A stretch of DNA of 53,920 nt. It comes from Magnetococcales bacterium. Lineage in GTDB: Bacteria > Pseudomonadota > Magnetococcia > Magnetococcales > UBA8363. Each line of letters begins with the position of its first letter. Position 1 is the first letter of the stretch. Under the pieces are notes generated by a model. It was not told the DNA's origin. It searched no databases and saw nothing but the letters and a program-made list of their open reading frames with translations. Of the stretch, positions 1 through 53,920 are shown in pieces. Location of the stretch: positions 1 to 53,920 of the forward strand of contig JACSDG010000004.1 of NCBI GenBank assembly GCA_015660855.1, given 5' to 3'. The position numbers were made by a program, and so were the translations under genes.

Positions 1-165
1 CTTCTGCGACGGGAGCTTCCTGCGCGACGGGAGCTTCCTGCGCGACGGGAGCTTCCTGCGCGACGGGAGCTTCCTGCGCGACGGGAGCTTCCCCGGCGAC
101 GGGGATTTCTTCTGCGACGGGAGCTTCTACGGTAACGGGAGTTACCTCGGCAGTGGGAGTTCCGG
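1..165 (-). repeat. 18-bp tandem repeats encoding EAPVAx hexapeptides
   Basis: About nine 18-bp units run in frame within the partial gene. Units near position 1 are almost identical (core CGACGGGAGCTTCC on plus) and diverge towards position 165. They encode E-A-P-V-A-Q/E. The array continues past the window edge, so its length is unknown. Confidence 0.85.
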
Positions 166-1061
166 CAGCGGGAGTCCCGGTATCGGCAGAGGTTTCAGAG
201 GAAGATTCGCTTTGTCCCTGTCTTTGGGTAAAAGCCTGATTTTCGGTATTGGCGCGGGTTTCGAGAACAGTCTCTGCACTCGCCACCTCGGTAGCTTCCG
301 CTGCATCCCTGGTTTGCTCGGCTTCTGCTTCTTCAGCGGCCTGCTTTTCGACTTGGGCCGTTTCTTCTTCCGCAGCTTTTCCACCGGCGTTTGCTATTCC
401 GCTGGTTCCCGGGGCAGCGTTTTGGGAAGCACCTCCTTGAGCACCTCCCTGAGTGGCGGCTTGGGGTGTCACTGATGGTGTTGCTTGGGCAGATCCTGTA
501 GATGGTGTTGCTTGGGCAGATCCTGCACCTGACACATCGACCGCAGCTGCTGGAGAGGCACCGGGGATCGGTACCTCTGTTGCCGTGGTGGTATCGTCCA
601 CATTGTTTGCAACCTCGCCAGGGGCGGCTTGGTTACCGGGGGTTTGGTCGGGGTTCGGCCCTTGGTTGGCCTGACCAGCCCTGGCTCCAGGCGCAGCCCC
701 TTCCCGGTTTCCTCCACCGCTGGCGCGCGTGGCAGAGGCGGAACCCTGATTGTCCGGGGTTTCGACAGATCCTTCTGTCGGAGTTCCTACGGCAATGTCA
801 ATGTTGTCGGCGACACCGCTGGCCATGGCTGCGGCACCGTCTGCAACCCCATCCTCATTGCGGTCGCGGTCGCTGCCCATTTGTATGGTGGCGGCATTGG
901 TCTGCTCGGTGACTTCTTCCGCACTCGCACTGATGTTTTCCTCGGCTCCAAGATTCTGGGTCTGGACATCCTGCAATACGGTCATGTCGTCCAGATTTTG
1001 ACGATTGTCGTTTTGTTCCCCCTGGTTCTCGCCAGTATCCAAACCCGTATCTTCAGCCATG
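1..1061 (-). CDS. large low-complexity surface-type protein, N-terminal part (runs off window)
   Basis: The frame is open from an ATG at 1061 to the left edge with no stop (about 353 codons). It begins MAEDTGLDTGENQ. The composition is extreme: Ala, Glu, Gln, Thr, Gly and Pro dominate, there is no cysteine, and no signal peptide or membrane segment is seen. An imperfect duplication (GSAQATPS twice) lies near residue 190. At the left edge it passes into hexapeptide repeats of the type EAPVAQ. Such acidic, repeat-rich N-termini are common on very long adhesin or RTX/cadherin-type proteins secreted by type I systems; that identity is inferred, since no folded domain is visible. A GGGAG sequence lies about 11 nt before the ATG. 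It follows the prophage operon on the same strand but is probably a host gene. Confidence 0.6.
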
Positions 1062-1338
1062 GACCATACTCCCGTATTCTTTGTTTCTGTAAGTGAACTC
1101 CCGGACCAGCCAGGAAGGGACTTTTGTGCCGTTTAATCCGTCGGACAACTGGCCGGGGAGGTGGCAAGCACTTGCATCCGGATGGCGATGCTTACAAGCT
1201 TTATACGGTTTCTGCGTTGGGTGCGCTTACAAAATCGATTTTTTTTTGTAACTTTATTGTAACAGTGTCGGCGAGTGAATGTTGGGGTGAACCGACATTT
1301 ACAGGATGAAAATTTTTTTCATTGTTTTTTAATGGGGG

Positions 1339-1368
1339 CCTGGGTTCCCGCACCGGCAGGAACCCAGG
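1339..1368 (-). terminator. stem-loop after the prophage operon (no U-tract)
   Basis: A perfect 10-bp inverted repeat (CCTGGGTTCC / GGAACCCAGG, 10-nt loop) lies 57 bp past the last prophage gene. No T-run follows on minus, so it could be a weak or Rho-assisted terminator, or an RNA-stabilising hairpin. The rest of the 1062-1424 gap holds nothing else I recognise. Confidence 0.45.
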
Positions 1369-1424
1369 GAAGATTTGACACGAAGGGGGAGGGGGAAGGG
1401 TTATCGTTTGTTTGGGAGGGTGAA

Positions 1425-3134
1425 TTAAAATCGCGGCAGGCGGGCCAGGTGGGACTGAATGTTTCGGTTGACGGTTTGGATGCCCTGAATCCTTCTGGAG
1501 ACGGGGTCGGAGGGCAGTTGGGGGTTGGCCAGACTGTTTTTAGGTACCGCCTGGAACTCGGGCAGACCCAGTTCTTTACGCACGATGGCGGCCCTTTGAT
1601 TTTCCGGGGTTGGGGTGGTATCCATCACCCCGACCTTGGCTAGGTCGCCAAAAATGTTGAGGGCACCGGCCATTTTGGATTTTTCCATGTCCAACTGATT
1701 TTGGAGCATGGCTTGGTTTTGGGATTGGTGTCCGCGCAATTGTTCCAGGGACATGGCCTGATCCTGGGATTGGCGTCCGCGCAATTGTTCCAGGGCGATG
1801 GCATGTTCCGAATCCACCGATTTTAAGCGCAATTGTCCCGCTTCTTCACGATCCATGATCCATTGTTTTTGCTTGAGGTCTTCTTCGCGGCGCCATTTTT
1901 CCAATTCCATGGTTTTTGCGGCTTGTTGTTCGGCCATGGATTGTTGCAACTGTCCCTGATAGGCGGCGGCGTCCTGGTTCATCATGTGCTGCTGGCGGTT
2001 GATGTCAAGATTAAGATCGCCTTGCAGGCGGGCGATGTCCATGTCCACGCGTCCCCGTTGCCGGGCCACTTCGACATCGGTCTGGCCGCGGAGGCCGATT
2101 TCGGTCATGGATTGCCTGCCCGCCAGATCCTGGAGGGCGAACTGGTTTGCCGAGGCCATTTGTTGCAGACCCCATTGGTTTTGCATGCCGGCAAACCCCG
2201 ACTCCAGATTGGCCACGGCGGCCGCCTGTTCGGAGGCCAACTGCGATTCCATGCGACCACGGGCGATCCCTTCGGCCACCCCCTGGCGGGTGGAGCCGAA
2301 ATGACCCATCATCACCGCCTCTCCGGTCAACTGCGGCAACATTTCCTGGGAAAAGGCGAGGCGTTGGGCATCGGCTTGAGTCTGGAGTTGTCGCCCCAGG
2401 GACTGGCGCGCCCCTTGAAACTGTTGTTGCATTTCCGCCTGCATGGCGGCCTGGAGCAATCCCTGATCCATCCCTGGGGCCGGCGGGGGGTAGGGCAGGG
2501 GGTAGGGTTTGGGTTCTGGAGCGGGGGCGGGCAAGGTGGTTTGTGCCTGGGTTGGTTGGGAGGTGTTTCCGGCGGCATCGAGTTGGACCAGTTGTTTATC
2601 GAGCAGACCGCGGGCTTGTCCCGCCATTTGATCGTGAGATCCCTGCCATTCCGGGGTTGCAAAAGGGGTATCCGTGGCTCCCAGTTGCGTGGCCAGGGCC
2701 TGGTAGGTACCCCGACCGCCCATTTCCACCTCGCGGAACAGCATCGATTGGGCGTCTTTGTTGGCACCAAGTTTTTCGGCCAGGGTTTTGCGGGTGGTTT
2801 CGGCCTCGTTTTGGATTTGTTGCCGGATCCGGTTATAATTTTGCTCCTGCTCCCCGTTCTGTTGCGGTTCGGCTCCCACGTTGGATTGGGCTTTCAAGGT
2901 GTCCAGGTGTTCCAGTTGGGCCTGGGCTTTAAGGTAGCGATTGTAGAGATTGCGGCCTTCTTCATCGCCTCCCTGTTGCCAATAGGCGGCGATGGAATCC
3001 TTCATGCTTGAGATTGCGGCGGGGTTATCGGTCTGGAGTTGGGCGTTGGAACCGCCATCCTTGAGCATGGCGCGGAGTTTGGCTCTCCGGTTGGCTCCGG
3101 AGGGGAGGCCGCTGGCTGCGATGTTTGGGGTCAT
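1425..3134 (-). CDS. coiled-coil phage virion protein (possible internal/ejection protein)
   Basis: This 569-aa protein is the most promoter-distal gene of the virion operon. Its start at 3134 has GGAGA 7 nt upstream. It is rich in Gln, Ala, Arg and Glu and almost devoid of cysteine. Residues about 200-225 form a Pro-rich linker (PAPEPKPYPLPYPPPAP). From about 225 to 500 it is long amphipathic helix with repeated Q/R/M patterns, including a direct 15-residue duplication (LEQLRGRQSQDQAM / LEQLRGHQSQNQAM). No enzyme motif is visible. A long helical protein at the end of a podovirus morphogenesis operon suggests an internal virion or DNA-ejection protein, or a tail-needle/fibre support. This role is inferred from position and composition only. 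Confidence 0.75.
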   Translation of the reverse strand: MTPNIAASGLPSGANRRAKLRAMLKDGGSNAQLQTDNPAAISSMKDSIAAYWQQGGDEEGRNLYNRYLKAQAQLEHLDTLKAQSNVGAEPQQNGEQEQNYNRIRQQIQNEAETTRKTLAEKLGANKDAQSMLFREVEMGGRGTYQALATQLGATDTPFATPEWQGSHDQMAGQARGLLDKQLVQLDAAGNTSQPTQAQTTLPAPAPEPKPYPLPYPPPAPGMDQGLLQAAMQAEMQQQFQGARQSLGRQLQTQADAQRLAFSQEMLPQLTGEAVMMGHFGSTRQGVAEGIARGRMESQLASEQAAAVANLESGFAGMQNQWGLQQMASANQFALQDLAGRQSMTEIGLRGQTDVEVARQRGRVDMDIARLQGDLNLDINRQQHMMNQDAAAYQGQLQQSMAEQQAAKTMELEKWRREEDLKQKQWIMDREEAGQLRLKSVDSEHAIALEQLRGRQSQDQAMSLEQLRGHQSQNQAMLQNQLDMEKSKMAGALNIFGDLAKVGVMDTTPTPENQRAAIVRKELGLPEFQAVPKNSLANPQLPSDPVSRRIQGIQTVNRNIQSHLARLPRF

Positions 3135-3149
3135 TGGGTTTCTCCATGG

Positions 3150-3416
3150 TTACAATTTGATCCATTGATTGTTTTGACGGCCATAAAAACCGGCACCGGA
3201 GCCGGGGTTCCAGTCGCTGCCGTCGGCGTAGACCAGATTGCCGTTTTCGCATTTGGCGGGTTCGGCATGCAATACCACCAGCTTGACGATTTCCTTGCCT
3301 TCGCGGGCGGCGTTGGCGATGCGGTTGAGTTCCTGATACACCCAGGATCCCAGTTGTTCGGGTTGGGAGGGCGGAAGGTTGACGCCGTAGACGGCGCCCA
3401 GATTGGCGGTCATCAT
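3150..3416 (-). CDS. small phage tail-region protein, unknown function
   Basis: An 88-aa protein starting at ATG 3416, overlapping the upstream stop by one base (TGATG), so translation is probably coupled. It ends 15 bp before the 569-aa virion gene. The sequence is mostly helical in the middle (YQELNRIANAAREGKEIVKL) with a Gly/Asn/Trp-rich tail. No signal peptide or membrane segment. I do not recognise a family. Its place between receptor-type tail proteins and the distal virion protein suggests a minor virion or chaperone role. Confidence 0.7.
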   Translation of the reverse strand: MMTANLGAVYGVNLPPSQPEQLGSWVYQELNRIANAAREGKEIVKLVVLHAEPAKCENGNLVYADGSDWNPGSGAGFYGRQNNQWIKL

Positions 3417-3880
3417 CAATATTTCCCCTGTGGCTCGAATTCCAGGGTGTACCCCAGCAGGGTCCAGCCCATGTCGGTGGTGCTTTGAAAACGAATGGAT
3501 AGGAATCGCCCGGTCATGGCCAGATCGGCGATGCTTTGGCAGGCTTCGGCAAAATGGGAATGGTTGGCCGGGTTGAAATTGTGCGCCGAACCCCAGGTGA
3601 TGGCATCTCCCAGTTTTTTTTGAAATCCCAATTGGATGGCGACATTCGCGTCGGCGGTCATTTCTGGCCACAGATCGCCAAGCTGAAACTGTCCCGGTCC
3701 GCCGCCGCCGATGGGCAGACTTTCGCGGGTGAGGGTGGCGGTCATGGCGACGCCGTCGGCACTTTCGCCGGCGTCGCACAGATAGATTTTTTGGTCCACC
3801 GGTGAGGCCATGAGCAGGTCCGGTTCGGTGCGTCGGTAGCGATTGCCGGCACCATAGGCTGAAAAATCAATGGATCCCAT
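3416..3880 (-). CDS. tail receptor-type domain protein, stand-alone paralogue of the propeller C-terminus
   Basis: The 154-aa product starts MGSIDFSAYG; this start was chosen because a longer frame reading reaches into the shadow of the next gene. The whole protein resembles residues about 375-503 of the upstream Asp-box protein. Both contain YLxDAGE, a LWP/VWP segment, an M/ITGR-F/Y pair and a terminal GYTLxxE strand. It is therefore a single-domain copy of that C-terminal module, probably a beta-sandwich used in tail assembly or host binding. The gene lies 55 bp after its larger relative. Function is inferred from the phage context. Confidence 0.75.
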   Translation of the reverse strand: MGSIDFSAYGAGNRYRRTEPDLLMASPVDQKIYLCDAGESADGVAMTATLTRESLPIGGGGPGQFQLGDLWPEMTADANVAIQLGFQKKLGDAITWGSAHNFNPANHSHFAEACQSIADLAMTGRFLSIRFQSTTDMGWTLLGYTLEFEPQGKY

Positions 3881-3935
3881 CGGCTGAGTTCTCCTGTGGA
3901 TGGTTGCGTTGACTGCCCGTACCCTTTGGGCGGAT

Positions 3936-5447
3936 TTAATGGTGGCCGCTTTTCTCGTACACCAGGGTATAGCCATGGATGGCCCACTGGCAGTCCAGTT
4001 CGAGGATAAAGCGCAGGGCGATATAGCGGCCGGTGATGCGCACGGGGGCGTAGTCGGCGGTGTAGGGGTTGAGGGTGACGGGCGGGTGCCAGTTGACCGC
4101 TTCATCGGCGGCCATCTGGCTGCCCACCTGGATGGTCACGTCGGTGTTCATGGAGCAGTCGGGCCAGACTTCGAGGAGGGTGATGACGGTATCGGGTCCT
4201 TCGGGGGTCAGTCCCACCCGTTCCAGGATTGAGGGAATGGCGGCTCCGTTGCCGGTTTCTCCGGCATCCATGAGATAAAAATGGTTGCCAACGCCGGCGG
4301 CGATGTAGTCGGGTTCGACGCGGTGGAGGCGTGGGGTTTGGTGGATGACCAGGGTATCCCCGGTGACAAATTGCACCTTGCCCACGTTGGCATTGATTCC
4401 CAGGGTGGTGGCGATGGCCAGATTGCCGTTGGCCCACAGGGGTTGAATGTCGGCGGGCGTCTTCCACAGGGTGGCGGTAAATAGATCTTCCCCCTGGGTC
4501 CAGGTGTTGCCGTTGTCGGTGGAATACACATGGCGGATGGTGTGAAACCCTCCCAGGTAGACGAACACATGGAGATGGCCGTCGGGATCTTTGAGGAGTC
4601 CGGGGGGGGACCACAGGTCGAAGACAAAGGGGGATGTCAGGATGGTCCGGGAAATCCAGGTGCGGCCGCCATTCTTGGAGAGGGCGGCGGTGAGCGTGTT
4701 TCCCTGCACATAAACTACCACCAGATGGCCGTTGCCGGAGGCGATAAGATTGGCCGCCACCGCCTGTCCGGGATTCCAGGCTTGGCTCCAGGGCGACCAG
4801 GAGGCTGCGTCGTCGGTGGAATGGGTGATATACGTTTCCCTTTGATCGTTGATGATGGCCTCGGCGAGGACATGGATGGTGCCACTGGCATCCATGGCCA
4901 GGCGCAGGTGAACGGCCCAACCCAGGTGGGGCAGGGGGGTTGCGACCTGGATGGGGGCGTTCCAGGAGATTCCGGAATCTTCGGAAATGCAGATCCGGAT
5001 GGTTCCATCGTCATCGTCACGCACGATGAGGTAGAGTCGGGTTCCCGAGGCATGGGCGATGGCATCGATCTGGCGCGAGCAATTGTTGAGGGTTGCCGCG
5101 ACGGTTTGGCTGGACCAGTTTATTCCTTCGTCGAAGGAACGGGCATGTTGTGGGGTCAGGTTGGCATCGACATAAAACAGGTGTACGGTTCCTGCCGCAT
5201 CCACGACCAGGGCCGAGGCATGGCGATAAAATTCCACCCCACTGGCCACCACCAGGACATCACTCCACGATTGTCCCTGGTCGGCGGAGGACGCCACGTA
5301 AACGGCCCCTCCCCCAACGACCCTGGAAACATAAAGATTCCCCTCCCCATCCACCGCCGCATCGCAGCCCCCGCACAGGCAACCCCCGTTCCCAGCCACA
5401 TCGACCGCCTGACTCCAGGAGGCAAGATTATAGTCGATCGCTCCCAA
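3936..5447 (-). CDS. six-Asp-box (sialidase-fold) beta-propeller tail protein
   Basis: A 503-aa protein with six Asp-box motifs (S-x-D/N-x-G-x-S/T/N-W) at residues about 54, 104, 155, 210, 257 and 309. The spacing of about 50 residues is typical of a six-bladed BNR/sialidase-like propeller. The catalytic Arg triad of true sialidases is not obvious, so binding rather than cleavage is likely. A C-terminal domain (about 375-503) is shared with the next gene. There is no signal peptide, consistent with a virion protein. In the virion operon it best fits a tailspike or receptor-binding protein recognising a host surface glycan. The domain is well supported; the role is inferred. Confidence 0.8.
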   Translation of the reverse strand: MGAIDYNLASWSQAVDVAGNGGCLCGGCDAAVDGEGNLYVSRVVGGGAVYVASSADQGQSWSDVLVVASGVEFYRHASALVVDAAGTVHLFYVDANLTPQHARSFDEGINWSSQTVAATLNNCSRQIDAIAHASGTRLYLIVRDDDDGTIRICISEDSGISWNAPIQVATPLPHLGWAVHLRLAMDASGTIHVLAEAIINDQRETYITHSTDDAASWSPWSQAWNPGQAVAANLIASGNGHLVVVYVQGNTLTAALSKNGGRTWISRTILTSPFVFDLWSPPGLLKDPDGHLHVFVYLGGFHTIRHVYSTDNGNTWTQGEDLFTATLWKTPADIQPLWANGNLAIATTLGINANVGKVQFVTGDTLVIHQTPRLHRVEPDYIAAGVGNHFYLMDAGETGNGAAIPSILERVGLTPEGPDTVITLLEVWPDCSMNTDVTIQVGSQMAADEAVNWHPPVTLNPYTADYAPVRITGRYIALRFILELDCQWAIHGYTLVYEKSGHH

Positions 5448-5626
5448 TGGTTTTTCCTTTTAAAAGTTGTTTTTTGATGGTTTTCATGATGCGCAATATC
5501 TCAAGAAAATACGCCCAATCATTGCCCGCAGGTATCTCCCCCGTTATTCCAAGCGAACGCGGAAAATCTTGAAGGAGGTTTTTTCAGGGGGGATGTGGAA
5601 AAAAAATGTTGTAACAAAAGGAAAAG

Positions 5627-6400
5627 CTACTTTGCCTTGCCTGATGAAGGGGTGTCGTGCGGGTGGGTATGGATAAGATTACTGTTAAAATAATTAAAAC
5701 CTGAAACGATCATGCCTGTCAGTAAAGAGGAAACAAGGGCAATGAAGACGCCCTTTTTAAGGTCAAATTTTTTATCCCTTCGACGTTCCTCGATTCTACG
5801 TCCTTCGCGGGCCAAAAAGGCGACGGTTACGGGGTCTTCGTGGAGAATTTCCAGGGAGGTTCTGATCTTCAATGCGTCTTTCAGTGCGGTGTCGTACATT
5901 TCGATGGCGTCGGACCATTTGGCCGCAGCTTCAAATTTTTTTGCGTCGACATAGGCGGACTTGCATTTTTTTTTAAGCTTATGGATTTGCTTTATATTTT
6001 CTACTCTGTCCTTAAAGCTTCCAGCCAAATCGTCAGCCAACAGGATATAATCCAGGAGGCTTGTGAGGATTTTGTCTTCTTCAAGGATACTATTGATGGC
6101 AATCTTATAGGAATCGAGCGTGGCCCGCTTGACGTGGGACTCGGTAGCCTTGCGGATTTCAGCGACGGAATCTATTATCGTATCGACATCACTCAGCCCA
6201 CGAGCGACGTGGTGAAGGCAGGAAAACATTTCGTTGGCGACGTTTTCGGGTCGGACTCCGTTTTTTTCAGCGGTGGCAATCCTGAAAACCGGCTGAAACC
6301 CCTCCCAATATTTGTCCACCAGATCGGCCAGTGCGTTTTGGACCGATTCATTTTTCAGCAGGGCCAGTGTATGATCGCGATGCGGTCTGGGGCCTACCAT
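5627..6400 (-). CDS. unknown helical protein with C-terminal membrane anchor (prophage cargo)
   Basis: 257 aa, mostly charged helices. One hydrophobic segment lies near the C-terminus (about residues 218-240, FIALVSSLLTGMIVSGF) preceded by a basic stretch (RRIEERRRDKKFDLKK), then a short His-rich tail. This suggests a cytoplasmic helical domain anchored by a tail segment. The 3' end of the 64-aa gene overlaps its start by 7 bp (ATGGTAG). The base composition is more AT-rich than the neighbouring virion genes. Sitting between tail genes but not tail-like, it looks like a cargo (moron) gene. I recognise no family. Confidence 0.65.
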   Translation of the reverse strand: MVGPRPHRDHTLALLKNESVQNALADLVDKYWEGFQPVFRIATAEKNGVRPENVANEMFSCLHHVARGLSDVDTIIDSVAEIRKATESHVKRATLDSYKIAINSILEEDKILTSLLDYILLADDLAGSFKDRVENIKQIHKLKKKCKSAYVDAKKFEAAAKWSDAIEMYDTALKDALKIRTSLEILHEDPVTVAFLAREGRRIEERRRDKKFDLKKGVFIALVSSLLTGMIVSGFNYFNSNLIHTHPHDTPSSGKAK

Positions 6401-6588
6401 TGCTCAAGGATTTTCATGGTACGGCGGTCCATCTCTTCGGCACTGACGCCCTCGCCTTCTCTTACGTATCCTCTGCCATTAAGGAGTGGTGACGATTTTT
6501 CGCTGGAATTGCCTCGGATGAATCGCCGAAGCATGGATCTGCTGATGACAGGGCTATAACGGGGAGGTGTTTCTGGATGATCTTCCAT
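6394..6588 (-). CDS. small basic protein upstream of the membrane-anchored cargo protein
   Basis: 64 aa, beginning MEDHPETPPRYSPVISRSML. It is rich in Arg, Ser and Glu with no hydrophobic segment. The stop overlaps the start of the 257-aa gene, so the two form a coupled pair. The pair is out of character with the tail genes around it. A toxin-antitoxin or exclusion pair is possible in principle, but nothing in the sequence proves it. Confidence 0.5.
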   Translation of the reverse strand: MEDHPETPPRYSPVISRSMLRRFIRGNSSEKSSPLLNGRGYVREGEGVSAEEMDRRTMKILEQW

Positions 6589-6762
6589 GATGCCCTCAAG
6601 AGGGTGAGCTGTTTCTTAGGCGAGTTGCTTTTCAACCGAGACAAGCGCAGGGCAGTCTTTCTGATGCCCGGAACGCAACCCCATAGCCGCCGATACGCAA
6701 CGCGCAATTTTCAAAAAGACTATCAAAAAACATCTATTGCGTCAAGTCACGCAACATTTCAC

Positions 6763-6803
6763 GCTTCAAGCCCAGGGAAAAGTTCTGCCCCTGGGCTTGA
6801 AGC
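6763..6803 (-). terminator. 15-bp perfect stem-loop after the tail nozzle gene
   Basis: GCTTCAAGCCCAGGG pairs perfectly with CCCTGGGCTTGAAGC, with an 11-nt loop, 6 nt past the nozzle stop codon. No T-run follows on minus. It marks the boundary between a virion gene and the 5.6-6.6 kb cargo pair. It may end transcription or protect the upstream mRNA 3' end. Confidence 0.6.
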
Positions 6804-6808
6804 TGTAG

Positions 6809-8242
6809 CTACACCTCCGACATGGACGACACGTTGGGCAGGTCGCGGATGCCCCAGGTGTTGTGGGCGTAGTTGTAGGTAAGGGCCAGGGAGCACCAGG
6901 AGGCTGAGCGTTCCGGGAAACAAAACCAAACTTCCCGTTCGGTGCGGTTGACGCTGACAAAGGCGCGTTGACCGTTATCGGGGTCGATCTGTTGTTCCAA
7001 CCAGGCGCGATTGCGTCCTGTCAGGAGGCTGTTGGCGTTGTGACCGTCGAACATGTACAGGTCATCGCGGCTCATGCAGTAATGTTGTCCTTCCACCATG
7101 GCCACGCAGTTGGTGGCCAGCAAACCCACCGACTTGATCACCGGGGCCACTTTCCACACATACGGCGGTCCCACGTAGGTCAACGACCAGATTTGGTCAT
7201 CTTTGTAGACGATGAACTGATCCCTGAGCGGCATTCCTTCGACCAGTGCCGAACCGGTTTCGTCAATGACGGTTTCGCCCGCCAGCTTGGAGGCGTCCCC
7301 AACGTCCCAGGTTTCCGGAACTTGGCTGGGTTCGGCAGGGTGGCTCCATTTGACCACCTGGGGGAAGGCGATCCCCCCCTTGGTAGGGAAAATACCGATG
7401 AGAAACGCCTTGAAAAACCGCAGGCTGCGAATGGTTGTTCCCGCAGGCCAATGGGACAGATTGGCCAGCCTCGTGGTTTGGGACAGGGGATTCCACATTT
7501 GTGGGGCATCGACGCCATTGTTGAGATAACCGACTCCCCCCAGGGCATCCCCGTTCCACCCCAGGTTGGCGGTGCCGTTGTAGGCACTTTGGGTTTGTGC
7601 GCAACTGATGGCGGTGACATCGCCGACAAAATCGGCGTTAGCCTCCAAAGCCAGCAGGGTGTTGGTGATCGATGTGGCGGTGATGGTTTCGTTGAAGGTA
7701 CCGTTGGCACTGCGCACCGTACCCGCGATGCCACCGACCTTGGGGGTGAGGGTGCCGGCGGAATATCCCGAAATGGTAAACGAAACCGCGTAGGATCGTC
7801 CTTCCTTGATGTTCACATTCTGGGACAGACTGCTGGCGGTGGTTTGGGAACCGTTGCACTGGGCCTTGTCGGTGCCGGTATTGATGGACCAACCCGTCCC
7901 CAAAGTCCACCATGGTTTGGTGTTGTCGTAATCGGTCATTCCCCCATCATAAACCATGTCCGCACCGCTCGTGGTACGCGTAATGGTGTAATGGGTACCG
8001 TCCTTGACGGTATGGACCGCATCGGTTCCGCAATAACAAAGCTGGTCGTACATGTAGCGCAAAAAATTGGGGGCGGTGCTCAACGTGCCCAACACCGCCT
8101 TGAACCCCTGTACCTTGCGGGCCGCTCCACCGGTAAACTTGACGTTGGCACCCGAGGAAAAGGCATTGGGGGGGAGTGTGTGCGCCGGCTTGTCGCTGAT
8201 GATGCCGTATTGATCCAGTTGCGATACAGTAAAAAGCGGCAT
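6809..8242 (-). CDS. tail nozzle-like protein (T7 gp12-type) with inserted CBM-like domain
   Basis: 477 aa from ATG 8242. The N-terminus after this start (MPLFTVSQLDQYGIISD, LPPNAFSSGANVKF) matches the opening of short-tailed-phage tail-tube/stabilisation proteins, in which a Pro-Pro-Asn-Ala motif and a variable-site/position phrase follow. An alternative upstream ATG at 8296 lacks a ribosome-binding site. Residues about 100-220 form an inserted module (GTGWSIN..., AGTLTPKVGG, GTVRSANGTF, ANADFVGDV) that closely matches one in the adaptor gene at 10209-11237 and resembles beta-sandwich carbohydrate-binding domains. The C-terminal half (YMFDGHN, FCFPE, YNYAHNTWGIRDLP) is typical of nozzle proteins. 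It forms the channel end below the adaptor ring. Role by family resemblance. Confidence 0.75.
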   Translation of the reverse strand: MPLFTVSQLDQYGIISDKPAHTLPPNAFSSGANVKFTGGAARKVQGFKAVLGTLSTAPNFLRYMYDQLCYCGTDAVHTVKDGTHYTITRTTSGADMVYDGGMTDYDNTKPWWTLGTGWSINTGTDKAQCNGSQTTASSLSQNVNIKEGRSYAVSFTISGYSAGTLTPKVGGIAGTVRSANGTFNETITATSITNTLLALEANADFVGDVTAISCAQTQSAYNGTANLGWNGDALGGVGYLNNGVDAPQMWNPLSQTTRLANLSHWPAGTTIRSLRFFKAFLIGIFPTKGGIAFPQVVKWSHPAEPSQVPETWDVGDASKLAGETVIDETGSALVEGMPLRDQFIVYKDDQIWSLTYVGPPYVWKVAPVIKSVGLLATNCVAMVEGQHYCMSRDDLYMFDGHNANSLLTGRNRAWLEQQIDPDNGQRAFVSVNRTEREVWFCFPERSASWCSLALTYNYAHNTWGIRDLPNVSSMSEV

Positions 8243-8316
8243 GGCTGTCGGTGTCCCTCGATAAAAATAAGGATTAAAACAGGAATCTGGGGTCATGGGC
8301 AGAAATTATTTTTTAT

Positions 8317-8463
8317 TTACTGCTGTGAACTCCAACGGGTTTCTGCCGAATAACATCCAATAATTCCACTGGGGTTGTCTTCTATGGGAATGGCACTGCC
8401 AACCGTGGTGAAACTGGCATTGGGAATGGTCGGCAGGGTGGTGACGACGCCGTAGTAGGGCAT
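8317..8463 (-). CDS. 48-aa phage protein, unknown
   Basis: Encodes MPYYGVVTTLPTIPNASFTT... ending in WSSQQ, then TAA. AAGGAA sits 6 nt before the ATG, and the gene starts 3 bp after the stop of the upstream tail gene, so a real coupled gene is likely. It is too short to assign a function. It lies between the paired tail proteins and the nozzle gene. Confidence 0.6.
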   Translation of the reverse strand: MPYYGVVTTLPTIPNASFTTVGSAIPIEDNPSGIIGCYSAETRWSSQQ

Positions 8464-8466
8464 GGT

Positions 8467-9423
8467 TTATTCCTTGCGGGCGAGGATGTTGACGGCCGTT
8501 GCATTGACGATGGCCACATAGGTGTGGTTGTTCCAGGTCAAGGTATCTTCCAGGCAGAGGATTCCGGTTTGAATCCCCCAGACATCACAGACACTGGATA
8601 GGTTTCCGTGAAAGCCGGAAACCCCGCCGTTGGCGACTTGATCCCACTTGATGCCGGTGAGGATCAGGGGATACATGTGGATGGCCATGGTACAGGGGTC
8701 TGCCAGAAAAGGCTCCGAGTTGCCGGTACTGAGTGATTCCGCCACCCCATGGCCTCCGGGAACCCCAAGGGCGATGCAGCATCCCGATTCCAAAAGGCCG
8801 CTGGCCTTTTTTTTGGTGCGCACCGGACAAAATCCGGTATCGTAGCTGCCAGTCCAGGCCAAATTGGTCCAACCCCAGGGACCCACGTTGCGTGCGGCGG
8901 TACACCAGGACATGCAGCGGGTGTGTTCGAACAAACCCGATGGACCTTGATAGGTGCTTCCACCAACCGATCCCGAGGCGGTCATTCCCAGCAGCATCAT
9001 GAAACGGGAACTGGAAAACAGGTACAAGGTTCCGGGACCGTTGGGGTTGAAGCGTTGCGCATAGAGTCCCATATTCGACAGATACACCATTTCCGATCCG
9101 GTATGGGTGCTGGCATCCCAGGATTCGTAACCGATACAAATGTTGATGTAGGAGCTGGAAGATGAATCATAGAGTGACCCCACCTTGGCATATTTGTACC
9201 CCTGATTGTCCGCCCAGGGGGCTTTGAGAACCTGATAATCTCCCCCCGGGGCGGCATCATGGACCGTCCAGCCGGCGGGGACGATGGTGACGAGTTCGGA
9301 CTTGGCAATGTTGCACTGGGCGGAAAGATTGGACAGACTGGTTTCTCCAGTCAACAGCTTGGCCATGTCTGCGGCAAAGTTGGCGTATGTGGCCCCGGAA
9401 TGGTAGACATATTTACAGTACAT
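8467..9423 (-). CDS. phage tail-region protein, copy 2 of a tandem pair
   Basis: 318 aa starting MYCKYVYHSGATYANF at ATG 9423, overlapping the upstream stop (TGATG). It is homologous along its length to the upstream gene: the same N-terminus, LLTGETSLxNLSAxC, AGWxxHDAA, YESWDASTHTG versus YETWNATTHAG, and a shared C-terminus (GNxSxxCDVWxIxTG ... ARKx). It is rich in Ser, Gly, Tyr and Cys. The two copies suggest paralogous virion surface or fibre-type proteins. No catalytic motif is visible and the family is unknown to me. Confidence 0.75.
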   Translation of the reverse strand: MYCKYVYHSGATYANFAADMAKLLTGETSLSNLSAQCNIAKSELVTIVPAGWTVHDAAPGGDYQVLKAPWADNQGYKYAKVGSLYDSSSSSYINICIGYESWDASTHTGSEMVYLSNMGLYAQRFNPNGPGTLYLFSSSRFMMLLGMTASGSVGGSTYQGPSGLFEHTRCMSWCTAARNVGPWGWTNLAWTGSYDTGFCPVRTKKKASGLLESGCCIALGVPGGHGVAESLSTGNSEPFLADPCTMAIHMYPLILTGIKWDQVANGGVSGFHGNLSSVCDVWGIQTGILCLEDTLTWNNHTYVAIVNATAVNILARKE

Positions 9424-10209
9424 CAGGCTTTCCTTGCACAATATTTGACCCCGGCACTCATGCTCAAGGCCATGTAGGTATTGGCACCGGCGGAAAATTC
9501 GTCCAGAACGGTAAATACCCCGGTGGGGATCATCCACACATCGCATAATGCGGAAAAATTGCCGTAACTTCCTGGATAAGCGGCACTTCCCCGATTCCAT
9601 CGGGTCATGAGCAGGGGTAGCAGGGGGACATATTCTCCCCCCACGCCATCGGTGATGACCCCTGTTTCGGCAAACGCCCCGACATGACTGACGTAGGTGC
9701 TGGTCAGTGTTGCCACGGCCAGGGAGGCGGTGCCATCGGTGGTGACTGGGGGAGTTGCCGACCGAGCTGCCATAGGTGCCTGTGTATGAAAACATGAGAA
9801 CAAAGCGGGCCGATGCAAACAGATAAAGCGGGTAACTGCTGGTTGATATCCGTTGGCAATAATTGCTGGAGTCGGAATAATAGGCCAGATTGGTGCCGGC
9901 ATGGGTTGTGGCATTCCAGGTCTCATAAATCTTGCCATAGATGTACCCGGTGGTGTTGGTATCCACGACCATATATTTAAAAGTGCCGACATCATCGGCC
10001 AGGGGGGCTTTGAGGCACTGGGCGTTGGTGCCGGCGGCGGCGTCATGGAGACTCCATCCGGCGGCGACGGTCGTTACCAGTTGTGAGGCTCCGGTATCGC
10101 AATCGGCGGACAGGTTGGTGAGTGATGTTTCTCCGGTAAGCAATTTGACCACATCGGCCAGTATGTTGGCTTTGGTGGCGGCCGCCTTGTAGACATATTT
10201 GCAGTACAT
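9423..10209 (-). CDS. phage tail-region protein, copy 1, apparent frameshift at a C5 run
   Basis: Starts MYCKYVYKAAATKANIL at ATG 10209 (TGATG overlap with the adaptor gene). It reads in one frame to about residue 152, then the homologous sequence continues in another frame (VTTDGTASLAVATL ... GVKYCARKA) to a stop at 9423 that overlaps the next start. The switch falls at a run of five C on minus (G run 9748-9752). Removing one C restores a product of about 261 aa matching copy 2. Read without the shift, the frame runs on into copy 2 and gives an artificial 580-aa fusion. Causes could be a sequencing indel, a real mutation or programmed frameshifting. The intact coupling at both ends argues the gene was recently functional. 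Confidence 0.7.
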
Positions 10210-11237
10210 CAGGCAGCTCCTCCCATATTGATTCCTTCGGTGGGATGGGCGTTGGCCCGGTGCGCCATCATGACTCTGGCCTTGGCCTGGGCCGCTTCCT
10301 GCTGAAACTTTTGTAAACTTTCGTTGTCCTTGAGGTGGTAGGCCACGCGGAACGAGGCTTCGGCAATGAACCAGTCGGCGGCATGACGCAGCCAGGCGTT
10401 GGTATTGCCCGAGGCTAGGCTGGCAAAGGGTGTTTCGCGATGATAGCCCACGGTGAACAGTTCAAAATCGGCGGATGGGACGGGATAGAGGATCAAATCC
10501 CGACCGCGTATGGCGTAATGGGTTGGGGCGGCAGGGCTTTCGGTATTGAGTTTGCTCCACAGATATTTGTAGGTGCCGCGCAGCAGTTCGGCGGTGGGCG
10601 CGGTTGCCCCGGATGCGCCCCAGTAGACACCGCCATGTTCGTAGACCCGCAACAATTTGGCGTCGCCTTCGCCCCAGACCGAAACATTATCGATCGAACC
10701 GATAAAATCGGCATTGGCGGAAATTTCCAGTCGTGGCGTTGTTCCGGCTCCGGCCATGATTCTTTCTTCATAGTGGCCGTTACTGGAGCGGACGGTACCG
10801 GAGGTGGCGGCAATTTTTGGGGTCAGGTTGCCTGCCGATACCGAGGAAAGGGTAAAGCGCAGGGTATAATAACTGTTTTGGGTGACGGAAATATCCTGTT
10901 CCAGGTCGGAGGTGGTGCTTTGGGAACCGTCACTGGCGGCTTTGCCGCCGCTGATGGTCCACCCGGTCCCTTTGGTCCACCCGGTATCGCTGGAAAACGA
11001 CCCGTTGGTGCTCAGATCGCTTGCCCCCAGGGCATCCATGGAGGCACGGGTTGTGCCGGCAAGGATGGTGGTTTTGACCTCGCGGATTAAAAACCAGGGG
11101 AGAAAATCCCCTCCCTCCAACGCCTGGGTTTGGGCCAGATTGAGTTCATCCTCGATAATGGTGTCCAGATCGCTACGGTTGCCAAAGCGTGAACCGATAA
11201 GGGAGATGGCGTTGCCTTTGGTCAGTCCAACGGTCAT
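10209..11237 (-). CDS. head-to-tail adaptor-like protein (T7 gp11-type) with inserted CBM-like domain
   Basis: 342 aa. The N-terminus (LIGSRFGNRSDLDTIIEDELNLAQTQ, then LPWFLIREV) and C-terminus (LILYPVPSADF, WLRHAADWFIAEASFRVAYHLKD) match the adaptor-like gene at 18295-18915, which is 206 aa. The extra residues, about 65-185, form a module (GTGWTISGGK, AGNLTPKIAA, GTVRSSNGHYEE, ANADFIGS) that closely matches the insert in the nozzle gene. The adaptor core joins portal to tail nozzle in short-tailed phages; the inserted beta-sandwich may decorate the tail and bind glycans. It is the first gene of the distal tail block and follows the cargo island. Core function by resemblance; insert function inferred. 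Confidence 0.7.
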   Translation of the reverse strand: MTVGLTKGNAISLIGSRFGNRSDLDTIIEDELNLAQTQALEGGDFLPWFLIREVKTTILAGTTRASMDALGASDLSTNGSFSSDTGWTKGTGWTISGGKAASDGSQSTTSDLEQDISVTQNSYYTLRFTLSSVSAGNLTPKIAATSGTVRSSNGHYEERIMAGAGTTPRLEISANADFIGSIDNVSVWGEGDAKLLRVYEHGGVYWGASGATAPTAELLRGTYKYLWSKLNTESPAAPTHYAIRGRDLILYPVPSADFELFTVGYHRETPFASLASGNTNAWLRHAADWFIAEASFRVAYHLKDNESLQKFQQEAAQAKARVMMAHRANAHPTEGINMGGAA

Positions 11238-11387
11238 GATGGAGTCTCCTGTGCAAGGGGGTTGCGAAAGATTTTTATTTCAAAAGTTAATTAAAAAATA
11301 TCTTTAAGCGTTTATGATAAAAAAACGGAGATGAGACGACCGACGGGGTTGTCTGTGGGGTGTTCATGAAATAAGATTGGAAAAAGT

Positions 11388-12005
11388 TTACTTTACGCCA
11401 TGGGCGGCGCGGATGGATTGGACCAGTCTGTAGACGTGAGTACCGGTGCCGATTGGCCAACGGCTTGCGGGTGATGGATCGGTTCTTTCAGCGATTTCGA
11501 TGGCGTCATCAACCCTGTCTTTGAAAGCGTCAAGATCAAGGTTTGCACTGTTATAGGATCCCCCTAGGGAATTCTTCAGTATTCCTTTTATTTCAGTACA
11601 ATTTAAACTATCTTTTGGTGGGGATTGTCTGTGGCACAACAGCCAAATTTCAAAGCATGGATTGCTGACGGCCAGTTTGTATTTTTTGGTCCGGGCCTCT
11701 TGTGCAACTTCCGACAGGGTTTGGTCTAGCCATCGGTCCACATCAATCATGAGCCACAGCCCATCATTCTTTTCAAAGGAGTGATCTTTATTGTAATTAT
11801 TCAGGCGTTCAATTACATGCTGGGGAGCTGAAGCGTTATCCTCCCCGGTAGGAAGTATGAGAATCTGGACTCTTCGGGAGTGAAAAATATTAAAATATTG
11901 TTTTTCTGTTTCTCGACCTTCCGTGGCGATGACGATGAGGCGGGTATCTCGCAAAGGATGCTCGATACGATTGATGGGCCTCTTTTTTCGTGAGACTTTA
12001 GTCAT
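11388..12005 (-). CDS. RloB-family protein, effector partner of an AbiL-like defence pair
   Basis: 205 aa. The N-terminal motif VIATEGRETEKQYFN, the central LMIDVDRWL and the SNPCFEIWLLCH motif are characteristic of the RloB family, a TOPRIM-like fold. Conserved Glu and the D-x-D pair fit metal-dependent nuclease chemistry. It overlaps the upstream AAA ATPase gene by 8 bp, so the two are co-translated. The pairing of an AAA ATPase with RloB is the layout of AbiL-type abortive-infection systems. Its location within a prophage virion operon suggests defence against competing phages. The family call is strong; the biological role is inferred. Confidence 0.8.
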   Translation of the reverse strand: MTKVSRKKRPINRIEHPLRDTRLIVIATEGRETEKQYFNIFHSRRVQILILPTGEDNASAPQHVIERLNNYNKDHSFEKNDGLWLMIDVDRWLDQTLSEVAQEARTKKYKLAVSNPCFEIWLLCHRQSPPKDSLNCTEIKGILKNSLGGSYNSANLDLDAFKDRVDDAIEIAERTDPSPASRWPIGTGTHVYRLVQSIRAAHGVK

Positions 12006-13356
12006 TGACGGGAATATCTCCCCGCTGTTTCAAGCCAAGAGCGGACGTGTTGCCAATGAAAGGGATGGCACCAAACCGACCTTGTAAATAACCACGTTCT
12101 ACGTTCATGCCACGACGAAATTTGTGTCTTGCAAGCGAATAGAGATGGGATTTACCGCCAGTGTCCTTTTCAACAAACCATATTTCATCCCGACGCAACA
12201 AATCAAGATCCAGAAGATTGCTTTCGTGGGTGGTGAAGATCAACTGGTTTTTGCTGTCTGCATTTGAATTCAGGAAAGTTTCGAGGAACAAACGCGACAG
12301 GCTGGGATGCAGGGTCCGATCCAGTTCGTCTATAACGTAAACATTTTCAGCATCGTCTTCACGATAATGCAATAGAGGCAAAAGCTGCAACAAACGTCGG
12401 GTGCCCGTGGATTCATCATCCATTTTGAAATCGACAATGTCGCCATCTGAGGTGTTGTGGCCTGCCATAAGTTCTATTTGGGCTGGATGTTCCCTTCCTG
12501 AGAAAATTAAAATTCTTTCACTATTGTTGCTTTCAGCAAACATTACCGTATCGTCACCTTTTTTCTCAATTTCTTCTAGCATTTTCTCTAAAAGTTTTTG
12601 TGGGAAAGCATCCACATTTTTTCTTACAGATTTGAAGTTGCAGATGCCCGTGTCGGCAGTTTTCATGAAGGTTTCGATAAATTCGCGGAAATCATTGTTG
12701 ACGTGTGCAAGGAAAGGCGCAGGTAGATGAGAACCACTGGGAAGTAAACAGACCAACCGATGATTGAACCAATTGAATACCGGCTTCAATTCTCCAAGAT
12801 TATGGTCATCGGAATGAGTGAGAAATGATTGATTTTCCCGGACACTTTCTGTCAGAAAGTCAAGAAATTTTCGTCCTTTCGTGTGACTCCGGGCCAACGT
12901 TCTGCTGACGTTGAACTCGCTGGCTCCCGCAGCATCAACGACCCGCTCGAACAGCATGATTTCCCGCTGTTTTGGACGGAAATAGAGCCATTCTTCATGA
13001 AATCTTTTATTGTCACAAACAAAGCCGTAAGTGTATTCAATTCCCTGGGCAGTGAAGGTGAATTCAAAGCGGGAGGGTTGATCAAGAAAACGTTTATCCA
13101 ACAGAAACGGTTTCACGGGGATGGATTGTCCCGATTTGACCCCCTGGGTGATGATCGTTTTGGCCAGTTGCATGGCCTGGACGAGCCTGGATTTGCCATG
13201 GGCGTTGGCACCGTATAGGGCGGCAACGCGCAGGGCATTGACTTTGTTGGCTTGGTACAAATGGCTGGGGTGTGCGGGATCCTTTGTGGCGATCATGGAG
13301 AGCACGGCTTCTTCGGCGAAGCAGTAAAGATTTTCGACACAAAAGCGTAGCAGCAT
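11998..13356 (-). CDS. AAA (OLD/RloA-like) ATPase of an AbiL-like defence pair
   Basis: 452 aa from ATG 13356, which has GGAG 6 nt upstream; a longer frame to 13455 reads into a dispersed repeat. Walker A GANAHGKS at residues 49-56, an ABC/SMC-like signature STGTRRLLQLLPLL at about 316-329, Walker B VYVIDELD at about 339-346 and the switch histidine THES at about 376 are all present. This fits the AAA_15/AAA_21 ATPases used in Abi and PARIS-type defence. The N-terminus (LLRFCVENLYCF) is the usual start of these proteins. The ATPase would sense infection and control the downstream RloB effector. The gene is AT-richer than the virion genes. Confidence 0.8.
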   Translation of the reverse strand: MLLRFCVENLYCFAEEAVLSMIATKDPAHPSHLYQANKVNALRVAALYGANAHGKSRLVQAMQLAKTIITQGVKSGQSIPVKPFLLDKRFLDQPSRFEFTFTAQGIEYTYGFVCDNKRFHEEWLYFRPKQREIMLFERVVDAAGASEFNVSRTLARSHTKGRKFLDFLTESVRENQSFLTHSDDHNLGELKPVFNWFNHRLVCLLPSGSHLPAPFLAHVNNDFREFIETFMKTADTGICNFKSVRKNVDAFPQKLLEKMLEEIEKKGDDTVMFAESNNSERILIFSGREHPAQIELMAGHNTSDGDIVDFKMDDESTGTRRLLQLLPLLHYREDDAENVYVIDELDRTLHPSLSRLFLETFLNSNADSKNQLIFTTHESNLLDLDLLRRDEIWFVEKDTGGKSHLYSLARHKFRRGMNVERGYLQGRFGAIPFIGNTSALGLKQRGDIPVND

Positions 13357-13377
13357 TTTGGCTCCTGGACATGATGC

Positions 13378-13493
13378 CCTTCGGGCAAAAAACAAAACTT
13401 TAGGGTGCTGCCCCAAACCTAGGCCGGGGGGGATGATCCCCTCCCTAACCCCCACAATAATTTATTGCCAAACTTTGTTTTTCCGATACGTAG
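13378..13493 (+). repeat. dispersed hairpin repeat, copy A
   Basis: Contains the TGCCCTTCGGGCA hairpin, a C/G-rich palindrome (GGGGGGATGATCCCC) and the tail CAATAATTTATTGCCAAAC. The same blocks occur inverted at 37293-37480 and in part at 46852-46893. No protein is encoded. It looks like a genome-wide intergenic repeat. Together with the 50-bp repeat at 13537 it fills most of the 13357-13774 gap. Confidence 0.75.
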
Positions 13494-13536
13494 ACAACCA
13501 CGATTCGCACTTATACCTCCTTCCCAGGACTGGGAC

Positions 13537-13586
13537 ACGCATCGCATCATACGATGAAAGTTGCCTCCTTGGAAGTGTGTCGGTAT
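13537..13586 (+). repeat. 50-bp direct repeat, left copy
   Basis: Matches 17077-17126 at about 47 of 50 positions. It contains the small palindrome CATCG-CATCATA-CGATG and ends in GGAAGTGTGTCGGTAT. Each copy lies upstream of an Rpn-family gene, and together they bracket 3.5 kb carrying one Rpn gene, the HRDC gene and the caspase-FGE gene. Confidence 0.85.
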
Positions 13587-13774
13587 TGGCCTGATCATTT
13601 CCTCTTGACGCATCGGGTATGTGTTTCGATTGTTGTGAAGCACATTTTGCGGATCCCTGTGGACTGGAAGGGTAAAATCCTGGACAATTGGGGATCGGAT
13701 CGGTGTGGCCTCGGGTTTTTTGTAGTGTTGAAGCCTTTTCTCCAAACCAAAAACTTCAGATCAAAAGGAAAGGG

Positions 13775-14794
13775 ATGACCACCCAGGAAAGCAACGAAAA
13801 ACGTCCCAACGATGAATTTGACGTTCCATGGAAGGATATTCTGGAGGCTTATTTCCCAGAGTTTTTGGCGTTTTTTCTTCCAGTTGCCCATGACGGTATT
13901 GACTGGGAGCGAGGATTTGAGTTCCTTGACAAAGAGTTATCCCGCATCACCCGTGAATCCCGGATCGGTGATCGGCGCATGGACAAGCTTGTAAAAGTGT
14001 GGCGGCGGGATGGTGTTGAACTTTGGGTTCTGATTCACATTGAAATCCAGGGAGATCGTAAGGCAAACTTTGCCGAAGGAATGTATGTTTATCAATATCG
14101 TGCGTATGATTTGTATCAAGTACCGGTCGTTGGTTTGGCCATTCTGGCGGACGAAGAGATGGATTGGCGACCGACTGAGTTTGGTTATAATCTTTGGGGA
14201 ACGAAGCAGAGTTATCAATTTACGGCAATAAAATTGTTGGATTATCCGAAGGCGGAACTGGAAAAATCCAATAATCCGTTCGCGATTGTTACGTTGGCGC
14301 ATTTGTATGCCAAAAGAACAAAACATCTGATAGAGGATCGCTACCAGTCCAAGAGGCATTTGATCCGTAGTTTGTATCATGGTGGCTTTAGTCGCCAGCA
14401 AATTATTGATCTATTTATTTTTATTGACTGGGTGCTTCATTTGCCAGATGCGTCTGACAAAAGGTTGTGGAAGGAAATTATCGCTTTTGAGGAGAGCCAA
14501 AAAATGCCTTATATTTCGAGTGTAGAACGTTTTGGTATGCAGAAAGGCATGCAGGAAGGCATGCAGAAAGAGGGTGCGTCGATGTTAACGCGCCAGATGC
14601 AACATCGTTTTGGTTCCATACCTGATTGGGCTTGTGAAGAAATTTCCAAAGCGGATCTGTCTTCTCTGGAGGAATGGAGTCTTCGTATATTGGATGCCGC
14701 AACGCTGGATGCGGTATTTTCAGGCAAGGGATCCTCCGATGTGAACACCACTTATAGAGAAGAATCCAGGGATCTCATACCAAAATCTGTATAA
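13775..14794 (+). CDS. Rpn-family PD-(D/E)XK nuclease/putative transposase
   Basis: 339 aa from ATG 13775, which is preceded by AAAGGAAAGGG; an upstream in-frame ATG at 13688 has no ribosome-binding site. The N-terminal region (FDVPWKDILEAYFPEFLAFF) and the core strand LWVLIHIEIQGDR are typical of the Rpn/transposase_31-like PD-(D/E)XK family with a DUF4351-type C-terminus (GMQKGMQEGMQKEGASML, RFGSIPDWACEEISKADLSSLEEW). These proteins are recombination-promoting nucleases that multiply in genomes; most are not true transposases. It is on the opposite strand to the virion genes and is cargo of the island. Its upstream region carries the 50-bp repeat. Confidence 0.8.
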   Translation: MTTQESNEKRPNDEFDVPWKDILEAYFPEFLAFFLPVAHDGIDWERGFEFLDKELSRITRESRIGDRRMDKLVKVWRRDGVELWVLIHIEIQGDRKANFAEGMYVYQYRAYDLYQVPVVGLAILADEEMDWRPTEFGYNLWGTKQSYQFTAIKLLDYPKAELEKSNNPFAIVTLAHLYAKRTKHLIEDRYQSKRHLIRSLYHGGFSRQQIIDLFIFIDWVLHLPDASDKRLWKEIIAFEESQKMPYISSVERFGMQKGMQEGMQKEGASMLTRQMQHRFGSIPDWACEEISKADLSSLEEWSLRILDAATLDAVFSGKGSSDVNTTYREESRDLIPKSV

Positions 14795-14815
14795 ATCTGT
14801 GGACGCCATACCCAT

Positions 14816-15367
14816 TCAATTTACAACCATAAGGGAAACAGGTATGTTGTCCCCGGATTTCAAACCAACAATTTTGCCAAGTACCGCCAGAATTTCCTGG
14901 CTGTATTTTTTCAGCCGTCCTGCGCCAAACCCATCCACCTTGGCCAAAGCGGTCACATTTTCCGGTTGTAGGCGGACGACATCAGCCAACTGTTTGTTGG
15001 TACACACAAAATAAGGTGGAACGCCCTCTTCCCTGGCCCTCTTGGCACGCCATTCTCGCAGAGTGTTAAACATTGGCATGGCTGCGTCCTTCAGGGTCTT
15101 GCGCCAACCTTCATCCCGATTGTTGGCATGGTTTTTCCCTGTTGGCACGTAACTTTCGCCTCCACTTGCCATGTGGTATATCACCACCAGCACCAAATGT
15201 GGCGTACCATGGTGAACAAAGGCATGATCCCTGATTGAATGTACATCTTTGTCGGCAACGAATGCGCGAACCTCTGTGTCATCCAAGCATCCGGTCAACG
15301 TATTGATTTTTGAGGTGAAAATTTTTACATTTACAAACAAGGCTGTCAAAAAAAATGTCGCGGCCAA
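14816..15367 (-). CDS. HRDC-domain protein (DGR-accessory-like), start uncertain
   Basis: The C-terminal half (LREWRAKRAREEGVPPYFV, TNKQLADVV, LAKVDGFGAGRLKKYSQEIL) is a clear HRDC helix bundle, as in RecQ/RNase D. The N-terminal half (FVNVKIFTSKINTL, VRAFVADKDVHSIRDHAFV, LVLVVIYH) resembles the small N-terminal domain seen in HRDC proteins that accompany diversity-generating retroelements. No ATG precedes this domain; possible starts are TTG at 15367, 15349 or 15340, one inside a hairpin, so the 5' end may be damaged. It lies downstream of the caspase-FGE gene on the same strand. A nucleic-acid-binding role is implied by HRDC; the DGR link is inferred. Confidence 0.65.
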   Translation of the reverse strand: MAATFFLTALFVNVKIFTSKINTLTGCLDDTEVRAFVADKDVHSIRDHAFVHHGTPHLVLVVIYHMASGGESYVPTGKNHANNRDEGWRKTLKDAAMPMFNTLREWRAKRAREEGVPPYFVCTNKQLADVVRLQPENVTALAKVDGFGAGRLKKYSQEILAVLGKIVGLKSGDNIPVSLMVVN

Positions 15368-15406
15368 GGGCTTCGCCCTTGGATCCCACCAGGGGTTCCA
15401 CCCCTG
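15364..15406 (-). terminator. tandem hairpins with T8 after the caspase-FGE gene
   Basis: Two perfect stems lie side by side: CCAAGGGC/GCCCTTGG (15364-15382) and CCAGGGGT/ACCCCTGG (15388-15406). On minus they are followed, after CCGCGACA, by eight T. A further imperfect stem (CGGCGC/GTGCCG) lies at 15502-15516, closer to the putative variable region. DGR targets often carry a hairpin just after the variable region, so part of this array may serve homing rather than termination. Confidence 0.55.
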
Positions 15407-15538
15407 GACCCCGTCCCTCCGCCCTTACGGTCGTCGCGCGGGCTGAGAACCGCCCGCTCGCCGCCCTCCAGGGCTGCGGGAAAAAGCAACACCAAAAGGC
15501 ACGGCACTTCGCGCCGCAAGGGTAAAAGCGTAAAAGGA

Positions 15539-17047
15539 CTAAGGGCAAGTCCTCGACAGGCGAAAACCCAAGTCGTCATAGCGATAGCCCGGGTCGTCGA
15601 TGTTGCGAAAAGCGGAGCGAACGTCGGCCGGGTAGCTGCCCCAGCCGCCGCCCCGATCAACCCGGTCGGAGCCTGATGATGGACCTTGCGGGTTATCCCT
15701 GGGTGAGTTGGCATAGAACTTGCCGTCGTCCCTATCCGATACCCACTCCCAAACATTTCCGCCCATGTCATGCAAGCCAAGGCCATTCGCCGACTTCTGG
15801 CCTACGGGGTGGGTTTTTCCTCCACTATTCTCACTGTACCATGCCACCTGATCCACATTTCCACCGCCACAATATTTCTCTTCCCTGCCCCCACTCCGAC
15901 ACGCATATTCCCATTCCGCTTCCGTTGGTAAACGATAAGTGCAGCCATCCCGACGCCCATTCAGCCTGCTTATAAAACCCTGCACATCATCCCACGAAAC
16001 CTTTTCTACGGGACATTGATCCCCGCATGAAGTAAACCCGGAAGGGTTCGCCCCCATCACTGCTTGCCACTGCCCCTGCGTCACCTCATATTTACCCATT
16101 TCAAACTCGCCAACCCTGACCTCATGTACTGGCTTTTCATCAGAGCTACAATCCGACTGCCACGAACCACATCCCATCTGAAACGTCCCTCCGGGGACTC
16201 TGACAAACTCAATACCCGTTGACGTTAGTATTACCACTTCCTCTTTTTTAATTCTAAAATTAAATTTATTCTTGACAGTTTCCGGTCCGTTTACATACGG
16301 TGTTTGCCTCCCTTCGCTTTTTTCTTCAACATAGGTGCTGGCCGTCAGCAACACATTGCCCAGGCTCAAGTCTTTGGCCTTGAAGCCGGTCAACAGTCCA
16401 GCGGTAAACAATCCGTTTCGTCCTTCTCCATCGGCGGCCACATTGCCGGGATTCGTGGCGTACACGATCACCGTTCCCTTGGGAAATCCCGAAGGCGGTG
16501 CCAGACCACGGGTGCTTCCTTCTCTGAATTTTCCTGAAAAAACGTTGTTCCGGCAGGCATCCAATATCACCATATTGATGGCACTTTTGGCGTTTTCCAC
16601 TTCTTCCAATACCAGGTTGACATTCACCCCCTCGTCCGCAACCAAGGCTTCACTTTCCGCAGAGGCATCAATGGGCATCAGGTAGTTCTGGCTTTTAATC
16701 TGGAGTCCGTGCCCGGCAAAATAAAACAGGGTCGCATCCGCTTCTACAGCCTTCCTGCCAAACTCGGCAATGGCTTTTTTCATGTCTCGCTTGTTCAAGT
16801 TTTTGTGGACCATTACTTCAAAGTTGAATCCTTTCAAGGCCTTTGCAATATCATCCGCGTCATTAACCGGGTTCCTGAGCGGGCCCAAATATTCGCCAAC
16901 ATAGGCACCGTTGCCTATAACCAGGGCTACACGCTTCCCGGCGTCCTGGTCGCGACTTCTCCCTCGGTCATCCGTTGCCAGAACGGACATCAAGGGGATC
17001 AGCAGCCCGGCAATCAGCAGAAGCCAATGTATTTTGGAAACTTTCAT
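15539..17047 (-). CDS. secreted caspase-like peptidase fused to FGE/C-type-lectin domain with DGR-type variable C-terminus
   Basis: 502 aa from ATG 17047; a GTG at 17080 would only add residues before the signal peptide. Residues 1-24 are a signal peptide (WLLLIAGLLIPLMSVLA). Residues about 38-255 are a caspase-family (C14, orthocaspase-like) domain with catalytic His113 (YFAGHGLQ) and Cys165 (ILDACRNN). Residues about 280-502 are an FGE-sulfatase/SUMF1 domain (PGGTFQMG, KYEVTQGQWQAVMG, LPTEAEWEYACR, GGNVWEWV, LGFRLSR). The final 40 residues have the RGG-W ... VRSA-x-RN ... LGFRL frame of DGR variable regions, with mixed residues where a template would encode Asn. The product is probably periplasmic or surface-exposed and binds a varying ligand. 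Confidence 0.85.
   Translation of the reverse strand: MKVSKIHWLLLIAGLLIPLMSVLATDDRGRSRDQDAGKRVALVIGNGAYVGEYLGPLRNPVNDADDIAKALKGFNFEVMVHKNLNKRDMKKAIAEFGRKAVEADATLFYFAGHGLQIKSQNYLMPIDASAESEALVADEGVNVNLVLEEVENAKSAINMVILDACRNNVFSGKFREGSTRGLAPPSGFPKGTVIVYATNPGNVAADGEGRNGLFTAGLLTGFKAKDLSLGNVLLTASTYVEEKSEGRQTPYVNGPETVKNKFNFRIKKEEVVILTSTGIEFVRVPGGTFQMGCGSWQSDCSSDEKPVHEVRVGEFEMGKYEVTQGQWQAVMGANPSGFTSCGDQCPVEKVSWDDVQGFISRLNGRRDGCTYRLPTEAEWEYACRSGGREEKYCGGGNVDQVAWYSENSGGKTHPVGQKSANGLGLHDMGGNVWEWVSDRDDGKFYANSPRDNPQGPSSGSDRVDRGGGWGSYPADVRSAFRNIDDPGYRYDDLGFRLSRTCP
15557..15667 (-). other. putative DGR variable region (VR)
   Basis: Within the last codons of the caspase-FGE gene. At the positions where FGE-type template repeats usually encode Asn, the codons are GAT, GGC, AGC, TAC, GAC, TTT, AAC, ATC, GAC, GAC, GGC, TAT, TAT, GAC and GAC. 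All end in C or T, as expected if AAC/AAT codons were mutagenised at adenines. Invariant frame residues (RGG, W, VRSA, RN, LGFRL) are kept. No matching template repeat or reverse transcriptase lies in this window. Confidence 0.55.
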
Positions 17048-17076
17048 CGCATTTTCATCCACACCAAGGTTGGGAG

Positions 17077-17126
17077 ACACATCGCATCATACGATGAATG
17101 TTGCCTCCCTGGAAGTGTGTCGGTAT
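17077..17126 (+). repeat. 50-bp direct repeat, right copy
   Basis: Second copy of the repeat at 13537-13586, in the same orientation. It lies between the start of the caspase-FGE gene (minus) and the second Rpn gene (plus), so it also occupies their divergent promoter region. Confidence 0.85.
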
Positions 17127-17146
17127 CATGGCCTCCGGGAGTTGAT

Positions 17147-18256
17147 ATGGTGCGGCAATCTGGTATGCTCTTGCCGATGAGCGAGATCAGTCAGCCCCAC
17201 GACCGGTTGTTCAAGGCACTGCTGTCTACCCCGGAGACTGCGGGTGCCTTGCTGCGGGAATATCTGCCGCATGAAGTGGTACGGTTGCTGGCACCTGAAC
17301 CGCCGCAATTGGTTGAGGGCAGCTTTGTCGAAGAAAATTTGCGCCCCTACTATTCGGATCGTCTGTTCGAGGTCAAGACGATTAGCGGCAGATCGATTTG
17401 CTTCTATGTCTTGATCGAACACAAGAGCTTCGAGGACGGAAAGGCCGGTTGGCAGATTTTTCGGGGCATTTCGGCGTTCCTGGAGCAAAAGGCACGGGAA
17501 AACGAGAAATGGCGGCAGCTTCCAGCGGTCCTGGCCTTGCTGGTTTACAACGGTGCACAGGAGTGGCGTATTCCCAATGAGTTCCTGGCCCTGGTCGATG
17601 CTGACGAGGTTTTGCACCCCTGGCTGCTCAATTTCCGTTTTCCGGTAGTCGATCTGGGCCCGATCCCGGATCGGAAACTTTCCGGGCATGCGCGGCTGCG
17701 CGTCGGTTTGATGGCGCTCAAATACGGAACCCGTGATCTCAAGGCCCAAATGGCGGCCCTGGACCGGATTGTGGATGCCCTGATCGAAGCCCCGGAACTC
17801 CTGCTGCCAGTGTTGCTCTATCTGTTGACGACATTCCACCATATGAACGAAGAGCAGGTGCGGCAAGTGGTTCGCCGCGTCAAACCAGAGGAGGAATCTG
17901 CCATGATGTCCGAATTTGCCAGGAAAATTTTGTCCAAGGACAGACCAGAATGGGTGGTGGCAGTTGCCAGGGAAATGTTGTCCAAGGACAGACCAGAATG
18001 GGTGGTGGCAGTTGCCAGGGAAATGTTATCCGAGGACAGACCAGAATGGATGGTGGCAATGATGCGCCAGGAAGGCCGCCAGGAAGGCCGCCAGGAAGAA
18101 GCCGCTTCCATGCTGCTCAAACTGATGCGTCGCAAATTCGGCCAGACGCCGGACTGGGCGATCGAGAAGGTCAGCTCGGCGGGTCTGGAATTGATCGAAA
18201 CGTGGGGCGAAAATGTTTTGTTCGCCAATTCCGTGGACGAGGTGTTTGCGTTGTGA
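17147..18256 (+). CDS. Rpn-family recombination-promoting nuclease/putative transposase
   Basis: 369 aa from ATG 17147 (GGGAG 5 nt upstream); an internal ATG at 17177 (MSEISQPHDRLFKALL) gives the more usual family start but lacks a Shine-Dalgarno. QPHDRLFKALL, ALLREYLPHEVVRLL, DRLFEVKT and FYVLIEHKS are hallmarks of the Rpn PD-(D/E)XK family; the EVK and EHKS strands carry the catalytic acids. Near the C-terminus a 16-residue unit (LSKDRPEWVVAVAREM) is repeated three times, followed by EGRQEGRQE and a DUF4351-like end (RRKFGQTPDWAIEKVSSA). It closes the cargo island, tail-to-tail with the phage adaptor gene 38 bp away. Confidence 0.85.
   Translation: MVRQSGMLLPMSEISQPHDRLFKALLSTPETAGALLREYLPHEVVRLLAPEPPQLVEGSFVEENLRPYYSDRLFEVKTISGRSICFYVLIEHKSFEDGKAGWQIFRGISAFLEQKARENEKWRQLPAVLALLVYNGAQEWRIPNEFLALVDADEVLHPWLLNFRFPVVDLGPIPDRKLSGHARLRVGLMALKYGTRDLKAQMAALDRIVDALIEAPELLLPVLLYLLTTFHHMNEEQVRQVVRRVKPEEESAMMSEFARKILSKDRPEWVVAVAREMLSKDRPEWVVAVAREMLSEDRPEWMVAMMRQEGRQEGRQEEAASMLLKLMRRKFGQTPDWAIEKVSSAGLELIETWGENVLFANSVDEVFAL
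17931..18056 (+). repeat. 48-bp tandem repeat inside the Rpn gene
   Basis: Three in-frame 48-bp units starting at 17931, 17979 and 18027 (the last shortened) encode LSKDRPEWVVAVAREM. The first two are nearly identical at the DNA level, so copy number may vary. Confidence 0.85.
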
Positions 18257-18294
18257 TCTGGGCCTGACTGTCCAAGCTCCCCCCCTGGGAAAAA

Positions 18295-18915
18295 TCATTC
18301 CGGTATCACGCGGGGGATCTGGCCGTCGAAATCGCGTTGATCTTCGTTCATGCGGATGCGGTTTTTTTCCTTTTCCGCCAGTTCCATCCACAATCCCGCC
18401 CGTTCCGGATCCACGCGAGCGGAGGCTTCGTGAATCAGGACTTCCGGTGCGTAGACCAGCCAGGGATTGGTGGCGGTGTTGGTGGCAAGCGATCCCCCGG
18501 TTTTAAAATGGATCAGGCGAAACGTGGTGGTGACGGCGGGGGTGGGAAACAGGTAGATTTTACTTCCCAAAATGGCAAACCATTCCACTGTCCCTTCCCC
18601 CAGGTTGCGGGCGGTGAGGGCTTCATAAGAATCCCGTTGCAGCATTACCCAGGGGTTGGTCCGGGTGCTGTCGTAACGGTAAAGCCCCCCCCGGGTTCCC
18701 AAACGCAGAAAACCGGCGGGGAGGGTTATGGTTGCGGTCCTGGCGGTGGCGGTCAGAGTGTCGTCCACATTCATGAGAAACCACGGCAACACCGCATCCC
18801 ACTCCAAAGACGCTTGCGCCATCTCCAGTTCCAGACGAATCCGTTCGTCCCAACCCGCCACATGATCCTGGCCGGTGCGCAGTCGAATCAATTCAATGGC
18901 CTCGTCTCTTTTCAT
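18295..18915 (-). CDS. head-to-tail adaptor-like protein (T7 gp11-type), short form
   Basis: 206 aa, MKRDEAIELIRLRTGQ start. The family pattern is an N-terminal helix pair with acidic residues (WDERIRLELEMAQASLE), LPWFL, a beta core (TITLPAGFLRLG) and a final helical part (EVLIHEASARV). It is a paralogue of the 342-aa protein at 10209-11237 but lacks the CBM-like insert. It overlaps the 3' end of the methyltransferase-GT9 gene by 23 bp. It would sit below the portal ring. The duplication of adaptor genes on both sides of the cargo island is notable. Confidence 0.7.
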   Translation of the reverse strand: MKRDEAIELIRLRTGQDHVAGWDERIRLELEMAQASLEWDAVLPWFLMNVDDTLTATARTATITLPAGFLRLGTRGGLYRYDSTRTNPWVMLQRDSYEALTARNLGEGTVEWFAILGSKIYLFPTPAVTTTFRLIHFKTGGSLATNTATNPWLVYAPEVLIHEASARVDPERAGLWMELAEKEKNRIRMNEDQRDFDGQIPRVIPE

Positions 18916-20446
18916 GAAACTCTCCCAGTAAAAAAAGGATGGCCGCCGTCACCCGGTCGGGGGCGATGGCGGCGGCACACCAGGCGGCCCCGGTCTGGGG
19001 ATCACGGTGGCAACGTTCCCAGCCATAATGCAATCGATGGCAGGGATGACAGGTCACTTCCGTTGGCGGTTTAAGATTGATGGTGTTTTTCCAGTGGCTG
19101 GAAATGTTTTCGACCGATGAATGGGACAGAAACAAAACTTTGCCCACATTTTCCAACCCCATGGCATTCATCACCCCGGTTTCCGGGCCTACCAGCACAT
19201 CCACCTGCTGGGCAAAGCTCAACGTCCTGCGCATGGACCAGCGGCCACTGCGGCGAAAAACCCGGCGTTCCAGTCTCCAGCCCCCTTCAAGAATGCGGCA
19301 GGCAGCATCACCCACCAAAACGATACGTATGTCGGGTCGGGTCATGAGCAGGGCGGCCAGCACATGGTCCACAAAGGGCCAGGCTTTGTGGAGGGAAGAC
19401 CCCGACAGAACCCACATCACCACCGCCCCTTTCCCCAGGGCTTGACGCATCCTTTGCGCCTGCCGCTGTTCCACCGGGGAGGCATGAAATCGCAACCGGG
19501 AGCCTTCCGGAACCCCGGCCAGGGCGTGGATGACCGTCATATGGTTGTGGTTGAGCAACAGGCGTCGCGCCTGGTTGTGCCACTGATCGTTGACCCGATG
19601 GGGAAGGGTCAATAACGTCTCTTCCACCGATTCGGATAAATTGATCACCCGGTCGAACCGTTGCCGCAACGCCTGCCAATAGTCGCCAAGCTCGGTATTG
19701 GGAACCTGATCGGTATCCTGCAACCACCAGCCGTCGATGTGGGGATCAAAGGCGAGAATGTCCCGTCCTTTGGGGGTGGTATTGACCCAGACTTCGTACC
19801 CTTGCGCTTTGAGTCCGGGAAAAACCGATGCCGCTTGTAATATATCGCCAAAACCGCCATACCGGATGACCAACGCCCGTTTGCGACCCGATAGCGATGG
19901 CGCGGCGGTAAATCCGGGTTGGCGGGTTTTTTGGAACACCTGGAGCAACGAATATTCATGGCCGGCATGGCGTACTTCGTTGATTTCCACCACAACGCCA
20001 AAGCCGCTTGGACTGGCGATGCTCCGCATCAGGTCCAGGAGGGTGTCTTCGTCCAGGTCGCATCGATGTTCGGGTGGGCACCCCGGTTGACCCACCTGGG
20101 GAAAATGGTCTTTGTGGGGCAGGTAGAGTACCAGGTATCCGCCAGGTTTCAGCACGCGCCACCATTCGCCGAGGATTTCCCGGGTGCGGTGGGCGGGAAA
20201 ATGATCGAGGGCATGGGAGGAAAACAGATGATCCAGGCTTTGATCGGCGAAAATGGACAGGTCGGCGATGTCACGGGCAATCCCGGCTCCATGGGGGGAG
20301 AGCGTCCGGTCGATTCCCAGTGTTCCTGGCCAGATCCTTTCCTGTCCGCACCCAAGATCCACACCTGTACCACGGGTAAACGGGACTACCAGATATTTTA
20401 TTTTTCGCGCTTCCAAACCATGAACTTGCGCTGGGTTCCAGGTCAT
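18893..20446 (-). CDS. phage methyltransferase-glycosyltransferase family 9 fusion
   Basis: 517 aa. Residues about 28-175 are a class I SAM methyltransferase of the Methyltransf_11 type (GVDLGCGQ as motif I, then SSHALDHFPAH and WWRVLKPGGYLVLYLPHKD). Residues about 190-500 are GT9/heptosyltransferase-like: an N-terminal Rossmann strand (RALVIRYGGFGDILQAASVF) and a C-terminal sugar-nucleotide half (VLVGPETGVMNAMGL, VLFLSHSS). No signal or membrane segment. It lies in the virion operon, overlapping the upstream gene by 4 bp. It probably modifies a glycan, of the virion or of the host surface; the substrate cannot be told. Confidence 0.75.
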   Translation of the reverse strand: MTWNPAQVHGLEARKIKYLVVPFTRGTGVDLGCGQERIWPGTLGIDRTLSPHGAGIARDIADLSIFADQSLDHLFSSHALDHFPAHRTREILGEWWRVLKPGGYLVLYLPHKDHFPQVGQPGCPPEHRCDLDEDTLLDLMRSIASPSGFGVVVEINEVRHAGHEYSLLQVFQKTRQPGFTAAPSLSGRKRALVIRYGGFGDILQAASVFPGLKAQGYEVWVNTTPKGRDILAFDPHIDGWWLQDTDQVPNTELGDYWQALRQRFDRVINLSESVEETLLTLPHRVNDQWHNQARRLLLNHNHMTVIHALAGVPEGSRLRFHASPVEQRQAQRMRQALGKGAVVMWVLSGSSLHKAWPFVDHVLAALLMTRPDIRIVLVGDAACRILEGGWRLERRVFRRSGRWSMRRTLSFAQQVDVLVGPETGVMNAMGLENVGKVLFLSHSSVENISSHWKNTINLKPPTEVTCHPCHRLHYGWERCHRDPQTGAAWCAAAIAPDRVTAAILFLLGEFHEKRRGH

Positions 20447-20775
20447 GCCTGCTCCATTATGCGGCGGTGAATTTTTTGGATCAGCTCATCCTTGCCTGCC
20501 CGACCGGTGTGAAGGCTGTATTCATCTTGGGCGATCCGTTTGACCTCGGCGTGGGAAAGACCGGACAATTCCCTGACCGTGTTGGTTGCGGCGCGCAGGG
20601 TCAGTTCCTGTTGCGCCAGTTCGGGATTGTGGATCATTTCATTCCATGTGGGCCGGTGGACGGGAACGATTTCATGGCCCAGGTGGTCGAATAAACGCGC
20701 ATCCTGAACAAATGCGACCCCAGGTGCCCCACGGACCTCGCCAAACGGGCGGGATCGGTCCAGTGCCCTCACCAT
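20443..20775 (-). CDS. small phage protein, unknown
   Basis: 110 aa from ATG 20775, which has a strong AGGAGG 5 nt upstream; an in-frame ATG further up at 20910 lies inside the preceding gene. The first half contains a compact region (PGVAFVQDARLFDHLGHEIVP), followed by a charged helical C-terminus (QELTLRAATNTVRELS ... IQKIHRRIMEQA). It overlaps both neighbours by a few bases. It is probably a structural accessory or assembly protein; I do not recognise a family. Confidence 0.7.
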   Translation of the reverse strand: MVRALDRSRPFGEVRGAPGVAFVQDARLFDHLGHEIVPVHRPTWNEMIHNPELAQQELTLRAATNTVRELSGLSHAEVKRIAQDEYSLHTGRAGKDELIQKIHRRIMEQA

Positions 20776-20993
20776 AGATCCTCCTGTCCGGAAAGTTCCG
20801 CGGAGGGTGCGCCATCTTCGTGATAAAAACGCCGTCCTGTTTCGCGGGGAAGGGGATGGACATTGCCCAGCCAATCCTTGGCTTTGGGATTCATGGGTTT
20901 TTTCCAACACCCCTCCTGCTCCACCTGTGGGTTGTCAGAGGTGTGTTCTTTGGGATCCATCCGTTGTTGCAGCGTGGAAAAAAAACGCATCAT
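20769..20993 (-). CDS. 74-aa phage protein, unknown
   Basis: MMRFFSTLQQRMDPKEHTSD start, then a hydrophilic Lys/Glu/Pro-rich sequence with one Cys and WLGNVHPLPRETGRRFYHED. Its stop overlaps the next gene's start by 7 bp. There is no membrane segment. Tight packing in the operon supports it being real, but its function cannot be inferred. Confidence 0.6.
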   Translation of the reverse strand: MMRFFSTLQQRMDPKEHTSDNPQVEQEGCWKKPMNPKAKDWLGNVHPLPRETGRRFYHEDGAPSAELSGQEDLW

Positions 20994-21070
20994 GCGGGTT
21001 GCTCCTGTTTCAAGGCGGGTTTTGGCCCCCCCTTTCGGGCTGGTGCGAAAAGGGGGGAGGGGCGGGGGAA

Positions 21071-21247
21071 TCAGCAGATGGTGAATTCTTTTTTGCCGTT
21101 CGGGCCTTTCACCGTCTTTTGCGTGATACCCTTGGGCCGACCGCCGGGATTTTCATCCATGGTTTCGCTGACCAAGGGTTCCCGTTGTTGCAAACCGGAG
21201 GTGGCAGGGGCTTTTTGGGCGGTGGAATTTTGTTCGTTGTTGCTCAT
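21071..21247 (-). CDS. 58-aa phage protein, unknown
   Basis: Chosen start is ATG 21247 (MSNNEQNSTAQKAP), with GAGG upstream; the frame is open to 21301. Hydrophilic, Gln/Asn/Lys/Gly-rich, probably disordered, ending KGPNGKKEFTIC. It lies 46 bp past the putative decoration protein gene. Role unknown. Confidence 0.55.
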   Translation of the reverse strand: MSNNEQNSTAQKAPATSGLQQREPLVSETMDENPGGRPKGITQKTVKGPNGKKEFTIC

Positions 21248-21293
21248 GCGGGGGGATTCCTCTGTGGTGTCAGGGTATGGGAAAAATGGGGCA

Positions 21294-21662
21294 TCAGGCA
21301 CTCTGAACGGCGTCGGGTGTCACTTCATATTCGTAGACGACGATGGCTTTTCCGACGGTATCGGCCAAAGATTTCACCGAAAACCGTCCCATGGCGGTCA
21401 TGGTGGCATTGAGGGTGGCCGAGGATGCGGAAACTCCGGCGGCACCGGTGCCAAGAGTAATGGAACCGATGGAGGAGGTTCCCGAATAGACGTCGAGGCC
21501 GTGGTCGGTGGTGGTGCCGGCGGTGGTGACGACGGCGTGGACCTTTTTGAGGCGTGCCTTCTGGAAGGAGGCAAACCGGCTGTATTCGGTCGTGGCCGCT
21601 CCGCCCGCTTCTCCGGCGCAGTGCTCGCGGCGTACTTGAAAATCGGGATCGCTGTAGGACAT
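21294..21662 (-). CDS. possible head decoration protein
   Basis: 122 aa from ATG 21662 (AAGGAG upstream); an ATG at 21782 would read back through the capsid terminator. The sequence is beta-rich and Thr/Ser/Gly/Ala-rich (VVTTAGTTTDHGLDVYSGTS, ITLGTGAAGVSASSATLNAT), with no signal or membrane segment. It follows the capsid gene after a terminator hairpin. Composition and position fit a small capsid decoration or stabilising protein; the identity is inferred. Confidence 0.6.
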   Translation of the reverse strand: MSYSDPDFQVRREHCAGEAGGAATTEYSRFASFQKARLKKVHAVVTTAGTTTDHGLDVYSGTSSIGSITLGTGAAGVSASSATLNATMTAMGRFSVKSLADTVGKAIVVYEYEVTPDAVQSA

Positions 21663-21700
21663 GGTTAATGGTCTCCTTGAGTCGGGGGGAAGGGCAAATG

Positions 21701-21731
21701 AAAAACCCCGGAGGGGTGCTTTCCTCCGGGG
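21701..21731 (-). terminator. Rho-independent terminator after the capsid gene
   Basis: CCCCGGAGG pairs with CCTCCGGGG (8-nt loop), followed on minus by TTTTT. It sits between the major capsid gene (ends 21764) and the next gene, so it can set a higher capsid-to-downstream ratio through partial termination. Confidence 0.75.
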
Positions 21732-21763
21732 GAAAACCGTGGGTGGGACAACTGTAGAAAGAC

Positions 21764-22714
21764 TTAGTTGGCGGAATCCCACATCAAAATGCGAGCCTGG
21801 GCCGCCTGGGTGTGGCAGATGCCAAAGCCCCCCAGATAGTACCAGGCGATGCCGCGATCCCGACCAAAATCGCCAGGGATCTTGCCGCGAATCTCCTCGG
21901 GAACACCCACCGCTTCGGCGACGGTGTCACGACCGAAAAAATAGACGGCGTCGTTGCCGTTGGCCCACGCACTGCCTTTGGTGGTTCCAACCCCTTTGGC
22001 GATGCCGTTCTGCTCGACAAAACGGATCCCTTCATAGCGACCGATTTCGCCATTCATGATCATTTTGAACCCGGATTCGATGTACTGATGCAACGATTCC
22101 AGATCTTTTTTCAGTTGGCGAAAGGTGGCGGGACGCCCAAGGGCATAATAATCGCCATTGTCATAGGCGGGAATCGAACGTTCTTTCATCAGGTCCACGA
22201 CCACTTGCACATGGCCCTTGCCCAGGGCGACGTTGTTGGTCTCGGTGGCGGTTCCGTTGGTGGTCAGGGTCACCGTGGAGGTGGACGTGCCCGCCGTCAA
22301 ACGCAACGGCGTTGCGGCAAACTGTGCTTGGGCCGCAGCGTCCAGGGTGCGGTTGGAATCATGCTTGAGCACCTGATGAATCACCTCCGTCACCGGATGT
22401 TCCGAAAGATTGTCCAACTTTTCGGTAAAGGGGACGCTGTTGCCGTACTCCTGGACCGTGAGGGTCCCTTGGGCGATGGTAAACTTGGTCTCCGGCATGG
22501 TGGACGTTTCCACCAGGGTTGTCCCCTGGGCGGCCACGTCGCCATAGACGTTCCAGTGAAAGGTATCGCCACGGTTTTTGCCAAAAGCTTCCTTGATGTC
22601 GCAAAACTGCCGAAACTTGCTCAGTGGCTGTACCGCAAAACGCAATTTTTCCGACAGATTGTCGGCATACATGTAACCGCCGTCAGCGGATACACTCCAG
22701 ATTTGTCCGGCCAT
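21764..22714 (-). CDS. major capsid protein (N4-gp56-like, HK97 fold)
   Basis: 316 aa. The N-terminus (YADNLSEKLRFAVQPLSKFRQFCDIKEAFGKNRGDTFHW), TTLVETSTMPETKF, GNSVPFTEKLDNLSEHPV and the C-terminal GICHTQAARIL-like end fit the N4-gp56 family of HK97-fold capsid proteins. Length is in the usual range (300-400). AGGAG lies 8-10 nt before the ATG. It follows the scaffold gene after 16 bp and is followed by its own terminator. There is no protease domain next to it. It forms the icosahedral shell. Confidence 0.85.
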   Translation of the reverse strand: MAGQIWSVSADGGYMYADNLSEKLRFAVQPLSKFRQFCDIKEAFGKNRGDTFHWNVYGDVAAQGTTLVETSTMPETKFTIAQGTLTVQEYGNSVPFTEKLDNLSEHPVTEVIHQVLKHDSNRTLDAAAQAQFAATPLRLTAGTSTSTVTLTTNGTATETNNVALGKGHVQVVVDLMKERSIPAYDNGDYYALGRPATFRQLKKDLESLHQYIESGFKMIMNGEIGRYEGIRFVEQNGIAKGVGTTKGSAWANGNDAVYFFGRDTVAEAVGVPEEIRGKIPGDFGRDRGIAWYYLGGFGICHTQAAQARILMWDSAN

Positions 22715-22730
22715 GATGTTTACTCTCCTG

Positions 22731-23771
22731 TCATGTCAAACCCCGTGCCTGCTTCATTTGCCGTATCTTGTCGGCATAGGTGGGTGGCGACGGGGAATCG
22801 GTTCCCGATGGCACCTTGCGATGAATCCCGGAAGGTGCCTGTTTGCTTGTTGCCGTACGCTTGTCCATAAGCCGCTGTCCGGGATCGCTGCTCCGGGTAA
22901 GCTTGGCCGTGGTCAACTGGACCAACCATTGGTTGATGGCCTCGGTGGCGTGGTCGAAATAATCACGGGTGGGGAGGCCCGGCTGAGTTTCCATGGCCTC
23001 CATGACCATTTGTGCGTGCATCCCCGATAATTTGGCATCGCGGGCGATATGCGGCTGGGTATCGACGAGACGCTGTTTTTCACCGCGCACTTCCTGGCGT
23101 AAAAAGACATACTCTGCCAACTGTTCCGGATTCACCGGGGCCATGGTTGTGGCAGCCGGGGTTTCGGGTTCCACCTGTTCCAGATAATTTTGCATCTCCT
23201 GATGGCTGGGAGGGTCCGACCCTGGGTCGGCGGGTTGGCCGGGGAGGGGGGTTGGACCGGGTGTTTGGGTGTGGGGTGGATTTCCAGGGGGGGTGAGGGT
23301 CATTTCACGCTGGCGCAGCCGTTTATAGAGCACCGCCGCCTCACCCAGGCGTTTACGGGCCGCCGACTCGATCTGGTAACCTTTGATCACGGTCTTCAGG
23401 GGGACCATTTTGGTTCTGCCGTCGATGGTGACCGCTACCTGTTCATCGGAGGGCATCGGGTCTGTACGGGTATTTTCTCCCTTTTTGCCTGCATCCGTAG
23501 GGGATTCGGGGGTGGGGGGTTCCTGTGAATCCCCGGAGGGACTTCCACCGGTATCTGTGGTGGAAATTGCGGGGGGCGTTTCGGTGCCGATGTCCTGTTC
23601 ATGGTTACGCCGGGCGATGCGGTTGAGGGCTTTCAGACGTTCATCACCCTCATTCGTGTCTGTTTTGGGTAAAGGCTGTGCCGACGGGGGGGATGCTTCG
23701 TCCCCAGGGTGGGTTTCCACACCCTCAAAATCGGGTTCAGCGTCCAGGGGGATGGCTGATGCTTCGGTCAT
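22731..23771 (-). CDS. capsid scaffolding-like protein
   Basis: 346 aa, very hydrophilic and Pro/Glu/Gln/Thr-rich, with an acidic disordered N-terminus, a small ordered patch at about 105-160 (VAVTIDGRTKMVPLKTVIKG, AVLYKRLRQRE), a Pro-rich linker and helical segments up to a basic tail (YADKIRQMKQARGL). A hydrophilic, helical, basic-tailed protein just before the capsid gene is the usual profile of a phage scaffold. It lies 4 bp after the 121-aa gene. Confidence 0.7.
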   Translation of the reverse strand: MTEASAIPLDAEPDFEGVETHPGDEASPPSAQPLPKTDTNEGDERLKALNRIARRNHEQDIGTETPPAISTTDTGGSPSGDSQEPPTPESPTDAGKKGENTRTDPMPSDEQVAVTIDGRTKMVPLKTVIKGYQIESAARKRLGEAAVLYKRLRQREMTLTPPGNPPHTQTPGPTPLPGQPADPGSDPPSHQEMQNYLEQVEPETPAATTMAPVNPEQLAEYVFLRQEVRGEKQRLVDTQPHIARDAKLSGMHAQMVMEAMETQPGLPTRDYFDHATEAINQWLVQLTTAKLTRSSDPGQRLMDKRTATSKQAPSGIHRKVPSGTDSPSPPTYADKIRQMKQARGLT

Positions 23772-23775
23772 GGTA

Positions 23776-24141
23776 TCATTCCTCCAAGGTTAGTCCACTC
23801 AGGTTGATTTCCGCTTCTTCACCGTCCCGGATCGCCTCATCGATCCAGGTAATAAAGGATCGGGCGCGCCAGATACGGTTTTGCAATTGCCGGACGTTGC
23901 CGGTTTCTTCATGATGAACCTGTTCCAGGAGATCGCGTGCCTCTTGAATTTCCTGGGCCGCGCGCCCCAGCAAATACCGGCCGACATCGGAATTGAAAAA
24001 TCTTTGGCATTGCAGCCCAAGATCCACCTCCGCCAGCCAGAGGCGCCGACTATCCTCCTGGGCCAGTGCCTCCATCATCCGTCCCGGTCTGGAACCGTCC
24101 AGCCAGTCGAAAACTTCTTTTTTTTGAGTTTTTTTCGCCAT
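23776..24141 (-). CDS. phage protein next to scaffold, helical, unknown
   Basis: 121 aa, MAKKTQKKEVFDWLDGSRPG start, then almost wholly helical (RFFNSDVGRYLLGRAAQEI, LQNRIWRARSFITWIDEAIRDG). No membrane segment. Similar short helical proteins occur between portal and scaffold in N4-gp56-type phages, but none has a role I can name. It is the first virion gene after the 24.3-26.3 kb cargo block. Confidence 0.7.
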   Translation of the reverse strand: MAKKTQKKEVFDWLDGSRPGRMMEALAQEDSRRLWLAEVDLGLQCQRFFNSDVGRYLLGRAAQEIQEARDLLEQVHHEETGNVRQLQNRIWRARSFITWIDEAIRDGEEAEINLSGLTLEE

Positions 24142-24163
24142 GTTCTTCCCAGATGTTGGAGTG

Positions 24164-24204
24164 AAAACGAAAACAGCCGGACACGTTGGAACGTATCCGG
24201 CTGT
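24164..24204 (-). terminator. Rho-independent terminator after the DUF433/DUF5615 pair
   Basis: ACAGCCGGA pairs with TCCGGCTGT (14-nt loop), followed on minus by TTTCGTTTT. It lies 66 bp past the DUF5615 gene and ends the toxin-antitoxin transcript before the virion genes resume. Confidence 0.7.
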
Positions 24205-24269
24205 TGGAACAGCAGAAATTGTTTAATTGGCGGCTGGGGTCAGTATATCCTTGATTTTCTACTGTACGA

Positions 24270-24623
24270 TCATTCCCTGATGCGAATTCGTTCCTCTTCC
24301 ACAATCCAAAGCCTGCGGTCTGGGGATTCACTTGCCAGAATGGGCAGCAGGTGTTGCATGGCTTCCATGACCGTGACCTTGTCTTGCCACGCCAGCCGCA
24401 GCACTACGATGCCACGTCCTTCGGAAGGTGGATAGGCCTGCATATTGGCAAAATCCAGGTCTAATGTTACCAGGATGCGTTGTTCCTCTCGGCAGATTTG
24501 GAACACTTTGCCGTCATTTGCGCCTCCCATGGCCTGATCCTGGACGCTGAACGCATCGTGGCCCGCGTTTTGAAGAAGGGCAGTCACTTCGGCAGGGAGG
24601 TTTTCGTCAACCTTGAACTTCAT
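24270..24623 (-). CDS. DUF5615 PIN-like toxin
   Basis: 117 aa. MKFKVDENLPAEVTALLQNAGHD is the standard start of the DUF5615/Mut7-C PIN-like family, and ILVTLDLDFANM supplies further acidic residues of the PIN active site. These proteins act as ribonuclease-type toxins paired with DUF433 antitoxins. Its start overlaps the DUF433 stop by 4 bp (ATGA). The pair sits in the virion operon as cargo. Confidence 0.85.
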   Translation of the reverse strand: MKFKVDENLPAEVTALLQNAGHDAFSVQDQAMGGANDGKVFQICREEQRILVTLDLDFANMQAYPPSEGRGIVVLRLAWQDKVTVMEAMQHLLPILASESPDRRLWIVEEERIRIRE

Positions 24624-24919
24624 ACCATTACCCGAGGCCCCAAATCGACGATTCTTTCCCTGGCCAAATCTGCCGCATAACGGGTGGCGGCGCGAAGGGA
24701 CTCTTCGGTCAGGGAGGGATAGCTTTGCAAAATTTCCTGATGGGACAGATTGGTGGCCAGATTATCAAGGACTACGGCGACCGGAATCCGGGTGCCGCGA
24801 ATGCAGGCTTGACCGTGGCAGATGTTGGGATCGGTGGTGATGTAATCGCGCCAGTTTATGTCCGCAGTTTTTGAGCCTCTGGGACGCGACTGACTACAAT
24901 TCATAAGAAAATGCAACAT
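24620..24919 (-). CDS. DUF433-family antitoxin
   Basis: 99 aa. DYITTDPNICHGQACIRGTRIPVAVVLDNLA is the DUF433 core, followed by the helix-turn-helix-like LSHQEILQSYPSLTEESLRAAT. The family acts as antitoxin and probably repressor of the adjacent DUF5615 toxin. The N-terminus is about 20 residues longer than usual; an internal ATG at 24904 is an alternative, and neither has a clear Shine-Dalgarno. It is the first gene of a two-gene unit with its own terminator. Confidence 0.8.
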   Translation of the reverse strand: MLHFLMNCSQSRPRGSKTADINWRDYITTDPNICHGQACIRGTRIPVAVVLDNLATNLSHQEILQSYPSLTEESLRAATRYAADLARERIVDLGPRVMV

Positions 24920-25048
24920 AGGCCATTACTGTTTCAATGAAACACTAAAGAGAGAACGCACCTTGAACCCAGGCTCCTCGCCCCTCTCATTTTCCAGGCA
25001 TGGAGTCAACAGGTTTCAATTACTATTGGATTATCTCTTAACCGCCAA

Positions 25049-25170
25049 CTACTGCTGCAATTTTTGCCCAAGTTTGGCGGTGGCCAGTTCGGTTTTTTTC
25101 ATGGCGTTCGTGCACATTCTCTCCCCGTGTCGGATCCGCCGCTCTCGATTTGGCGTTGAAGACGCGAGGC
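25049..25170 (-). pseudogene. relic of the portal gene 3' end
   Basis: On minus the frame reads ERMCTNAMKKTELATAKLGQ then LQQ-stop. This matches the end of the intact portal protein (ERMRTEAMKKTELATK ... KLRQNLRR) with an internal deletion, and matching DNA continues upstream (CGCCAAATCGAGA) with a frameshift. It is a decayed duplicate about 1.35 kb from the real 3' end at 26390. The rest of the 24920-25186 gap shows nothing else. Confidence 0.75.
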
Positions 25171-25186
25171 CACGAAGAGCGGCGTT

Positions 25187-25762
25187 CTATGTCGTTGCCG
25201 CCAGGGAATTCAGGCGGGCATGGACGTTGCCTTTGGCTTCGATGAGTTTTGTGGTCCACGCGATCGCTTTTTGCAGCAACACGGGCGACCGTAACAACAG
25301 GTTCAAGGCTTTTATCATCGGATAGATGACCCGGAGAAGAAACCAGGTGTCCTTCTTGAGCATCTGCAAGGCCAATTCAAGGGCATCCTGGACGATTTCC
25401 CGGTACGGCGAACTGGTGTGGGACTGCATGTTTCTGAGAACGCGGTCCAGATCTTTTTGGGTTCTCGGATCGTTGGCCCAGTTTGCGATAAAGCGCAAAA
25501 ACCGGGTGACTTCAAAGGTGCCGGTGCTTTGTACGGCCCCATTCAAGAGCATGAGGAGAACCCGATGTTCTCGGGAACCTTCCGCGATTTGACCTTCCAT
25601 GACCAGATATGTCAGGCGGTCCCTGAGTTCAAAGAAGCGGAAGCGATAGTTGTTGAATTTTGTTTGCTTGCGGACCGTTCCATTCAGCCACAAAAACCCC
25701 CACCCTACGGCAAGGGTCACCAGCAGGTTGATTACGACAGCGACATCGGAATAGGGGTTCAT
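25187..25762 (-). CDS. membrane-anchored protein of unknown function (prophage cargo)
   Basis: 191 aa. One N-terminal hydrophobic segment (VAVVINLLVTLAVGWGFLWL, residues about 7-26), then helical, basic cytoplasmic sequence, with a second possible amphipathic region near residues 145-165. The gene overlaps the end of the upstream membrane-protein gene by 4 bp (ATGA), so the two are one unit. The unit lies between the intact portal gene and a relic of the portal 3' end, implying insertion. No known family; superinfection exclusion is a reasonable guess for cargo membrane proteins. Confidence 0.6.
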   Translation of the reverse strand: MNPYSDVAVVINLLVTLAVGWGFLWLNGTVRKQTKFNNYRFRFFELRDRLTYLVMEGQIAEGSREHRVLLMLLNGAVQSTGTFEVTRFLRFIANWANDPRTQKDLDRVLRNMQSHTSSPYREIVQDALELALQMLKKDTWFLLRVIYPMIKALNLLLRSPVLLQKAIAWTTKLIEAKGNVHARLNSLAATT

Positions 25763-26289
25763 TTTCCCTCCAGGATATCAAAACCGGACGATGTATGATG
25801 CTCAAGTGTCTTCAGTCTCGCATTTTCCAGGCCATGAGTCAATTTCTTACGTTCATCCGTTAGCCTCTGGATTTCTTGACGTTGTTTTTTGTCGCTCTTT
25901 GCAAAAGCATAGGTCGAGGCAACGATATAGAGGAGCATTAGTCCCATGGCCCAATAGCAACTCTGGAAAAAATGATAGATACCGGTAAGTAGCCAGGGTA
26001 TTTTTTCAGGGGGCAACCTGAGGGTGACCAGCATGCACCAGACAATAACCGCAGTCAGGATCAGAATGCCTAAATTTCCAGATGACGCCAAGTTGTAAAA
26101 TTTATTAACAACATTATCCACAGTGCCGGGCCAACTTTTTTCGGGGAGATTTTTGGTTCTTTTTTTTGGGTTGCTCGTAGCGTTTTTGGACCGTGGTGTG
26201 GAAGACATGACATCGGGACGCCTGAGATTGAGTTTATGCGAATAATGCGGGATTGTAGTGATTAATCCCGGATTTTGCAAGATGGACAT
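25759..26289 (-). CDS. two-TM membrane protein with coiled-coil tail (prophage cargo)
   Basis: 176 aa if started at 26289; an internal ATG at 26208 (MSSTPRSKNATSN) is equally likely. A basic N-terminus is followed by two hydrophobic segments (LGILILTAVIVWCMLV and AMGLMLLYIVASTYAF) and a charged coiled-coil C-terminus (KKQRQEIQRLTDERKKLTHG). Coupled to the next gene. Not a recognisable holin, since the lysis genes are elsewhere. Function unknown. Confidence 0.6.
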   Translation of the reverse strand: MSILQNPGLITTIPHYSHKLNLRRPDVMSSTPRSKNATSNPKKRTKNLPEKSWPGTVDNVVNKFYNLASSGNLGILILTAVIVWCMLVTLRLPPEKIPWLLTGIYHFFQSCYWAMGLMLLYIVASTYAFAKSDKKQRQEIQRLTDERKKLTHGLENARLKTLEHHTSSGFDILEGK

Positions 26290-26345
26290 AACTCAATGAC
26301 ATGACTCGACGGGTTAATTCTATAAGTATGATCCATATCGTTGGA

Positions 26346-26380
26346 GTTGCCGGGAAGGGGGCAGGTTCCTTCCCGGCAAC
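26346..26380 (-). terminator. 13-bp perfect stem-loop after the portal gene
   Basis: GTTGCCGGGAAGG pairs with CCTTCCCGGCAAC 10 nt past the portal stop. No U-tract follows on minus. As after the nozzle gene, a U-less hairpin marks the junction between a virion gene and inserted cargo. Confidence 0.6.
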
Positions 26381-26389
26381 CTTTGACCA

Positions 26390-28438
26390 TTACCGCCGCA
26401 AATTTTGCCGGAGTTTGGCGGTGGATGCGGTGGCCAGGGCGGCATGGATGCGCAGGCGTTCCAGTTCTGCTTTGGTGGCCAGTTCGGTTTTTTTCATGGC
26501 TTCGGTGCGCATTCTTTCTTCGCGCCGGGTTTGCAGTCGTGCCGTCTCGATTTGGCGTTGCAGGCGCAAGGCTTCCCGTTGAACATTCACCTTGTCCTGT
26601 TCCACTTCGACCAGGGGGTTTTGTTCCGGGGGTGCCGGAGGGGCGTTGAGTTGGGGGTAGAAGCGGATACCATCTTTGTAACCCAACAGACCAAAGACCT
26701 CCGAAACCAATTGTTTGGCATCGGGTGCCATTCCCAGCAAATCGGAAACGGTGCGCGCCCCCATCAAAAACCGTTCCAACCGGTTTTGCACATTGGTGGC
26801 TCCCACCCCCACATTGATGCGCACCGTCAATTCCTGTTCCAGCAACCGGTCAACGATGGGATTGAAACCAAAACGTTGTACCAATGGTGAACGCCGTCCC
26901 GCCATGGTGAGGATGAATTCGTCGGTCTCAAAACGTTGTTCCAGCTTGACCAGTTGCCGCAACACCGGCTCGGCCCAGGTTTCCACGAACACCCGCAGCA
27001 GATATTCGGTGGTCAGGTTGGCGTCGGCCGACAGTATGTTCATACCGCCGACGGTTTCGTTGAGTTGCCGATTGATGTTGACACTTCCCTGGTCAAACGT
27101 GCCGATGGCCGAATCAAAGTCGGCATTGAGCAGGTTTTGTTCCTCGTAGGCACTGGAAGTGATATCGGGGGTTTGATGGACGATCACATCCGTTTCGGGA
27201 TTGGTCATCATGGTGACCGATCCGGGGATGTTTTTGGTCAGGCTTTTAAGGTCCACCCCGCTGCCGCGCCGGGCGAAATAGCGTTTGTTTAAAACCAGTT
27301 GAACATTGTCAAAACGTTGATTTTGGACTTCGTTGATGGCCGATTGCAAATCCTGGGACAGCTCTACAAGCCCTGTCGGATAAAGACGATGGGCCTCGAT
27401 GATGCAGGTTCCCATGGCAAAAGGGCGGCCATGGGGATAAACCTCTGTGACCACGACCGGGTCACTTAACATGGCTTTGGATCCCAGGGTGAAGAACACC
27501 CAATCCTGACCATCGCGCCGGATAAAGTTTTCGTGAACGTTGAGGATGGAAAAATCGCGTATTCCCCGGCGGTTTTCTGTTGGAATGCGATCCTGACGTT
27601 GATTTTGGATGCTGTCGTTGAAGGCTTCGGCCTCGGATGCGGCGGCAAGGATGGTCTCTTCATCCAGGGATCGCCATGGACCTTGCATTTGTTTTTTAAT
27701 TTCGTCCATCCGCATGGGTATGATGTGGATGACGAAGGGGGAGGAACGAATGGGATCGCGCCAGTCGGCCCCGGCGTCAAGTCGTATGTTTTCCGGTTCC
27801 AGGAGTTCGATTCGGGGCCGATCCACCACCCGCACCATTTCCATGTGTCGATGGATGACGGGTTGGCCCTGGGGGTCATGAATGACCAAACCGGTTACGG
27901 GATCGGTGAGGGCTGTTTCTACCTCCTGCATTTCTTCGGAATATTCCCAGGTTTGCTTGGAAACGCAGATTCCATGCACCATGGCATCCTGAAAGGCACC
28001 GATCACCGTTTGAAACCAGGGGATGTCCTTGTCCAAACGATGATGGATAATTTCTTTGAACACTTCGGCACTGGCCAATTGCCTGGGATCGCCATCGTCG
28101 CGGGGTTCCAGGCTGACCATCTCGGAATTTTGAAAAAATGCGGCTGCGGCATGGGCTTCGTTGCGACGGATGGCGTTGCGGGTTTTGGGCCGAAACAGGG
28201 AGGAACGGCGTTTATACAGTTCGGAGTGATATTTGGATCCTTCGGGATGTTTGGAGCGAAAATTGGCCAGGTTGCGACGCCATTGCCGCCGCAAATTTTT
28301 TTCCATCCAATCCCGACTCCCCTCGTAGGCTTCCTGGGACATCTTGAGCCAGGTTTCATCCTGGGCATTGGTGTCATCCTGCCCATTATTGTGGTCGTCG
28401 GTGTCGGTGTTTTGGGGTGCTGTGAATGCCGGATTCAT
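26390..28438 (-). CDS. phage portal protein
   Basis: 682 aa from ATG 28438, which overlaps the upstream stop (ATGA); the frame is open further but runs into that gene. WLKMSQEAYEGSRDWME, KPKTRNAIRRNEA-type sequence, a long beta/alpha middle with IIEAHRLYPTGLVELSQDLQSAINEVQNQRFDNV, and a helical C-terminus with a long R/E/Q-rich coiled coil (VQREALRLQRQIETARLQ) match large podovirus portal proteins. It forms the dodecameric DNA gate and binds terminase and adaptor. It lies between TerL and scaffold as expected. Confidence 0.85.
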   Translation of the reverse strand: MNPAFTAPQNTDTDDHNNGQDDTNAQDETWLKMSQEAYEGSRDWMEKNLRRQWRRNLANFRSKHPEGSKYHSELYKRRSSLFRPKTRNAIRRNEAHAAAAFFQNSEMVSLEPRDDGDPRQLASAEVFKEIIHHRLDKDIPWFQTVIGAFQDAMVHGICVSKQTWEYSEEMQEVETALTDPVTGLVIHDPQGQPVIHRHMEMVRVVDRPRIELLEPENIRLDAGADWRDPIRSSPFVIHIIPMRMDEIKKQMQGPWRSLDEETILAAASEAEAFNDSIQNQRQDRIPTENRRGIRDFSILNVHENFIRRDGQDWVFFTLGSKAMLSDPVVVTEVYPHGRPFAMGTCIIEAHRLYPTGLVELSQDLQSAINEVQNQRFDNVQLVLNKRYFARRGSGVDLKSLTKNIPGSVTMMTNPETDVIVHQTPDITSSAYEEQNLLNADFDSAIGTFDQGSVNINRQLNETVGGMNILSADANLTTEYLLRVFVETWAEPVLRQLVKLEQRFETDEFILTMAGRRSPLVQRFGFNPIVDRLLEQELTVRINVGVGATNVQNRLERFLMGARTVSDLLGMAPDAKQLVSEVFGLLGYKDGIRFYPQLNAPPAPPEQNPLVEVEQDKVNVQREALRLQRQIETARLQTRREERMRTEAMKKTELATKAELERLRIHAALATASTAKLRQNLRR

Positions 28439-28755
28439 GCGTTTACATCTCCCTTGGCCTCGCCGGTGATGCACCGGGGCAATTCGTTGAGAAGGTCGGC
28501 ATTGGCCCCCCGACGTGCCAACCGGTAGCGTTCCAGAATTTCGCCGCCTGCCATGACGACCTTTTTGAGGAGAGGGTCGTTTTTCAGTGTTTCCAGGGGA
28601 ATATCGAAGCCCCATTGGCCCGAAAGGTCCAGATTGCGGATGCGGACCAGACCGCCGGTGATAGCCACTGCCCAGCGGTAACCGGGATAGGTGTGCCACA
28701 GGGCCTCGCCCACCTGGGCTGCTTGGTATTGTTCATGGGTTGGGGTTTGGTTCAT
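28435..28755 (-). CDS. phage protein between terminase and portal, unknown
   Basis: 106 aa, MNQTPTHEQYQAAQVGEALW start. It has a compact central part (GYRWAVAITGGLVRIRNLDL, WGFDIPLETLKNDPLLKK) and a helical end. Its stop overlaps the portal start. The conserved position suggests a packaging accessory protein; the family is not recognised. Confidence 0.7.
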   Translation of the reverse strand: MNQTPTHEQYQAAQVGEALWHTYPGYRWAVAITGGLVRIRNLDLSGQWGFDIPLETLKNDPLLKKVVMAGGEILERYRLARRGANADLLNELPRCITGEAKGDVNA

Positions 28756-28831
28756 GTTTGTTCTCTCTTTCCCGAGACATGCGGCTGACCGAGTCGGTTA
28801 GGCGGCGCAAGGCGGCCCCAGCCAGCATCAT
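28733..28831 (-). CDS. possible 32-aa coupled ORF
   Basis: MMLAGAALRRLTDSVSRMSR... The start overlaps the stop of the 77-aa gene (TGATGATG region) and the end overlaps the start of the 106-aa gene by 23 bp. The arrangement fits translational coupling, but 32 codons is too short to be sure. Confidence 0.3.
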   Translation of the reverse strand: MMLAGAALRRLTDSVSRMSRERENKHEPNPNP

Positions 28832-29061
28832 GGGCGTTGGGGCTGGTTGGGGTGTTGGGTGGGACATGGGTAGGGATCCTGTGTCAAGGTTTCTGCGTTT
28901 GGCCCATCCGCTTCCGGGGGATCCTGGAGCGGCTGGCGAACGCGGGTAAATTTTCGTCCATTGGAAAATTCATAGGTGGTGGCGGGGGGGTGTTGACCAT
29001 CATTGGCCAGGGCGACCATGTCACCCCAATCAAAAATACGCGTGGATATATGGGCGTTCAT
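28828..29061 (-). CDS. 77-aa phage protein, unknown
   Basis: MNAHISTRIFDWGDMVALAN start, overlapping the TerL stop by 4 bp. Contains YEFSNGRKFTRVRQ and then a Pro/Gln/Asp-rich disordered tail. Probably a small packaging-region accessory protein. No family recognised. Confidence 0.65.
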   Translation of the reverse strand: MNAHISTRIFDWGDMVALANDGQHPPATTYEFSNGRKFTRVRQPLQDPPEADGPNAETLTQDPYPCPTQHPNQPQRP

Positions 29062-30509
29062 AGAGTTCCCACGTCTTCCGGATAACAGGCGGTTTCATCC
29101 TCATGAAAAGGGGCGACGCTCCGGGAAAAGGTCAGGGCCAGGGCATCACCGCAGTCGGGTGAGGAGAGTCCCCGACGTTTCATCATCTCTTTTTTTTCCA
29201 GGCGGACTTGCTGGGTGGGGGAAAAGCCATATTCCACCGATGTCAATTCACCCAACAGTTCCGGGTCATCGGGGAGTTCCATGCCATGGATCAGGGCATC
29301 ACGCATGCGGCCCCACATTTCGGCACGCAGGTTGAAATATTTTTGCGGCTCCATGGCACTGTGGCCGGCATTGATTTCGATGATGTCAAATCCCAGCTGC
29401 CGCAGTTGGTCTACCACCGAGCCGCCGATGCCCACACCATCGACGAATACTGCGTGGGGTCGCCATTGACGAATGATTTTGGCGGCGCGGGCACTGGTTT
29501 GCGTGGTGTCCAGGCCGCGCATTTTGATCAAAGGGTGCAGTTTGCGTCCTTGACGCAGGGCAAATACCGTCTGGTCTTCACCAAAGCGGGCGACATCGAT
29601 TCCCAGGATGCGGGGTTGACTTTCATACCCTTGTGCCTTGCAATGCCGACACCGTTCCACGGCGGTCCCTGGGATAAACTGGTTGGAACCGGAACGGGGA
29701 AAAAGGCCACGCACCCGCACCCGGGCAAAATCGGAATCTTCGCCGTAATCATCGATCCATTGCTGTATTTGTCCCTTGTTGGTCAAACGACAGGTACGTG
29801 AATCGATCTGCCGGGTGATCCATCGATGCTTGAAACGGCCAAAACAGGAATGGAATCGACCGGATGCCAAGGTGGGGTTGCCAAAACAGCACCATAAAAT
29901 TTCGGTGTTGGCGTCGGTCATGGCCCCTTCGGCCACTTCCCAGACCGAGTCGGGAATGGCGGAGGCTTCATCGAAGAACAGGGCTACGCGTTTGCCTTCG
30001 TTGTGAAGTCCGGCGAAGGCTTCGGTATTGCGTTCACTCCAGGGTACCATATCGATGCGCCATGTTTTTTCAAACTTGGGGTCGGCGGCAAACAGGGCGG
30101 TGGCGGTCATGCGAAACAATTCTCCTCCCAGGCAACGCCGTCGCCATTTGGCCAGTTCGGCCCAGGTTTTGGTTTTAAGCTGGTTTTCGGTATTGGCGGT
30201 CACCACCCCTTTGGTTTCCTCGAAGGTCATGATGGACCAGAGCATCAGCCAGGCCACCAGTGCCGATTTGCCGATGCCGTGGCCGCTGGCGACGGCGACG
30301 CGTACCGGTGCTCCATGGCCTCCACGCAGGGAGGTGGTGATGGCCTGGAGAACGTCCGTCTGCCATGGGTCGGGACCGGTGTGATCGGTCAAGTCTCCCG
30401 TTCCCCATGGAAAACAGAGCTGGACAAATTTGAGGGGATCTTTGGAACAGTCTGCCAGCAGTTCCGCCAATTGTTGTTGCAGTTCTTCAGGTGTCGCTGG
30501 GTTCTTCAT
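29058..30509 (-). CDS. terL: terminase large subunit
   Basis: 483 aa. ATPase: Walker A GHGIGKS at residues 76-82 and Walker B VALFFDEAS at 175-183. Nuclease: GIDVARFGED at about 303-312, VFVDGVGIGGS and the final SPDCGDALAL, giving the acidic triad. It cuts concatemeric DNA and powers packaging through the portal. The small subunit gene overlaps it by 23 bp. The length is normal for the family and no key residue is missing. Confidence 0.92.
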   Translation of the reverse strand: MKNPATPEELQQQLAELLADCSKDPLKFVQLCFPWGTGDLTDHTGPDPWQTDVLQAITTSLRGGHGAPVRVAVASGHGIGKSALVAWLMLWSIMTFEETKGVVTANTENQLKTKTWAELAKWRRRCLGGELFRMTATALFAADPKFEKTWRIDMVPWSERNTEAFAGLHNEGKRVALFFDEASAIPDSVWEVAEGAMTDANTEILWCCFGNPTLASGRFHSCFGRFKHRWITRQIDSRTCRLTNKGQIQQWIDDYGEDSDFARVRVRGLFPRSGSNQFIPGTAVERCRHCKAQGYESQPRILGIDVARFGEDQTVFALRQGRKLHPLIKMRGLDTTQTSARAAKIIRQWRPHAVFVDGVGIGGSVVDQLRQLGFDIIEINAGHSAMEPQKYFNLRAEMWGRMRDALIHGMELPDDPELLGELTSVEYGFSPTQQVRLEKKEMMKRRGLSSPDCGDALALTFSRSVAPFHEDETACYPEDVGTL

Positions 30510-30708
30510 GGTTCCTCCTGCGGGCCGACATCAACCGGGTGGCGAAATCGATGTCGGTTTTGTGTTCCACGCGATCCACGAACATGGACAAATGTTTGCC
30601 GATGAGTTCCGTGGCCCGTACCGCAGCGGTGAACTGGTTGGCTGCTGCCGCTTCATCGCGCAACCGCAGCAATTCTTCCAAGACTCTTTCGGGGTGTATG
30701 GTATTCAT
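30487..30708 (-). CDS. terminase small subunit-like protein
   Basis: 73 aa from ATG 30708 (MNTIHPERVLEELLRLRDEA); a longer frame to 30786 reads into the preceding gene. AAAANQFTAAVRATELIGKHL followed by MFVDRVEHK is the core of a small-terminase type found next to TerL. It would recognise pac/cos DNA. It overlaps TerL by 23 bp. Confidence 0.75.
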   Translation of the reverse strand: MNTIHPERVLEELLRLRDEAAAANQFTAAVRATELIGKHLSMFVDRVEHKTDIDFATRLMSARRRNHEEPSDT

Positions 30709-30920
30709 GGTTTCCTGTTCCGGGAGAGCATTCCGATGGCCAATAGTGCCGCCACCAGGGAAAGAATGGTGGTTACCACGGCCCAAAAGCTGTAGATCAT
30801 GGTCAAGTTGATCCCATGGCTGATCGTTGAATCGTCATGGATGTCATTTGGAATCGAGGTTTGATTCGGTATGTCAGCTACCGGATTAGCGGCGAAGTTT
30901 TTCCCGATCTTCGTGCGCAT
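30705..30920 (-). CDS. single-TM holin-like protein
   Basis: 71 aa. A hydrophobic C-terminal segment (MIYSFWAVVTTILSLVAALLAIGML) is followed by a short basic tail (SRNRKP). The start is uncertain: ATG 30920 overlaps the upstream gene by 35 bp, and an internal ATG at 30800 would leave only the membrane segment. Size, position between the lytic-enzyme and terminase genes, and the neighbouring TM protein suggest a holin or antiholin. Confidence 0.5.
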   Translation of the reverse strand: MRTKIGKNFAANPVADIPNQTSIPNDIHDDSTISHGINLTMIYSFWAVVTTILSLVAALLAIGMLSRNRKP

Positions 30921-31251
30921 CCAATTTGTCGAGGATGGCGTCCAGTTTGGTTGCGGCTACCGCTTGTGCCTGCTCCAGGGCACCGAAACGGTCATGAATG
31001 ACCCGGATATCTTTGTCGAAGGTGGTGATTTGGCGTTCATGCCCACTGATGCGTTCACGGTATTCCCCCGCTTGCAGTGTGACATTGAGTAACAGGCTGC
31101 CCAGGGCCAGGAGTGCGGCTCCGACCCCCGACAAACTCCAGCGTACCCAGGGGGGGACGCCCAGATTGTTTTGGGAGTCGCGAAAGTCGGCGTATTGGGA
31201 TTCCAGCAGGGCACGTATTTTGGCAATGTCTTCGTTGCTCATGGGATCCAT
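30886..31251 (-). CDS. TM plus coiled-coil lysis-module protein
   Basis: 121 aa (start 31251, or 31242 giving MSNEDIAKI). One TM segment (WSLSGVGAALLALGSLLLNV, about residues 38-58) then a long coiled coil (EYRERISGHERQITTFDKDI ... LDAILDKLDAHEDREKL). The layout resembles i-spanin/Rz-type or class III holin-like proteins. It follows the lytic-enzyme gene by 49 bp. A lysis role is inferred from position. Confidence 0.6.
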   Translation of the reverse strand: MDPMSNEDIAKIRALLESQYADFRDSQNNLGVPPWVRWSLSGVGAALLALGSLLLNVTLQAGEYRERISGHERQITTFDKDIRVIHDRFGALEQAQAVAATKLDAILDKLDAHEDREKLRR

Positions 31252-31300
31252 CCACTTGGATTTTAATGGTTAACGGCAGGTTTTTGTTTTTGGTGTGTGG

Positions 31301-31795
31301 TCATGCCACGCTTAAAAAACGTTGCCAGTTATTTTCAAAGGCCTGGGTGGTTCCGTGTCCTTGGGGGGTGTTGTAATGACGTTTCCAAAATGCGGCGATG
31401 GCCGCCGGATCGTCGGGGGCGGGTAGCGGGTTGGCGACGCGGCGGTAATGCAGGCGACACATGATGGCAGCATAAAACAGGTCGGTGACCAATCGTGAGG
31501 CGTTTGGCATTTCCTGGCGGCCCAGATATCCAAGAATTTTGTCGCGGGTGGCGATTTGCCAGCGCAGCCAATTATTCCAGATATCGTTATGGGTCGCCGG
31601 TTCCATTTGGAAAATTCCCAACGCAGGCCCTTGTCTGAGTTGTTTAAGGTACAGACCGCAGCCTGATTCCTGGATGGCTGTCCCCAAAAGCAGTTGCTCT
31701 GCCGCTTCCCCTTCCATATCCAAAAATTTGAGGGCAGGGCGGATGACCTGTTCCATCAGGTGGCGTGGGTGGATGCCACAGGAACTTTTGGTCAT
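31301..31795 (-). CDS. phage lytic transglycosylase-like endolysin
   Basis: 164 aa from ATG 31795 (MTKSSCGIHPRHLMEQVIRP); upstream starts at 31828 or 31864 are possible, the latter inside the terminator. GTAIQESGCGLYLKQL...GPALGIFQMEPATHNDIWNN carries the catalytic Glu (QES) and the GxxQM motif of SLT-type lysozyme-fold enzymes. No signal peptide, so a holin would be needed for release, in agreement with the two membrane proteins that follow. It is the first late gene after the putative antitermination site. Confidence 0.7.
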   Translation of the reverse strand: MTKSSCGIHPRHLMEQVIRPALKFLDMEGEAAEQLLLGTAIQESGCGLYLKQLRQGPALGIFQMEPATHNDIWNNWLRWQIATRDKILGYLGRQEMPNASRLVTDLFYAAIMCRLHYRRVANPLPAPDDPAAIAAFWKRHYNTPQGHGTTQAFENNWQRFLSVA

Positions 31796-31862
31796 ATGGT
31801 TTTCTTCGGGCAATATGAAGACGGTCATGGCAATGTCCAGGCGAGGGGGGTGAGTGAAAAGC

Positions 31863-31889
31863 AAAAAAAAGCACCGGGCAGGCCGGTGC
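31863..31889 (-). terminator. Rho-independent terminator between late promoter and lysis genes (tR'-like)
   Basis: GCACCGG pairs with CCGGTGC around a 5-nt loop, followed on minus by eight T. It lies directly upstream of the lysis/packaging operon and about 85 nt below a good promoter, the layout on which Q-type antiterminators act. Confidence 0.8.
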
Positions 31890-31979
31890 GGAGAGGGTCG
31901 AACGAAAATAAAGCCAGGTTCTGGGCTAACTTAACGATGAACGTTGTTGGTGCAGGCATAGTTATCGATCGTTAGGACG

Positions 31980-32008
31980 TGTTTACCCTATTTTGCGGGG
32001 GAGGTCAA
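31980..32008 (-). promoter_or_regulatory. putative late promoter (pR'-like)
   Basis: On minus, -35 TTGACC (32008-32003) and -10 TAAACA (31985-31980) are 17 bp apart. The promoter lies just past the Q-like gene and before the terminator at 31863-31889. The -10 is weak (3 of 6), which is usual for regulated phage promoters. Confidence 0.5.
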
Positions 32009-32026
32009 TATAAAAATTGCATGTTA

Positions 32027-32593
32027 TCATTTTTTTTCTTCTTCAAGGTTTTTCTGGAGTGTTTTTAATGCCTTTGATTCAAGGGAGTTCAGGGAGGCTT
32101 CGATGTGGGCGAAGCGATCGCGCCAGGTATCGCGCCATGTTTTTTCATCGATGCCTATCGTTTTGGCGATGCTACGACCGGAACGGGCGCGACGGATACC
32201 GGTTCCCTGGCAGGTGGGGCAGGAGCGGACGGGTTGTTTTTTATTGCGGGTGCGGATGACCGTCCGTCCGTTGATTTCGTGTCCACCGCAGCGGTGGCAC
32301 AGACCGGGATCGATCCAGTCGCGCAGGGCGAGTTCGATCATGCGTTGGGCGCGACGCGGGTCTTGAGTTTTCCAATCTTCGGGCCAGAGTTCACGCAAGG
32401 CCCACCAGACGAGGTCTTCCCAGAAGCGGTTTTCGCCGGTCCATTTGACGCGAATCATCAACGATTGCAAAGTATTTTTGGGTAGAGCACCGGCGACATC
32501 GTCCCAGGACAGGGAGGATAATCCTCCCCCCACGGTATCTTCATAGCGGGTGATGCGGGTGGAAAGACGTGTCAATGCGCGTTTGGGGTTCAT
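32027..32593 (-). CDS. Q-like late antitermination protein
   Basis: 188 aa, AGGAG 5 nt before the ATG. A zinc-finger-like CHRCGG...CPTCQG pair at about 99-130 is set between basic helices, and the C-terminal IGIDEKTWRDTWRDRF is a helix-turn-helix-like end. This matches zinc-finger-containing phage antitermination (Q) proteins. A promoter and strong terminator immediately downstream give it a target. It is the second gene of a short early transcript. Confidence 0.7.
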   Translation of the reverse strand: MNPKRALTRLSTRITRYEDTVGGGLSSLSWDDVAGALPKNTLQSLMIRVKWTGENRFWEDLVWWALRELWPEDWKTQDPRRAQRMIELALRDWIDPGLCHRCGGHEINGRTVIRTRNKKQPVRSCPTCQGTGIRRARSGRSIAKTIGIDEKTWRDTWRDRFAHIEASLNSLESKALKTLQKNLEEEKK

Positions 32594-32645
32594 GCCTGCT
32601 CCTGTCGAGGTTTTCCAAATGTTTTGTGGGTTTGGGAAGCATTAT

Positions 32646-33101
32646 TCAGATGACGACCCCGGATGCGGCGACACTGTCGGGCAGGGGGCTGGCGTCAGGT
32701 TGTGTTCTCGGTATCTTTTTATTTTTGGTCGAGATTTTTGCTATTGGGTTGTGTTCATTGCCCTTGGGAATTTGGCCATTTTCCTTGGGGAAGCGGAAAG
32801 TGGGTTTATCGATGCGCTGGTGGTGCCAGCCGGTGATTTGGTAATAACGGCGATGATTGACTTCGTATTCGGTGAGCAACCTTTGATCTTTAAGTTCCCT
32901 GAGCCATTCGCAGAGGGTATCGATGGTCAGGTTATCACCAGGAAAAATTTGCATTTTCAATCTTTTTGGTGTGGCGGGACAGATGCCTGAATCATCGCTG
33001 AAATTCCATAAACCGATAAAGAGCAACCGCGCCGGCAACGAGCAGGCGACGACCTGATCGCTGGTCCAAAACTCAGGTTTGATCGTGCGAATACGTGCCA
33101 T
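32646..33101 (-). CDS. winged-helix phage replication-type protein
   Basis: 151 aa from ATG 33101 with a strong GGAGGG; a longer frame to 33176 has no ribosome-binding site. MARIRTIKPEFWTSDQVVAC, ARLLFIGLWNFSDDSGICPA and the following LKDQRLLTEYEVNHRRYYQI form the winged-helix head common to phage replisome-organiser/DnaC-loader-type proteins. The C-terminal half is shorter than in full replisome organisers. No helicase or primase partner follows, so its replication role here is uncertain. Confidence 0.7.
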   Translation of the reverse strand: MARIRTIKPEFWTSDQVVACSLPARLLFIGLWNFSDDSGICPATPKRLKMQIFPGDNLTIDTLCEWLRELKDQRLLTEYEVNHRRYYQITGWHHQRIDKPTFRFPKENGQIPKGNEHNPIAKISTKNKKIPRTQPDASPLPDSVAASGVVI

Positions 33102-33674
33102 TTTTACCCTCCAATGGTGTTTTTCTCCGGTTATTTCCGGCTGACCGCAAGTCGGTTGGCGGGTATTGAATGACAACTGTAAAAAGATAACAAGATGAAG
33201 GGTTTCAGAAGTTTTGGGGATGTAAAATCAAAATGGGGGACTGTTGGTGATGTCTTGTAATGGCATCATGAATTGTTCTTTGAACTTCAATATGTTATTG
33301 TAAGACTTGGCAATATTTTCTCTGCCCAACTAGTCCTATGGGCGGATATTCGTCTCCACGAAACTTTTACTTAAACAATTGTGGTTAAACAAATATTTAT
33401 CGTCAGACCTGTGTGAGATACCGACGAATGTTGACACTGGTTGAGGAACGTTCTGTGTGTTGTCAAGTTTTTTTACAGGATTTGTAAAGAGTCATTGAAA
33501 AGTGATGATCCGGCGAGGTACATTCAGCAAAAGGGAGTGTCCGATTGGTGGGTGGGCTCTCGGGTGAATTTGGCGTTTTTTGTTTAAGATAATCTGTGGT
33601 ATGAGTCTTGCCCTTTATGCTTTAGCGATGGATTTTTTTGCCTAGTTGGTTGGTGCTTTTGTTTTTTTATGAAG
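33102..33674. other. gene-free AT-rich region upstream of the prophage operon
   Basis: No credible coding sequence, repressor gene or tRNA. It must contain the promoter of the minus-strand early genes and could hold an attachment site, but I see no clear -35/-10 pair or repeat. The plus strand ends in a strong terminator (next entry), so a short plus-strand RNA may start here. Confidence 0.4.
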
Positions 33675-33704
33675 CGGTGCCCTGGTAGGTGGCACCGTTT
33701 TTTT
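33675..33704 (+). terminator. orphan Rho-independent terminator
   Basis: CGGTGCC pairs with GGCACCG (9-nt loop), followed on plus by seven T. No plus-strand gene precedes it for over 500 bp, so it may end a non-coding RNA transcribed from the gap. On minus it has no T-tract. Confidence 0.7.
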
Positions 33705-33829
33705 CTGCCAAATTTTCCGCGTTTTTTTTTATGTTCCAGGACTACCCTATTTGGGCTTTATGTTGGTATCCCGTGCGACTTTTCCATCTGGCGTGTTTAC
33801 AGCGACAGGGTAACCGTTCAGTCCCCCCT

Positions 33830-34303
33830 TCAGCGCCACCCGGATTCTCGATCGCATGCGGCACGGGCGTTCGGGTGAGATTCTTCCCACTCGCTGATTG
33901 ACCGTGTTTCATTCTCATCCATTTTGTTGTTCATGCAGGAACAATATTTACTGACAACATCCGGAGATACACTCGCATCCGCATTGTCTCGCATACATTG
34001 GGCGATCCATTTTTTATCGTCGGAACTGGCTTGTGATATTTTTTGTGACATGGCCCATGAAAGGCAATCGGAACTTTCCTGGGGGTGCGAGTCTTTCCAA
34101 TGCATGATTGATAGTGTTTCGTTGTCATCCATTTTATTATTCATACAGCTACAGTAGTTATTGACGACCTCAGGTAGCAATCTTGAGTCTGCGTTGTCTC
34201 GTACGCAACGAGCGATCCATTTCACATCATAGATATCAGACTGTGCAAGGCTACATCCCATCATGGCAAAAGCAAAAATTATTGCATGAATTTTATAGCT
34301 CAT
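33830..34303 (-). CDS. secreted cysteine-rich protein, two tandem domains
   Basis: 157 aa with an N-terminal signal or lipoprotein-like peptide (IHAIIFAFAMMGCSLAQS). Two copies of one domain follow: KWIARCVRDNAD ... YCSCMNNKMDDNETLSI..W..SHP and KWIAQCMRDNAD ... YCSCMNNKMDENETRSI..WEESHP. Each has the pattern C-x~15-C-x-C and a further Cys near the end. The same domain occurs once in the 87-aa protein at 34560. It is periplasmic or membrane-anchored; the cysteines could form disulfides or bind metal. No known family comes to mind. Confidence 0.75.
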   Translation of the reverse strand: MSYKIHAIIFAFAMMGCSLAQSDIYDVKWIARCVRDNADSRLLPEVVNNYCSCMNNKMDDNETLSIMHWKDSHPQESSDCLSWAMSQKISQASSDDKKWIAQCMRDNADASVSPDVVSKYCSCMNNKMDENETRSISEWEESHPNARAACDRESGWR

Positions 34304-34470
34304 ATCGTTGCCTTTTTTTCAACAGTTCTGGGGAATCGTTCATCAAGATCCATGGATCGCCGGTGCACTATTCGACTGGAAGGTTGAACTTTGACTCAGA
34401 CTATTGAGCAACTTTGTGGGAAGAATGAGTTGAACACGGGCGATCTTTGCTGGTTATCATGGAACATGTT

Positions 34471-34508
34471 AAAACACCCCGCTCGACGGACCGCGAGCAG
34501 GGTGTTTT
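34471..34508 (-). terminator. bidirectional terminator after the 87-aa secreted protein
   Basis: AAAACACCCCGCTCG pairs with CGAGCAGGGTGTTTT (one mismatch, 8-nt loop). A-rich and T-rich arms make it work in both directions; on minus it follows the 87-aa gene by about 50 bp. Confidence 0.8.
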
Positions 34509-34559
34509 GCAACGCCACCTACAAAAACATATGTGGAACCGGACGCTTACATTGGATAG

Positions 34560-34823
34560 TTATTTCCAGCCGGCCTCTTTTTCACAAGCGGCCATTTCGC
34601 TGGGATGCGTTTTTTCCCATGCGGAGATGGAAAGGGTTTCGTTGGCGTCCATTTTCCCATTCATGCAAGTGCAATACTTGCTGATCACTTCCGGGGCGAC
34701 GTTGGCGGAACCATTGTCTGTCATACATTTTGCGATCCATGCCGCATCATCCGCACCGGCGAAAGCCAAACCGCTGGCCAGGAGGATACCAGCAAACACT
34801 GAGAGGGAAGACTTTATTTTCAT
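34560..34823 (-). CDS. secreted cysteine-rich protein, single domain
   Basis: 87 aa. Signal peptide KSSLSVFAGILLASGLAFA with an AFA cleavage site. The mature part (WIAKCMTDNGSA, YCTCMNGKMDANETLSI, WEKTHP, AACEKEAGWK) is one copy of the domain found twice in the neighbouring 157-aa protein. Four cysteines, no metal-binding His cluster. GGAGA 6 nt before the ATG. A small periplasmic protein of unknown role; the gene duplication suggests local expansion. Confidence 0.8.
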   Translation of the reverse strand: MKIKSSLSVFAGILLASGLAFAGADDAAWIAKCMTDNGSANVAPEVISKYCTCMNGKMDANETLSISAWEKTHPSEMAACEKEAGWK

Positions 34824-35226
34824 GGGAAATCTCCAAAAGTGTGGTTACTGAACATGGGGGGAGATGCTATCTACAAGGGGGCAGTTTTTAAACAGAAAAA
34901 ATCAACATTGTGAAGATAATTTTGGTTGACAAGCTTAGAACGTTATGAAAAGCCGATGCTGGCTCCAGATATTTTTAGTTAAAATAAGTATGATTTTACA
35001 TTATGGTATGGATACATATATCTATATGCGTGGATCAATGCATCTTCTATATTTTGTGATTCTAAAAATTTTTCCAAAAAACGCTGATGAACACCGAAAA
35101 TCGGGGGCGAACGCACGAAATTGAAGATTTTGTCCGTCAATCCTTTACACGCAGGAAAAAAAGGCTCAAAAACCCCTTTGTCAGTATGTTTTTGAACCTA
35201 TCCAGAAACGAGAAGCCCGCCCGGCC
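34824..35226. other. intergenic region between divergent 87-aa gene and speA
   Basis: AT-rich, with no coding sequence I would support. It must carry promoters for both genes, but no clear -35/-10 pair or palindromic operator stands out. Confidence 0.5.
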
Positions 35227-37245
35227 ATGACCCATTCTAACGATTACCAGGAAACCCCTGTCGAACCAACTCCTCCCCGAACCGAACCGACCGGGGGACG
35301 CGAGTCCGAATCGGTGTACCGCTCGGCCACTACCCCCGGTATTTCCTGGTCCATCAAGGATTCTCTCGATTTGTACCATGTTCTGGCCTGGGGCGAGGGC
35401 TATTTTTGTGCCAACGACAAAGGCAACCTCACCGTCTCCCCCTCCAAGGACCCTAACCGCTTTATCGACCTCAAGGAACTGGCCGACGAAATTCAAGCCC
35501 AGGGGGTTTCTTTGCCGGTTTTAGTCAGGTTTTCCGACATTCTGCGCTCCCGTATCGAGCACCTCTACGGCTCGTTCCGCAACGCCACCAAAGAATATGG
35601 CTATCGGGGCCGGTATGTAGGAATCTATCCCATCAAGGTCAATCAACAACGTCAGGTCGTCGAAGAACTGGTCCAGTTTGGTCGTCCCTACCTCATGGGC
35701 CTGGAAGCCGGGTCGCGCCCCGAATTGCAAATTGCCCTGGCCATGCTCGAAAACCTGGAATCCCCCATCGTCTGCAATGGTTACAAAGATCGCGAATTTA
35801 TTCGTCTGGCACTCATGGGCGTGAAAATGGGACGGAAAATTCATATTGTGGTCGAAAAACCACAGGAATTGTCCCTGCTGCTAGAAATCTCCAAGGAAAT
35901 GCAAACCAAACCCCTTATCGGTGTGCGCATCAAACCCGAAGCCACCGGGCAGGGAAAATGGATCTCTTCCGGCGGGCCTTTTTCCAAATTCGGCTTGTCT
36001 GCCACCGAAGTGCTCGACATGGTCCGGGTCCTCGGAGACCTCGACATGCTCGATTGCCTGCAATTGCTCCATTTTCACCTGGGTTCCCAAATCAGCAATA
36101 TTCGCCGGTTTAAAAATGGTCTCGCCGAACTGGCGCGTTATTATGTCGAATTGCGCACCCTGGGCTGCAATGTCGAATATGTCGATGTCGGCGGCGGGCT
36201 TGGCGTCGATTATGACGGTTCCAGTTCCACCAACGATTCCTCGGTCAATTATTCCATCCAGGAATACGCCGATGACGTGGTGGGCTATCTCCACGCCGTC
36301 TGCGAAAAGAAAAATCTGCCCCACCCCAATATCATCACCGAAAGCGGTCGTGCCCTCACCGCCCACCACGCCATGCTCCTGGTCAACGTCCTGGAAACTT
36401 CCACCCTTCCCATCGATGAAAACGGACTTGCGGTCGAGGAAAACGATGTCCTGGAAATCCGTGAACTCGCGGAAATGCTCAACAACCTTAACAACCGCAA
36501 CGCCCGCGCCATCTGGCACGATACCATGCAGGTTCGCGAAGACCTGCAAAAAATGTTTGTCCTCGGTTCCCTGGATCTGGCTAAACGTTCTAAAGGCGAG
36601 CGTATGATCTATCACATCGCCATAAAAATAGGCTCCCTCGCCCGCGACATGAACAACCCCCCCCCCGAACTCCTTGAGGCCCAAGAGTATTTGATTAATC
36701 GCTATTATTGTAATTTTTCCGTGTTTCAATCCCTTCCCGACCATTGGGCCATCGATCAACTGTTTCCCATCGCCCCCATCCACCGCCTCAACGAACGTCC
36801 CGGCAATCTGGCCACCCTCCAGGACATTACTTGCGATTCTGATGGCCATATCGATCGGTTTATCGATTGGGAACGGGGATGGAAACCCGCCTTGGAACTC
36901 CACTCCTTCAAAAAAGGGGAACCGTATATCCTGGGTATTTTCCTCACGGGAGCTTACCAGGAAATCCTTGGCGACCTGCATAATCTGTTCGGCGATACCA
37001 ACGTGGTCCACGTTTCTCAGTCCGATGATGAACGCGGCTGGAGCTTTTGTCAGGTCGTTTCCGGACAGTTGGTGCGCGATGTCCTGCGCCACGTCTCCTA
37101 TGACCCCGAAGAACTTGTGCAAAAAGTCGATAAACTCACCCGAAAAGCCATTTCCGAAGGCCGGGTCAGCAAAGAGCAGGGACGGCTCTACTTGCGTGAC
37201 TATGTCGCCGCCCTGAACGATTATACCTACCTGGAAACGACTTGA
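35227..37245 (+). CDS. speA: biosynthetic arginine decarboxylase
   Basis: 672 aa. PLP-binding Lys137 in YPIKVNQQ, the glycine-rich VGGGLGVDYDGS phosphate loop, HLGSQISN and the distal active-site region (NLNNRNARAIWHDTMQ) define the SpeA (group IV, alanine-racemase-fold) family. Length fits (about 630-670). It converts arginine to agmatine, the first step of putrescine and spermidine synthesis. No agmatinase or agmatine deiminase lies next to it. No signal peptide; cytoplasmic. Stands alone, followed by a hairpin repeat. Confidence 0.95.
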   Translation: MTHSNDYQETPVEPTPPRTEPTGGRESESVYRSATTPGISWSIKDSLDLYHVLAWGEGYFCANDKGNLTVSPSKDPNRFIDLKELADEIQAQGVSLPVLVRFSDILRSRIEHLYGSFRNATKEYGYRGRYVGIYPIKVNQQRQVVEELVQFGRPYLMGLEAGSRPELQIALAMLENLESPIVCNGYKDREFIRLALMGVKMGRKIHIVVEKPQELSLLLEISKEMQTKPLIGVRIKPEATGQGKWISSGGPFSKFGLSATEVLDMVRVLGDLDMLDCLQLLHFHLGSQISNIRRFKNGLAELARYYVELRTLGCNVEYVDVGGGLGVDYDGSSSTNDSSVNYSIQEYADDVVGYLHAVCEKKNLPHPNIITESGRALTAHHAMLLVNVLETSTLPIDENGLAVEENDVLEIRELAEMLNNLNNRNARAIWHDTMQVREDLQKMFVLGSLDLAKRSKGERMIYHIAIKIGSLARDMNNPPPELLEAQEYLINRYYCNFSVFQSLPDHWAIDQLFPIAPIHRLNERPGNLATLQDITCDSDGHIDRFIDWERGWKPALELHSFKKGEPYILGIFLTGAYQEILGDLHNLFGDTNVVHVSQSDDERGWSFCQVVSGQLVRDVLRHVSYDPEELVQKVDKLTRKAISEGRVSKEQGRLYLRDYVAALNDYTYLETT

Positions 37246-37292
37246 TTGCGGGTTCAAGGCGGGTTGGCCGTTGTCGTCAACCCTTTGGTTTG

Positions 37293-37480
37293 GTAACGTA
37301 GCACAAAGTTTGGCAAAAATTATTGCGGGGGTCCGGGGGGGATCATCCCCCCCGGCGGAGGTTTGGAGGCGGAGCCTCCAAGGTTTTGGTTTTGAATTAA
37401 AACAAAAAAGCTTTTTTGCCTATGGGGGTTTGGGTGCGTAGCCCCCAAGGTTTTGGTTTTTGCCCGAAGGGCATCGTGTT
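37293..37480 (-). repeat. dispersed hairpin repeat, copy B
   Basis: Inverted relative to copy A. Contains AAAGTTTGGCAAAAATTATTG, CCGGGGGGG-ATCAT-CCCCCCCGG, GGAGGC-GGA-GCCTCC and TGCCCGAAGGGCA hairpins. It fills most of the gap between speA and the DAB cluster and may end speA transcription. The operon's promoter is not evident. Confidence 0.75.
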
Positions 37481-37500
37481 TTGACGAGGTGGAAACGATT

Positions 37501-38967
37501 GTGTTGGTCTTGAGTCTCCTTTTGGCCATCCCTCTGTTGGGTGCTGTCTTCATCGCCCTCCTGCCAGCCCCAGGCCCCAGACTGATCCGGGGTGTGGCTA
37601 TCGCTCACGCCCTCATGGCCCTGCTGCTGTCCCTGGGGCTTTGGCACGGGTTCGATACCGCATCCAGCCTTATGCAATTTTCCGAACGCTTTGCCTGGAA
37701 TCCCCGCCTGGGAACCTACTATACCCTGGGCATCGACGGGTTTTCCTACCCCATGGTCGTCCTGACAACCTTGCTCGGTCTCATCGCCCTCATGGCCTCC
37801 AACGGCATCCGACAAGGATTGAAAGGGTATTATGCCCTGATGCTCCTCCTGGAAACCGCCATCCTGGGGGTGTTCATGGCCCAGGATTGGGCCTTGTTCT
37901 ACCTGTTCTGGGAATTGACCTTGATCCCCCTCTTTTTTCTCATTGACCGCTGGGGCGGGGCCAATCGCGACAGTGCATCCATCAATTTTGTCCTCTACAC
38001 CATGGGCGGCTCGGTGTTTATGTTGATGAGCTTGCTGGTACTGTTCGATACTTCAGCCAACCACACCTTTGAAATGTCTTCCATGGCGGTCGGGGCGGCC
38101 AGTTTGCCTCCGCAGACCCAATTGTTGATCTTCCTCGGTTTTTTAATCGGATTCGGTGTCAAAATCCCTTTGGTCCCCCTCCATGGATGGCTCCCCCTGG
38201 CTCATGTCGAGGCCCCCAGCCCCGTCAGTATCCTCCTCTCCGGCATCCTCCTGAAAATGGGGGCCTATGGTCTGATCCGCGCCGCCTTGACCCTCCCCAA
38301 AGCCATGGTCATCCTCCAACCCACCCTGGCCACCCTCGCTTGCATCGGCTTGATCTACGGTGGCATCCTCGCTTGGCGTCAGCAAGATCTCAAACGTATG
38401 ATCGCCTACTCCTCCGTCAGTCACATGGGCGTTGTTGTCCTGGGCATCTCCTCCTTGAACCAAACCGCTATGTTGGGGGCAACCATGCAGATGGTGGCCC
38501 ATGGATTGGTCGCAGGCAGCCTTTTCCTCTTGATCGGCCTTCTGTATGAACGCACCCATACCCGCAATGTCAACGATTACAGCAATTTAATTCAAGTCAC
38601 TCCCCGCTTTGCTTTTTTTACCGTCCTGGCCTTGCTCGCCGCCATGGGTTTTCCGGGAACCGTGGGATTCATCGCCGAACTCCATACCCTGACCGGCGGA
38701 TACGAACGCTGGGGGTGGGTGGTGATTCTCTTGGCCGTGTCGGTTCTTATCAGTGCCGCCTATGCCTTTCGCACCATAGGCCGACTTTTTACCGGACCCG
38801 TGCGCCCAAAAATGAGCCAGGTTGCCGATTTAACCCTCTTTGAATTGTCCGCTACCACCCTTCTGGTCGGCAGTATCCTCCTGTTGGGATGCTATCCCGC
38901 CCCTGTACTCGACGTGATGTCCGCTTCGGTCTCCCATTTCAGTTCGCATTTTCCATCCCGGTTTTGA
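37501..38967 (+). CDS. NuoM-like antiporter-type subunit 1 of DAB cluster
   Basis: 488 aa from GTG 37501, chosen for AGGTGG 8 nt upstream; GTG 37489 is an alternative. Multi-pass membrane protein of the complex I M/L/N and Mrp family (PF00361). Key charged residues are kept: Glu in LFWELTLIP, Lys in GVKIPLVPLHGWLP, the Lys in LLKMGAYG and Glu in GFIAELHTL. It probably conducts protons to drive the pump. It lies 12 bp before dabA, so one operon. Among NuoM proteins it is of normal length. Confidence 0.85.
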   Translation: MLVLSLLLAIPLLGAVFIALLPAPGPRLIRGVAIAHALMALLLSLGLWHGFDTASSLMQFSERFAWNPRLGTYYTLGIDGFSYPMVVLTTLLGLIALMASNGIRQGLKGYYALMLLLETAILGVFMAQDWALFYLFWELTLIPLFFLIDRWGGANRDSASINFVLYTMGGSVFMLMSLLVLFDTSANHTFEMSSMAVGAASLPPQTQLLIFLGFLIGFGVKIPLVPLHGWLPLAHVEAPSPVSILLSGILLKMGAYGLIRAALTLPKAMVILQPTLATLACIGLIYGGILAWRQQDLKRMIAYSSVSHMGVVVLGISSLNQTAMLGATMQMVAHGLVAGSLFLLIGLLYERTHTRNVNDYSNLIQVTPRFAFFTVLALLAAMGFPGTVGFIAELHTLTGGYERWGWVVILLAVSVLISAAYAFRTIGRLFTGPVRPKMSQVADLTLFELSATTLLVGSILLLGCYPAPVLDVMSASVSHFSSHFPSRF

Positions 38968-38979
38968 CGTGTCCTCCCC

Positions 38980-41900
38980 ATGAACCATTCCCATTCCACC
39001 GATCACGATACCCAACAAGGCCGCCTTCGTCACGCCATCCACCACATGGAACACCGGCTCACGGCTCAGGCACCGCTTAAGGATTTCGTCCATCACAATA
39101 CCCTGCACGCCTATCAGCAACATTCCTTTCCCAAAGCTTTGGCTCTGGCCGGCAAAGAAACCGGTTTTCACCCTTTTCTCTCCACCGAACGGTTTCGGCA
39201 CCTGTTGCGCCAGGGGCGAATCAGCCGCGACGATCTTTTGGACGTTGTTCTCAAAGATGTCAGTCTGGATGGAAGAACCCTCGTTGCCGAACACGCAGGC
39301 CGGCAACTTTTTAAATCCGAGGTTCTGTTGTGCGGCCTGCTTAACGACTTGTCCCCCATACCCGCTATCCAGCTCCCCTGGCATATCGAAGAAAAAGGTG
39401 CCCTGCACCGTTTTCAGTCCGACCTGCCCCCGGAAACCGGACAAAAAATGATGCGGGACGGCGGCTGGACTTCTGAAGCTGCGGCGGTGGGTGATCTTTG
39501 GTCGGCCTGTCTGGAGGTGTTATCCCTGCGCTATCAACCCGTTCATCCCGAAGAAGTGTTGGATCTGTCTGAAGACCAGGCCCAGGCCATGATCACCGAG
39601 TTTTCCCGGGAGGGTGAGGAATTCCGGGTTCGGATTCAGGTGCGCACGGAAGCGGAAACCTTGCTGGAAGATCTGTTGCAGCGTATCGGTCGGGAATGGA
39701 CGGTGCGTCGATTGCTCCTGGCCCTGACCGGTACCGACATCCTGGAATCCATTCAACCCCTCCTGATTCGCCAGATGGCCAACCACATGGATCTTGGGGT
39801 TGGGGCTTGGCAAAGTGGGCTGCAAACTGAGGGATTCTACCCGTTCTGGAAACGCTGTGCCCAGCAGGATTGGGGCTTTGTTTTTACGGAACTGTCCGAT
39901 TGGCATGAACAAATGGCGGAGTTGCCGGATAACTCCCTGGACGTCATCGTGGCCGAAATGCTGGCGTTGGGGTTGCCGGAAAAGGTTTGGCCTGATTATC
40001 TGGAAAGGATGTGTCAGGAGCTTCCTGGATGGTCGGGCATGTTTGCGTGGCGGCAGAGTCATCCCCACTATTGCGGATCCAGGGCGGGTTTTGATCTGGC
40101 CGATTATCTGGCGGTACGGTTGATTTTGGAGCGCATGTTTGCCCGGCGTTTGTGTCATGGAACCTGGAAAATAGCCCCCAATCTGTTTTTCCTGCGGTGG
40201 TATTTTCAAAACAATAAATCGGAACTGCTGGTTCGCTACGCCCTGTTCAACCTGATTCTGCCCGATCATCTCATCCATCGCGCCCGGGGGTTGATCCATG
40301 CCAATCCCCCCCCCAGCATCGACGAATGGCGCGCCGTGGCGCATCTGTTGTGGACCTGGCGTAACAGTTGGGCCGTGGCAAAATCGGGACAGCCTACCCT
40401 CCATGGCAGTGGTTGGCGTTTGTTTCGCTTGGCGCAACACCTGGGTCTTTGTGGACAGTTTGTCCGGTCGCTTTCCCGGTCCCAGGTTGAAATCATGTTG
40501 CACTGCCTGGAGCAACTGACTCCGGAAGCCACCGGATTCCTTTGGCTTCAGGCTTATGAACGGCATTATCGTGATCATCTGTTCAACGCCGTTTTTCACA
40601 ACCATGGCCATGGTGCCTGGGACAAACGGGATCAACGCCCTGTCTCCCAGATTGTGTTTTGCATGGATGATCGGGAAGAGGGGATTCGTCGCCATCTGGA
40701 GGAACACAATCCCGCCATCGAAACTTTGGGGGCCGCCGGGTTCTTTGGTGTTGCCATCAACTGGAAAGGGTTGGATGATGTCTTTGAATCGGCCCTCTGT
40801 CCCATTGTGGACAAACCTTCCCACAAAGTCAGTGAGGTTTTGACGCCCCAAACCGTGTCGCACAGGCATGACCATGACCGGCAATTGGCTGTCATTGGCA
40901 AAATGAAGGATTATTTTTTCAATGGTACCCGGCATGGATTGCTTCGGGGGCTTGGCGTTTTGGTCCTGTCGGCACCGGCCCTTATGGCAGCCCTGACAGT
41001 CAAACAATTTTATCCCCAAGGTTACGGTGCATGGATCAGGAAAATCAACGAATGGTTGCTTCCCCCTTTGGAGACCACCATCACCCTGACGGCCTCCGAA
41101 GATGGAACGCCCGCCTCGCCGGAGCGTAACCGTTCCGGGTTTACCGACCAGGAACAGGCCCAGAGGGTGGGGAAATTGTTGCGTGTCATCGGGCTGACCT
41201 CGGGCTTTGCCCCGTTGGTGATCTTTATGGGGCACGGTTCCATCAGTAAAAACAATCCCCACCGCGCCGCCTATGATTGTGGTGCCTGTTCCGGTCGGCA
41301 TGGTGGTCCCAATGCCCGTGTTTTTGCCGCCATGGCCAACCGTTCCGAGGTCCGAGCCATCCTGGCTGGAGAGGGGATTGTCATCCCCGACGACACCTGG
41401 TTTGTCGGGGGCAACCATAACACCGGCAATGAAGAATTTACTTGGTTCGACCGCTCCGGCATCCCCCCGGTCTCAGCGGCCATGCTGGAACAGCGCATCT
41501 CCGACCTGGAGCATGCCGCCCGCATGAGTGCCCAGGAACGCTGCCGCAAGGTGGCTTCAGCTCCTCCTGACCCCGACCCCTGGTTGGCCCTGCGACATTT
41601 TCAAGGTCGCAGCCTGGATATTTCCCAGGCCCGTCCCGAACTGGGACACGCCACCAACGCCGCCGCCTTTATCGGTCGCCGCAGCGTCAGTCGCAGCCTG
41701 TTTCTCGACCGGAGGGTGTTTTTAATCTCCTACAACCCTTTGTCCGACCCTGCCGGGGACATATTGCAAGGGATACTCTTGAACGTCACCCCAGTGGGGG
41801 CAGGCATCAACCTGGAATATTATTTTTCCACCGTCAATAACGAACGCTTGGGTTGTGGCTCCAAGGTGACCCACAACCTGACCGGTTTTTTCGGCATCAT

Positions 41901-42252
41901 GGACGGTACCGAATCGGATTTGCGTACCGGGTTGCCGTTTCAGATGATCGAAATCCACGAGGCCATGCGCCTGCAGATTTTGGTCGAAGCCAAGATTGAC
42001 GTTCTGACCGCCATTTATCAACGGCAACCCTTGTTGCAGGAATTGGTGGGTAACGGCTGGGTTTTGTTGTCGGCCAAGGATCCCTATGGTCCGGACATCC
42101 ATGTGTTTGAACCCGATCGGGGTTGGGTCATCTGGGAAAACAAACGGCTCCCCCCGCCCAGCGTCGAACGCTCTCCCGCATGGTACCGGGGACACCGGGA
42201 TCATCTGGGACCGGCCCGCATTCAAATGCAACGCGAGGTGGGCCATGGTTGA
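38980..42252 (+). CDS. dabA: DabA (DUF2309) inorganic-carbon pump subunit
   Basis: 1090 aa. DUF2309/UPF0753 protein related to beta-carbonic anhydrase. The active-site set is complete: Cys561, Asp563 and Arg565 in CMDDR, His752 in MGHGS and Cys767 in YDCGACSG; the 15-residue gap between the last His and Cys agrees with the known DabA arrangement. DabA and DabB form the DAB complex, which converts CO2 to bicarbonate in the cytoplasm in a membrane-energised way. It overlaps dabB by 8 bp. The protein is at the long end for the family; the extra length lies mainly in the N-terminal half. Confidence 0.93.
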   Translation: MNHSHSTDHDTQQGRLRHAIHHMEHRLTAQAPLKDFVHHNTLHAYQQHSFPKALALAGKETGFHPFLSTERFRHLLRQGRISRDDLLDVVLKDVSLDGRTLVAEHAGRQLFKSEVLLCGLLNDLSPIPAIQLPWHIEEKGALHRFQSDLPPETGQKMMRDGGWTSEAAAVGDLWSACLEVLSLRYQPVHPEEVLDLSEDQAQAMITEFSREGEEFRVRIQVRTEAETLLEDLLQRIGREWTVRRLLLALTGTDILESIQPLLIRQMANHMDLGVGAWQSGLQTEGFYPFWKRCAQQDWGFVFTELSDWHEQMAELPDNSLDVIVAEMLALGLPEKVWPDYLERMCQELPGWSGMFAWRQSHPHYCGSRAGFDLADYLAVRLILERMFARRLCHGTWKIAPNLFFLRWYFQNNKSELLVRYALFNLILPDHLIHRARGLIHANPPPSIDEWRAVAHLLWTWRNSWAVAKSGQPTLHGSGWRLFRLAQHLGLCGQFVRSLSRSQVEIMLHCLEQLTPEATGFLWLQAYERHYRDHLFNAVFHNHGHGAWDKRDQRPVSQIVFCMDDREEGIRRHLEEHNPAIETLGAAGFFGVAINWKGLDDVFESALCPIVDKPSHKVSEVLTPQTVSHRHDHDRQLAVIGKMKDYFFNGTRHGLLRGLGVLVLSAPALMAALTVKQFYPQGYGAWIRKINEWLLPPLETTITLTASEDGTPASPERNRSGFTDQEQAQRVGKLLRVIGLTSGFAPLVIFMGHGSISKNNPHRAAYDCGACSGRHGGPNARVFAAMANRSEVRAILAGEGIVIPDDTWFVGGNHNTGNEEFTWFDRSGIPPVSAAMLEQRISDLEHAARMSAQERCRKVASAPPDPDPWLALRHFQGRSLDISQARPELGHATNAAAFIGRRSVSRSLFLDRRVFLISYNPLSDPAGDILQGILLNVTPVGAGINLEYYFSTVNNERLGCGSKVTHNLTGFFGIMDGTESDLRTGLPFQMIEIHEAMRLQILVEAKIDVLTAIYQRQPLLQELVGNGWVLLSAKDPYGPDIHVFEPDRGWVIWENKRLPPPSVERSPAWYRGHRDHLGPARIQMQREVGHG

Positions 42253-43801
42253 ACACATCGCCTGGCTGGCTATCCTGGTCCCCTGGGGGACGGCTCTCTA
42301 TCTGGCACTCCAACGCCTGGTGCATCCCGTATGGCATGAAACCAGAGAAAAAGGGGTCGGTAGGGTTTCCATGGTCGCCGCCCTGATCCCCCTGGTTGTC
42401 CTCCTGATTCTGGACCTCAAAACCTGGATGCTGGGTGTTGTGGGGGCGGTTCTCTGGGGAGAATGGTTTGGTGCCGGGGGGTACCATGTGCAACTGGGCT
42501 TGATGTTGGACTGGTTGGGACTTGGCATGGCCACCCTCATGGCGTGGATCTCCCTGTTGACGATCCGTTTTTCCATCCCCTACATGCATCGTGAGGGGGG
42601 ATTTATGCGTTTTTTCATGATCCTCAATCTGTTCAACGGTGCTATGCAGATGATCGTCCTGGCAGGCAACGCCGTGTTGACTTTTGTGGGTTGGGAGTTG
42701 GCGGGCGTCAGTTCTTTTCTCCTGATCGGCTACGCCTTTGAACGCGCCCCTGCCACCCGTAACGCCAACCGGGCCTTCATCACCAACCGTTTTGGCGATG
42801 CCGGATTTCTTTTCGGCATATTCGCCGCCTTTACTTGGTTGGGAGGGGTGGATTGGGATCACATCTGGGCGTCGGTGGATCAAGTCGAAACGGTAGGGGC
42901 TACCTTGGTGGGGTTGGGATTTTTGATCGCCGCCATGGCCAAGTCGGCGCAAATTCCTTTCTCCCCCTGGATTGCCCGCGCCATGGACGGTCCAACCCCT
43001 TCCAGTGCCATTTTTTATGGGGCGTTGATGGTGCATGCCGGGGTCTTTCTGGTGTTGCGGTTGGAACCCATGCTGCGGCAAACTCCGTCCATCCTCGCTG
43101 CCATGGCGGTGATTGGCCTGTTGACAGCCGTTTATGGTTGGATGGTGGCCTTGGCACAAAGCGATGTCAAAAGTTCATTGATTTTTTCCACCATATCCCA
43201 AACCGGGCTGATGTTTTTCTGGTGCGGCCTGGGCTGGTTTACGCTGGCCGCCTGGCATCTGGGACTCCATGCCGGTTTTCGCGCCTGGCAGTTTTTACAT
43301 GCCCCCTCCCTGATGGATGACCTGGATCGTCCCGCCCCTTCGGCCCCCCGTTGGCTCACCCGCTGGCCCCGACTGCATACGGCGGTGATACAACGCTTTT
43401 GGTTGGAGCAGGTGGGCGATGCCATGATGGTGACCCCGACGCAAAAACTGGCAGCCGACATGCTGGCATTGGAACGCCAAGTCCTTACACCATTGGCGGG
43501 GTTGCCCGCGCACGCCAACGCCATCTCTACCCTGGCGCAATGGCAGGATCATCAATCGGGTGTCCTGCCTTCTCTCGGATATTCGGTGGAACGGAGCACG
43601 GGTCTGGCGGGTAATCTCATTCAAAACCTTGCCAATATCCTTTACTATTTTGAAGAAAACATGATCCTCAAAGGGGGCGGGAGCGGTCTGCTGCAAATGT
43701 TGCTGCGCATCGGCAAACGCTTGACCAATATCGACATGCTGCTCAGTCAACCCCGCTATCTGCTTTTCATGATTGCCCTGACCTTCGTGATCATCCTTTG
43801 A
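42245..43801 (+). CDS. dabB: DabB, NuoL-like membrane subunit of the DAB complex
   Basis: 518 aa from ATG 42245 (GAGGTGGGCC upstream, overlapping dabA). Proton-conducting PF00361 membrane protein. Retains Glu in VGWELAGVSSFLLIGY, the NANRAFITNRFGDAGF loop of NuoL/DabB, and Lys in MAKSAQIPFSPWIARAMDGPTP. It anchors DabA and couples it to cation flow. Followed after 13 bp by another NuoM-like gene. DabB assignment rests on NuoL-likeness and adjacency to dabA. Confidence 0.88.
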   Translation: MVEHIAWLAILVPWGTALYLALQRLVHPVWHETREKGVGRVSMVAALIPLVVLLILDLKTWMLGVVGAVLWGEWFGAGGYHVQLGLMLDWLGLGMATLMAWISLLTIRFSIPYMHREGGFMRFFMILNLFNGAMQMIVLAGNAVLTFVGWELAGVSSFLLIGYAFERAPATRNANRAFITNRFGDAGFLFGIFAAFTWLGGVDWDHIWASVDQVETVGATLVGLGFLIAAMAKSAQIPFSPWIARAMDGPTPSSAIFYGALMVHAGVFLVLRLEPMLRQTPSILAAMAVIGLLTAVYGWMVALAQSDVKSSLIFSTISQTGLMFFWCGLGWFTLAAWHLGLHAGFRAWQFLHAPSLMDDLDRPAPSAPRWLTRWPRLHTAVIQRFWLEQVGDAMMVTPTQKLAADMLALERQVLTPLAGLPAHANAISTLAQWQDHQSGVLPSLGYSVERSTGLAGNLIQNLANILYYFEENMILKGGGSGLLQMLLRIGKRLTNIDMLLSQPRYLLFMIALTFVIIL

Positions 43802-43814
43802 AAGAAGCCGGTCC

Positions 43815-45350
43815 ATGCAATACGAAGAAATCCACTGGTCCCTGCTCTCCTCCCTGCCCTTGCTGGCCGTCATCCAGTTGTTCCCTGTCGTGCTCGCCAT
43901 CGCTATTTTTTTTGCAAGGAACAATAAAAAATTGTTTTTCGCAGGTATCGGAGGGGCCTTTGTCCAGTTTCTCCTGACGGTGGTTTTGTTTGGCGGCTTT
44001 GATCAACATAACCCCGCTTTCCAGTTTGCCGAACGCATCAACCTGTACGGTCCTTTCCAGTATCATGTCGCCGTGGATGGCCTGGGGGTTTTGTTTGCCC
44101 TGTTGACCAGCTTTCTGACCTTGATGATCGTCCTTTATGGTCATACCCGCATGATTCAACCCACTTGGCTGTTTCTTGTGGTCGTCTTCCTGGAAGAAGC
44201 GTCTTTGATGTTTCAATTTTTCATTCTGGACATCGTCCTGTTCGCCTGGGCTTCCATGATTCAGATGTTTTTTGTGGGCGTTTTGTTGCATCGATGGTCA
44301 ACGACCGTAGACAACGCCCGCTCCCTTATCCGTTTTGCTCAATTCATGGCCATCAGTGTTCTGTTGTTTTTTCTGGGATCGGGATTGTTGGGCTGGCACC
44401 ATAGTCAGGTGACGGGCGGGGTTTGGAGTTTTGACTTGATGGACCTGGCCAAAACACCCATGAATACACCTTTGCAATCGGTGGCTTTTTTCTTGCTGTT
44501 TTACGGCTTGGCGATTCGAATTCCCCTCTTTCCCTTGCATGGTTGGCTCCCCGACGCTGCCCAACACGGTATGGTTGCCGTCGCCCCCGTCTTTCTTTTG
44601 GGGCTGAAAACGGGTGTTTTCGGTCTTTTGCGGTTTGTGTTCCCGTTATTGCCCGATGCGGTCGTCCTTTGGCACAACCATGTCGTCGCTTTTGCCGTGG
44701 TGGGTATTTTTTATGCGGCCATTCTGGCACTGGTGCAAACCAACATTCGGCGTTTGTTGGCTTACTCGGTCGTCAGTCACACCGGAATCATCACCATCGG
44801 CCTGTTCAGCCTGGAGCAGCGCGCCTTTGAAGGAACGGTGCTGCTTTCCGTCAACCTGGGTCTTGCCACCGCCGGCATGCTTTTTTCTGCCGGTTTTGTG
44901 CACCAACGCACCAATACCATGTTCATGGATCGACTCGGCGGATTGTTTGATCATTTCCCCATCATCGGCAGCACCTTCTTGATTTCGGGGCTGTCTGTCG
45001 TTTGTATGCCGGGAACGCCAGGCTTCGATGCGGTCCATCTGGTCTTGGAAGCCGCCATCAGCCGTTTTGGGGCGTTGGTCACCATTCTGGCTGCCCTGGG
45101 TAACGTCGTTGCCGCAGGCTTTCTGTTGTGGGCGTTCCACCGCACCTTCCTGGCCAAAAGTCAGAAAGATCTAAAAATGAACATGGACCCGCCCAAATTG
45201 CAGGAACGGGCCATTGCGGTGATGACCGTGGTTGCCCTTCTGGCTTTGGGATTTTATTCCGAGCCTTGGATCCTGTTGATTGAAAAATCGTTGGAAGGGC
45301 TTGGGCATTTGTTTGAACTTGCATTACCTTTGGGGAAAGTACCTGTCTGA
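43815..45350 (+). CDS. NuoM/MrpD-like subunit 2, proton-channel residues altered
   Basis: 511 aa, multi-pass PF00361 protein. The fold motif RIPLFPLHGWLPDAAQHG is recognisable, but the residues that carry protons in NuoM are changed: the TM5 Glu is missing (LFAWASMIQMFF instead of FWELTL), the TM7 Lys is Arg (AIRIPL), and the TM12 Glu is missing (GFDAVHLVL instead of F-x-AE). The TM8 Lys (GLKTGVFG) remains. It may be structural rather than pumping. It lies 13 bp after dabB and 1 bp before the next gene, so it is in the operon. Confidence 0.82.
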   Translation: MQYEEIHWSLLSSLPLLAVIQLFPVVLAIAIFFARNNKKLFFAGIGGAFVQFLLTVVLFGGFDQHNPAFQFAERINLYGPFQYHVAVDGLGVLFALLTSFLTLMIVLYGHTRMIQPTWLFLVVVFLEEASLMFQFFILDIVLFAWASMIQMFFVGVLLHRWSTTVDNARSLIRFAQFMAISVLLFFLGSGLLGWHHSQVTGGVWSFDLMDLAKTPMNTPLQSVAFFLLFYGLAIRIPLFPLHGWLPDAAQHGMVAVAPVFLLGLKTGVFGLLRFVFPLLPDAVVLWHNHVVAFAVVGIFYAAILALVQTNIRRLLAYSVVSHTGIITIGLFSLEQRAFEGTVLLSVNLGLATAGMLFSAGFVHQRTNTMFMDRLGGLFDHFPIIGSTFLISGLSVVCMPGTPGFDAVHLVLEAAISRFGALVTILAALGNVVAAGFLLWAFHRTFLAKSQKDLKMNMDPPKLQERAIAVMTVVALLALGFYSEPWILLIEKSLEGLGHLFELALPLGKVPV

Positions 45351-45351
45351 C

Positions 45352-46860
45352 ATGGACAAACTGCCATTGATCAGTCTGCTGCTGTTGACATTTCCAATAT
45401 CGGCCATCGTCCTCTGGGGGGTGCGCGATCCCGCAAAGGTTCGCCTGGTCGCCCTGGCAGCGGTCGGCGTGGATCTTCTGATTTGTCTCACCCTCTTGGG
45501 AGGTTATCGTTCCGATGTGGCTGGGTTTCAGTGGATGGAAATCCGGCGTTGGATCCCTTCCATGGAGGTGTATTATCGTGTCGGCGTGGATGGCATTTCG
45601 ATTTTGTTTCTGCCATTGACGGCTTTGTTGTTCATCGGGACGGTCCTGGCCTCCTGGAATCGCGTGCAACACATGCCTCGGTTGTATTATACGTGTATCC
45701 TTATGTTAAAAACGGTGACCATGGGTATTTTTTGCGCCCTGGACACCGTTTTATTTTTCTTTTTCTGGGAATTGACGCTGGTTCCCATTTATTTTTTGGT
45801 CAGCCTTTGGGGGGTGGGTCCGCACCGTCGCTATGCGGCGGCTCAGTATACATTGCTGATGATCGCCAGCGGCATTCCATTATTGTTGGCTTTCGTGTTG
45901 TTGGCTGTGGACCATGCCCAGTTGGTGGATGGTCGCCTGGTGGGTCTGATGTTTGGTCTGCCCGAATTGTTGGCATCCCCCCCATCGCCACATTTCCAAA
46001 CCTGGTTGTTTTTTTTATTATTGTTGGGATTGGCTCCTAAAATACCCACGGTTCCTTTTCATGTTTGGCTGCCCACCATGGCCCGGGAGGGACCGGTCGT
46101 GATTTTGGCCTTCATGACGGGATTGAAGTTGGGGGCTTATGGGGTGATTCGGTTTTTGCTACCGTTGGCTCCCGATGCGGCGCGGGAATATCATTGGTTG
46201 CTGGCGGGGTTGGGGACGGCGGGACTTTTGTATGGCGCGTTTTTGGCTATTTCCCAGACCAACCTGGTCGTCTTGTTGGCCTACGCCAGCATCAGCCATG
46301 TTGGTTTGGTCCTTTTGGGCATTGCCACCATGAACGTGACTGGCATTCAGGGGGCGATTTTTCAGCTGCTCAATTTTTCCCTGATGGCTTCCGGCTTGTA
46401 TTTTCTCACCGGATTTTTGCAACACCGCACCGGTTCCACCGAAGCCGTCAATCTGGGAGGATTGGCCAAAAGCATGCCCTTTTTTGCCGCGTTTTATTTG
46501 TTCTTTGGCTTGGCGGGGTTGGGGATTCCGGGGACCAGCGGTTTTCCAGCCGAATTTTTAATCTTTATGGGCACCCTTGAAACTCATTTGGGCGCGGGTT
46601 TGGCGGCTTTGGCAGCGATGATCCTTGGTGCTGGTTATTTCTTGAATTTGTTTAGAAAATGTTTCTTTGGCCCCGTCCGGGGAGATACGGGGGGAAGTGT
46701 CGTCGATTTGGGCGGGCGTGAACTTGTCGTCGTCCTGGTATCCTCTGCCTTGATTCTTTTCCTAGGTTTTTTTCCCGGTCTGGTCCTGGATCAGACCGCC
46801 GCATCCGCCAACGCCTGGGTTGACCTTATGCGTCCACGTATCGGAGGACTCCCACAATAA
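45352..46860 (+). CDS. NuoM-like antiporter-type subunit 3 of DAB cluster
   Basis: 502 aa from ATG 45352; a longer frame reads back into the previous gene. PF00361 protein with complete channel residues (FWELTLVPIYF, PKIPTVPFHVWLP, GLKLGAYG, GFPAEFLIF). It ends LDQTAASANAWVDLMR, a segment that recurs as a relic at 52904-52975. Last gene of the operon, followed by a repeat and a terminator hairpin. With subunits 1, 2 and DabB it gives the cluster four antiporter-like membrane proteins. Confidence 0.85.
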   Translation: MDKLPLISLLLLTFPISAIVLWGVRDPAKVRLVALAAVGVDLLICLTLLGGYRSDVAGFQWMEIRRWIPSMEVYYRVGVDGISILFLPLTALLFIGTVLASWNRVQHMPRLYYTCILMLKTVTMGIFCALDTVLFFFFWELTLVPIYFLVSLWGVGPHRRYAAAQYTLLMIASGIPLLLAFVLLAVDHAQLVDGRLVGLMFGLPELLASPPSPHFQTWLFFLLLLGLAPKIPTVPFHVWLPTMAREGPVVILAFMTGLKLGAYGVIRFLLPLAPDAAREYHWLLAGLGTAGLLYGAFLAISQTNLVVLLAYASISHVGLVLLGIATMNVTGIQGAIFQLLNFSLMASGLYFLTGFLQHRTGSTEAVNLGGLAKSMPFFAAFYLFFGLAGLGIPGTSGFPAEFLIFMGTLETHLGAGLAALAAMILGAGYFLNLFRKCFFGPVRGDTGGSVVDLGGRELVVVLVSSALILFLGFFPGLVLDQTAASANAWVDLMRPRIGGLPQ

Positions 46861-46893
46861 TTTTTGCCAAACTTTGTTTTTCCGATACGTCCA
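46852..46893 (+). repeat. dispersed hairpin repeat, partial copy C
   Basis: CACAATAATTTTTGCCAAAC and TTTGTTTTTCCGATACG match the end of copy A (13452-13493). It overlaps the stop codon of the last DAB-cluster gene. Confidence 0.8.
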
Positions 46894-46916
46894 GGATATG
46901 CGGATTGAGCCGTTAT

Positions 46917-46965
46917 GGGGGTCTTGAGGGAGGTGATTCCTTTCTCAAGACCCCCGTCGTGCTTT
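46917..46965 (+). terminator. terminator of the DAB operon
   Basis: A 12-bp perfect stem (GGGGGTCTTGAG / CTCAAGACCCCC, 15-nt loop) followed on plus by GTCGTGCTTTTGCTT. It lies between the converging DAB operon and SulP gene. The U-tract is weak. Confidence 0.65.
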
Positions 46966-47020
46966 TGCTTGGAAAATCAACGATCCCTCGTAAAACTTCC
47001 AAGCCGTGTTCCCAGGAAAA

Positions 47021-48763
47021 CTACGCCACCTGGAACTTTTGTTTCAGAACGGGCATCAGCGGACAGGGGGTGCCGGGATCGCCGATACGCTGGTAGATGG
47101 CCGTGAGAGCAATATCATCGGTAGAAAAAATATTGGTGTCCCCCCCCAGCAAATCGAAGAGACCCGTGTTGCGCATGACACTCAACACCTGCCGTTTAAG
47201 GCCAGAGAAAACCAATTGCATGCCGTGCTCCTGCAAACGCTCCAGCAGATGGCGAATCACCTCTTCCCCTGAGGCGTCCAGTTGGTTGATGCCATCGCCT
47301 ACAACCAACAAATATTTTGCTTTGGGTTTGGTTTCCAGAGAGGCGAGCAGTTTGTCCTCGAAATAGGCGACATTGGCAAAATACAGCTGCCCATCGAAAC
47401 GAATGACGATAATCCGCTCATCGTCAGGAAGATGGGGATGAACGGCCAGATCCCTCAAGGTCCCGTCCTCATAACGTCCCAGACTGGCTACCCTTGGCTG
47501 CATGGTGCGGTAAAGAAAAAACAGGATGGAAAGCCCTGCACCCAGCAAAATACCATCATCCAGATGGGGCGCAAAGCCCAAAGTGGCAATGAAGGTGGCT
47601 ACGGCGGCAATGCCATCGTGGCGGGAGGCACGCCAAGCATGAATGATGGCTTTGAAGTTGACCAGCCCAACAACCGCCATCATGATGACGGCCGCCAACA
47701 CCGCCTCGGGCAGGTTGTACAGCAACGGCGTCAAAAACAGCAGGGTGATCAATACAGTCAGCGATGTGAAAAGGGAAGATGCGCCACTGGTGGCTCCGGC
47801 ATTGATATTGACCGCCGAGCGCGAAAACGAACCGGAAGTGGGATAGGCCTGACTCAGAGAACCCGCCAAATTCGCAAGCCCCTGGCCAATCAGTTCCTGA
47901 TTGGGATCCAAGGAAGTCTTGGTGCGGGCGGCCATGGCCTTGGCAATGGAAATGGCTTCCATGAACCCCACCAGGGATATGATCACGGCATTCGCCAACA
48001 GGGTCATGAACATGTCGCCATTGATCCGAGGTATGGCAAGACTAGGCAATCCTTGGGGGATGGTTCCCACCACCTTACCTCCCATGCCCTGAAAGTCCAA
48101 CAACCAACTGACCAGGGTAGTCAGGCTGACGGCGACGAGAACATTGGGAAGTTTGGGATATTTTTTTTTCAATGTCATCATGATCGCAAAAGCGACGATA
48201 CCAAACGCCACGCTGGGCAGGTGGGCTTTGCCGACCTGTTGCAAGACCCCCCAAATATCCACAACGAAATGTTCGCTTCGCCCCATTTTCACACCGAGAA
48301 TCTTGGAGAGTTGCGACAGTCCGATGATCAGCGCAGCGGCATTGGTAAAACCGACAATCACCGGATGAGAAAGAAAATTGACTACCACACCCAACCGCAA
48401 AGCACCCAAGGTGATTTGAACGATGCCCACCATCAGGGACAGAGCGATTGCCAAAGCGATGTACCCTTCCGAACCTGTGGCTGCCAAGGGTGCCAGAGCG
48501 GATGCCGTCAAAAGGGATACCACCGCTACGGGTCCCGTGGCCAATTGGCGCGAGGAACCAAACAGGGCGGCCACGGCTCCAGGGAGAAAAGCGGCATACA
48601 AACCATAATAGGCTGGCAACCCCGCCAGATCGGCATAGGCCATGGACTGAGGAATGAGCACCAACGCCACCGTAATGCCGGCAATAAAATCCTGGCTCAG
48701 ACCTTGACGGTCCAGGTTGGGCAACCAAGTGAGAAAGGGGAATATTTTTTTTATGTTGACCAT
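47021..48763 (-). CDS. SulP-family anion transporter with STAS domain (probable bicarbonate uptake)
   Basis: 580 aa. N-terminal SLC26/SulP membrane domain with the family signature GITVALVLIPQSMAYADLAG, GLYAAFLPGAVAALFG, and TGSFSRSAVNINAGATSG in TM10. C-terminal STAS domain about 445-560 (IIVIRFDGQLYFANVAYFED, LDASGEEVIRHL). SulP proteins carry sulfate, bicarbonate or other anions. Next to a DAB cluster, with a USP-like protein and an NtrC circuit, bicarbonate import is the likely role; substrate is inferred. It is the second gene of the unit that begins with the USP-like gene (gap 38 bp to its stop). Confidence 0.88.
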   Translation of the reverse strand: MVNIKKIFPFLTWLPNLDRQGLSQDFIAGITVALVLIPQSMAYADLAGLPAYYGLYAAFLPGAVAALFGSSRQLATGPVAVVSLLTASALAPLAATGSEGYIALAIALSLMVGIVQITLGALRLGVVVNFLSHPVIVGFTNAAALIIGLSQLSKILGVKMGRSEHFVVDIWGVLQQVGKAHLPSVAFGIVAFAIMMTLKKKYPKLPNVLVAVSLTTLVSWLLDFQGMGGKVVGTIPQGLPSLAIPRINGDMFMTLLANAVIISLVGFMEAISIAKAMAARTKTSLDPNQELIGQGLANLAGSLSQAYPTSGSFSRSAVNINAGATSGASSLFTSLTVLITLLFLTPLLYNLPEAVLAAVIMMAVVGLVNFKAIIHAWRASRHDGIAAVATFIATLGFAPHLDDGILLGAGLSILFFLYRTMQPRVASLGRYEDGTLRDLAVHPHLPDDERIIVIRFDGQLYFANVAYFEDKLLASLETKPKAKYLLVVGDGINQLDASGEEVIRHLLERLQEHGMQLVFSGLKRQVLSVMRNTGLFDLLGGDTNIFSTDDIALTAIYQRIGDPGTPCPLMPVLKQKFQVA

Positions 48764-48801
48764 TTTTCATCGTCTCGATCGGTAAGTTATGGCATGGATG
48801 T

Positions 48802-49406
48802 TCAGTGGATCAGCGCGGTAGGTGTCTTTGGTGATTTGAATGAAATCAGAGTGATGGGAATCCCGGCCCGGACCATTTTTCGGGTTTCATCCTTGGTCTT
48901 GCCGCCAATCTCACGCAATCCGACCGCTATCAGAGGCAACGGTGGATGACGAACAAGATGCCGTTTCACTTTCTCCCACACGTTTTTTCCCTCGCCGCAG
49001 ACCACGTTCAATTGCATACCTTTCTGGTCGGCCTTTTCCCTGAATTCCGACAACTCAGGAACGACACCCGACACATGGCCGAGCCACAGCAACTCCAGGT
49101 GGGCATCCAAACGCATCCCAAGATTCAGGGCGTAATCCAAAAGTTTATCCTCCCCTGGCATTCCCGTTAGCAGCACCAATATTCGCGGGTTTCCCGGGGC
49201 AGAACCAAACGTCGCTAATGAGTTTGAGGGACGGGCACACGAAAAGAAGGGGGTGAAGACTCCATGGGGGACGCTGGAGAAAGAACGGAGTGAAATGGCG
49301 GTGTTTTCGACAGCTCCAACAATTCTTGGGCCGCTTCGGGAAGTCCACCTTCGGCCATGGCGGCAGCGGTGAGCATATCTTCCAGTTTGTTCATCATAGT
49401 TTTCAT
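48802..49406 (-). CDS. USP-like protein, apparently frame-disrupted
   Basis: The N-terminal part (MKTMMNKLEDMLTAAAMAEG, ending TPPF...) is in one frame from 49406 to a stop at 49215. The universal-stress-type domain (NPRILVLLTGMPGEDKLLDY, ALNLGMRLDAHLELLWLGHV, HPPLPLIAVGL, GIPITLISF) is in another frame down to 48802. Proteins joining such a helical leader to a USP domain occur beside SulP genes, so I read this as one gene with a lost base near one of two C5 runs (about 49260-49285). If the break is real, the USP frame has only an upstream start at 49464. Probably a cytoplasmic nucleotide-binding partner of the transporter. Confidence 0.6.
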
Positions 49407-49453
49407 GGAACGCCTCTCTGATTTCGGAGTTATTGATATTTATTCCGATAATC

Positions 49454-49468
49454 GCAGGTTCCATGCCA
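49454..49468 (-). promoter_or_regulatory. sigma-54 (-24/-12) promoter of USP-SulP
   Basis: On minus TGGCATGGAACCTGC matches the TGGCACG-N4-TTGC consensus at the GG (-24) and GC (-12) with the exact spacing. It starts 48 bp before the USP-like ATG, leaving room for a short leader. An NtrC-type activator is encoded next door. Confidence 0.7.
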
Positions 49469-49541
49469 GGGAAACTCTATGTATATCTTATTGTTATATA
49501 ACGGTTTTTATTGACAATGGACCGATTTTTTTTAACATGGT

Positions 49542-49556
49542 GTTGCATTCGGCAAC
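49542..49556. promoter_or_regulatory. perfect palindrome GTTGC-N5-GCAAC, possible activator site
   Basis: GTTGCATTCGGCAAC, 74 bp upstream of the -24/-12 promoter on minus. A second TTGC-N5-GCAA lies at 49653-49665. Position and symmetry fit upstream activating sites for the adjacent NtrC-family regulator. Confidence 0.5.
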
Positions 49557-49652
49557 GCGGGGGCTCCATGGGGAGGGAAGACAAGCATAACTAAATGAAG
49601 TTAAAAACTTATTTTTAGACAATTCCGACTGTTGCAATTTGTTATATCGGTA

Positions 49653-49665
49653 TTGCAAAACGCAA
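49653..49665. promoter_or_regulatory. TTGC-N5-GCAA palindrome, second possible activator site
   Basis: TTGCAAAACGCAA, about 185 bp upstream of the sigma-54 promoter and 29 bp past the regulator gene's stop. Same half-sites and spacer as the site at 49542. Confidence 0.45.
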
Positions 49666-49693
49666 CTCTCGTCGGTATGTCAACAGGGAGGAT

Positions 49694-51073
49694 TTATCTT
49701 GTGCTCATAACCGCAACATTCTCTGCCTGGTATTTTTTCAGCTTGCGCCACAGCGAAACCCGGTCGATGCCGAGCATCTGCGCCGCCAAAGTCTGATTTC
49801 CCCCCGCCTTGTACTGGAATACCCACAAAACATACTCTTTTTCCCGCTCCTCCAGCGTGGAAACATGGCCATCCTTGGAACGAAGGGTCAGTATCTCCAC
49901 ATGGCATAGATCATCGGGTAAATGCGCGGGCAACAGCTTTTCTCCTGAAACCATGGCAACCCCTCGCTCCATGATGTTACTCAACTCCCTTACATTGCCA
50001 GGAAACGCATATCGGGTCAGAATATCCAACGCCTCGGTGTCGATTTCCTGAATATTTTTCTGGGAACGTTGGTTGAATAAAGCAAGAAAATGATTACAAA
50101 GCAAAGGGATATCCCCTTTACGTTCTGCCAGAGGGGGAATTTCCAAACGGGCAACGTTCATGCGGTAATAAAAATCCTGGCGCAAACGTCCCTGACGCAA
50201 TTCCTCCGTCAGGTTACGATTGGTGGCTCCGATAAATCGGACATCCACGACAATGGGCTTGATGTCGCCAAGGCGGCGCAATTCCCGCTCCTGGATGACT
50301 CGCAACAGCTTGACCTGCATGGAGGGAGGCATTTCGGTGATTTCATCCAAAAACAAGGTGCCTCCATGGGCCGCTTCAATAAGCCCTTTGCGCTCCGACG
50401 TCGCACCGGTAAAAGCACCACGAGAATGCCCAAACAATTCGTTTTCCAGCACCCCTTCGTTGAAAGTGGAACAATTGATCGCCACAAAGCTTTGCGAATG
50501 CCGCCGACTGGCACGATGCAGAAAACGGGCAAACAATTCCTTGCCAACGCCGCTTTCGCCAGTGAGCAAAACATTGCAGTCGGAGGGGGCAATCTGGCGC
50601 GCAGTTTCGATCAGACGCAACATGGCAGAGTCGCGAGTGATGATGGCACTGTCACCCTGAGCGTTAAGCATTTCTTCCGTAAGATCAAGATGTTCTTGCT
50701 TTTTTCTGACCTTTTCGACAGCCTCCGCTGTCACCTTGCGCACCTCATCTAGGCGAAACGGTTTGGCAAGGTAGGAAAATGCCCCGCGTTTGATCGCCTC
50801 TACCGCCGAGGCCAATGTGGAAAATCCCGTGATGATGATCACCTCGGTCTGCGGATAACAGCGACGGCATGCTTCAAGAATTCCCATGCCATCGACCTTT
50901 TCCATTTTCAGATCGGTGAGTACCACGTCAAAAGGATGCTGTTCCAACAAGCGCAGGGCATTGGCCCCGCTGTTGGCGGTGACCACTTCATAGCCCTCCT
51001 TGGTCATGACATAGGCCAGATTTTTTATGGCTATCTTTTCATCATCGACGATGAGCAGGCGTGGTGTCGTCAT
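49694..51073 (-). CDS. NtrC-family sigma-54 response regulator
   Basis: 459 aa. Receiver domain with phospho-acceptor Asp54 (VVLTDLKM), AAA+ domain with Walker A GESGVGKE (172-179), the sigma-54-contact loop GAFTGA (219-224), GGTLFLDEI as Walker B, and a Fis-type C-terminal helix-turn-helix (NQTLAAQMLGIDRVSLWRKL). All parts intact. It activates sigma-54 promoters; the -24/-12 promoter ahead of USP-SulP is the obvious target. Start overlaps the kinase stop by 4 bp. Confidence 0.92.
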   Translation of the reverse strand: MTTPRLLIVDDEKIAIKNLAYVMTKEGYEVVTANSGANALRLLEQHPFDVVLTDLKMEKVDGMGILEACRRCYPQTEVIIITGFSTLASAVEAIKRGAFSYLAKPFRLDEVRKVTAEAVEKVRKKQEHLDLTEEMLNAQGDSAIITRDSAMLRLIETARQIAPSDCNVLLTGESGVGKELFARFLHRASRRHSQSFVAINCSTFNEGVLENELFGHSRGAFTGATSERKGLIEAAHGGTLFLDEITEMPPSMQVKLLRVIQERELRRLGDIKPIVVDVRFIGATNRNLTEELRQGRLRQDFYYRMNVARLEIPPLAERKGDIPLLCNHFLALFNQRSQKNIQEIDTEALDILTRYAFPGNVRELSNIMERGVAMVSGEKLLPAHLPDDLCHVEILTLRSKDGHVSTLEEREKEYVLWVFQYKAGGNQTLAAQMLGIDRVSLWRKLKKYQAENVAVMSTR

Positions 51074-52566
51074 AAAGGCGTCTCTTCAAGCGACAACGGT
51101 GGGTCGGGCAGATACAGCCGGAAGGTTGATCCCATTCCAGGTTGGGAGTCAATGATCAGACAACCTCCATGCTCATCAATGATCTCGTGTACCACAAACA
51201 ATCCCAGGCCAAACCCCTGCCCGGTCTCCTTGGTGGTGAAAAACGGATCGAGGATGCGAGGCAGCAGGAGAGGATCGATACCCATGCCGTTGTCCTGAAT
51301 CTGTATTTCCACCACGGATCCCACGCGACATTTGTCGATGTTGCCGGCCACCAGACGATGGGGATCGGGGGCAAAATTGGGAAGACCCTCCAGAGCATGG
51401 CCGGAAATGATGATCTCGCCATCGCTCGAAAGGGCATCCAGGCTGTTTTTGACCAGATTGAGCAATACCTGCTGTAACCTTTGCCGGTCAGCTTTCACCA
51501 CCACCCCCTCGACAGTTTCAAGCGTCACCGTCACCCCGGGAGACCTTTGTGCACGCAACAGCAGCAGGGTTTCTTCAAGCAGAGGACGCAAAGGGATGGC
51601 TTGGTGATGGAACGGTCGATCCCGGGCAAAATCCAGGAGGGAGCGGACAATATCCCGCGCCCTCAATGTTTGGGAATCGATTTGGGTCAACAGTTCTCGA
51701 TGAAAACCCTCCTCCACGCTTTCTTCCAGGAGAATCTGACAGGATGTGGCAATGTTGGAAAGGGGATTGTTGATCTCATGGGCCACCCCGGAAAGCATGG
51801 TCCCCAGAGATGCCAGTTTTTCTGAGCGAACCATATGTTTTTGCTGCGCACGCAACTCCATAATCATGCGATTGAATGCCTGTGTTAGCGAATAAATCTC
51901 CATATCTTGCGAATGGATATGGATGTGATCAATCTCCCCCTGGGCGATCCGGCGCAGGGTGTGTTCCATGTTTTCAAGGGGAGCGGTTACAGCCTTGGTA
52001 AGGATGTGCCCAACAGCCAATACGATCAAGGCAAGAACGGCAATGCCAACCAAAAAAAACTTTTTATGCCTTTCCAATGCGTCGAAGAGGTGTTTTTTTT
52101 CGGTACGTGCCATTTCCTCGGCGGTGGTAACCAACTCCTTACCTTCCTGACGTACCTTGTCTTCCTGTTCCAACAGGGGGGCGTTCGCAATCTCCCAGGA
52201 TCCGGACTGTCGGCCAATGGCTTGGCGATAATGCTCAAGGCCTTGTTTTAACATATGTTGATTTGGAACCACTACCGCCAAATTCAGCATTTGCTTTTGA
52301 AATATCTGTTCTGCCTGAACCAACCAGTGGTAGTTGGCCTGCCAATCCGAATTGTTATTATAAAGAAAATAATTTTTCTCATAACGACGCATTTCCAAAA
52401 TGGCATTTAAAAAATCAGTGATGGCACTGACGGCCCTGATGCGGGTCTCCATCTGGTGGAGTTCAAAAAAAGCCAATGCCGACAGCACCATGATCAAAAC
52501 GCTGATGGCGACATAACCCAAAGTGATTTTGCGACGTAAGGAGGAGACAGGCTGGGGGGAGGCCAT
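51070..52566 (-). CDS. membrane sensor histidine kinase, partner of the NtrC-type regulator
   Basis: 498 aa from ATG 52566 (TTG 52572 would add two residues). TM1 about 13-35, a helical periplasmic sensor about 36-168 (RRYEKNYFLYNNN, typical of four-helix-bundle sensors), TM2 about 170-190, HAMP to about 243, HisKA with His263 in SGVAHEINNPL, then N, G1 and G2 boxes of the ATPase domain (LLNLVKNSLDAL, DNGMGID, GFGLGL). It should phosphorylate the co-encoded regulator. The ligand is unknown; given the neighbours, a carbon or anion signal is plausible. Confidence 0.92.
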   Translation of the reverse strand: MASPQPVSSLRRKITLGYVAISVLIMVLSALAFFELHQMETRIRAVSAITDFLNAILEMRRYEKNYFLYNNNSDWQANYHWLVQAEQIFQKQMLNLAVVVPNQHMLKQGLEHYRQAIGRQSGSWEIANAPLLEQEDKVRQEGKELVTTAEEMARTEKKHLFDALERHKKFFLVGIAVLALIVLAVGHILTKAVTAPLENMEHTLRRIAQGEIDHIHIHSQDMEIYSLTQAFNRMIMELRAQQKHMVRSEKLASLGTMLSGVAHEINNPLSNIATSCQILLEESVEEGFHRELLTQIDSQTLRARDIVRSLLDFARDRPFHHQAIPLRPLLEETLLLLRAQRSPGVTVTLETVEGVVVKADRQRLQQVLLNLVKNSLDALSSDGEIIISGHALEGLPNFAPDPHRLVAGNIDKCRVGSVVEIQIQDNGMGIDPLLLPRILDPFFTTKETGQGFGLGLFVVHEIIDEHGGCLIIDSQPGMGSTFRLYLPDPPLSLEETPL

Positions 52567-52903
52567 AAACAACCGGGGTCAACGCATCGGTTCGGCGGAA
52601 GGTTGAAATCCTGGATTCAGGGTGCCTTTCGGGCAAAAAAAAGTCAAGATAAAAACCTTACATGAGTATCCGGTTGCTACAGGAGGGTCTATTTGCGATT
52701 CTTAGAGTTATTAAAAAATATCTTTCTTTATTGTTCGCAGCTAACGATGGCCAGGAAACGATCATTTCCCGCCTGAAGTGGTTTTGGCAATACGAATACA
52801 GACTGGATTCTGTTGCCTTTGGCTGTGCAAAGAATAGCATTGGTTATCATGAAACAACCGTCCTGTAGCTTAACCAACTGTCGCATTCTTGGGGTCCACC
52901 ATA

Positions 52904-52975
52904 CTGGTCCTGGATCAAACCGCAGCATCCGCCAACGCCTGGATTGATCACATGTGTCCAACCATACGGCCCTGA
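52904..52975 (+). pseudogene. relic of a NuoM-like gene 3' end
   Basis: Frame reads LVLDQTAASANAWIDHM then CPTIRP-stop. It matches the C-terminus of the gene at 45352-46860 (LVLDQTAASANAWVDLMRP) at DNA and protein level. Nothing upstream resembles the rest of that gene. The remainder of 52567-53121 holds no supported gene. Confidence 0.8.
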
Positions 52976-53121
52976 CGCTTTGGTTTGACCAGAGGTGCTT
53001 TTTTCCTGTGGATTTGACTTTTAATCCTTGGGACTGATACACTCTCGCCCCGGTGGTTTTGGTTTCATGTTTTGGCTAATATTTTGTTTTTATATGTATA
53101 TTTTTGCGTGAGAATTTCTCC

Positions 53122-53667
53122 ATGGAACATATCAAAGCGATTGCCGCCTATCGTCATGAGCATCAATGTTTGCTCAATGTGACGGCCAAGGTGCAGGGGC
53201 TTTTGGATCGTTGGGAAGGATCCAAAGATTCGGTTATGCTGAAAATGCGTATTAATACTTTTGTTAGTAGTATACTCCTGCATTTGGTCATGGAGGACGG
53301 TCACTTTTATCCCGTGGTTGAGGCCCAGGGGGATCCTATTATTAACGATAAGATTCGACGTATTCGGAAAGAGGCCAGGGAGCTTGGAATCTTGGTGAAA
53401 TCCTTGGGTGACCGGTGGCAGGGTGCGAATTTAGCGAAAGACTTTTCCCGGTGTGCGGAAGAATTTTCAGGTGTTGTCGCCCTGCTTTGGCATCGGGTGA
53501 TCATTGAGGAAGAAATATTTGATCTTATGGAAAAACACGGGCAGTTCCACGCCGGGGTGAAATATTTCAACAGCGGGGTCGAAACATTTGTCTTGGAGGA
53601 AGAAAAACACAGGAACCAACAATCGGGGAACATCTCCCCGGCGAAATCATTCCGGGCTGCGATTTGA
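53122..53667 (+). CDS. hemerythrin-like (HHE) protein
   Basis: 181 aa from ATG 53122; a TTG six codons upstream is unlikely. IAAYRHEHQCLL, LLHLVMEDGHFYPVV and VVALLWHRVIIEEEIFDLME supply His and Glu residues at the spacings of the hemerythrin/HHE four-helix di-iron fold. No signal or membrane segment, so a cytoplasmic oxygen, NO or iron-related role. Monocistronic. Confidence 0.8.
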   Translation: MEHIKAIAAYRHEHQCLLNVTAKVQGLLDRWEGSKDSVMLKMRINTFVSSILLHLVMEDGHFYPVVEAQGDPIINDKIRRIRKEARELGILVKSLGDRWQGANLAKDFSRCAEEFSGVVALLWHRVIIEEEIFDLMEKHGQFHAGVKYFNSGVETFVLEEEKHRNQQSGNISPAKSFRAAI

Positions 53668-53830
53668 ACGGTGGAACATCCTGCCCGATTTACTCGTTCG
53701 ATGGTGAAGTTGGTTGCTCCGTGGGTGAGAAAACGGTCAAACCTGGGTCCGGGGAAACGATGAAGGACCGAATTGAGTACATAGTGTCCATGGAATCCAG
53801 ATTGCGGTAGGGAAATGGATGTACTGTCCC

Positions 53831-53920
53831 GTGCGCCGTGATAAGGCGCATTCTTTCAGTGGGTGAAACTCCCACCCGGCAACTGTCGTTCCAGCCGGTA
53901 GCAATCGAAGCAGTCGTGGA
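53831..53920 (+). ncRNA. group II intron 5' end (partial, runs off window)
   Basis: Starts GTGCGCC as group II introns do. Three stems follow: TGCGCC/GGCGCA, GTGGG/CCCAC around TGAAACT, and CCGGC/GCCGG. The order, the GTGAAA-type loop and the end GGTAGCAATCGAAGCAGTCG resemble domain I of bacterial group II introns. The catalytic core, ORF and 3' end would lie beyond the edge. No exon gene is evident at 53668-53830. Confidence 0.55.

Follow-up and report, generated by a model that had tools for sequence, protein, structure and literature searches.

A caspase-FGE gene in a Magnetococcales prophage is probably an orphaned, frozen DGR target

A caspase-FGE gene and an HRDC gene inside a prophage

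We analyzed a stretch of 53,920 nucleotides from contig JACSDG010000004.1 of a Magnetococcales bacterium (GCA_015660855.1), referred to here as the window, in which a gene joining a caspase domain to an FGE domain lies beside an HRDC gene (Table 1). The pair is bracketed by two plus-strand YhgA-like/DUF4351 genes, and phage structural genes lie around it. These terminase, portal, head, adaptor and virion genes show that caspase-FGE and HRDC form a cargo island of a prophage, in line with the original prediction made from the sequence of this locus.

Table 1. Features of the window, by position.
Feature	Position	Strand	Details
Virion structural protein	6809-8296	-	
DUF4351 (YhgA/Rpn-like) gene	13688..14794	+	PF14261; sits where relatives have Avd-RT-TR; no Avd/RT homology
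HRDC accessory gene, DGR type	14816..15334 (start approximate)	-	PF00570 E=2e-19
Hairpin after the variable region	15501..15517	-	GCGGCGC-GAA-GTGCCGT, one G.T inside the stem
Caspase-FGE open reading frame	15539..17080	-	513 aa counted from GTG 17080
FGE / C-type-lectin-fold domain	15557..16210	-	PF03781 (FGE-sulfatase) E=3e-48, residues 291-508
Variable region (VR)	15558..15655	-	RGGGWGSYPADVRSAFRNIDDPGYRYDDLGFRL; final ~98 nt of FGE
Caspase domain (Peptidase_C14)	16286..16936	-	PF00656 E=4e-35, residues 49-265
YhgA-like Transposase_31 + DUF4351 gene	17126..18256	+	PF04754 E=4e-44, PF14261
SU10-type adaptor	18295-18915	-	
Major head protein	21764-22714	-	
Portal	26390-28699	-	
Terminase	29058-30509	-	

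The gene, both of its domains and the C-terminal frame are present as first described. Translation of caspase-FGE likely starts at ATG 17047 and not at position 17080, and the protein then begins with the signal peptide MKVSKIHWLLLIAGLLIPLMSVLA. Read in sequence, this signal-peptide-like N-terminus suggests that the protein is exported, so that the secreted protein of the original prediction can be upheld as one that looks secreted; caspase-FGE proteins with an apparent signal peptide are also found in relatives (L113, L116 and L192). The translation contains YFAGHG and LDACRNN, which supply the His and the Cys of the catalytic dyad of Peptidase_C14, and the protein is accordingly a predicted caspase. 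By sequence, through the PF03781 match and the match to 2y3c, the C-terminal domain has a C-type lectin fold with the variable region at its end; 2y3c, the Treponema denticola variable protein 1 and a known DGR target, is the best solved relative of the domain (E=8e-32). An AlphaFold model of the protein has a helix at residues 16-38 and a pLDDT of 34 in the variable region, too weak to place the variable residues. The scrambled lectin surface may bind some ligand, with the caspase domain as the output.

Two further features of the surroundings were recorded. Direct repeats of 63 nt (13524-13586 and 17064-17126, 89% identical) stand one before each YhgA-like gene and bracket HRDC and caspase-FGE, and an RloB-like gene and an AAA ATPase (AbiL-like, PADLOC) lie beside the pair at 11388-13455, inside the prophage.

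Adenine-specific differences from the templates of relatives

DGRs diversify lectin-fold targets by writing into them copies of a template with mutagenized adenines. Templates of the matching family in other Magnetococcales genera read RGGSWNNNPANVRSANRNNNDPGNRNNNLGFRLA, with small variations. Relative to their consensus, the variable region of the window is changed at 14 of 26 template adenines and at 0 of 40 non-adenines in codon positions 1 and 2, so that every difference at these replacement positions falls on an adenine, and at 5 of 32 third positions. When an individual template, that of G020, was used instead, the counts at codon positions 1 and 2 were 15/28 for adenines and 1/42 for non-adenines (Fisher p=6e-7). 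Family cassettes show the same pattern between their own variable regions and templates, with 16/17 (G008) and 19/19 (G035) mismatches at A. The original prediction had read the variable positions as lying on NNC/NNT codons, as adenine mutagenesis of AAC/AAT would leave them, and all 12 variable codons do end in C or T. On these comparisons the variable region is very probably of DGR origin, as had been proposed for this C-terminus.

Adenine bias alone is no proof of a DGR, since FGE paralogs for which no template is known likewise vary mainly at the same loop positions (C29, p=5e-4; C148, p=0.01). Such paralogs are what would be seen if the loops of caspase-FGE had varied by normal evolution of a ligand-binding surface and a DGR had never been involved, an explanation that we consider very improbable. 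The paralogs C29, L052, L053, L066 and L071 carry 4-6/40 non-adenine replacements and 14-22/32 third-position changes relative to the templates, and the lack of any non-adenine replacement, the uniform C/T codon endings and the low third-position divergence set the window's variable region apart from most FGE paralogs. The non-adenine and third-position comparison largely refutes descent as an ordinary paralog. The same explanation also has to contend with the VR-type 3' end and hairpin described below, with the DGR-type HRDC gene that adjoins caspase-FGE, and with Avd and RT fragments elsewhere in the genome.

Synonymous sites point the same way in one close comparison. Upstream of the variable region, the FGE gene of the window and that of G003, a species in the window's genus, are no more than 48% alike. 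Synonymous sites differ at 3/20 positions within the variable region and at 46/79 upstream of it (p=5e-4), a pattern that a single genus template writing both variable regions would produce. Homogenization was tested on codons for identical residues, where it was significant only against G003 and G040; raw third-position counts had suggested homogenization against all relatives, which we discarded because the stricter test left only these two.

At its 3' end the variable region is of the GAGGACT type found in relatives' variable regions, at a place where relatives' templates have AGTAC. The hairpin that follows matches the GGCGC-GNA-GCGCC hairpins found after most variable regions of the family and lost in G003 and G007. 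It lies about 40 nt from the variable region, farther than the 4-34 bp reported for phage DGRs. In the Bordetella phage DGR, the hairpin is needed for target recognition and homing (PMC3240598).

HRDC and complete cassettes in relatives

HRDC proteins accompany some DGRs (PMC4891356), and the neighbor of caspase-FGE had been taken for an accessory gene of this kind. The HRDC gene of the window is 60-77% identical to HRDC genes in complete or truncated DGR cassettes of Magnetococcales. Its relatives in the same order adjoin FGE genes, and three genomes hold them in operons of the form FGE(VR)-HRDC-Avd-RT-TR; complete cassettes with such relatives are L108, L110, L111, L190, L191 and L193, of which L190, L191 and L193 have TR/VR pairs without any non-adenine mismatch. 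Operons of the type FGE-HRDC-Avd-RT-TR occur in both Magnetococcales and Planctomycetota. A planctomycetotal locus, L192, is a caspase-FGE-HRDC-Avd-RT operon on a contig that stops inside the RT or directly behind it; given this operon and the recurrence of caspase-FGE proteins with a signal peptide, the pair in the window looks like the front half of a cassette. The collection scan for HRDC was run on a five-member alignment, the seven-member set being too diverse. No member of the HRDC family was found among viral contigs, and FGE relatives in phage records were only partial, at <60% identity.

Between the window and G003, dN/dS of HRDC is 0.30, indicating purifying selection. With this value and an intact frame, HRDC may still have a use; alternatively, the selection may reflect the time before the cassette was lost.

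Some cassettes have features of their own. Toxin-antitoxin-like pairs (DUF2281/PemK, HicAB-like) lie between Avd and RT inside the DGR cassettes of L108 (4647-5184), L111 (1450-1912) and L202 (8386-9001). In L107 (1-2869; G003:C79) an FGE gene lies in a tandem 1128-nt repeat with an identical variable region and partial HRDC, followed by a full HRDC at the end, an arrangement that is either real or an assembly effect.

Search for a template and a reverse transcriptase

The original prediction reported no template repeat or RT in the window. We likewise found neither, nor an Avd gene; no RT stands beside the target, and directly downstream of HRDC no RT or Avd remnant was detected at a meaningful E. 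Homology between the window and G003 covers the end of the variable region, the spacer and HRDC, and extends no further than the HRDC core.

The source genome is a draft of 238 contigs, 97.8% complete, so a template could lie in repeats or gaps. A whole-genome search with an adenine-permissive IUPAC pattern, allowing <=3 mismatches, matched only the variable region itself, and BLAST of the family templates against the genome gave significant E only for the variable region and a scrap on contig C5, with no fitting template. The assembly therefore yielded no template that differs from the variable region only at adenines. RT searches of the genome recovered one group II intron RT and three DGRs, on contigs C39, C180 and C170, so that of the two things the original prediction proposed to look for across the genome, DGR reverse transcriptases were found and a matching template was not.

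All three resident DGRs have templates and targets. The C39 DGR (L032) has an FGE template with its own targets, and the template also fits two remote FGE targets on C137 (L036); the C180 DGR (L030) has an FGE template and targets; and the C170 DGR (L031) has the template of a lectin of the Lcl_C/DUF1566 type, not FGE. Most mismatches between resident targets and their templates are at adenines of the template; in C180, 13/14 and 16/18 are.

Because resident DGRs exist and the C39 template has remote targets, caspase-FGE might be a target in trans of one of them. We regard this as extremely improbable and as refuted at the level of sequence: over 96 nt the C180 template has 36 mismatches, only 10 of them at template A, the C39 template has 41, only 11 of them at template A, and the C170 template encodes a different lectin family.

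The rest of the genus was searched in the same light. None of the eight genus genomes has an intact gene of the cassette RT clade; four of the eight (G000, G003, G004 and G007, three of them besides the window's own genome) have variable regions of the family. In the other genus genomes that hold orphan variable regions, including the 99% complete G007, no fitting template was found.

Cassette fragments and the fate of the target

Pieces of the matching cassette are scattered through the source genome. Contig C105 has an Avd tail, a DUF2281/PemK toxin-antitoxin pair and the head of an RT (first ~45 residues), with 74% nucleotide identity to the G020 cassette over 741 nt; this truncated N-terminal stub is the only RT of the matching family in the genome. 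Contig C93 has an Avd tail, and on C5 an Avd tail is in frame with an FGE tail that bears a variable region; the hairpin recurs on this contig, which also has a fragment of HRDC. After the RT head, the C105 sequence gives way to an array of short repeats (L202 9120-9450).

The original prediction had an RT encoded elsewhere diversifying caspase-FGE. A live remote target of this kind would receive its diversity in trans, either from a template and RT that lie in unassembled sequence or from a cassette that is intact in part of the population. In its favor, and against an orphaned target, the reading frames of caspase-FGE and HRDC are intact and the hairpin is nearly intact; HRDC is under purifying selection as well. 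Repeats adjoin the RT fragment, where short-read assemblies break, and template-less targets in Thiohalocapsa PB-PSB1 have been traced to loci with intact RT and TR in long-read structural variants (PMC10907252). Nevertheless, we consider a live target unlikely, because the template is in neither the assembly nor the other genus genomes with orphan variable regions, and only a truncated RT of the family turned up in the genome. The absence of any template-like repeat, which had been named as grounds for rejecting the original prediction, means that, as far as this assembly goes, the proposal of a live remote target fails; the DGR origin of the variable region stands.

We therefore favor caspase-FGE as an orphaned, frozen DGR target in this genome, which is probably the correct explanation. 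The comparisons above show a variable region of DGR origin, an assembly with no fitting template and fragments of the matching machinery. A cassette of the form FGE(VR)-HRDC-Avd-RT-TR would once have diversified the 3' end of caspase-FGE by writing there copies of an Asn-rich template with mutagenized adenines. The cassette family would later have been broken up in the source genome, leaving the target and HRDC between two YhgA-like transposase genes in the prophage; the truncated RT, Avd tail and toxin-antitoxin pair on C105, and the Avd, FGE and HRDC scraps on C5 and C93, would be its remnants. With the DGR machinery of the assembled genome in pieces, a single version of the receptor now looks to have been frozen, and its specificity would be fixed unless a template were supplied again.

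A different fate, which we think quite improbable, is that the target and HRDC are portable half-cassettes, carried by prophages and transposases without an RT of their own and diversified again on meeting a matching template and RT. If so, the phage would carry a secreted death-protease receptor that can be re-armed.

Relation to known DGR systems

DGR targets that join a caspase to a lectin, targets remote from the RT, and disrupted DGR loci have all been described before. The HRDC cassettes of the Treponema denticola type (PMC4891356; TvpA, PDB 2y3c) resemble the locus in their FGE-type C-type-lectin target and in an HRDC gene beside the DGR core, and the adenine-only TR/VR differences of that type are seen in the complete cassettes of the window's relatives. 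Unlike them, the window keeps only the target and HRDC, with RT and Avd as fragments elsewhere and no template found, and the cassettes of Magnetococcales relatives have Avd in addition to HRDC.

In cyanobacteria, DGRs act on orthocaspase-lectin proteins and on remote targets (PMC7517822), which share with caspase-FGE a caspase-like N-terminus, a DGR-diversified C-type-lectin C-terminus and a position away from the RT. The cyanobacterial proteins are described as mostly cytosolic, whereas the window's protein has an apparent signal peptide and its genome has no matching template. In Thiohalocapsa PB-PSB1, too, mobile elements break DGR loci, and some disrupted loci and targets have no perfectly matching template in the assembly (PMC10907252). 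Long reads there revealed intact structural variants; the genome of the window, in contrast, is known from its assembly alone, and what it has of the matching RT is a stub that lies on a different contig.

With the receptor and HRDC intact and the RT, Avd and template gone or fragmented in the same genome, the locus would be a clear example of the state that a DGR reaches once it has broken up. It would permit a direct test of what function a frozen hypervariable receptor retains, and of the role of HRDC without an RT.

A paralog of caspase-FGE on contig C71 (L119 1331-3187) has a caspase domain 81% identical to that of the window and ends in an Lcl_C lectin tail. The end of this tail resembles the C170 template, with 15/21 mismatches at adenines. 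Together with the FGE tail of the window, it suggests that caspase heads have been joined to two families of DGR-written lectin in this lineage. The presence of both FGE and Lcl_C on Magnetococcales caspases that are apparently secreted strengthens the case for DGR-diversified sensing ends on caspases beyond cyanobacteria.
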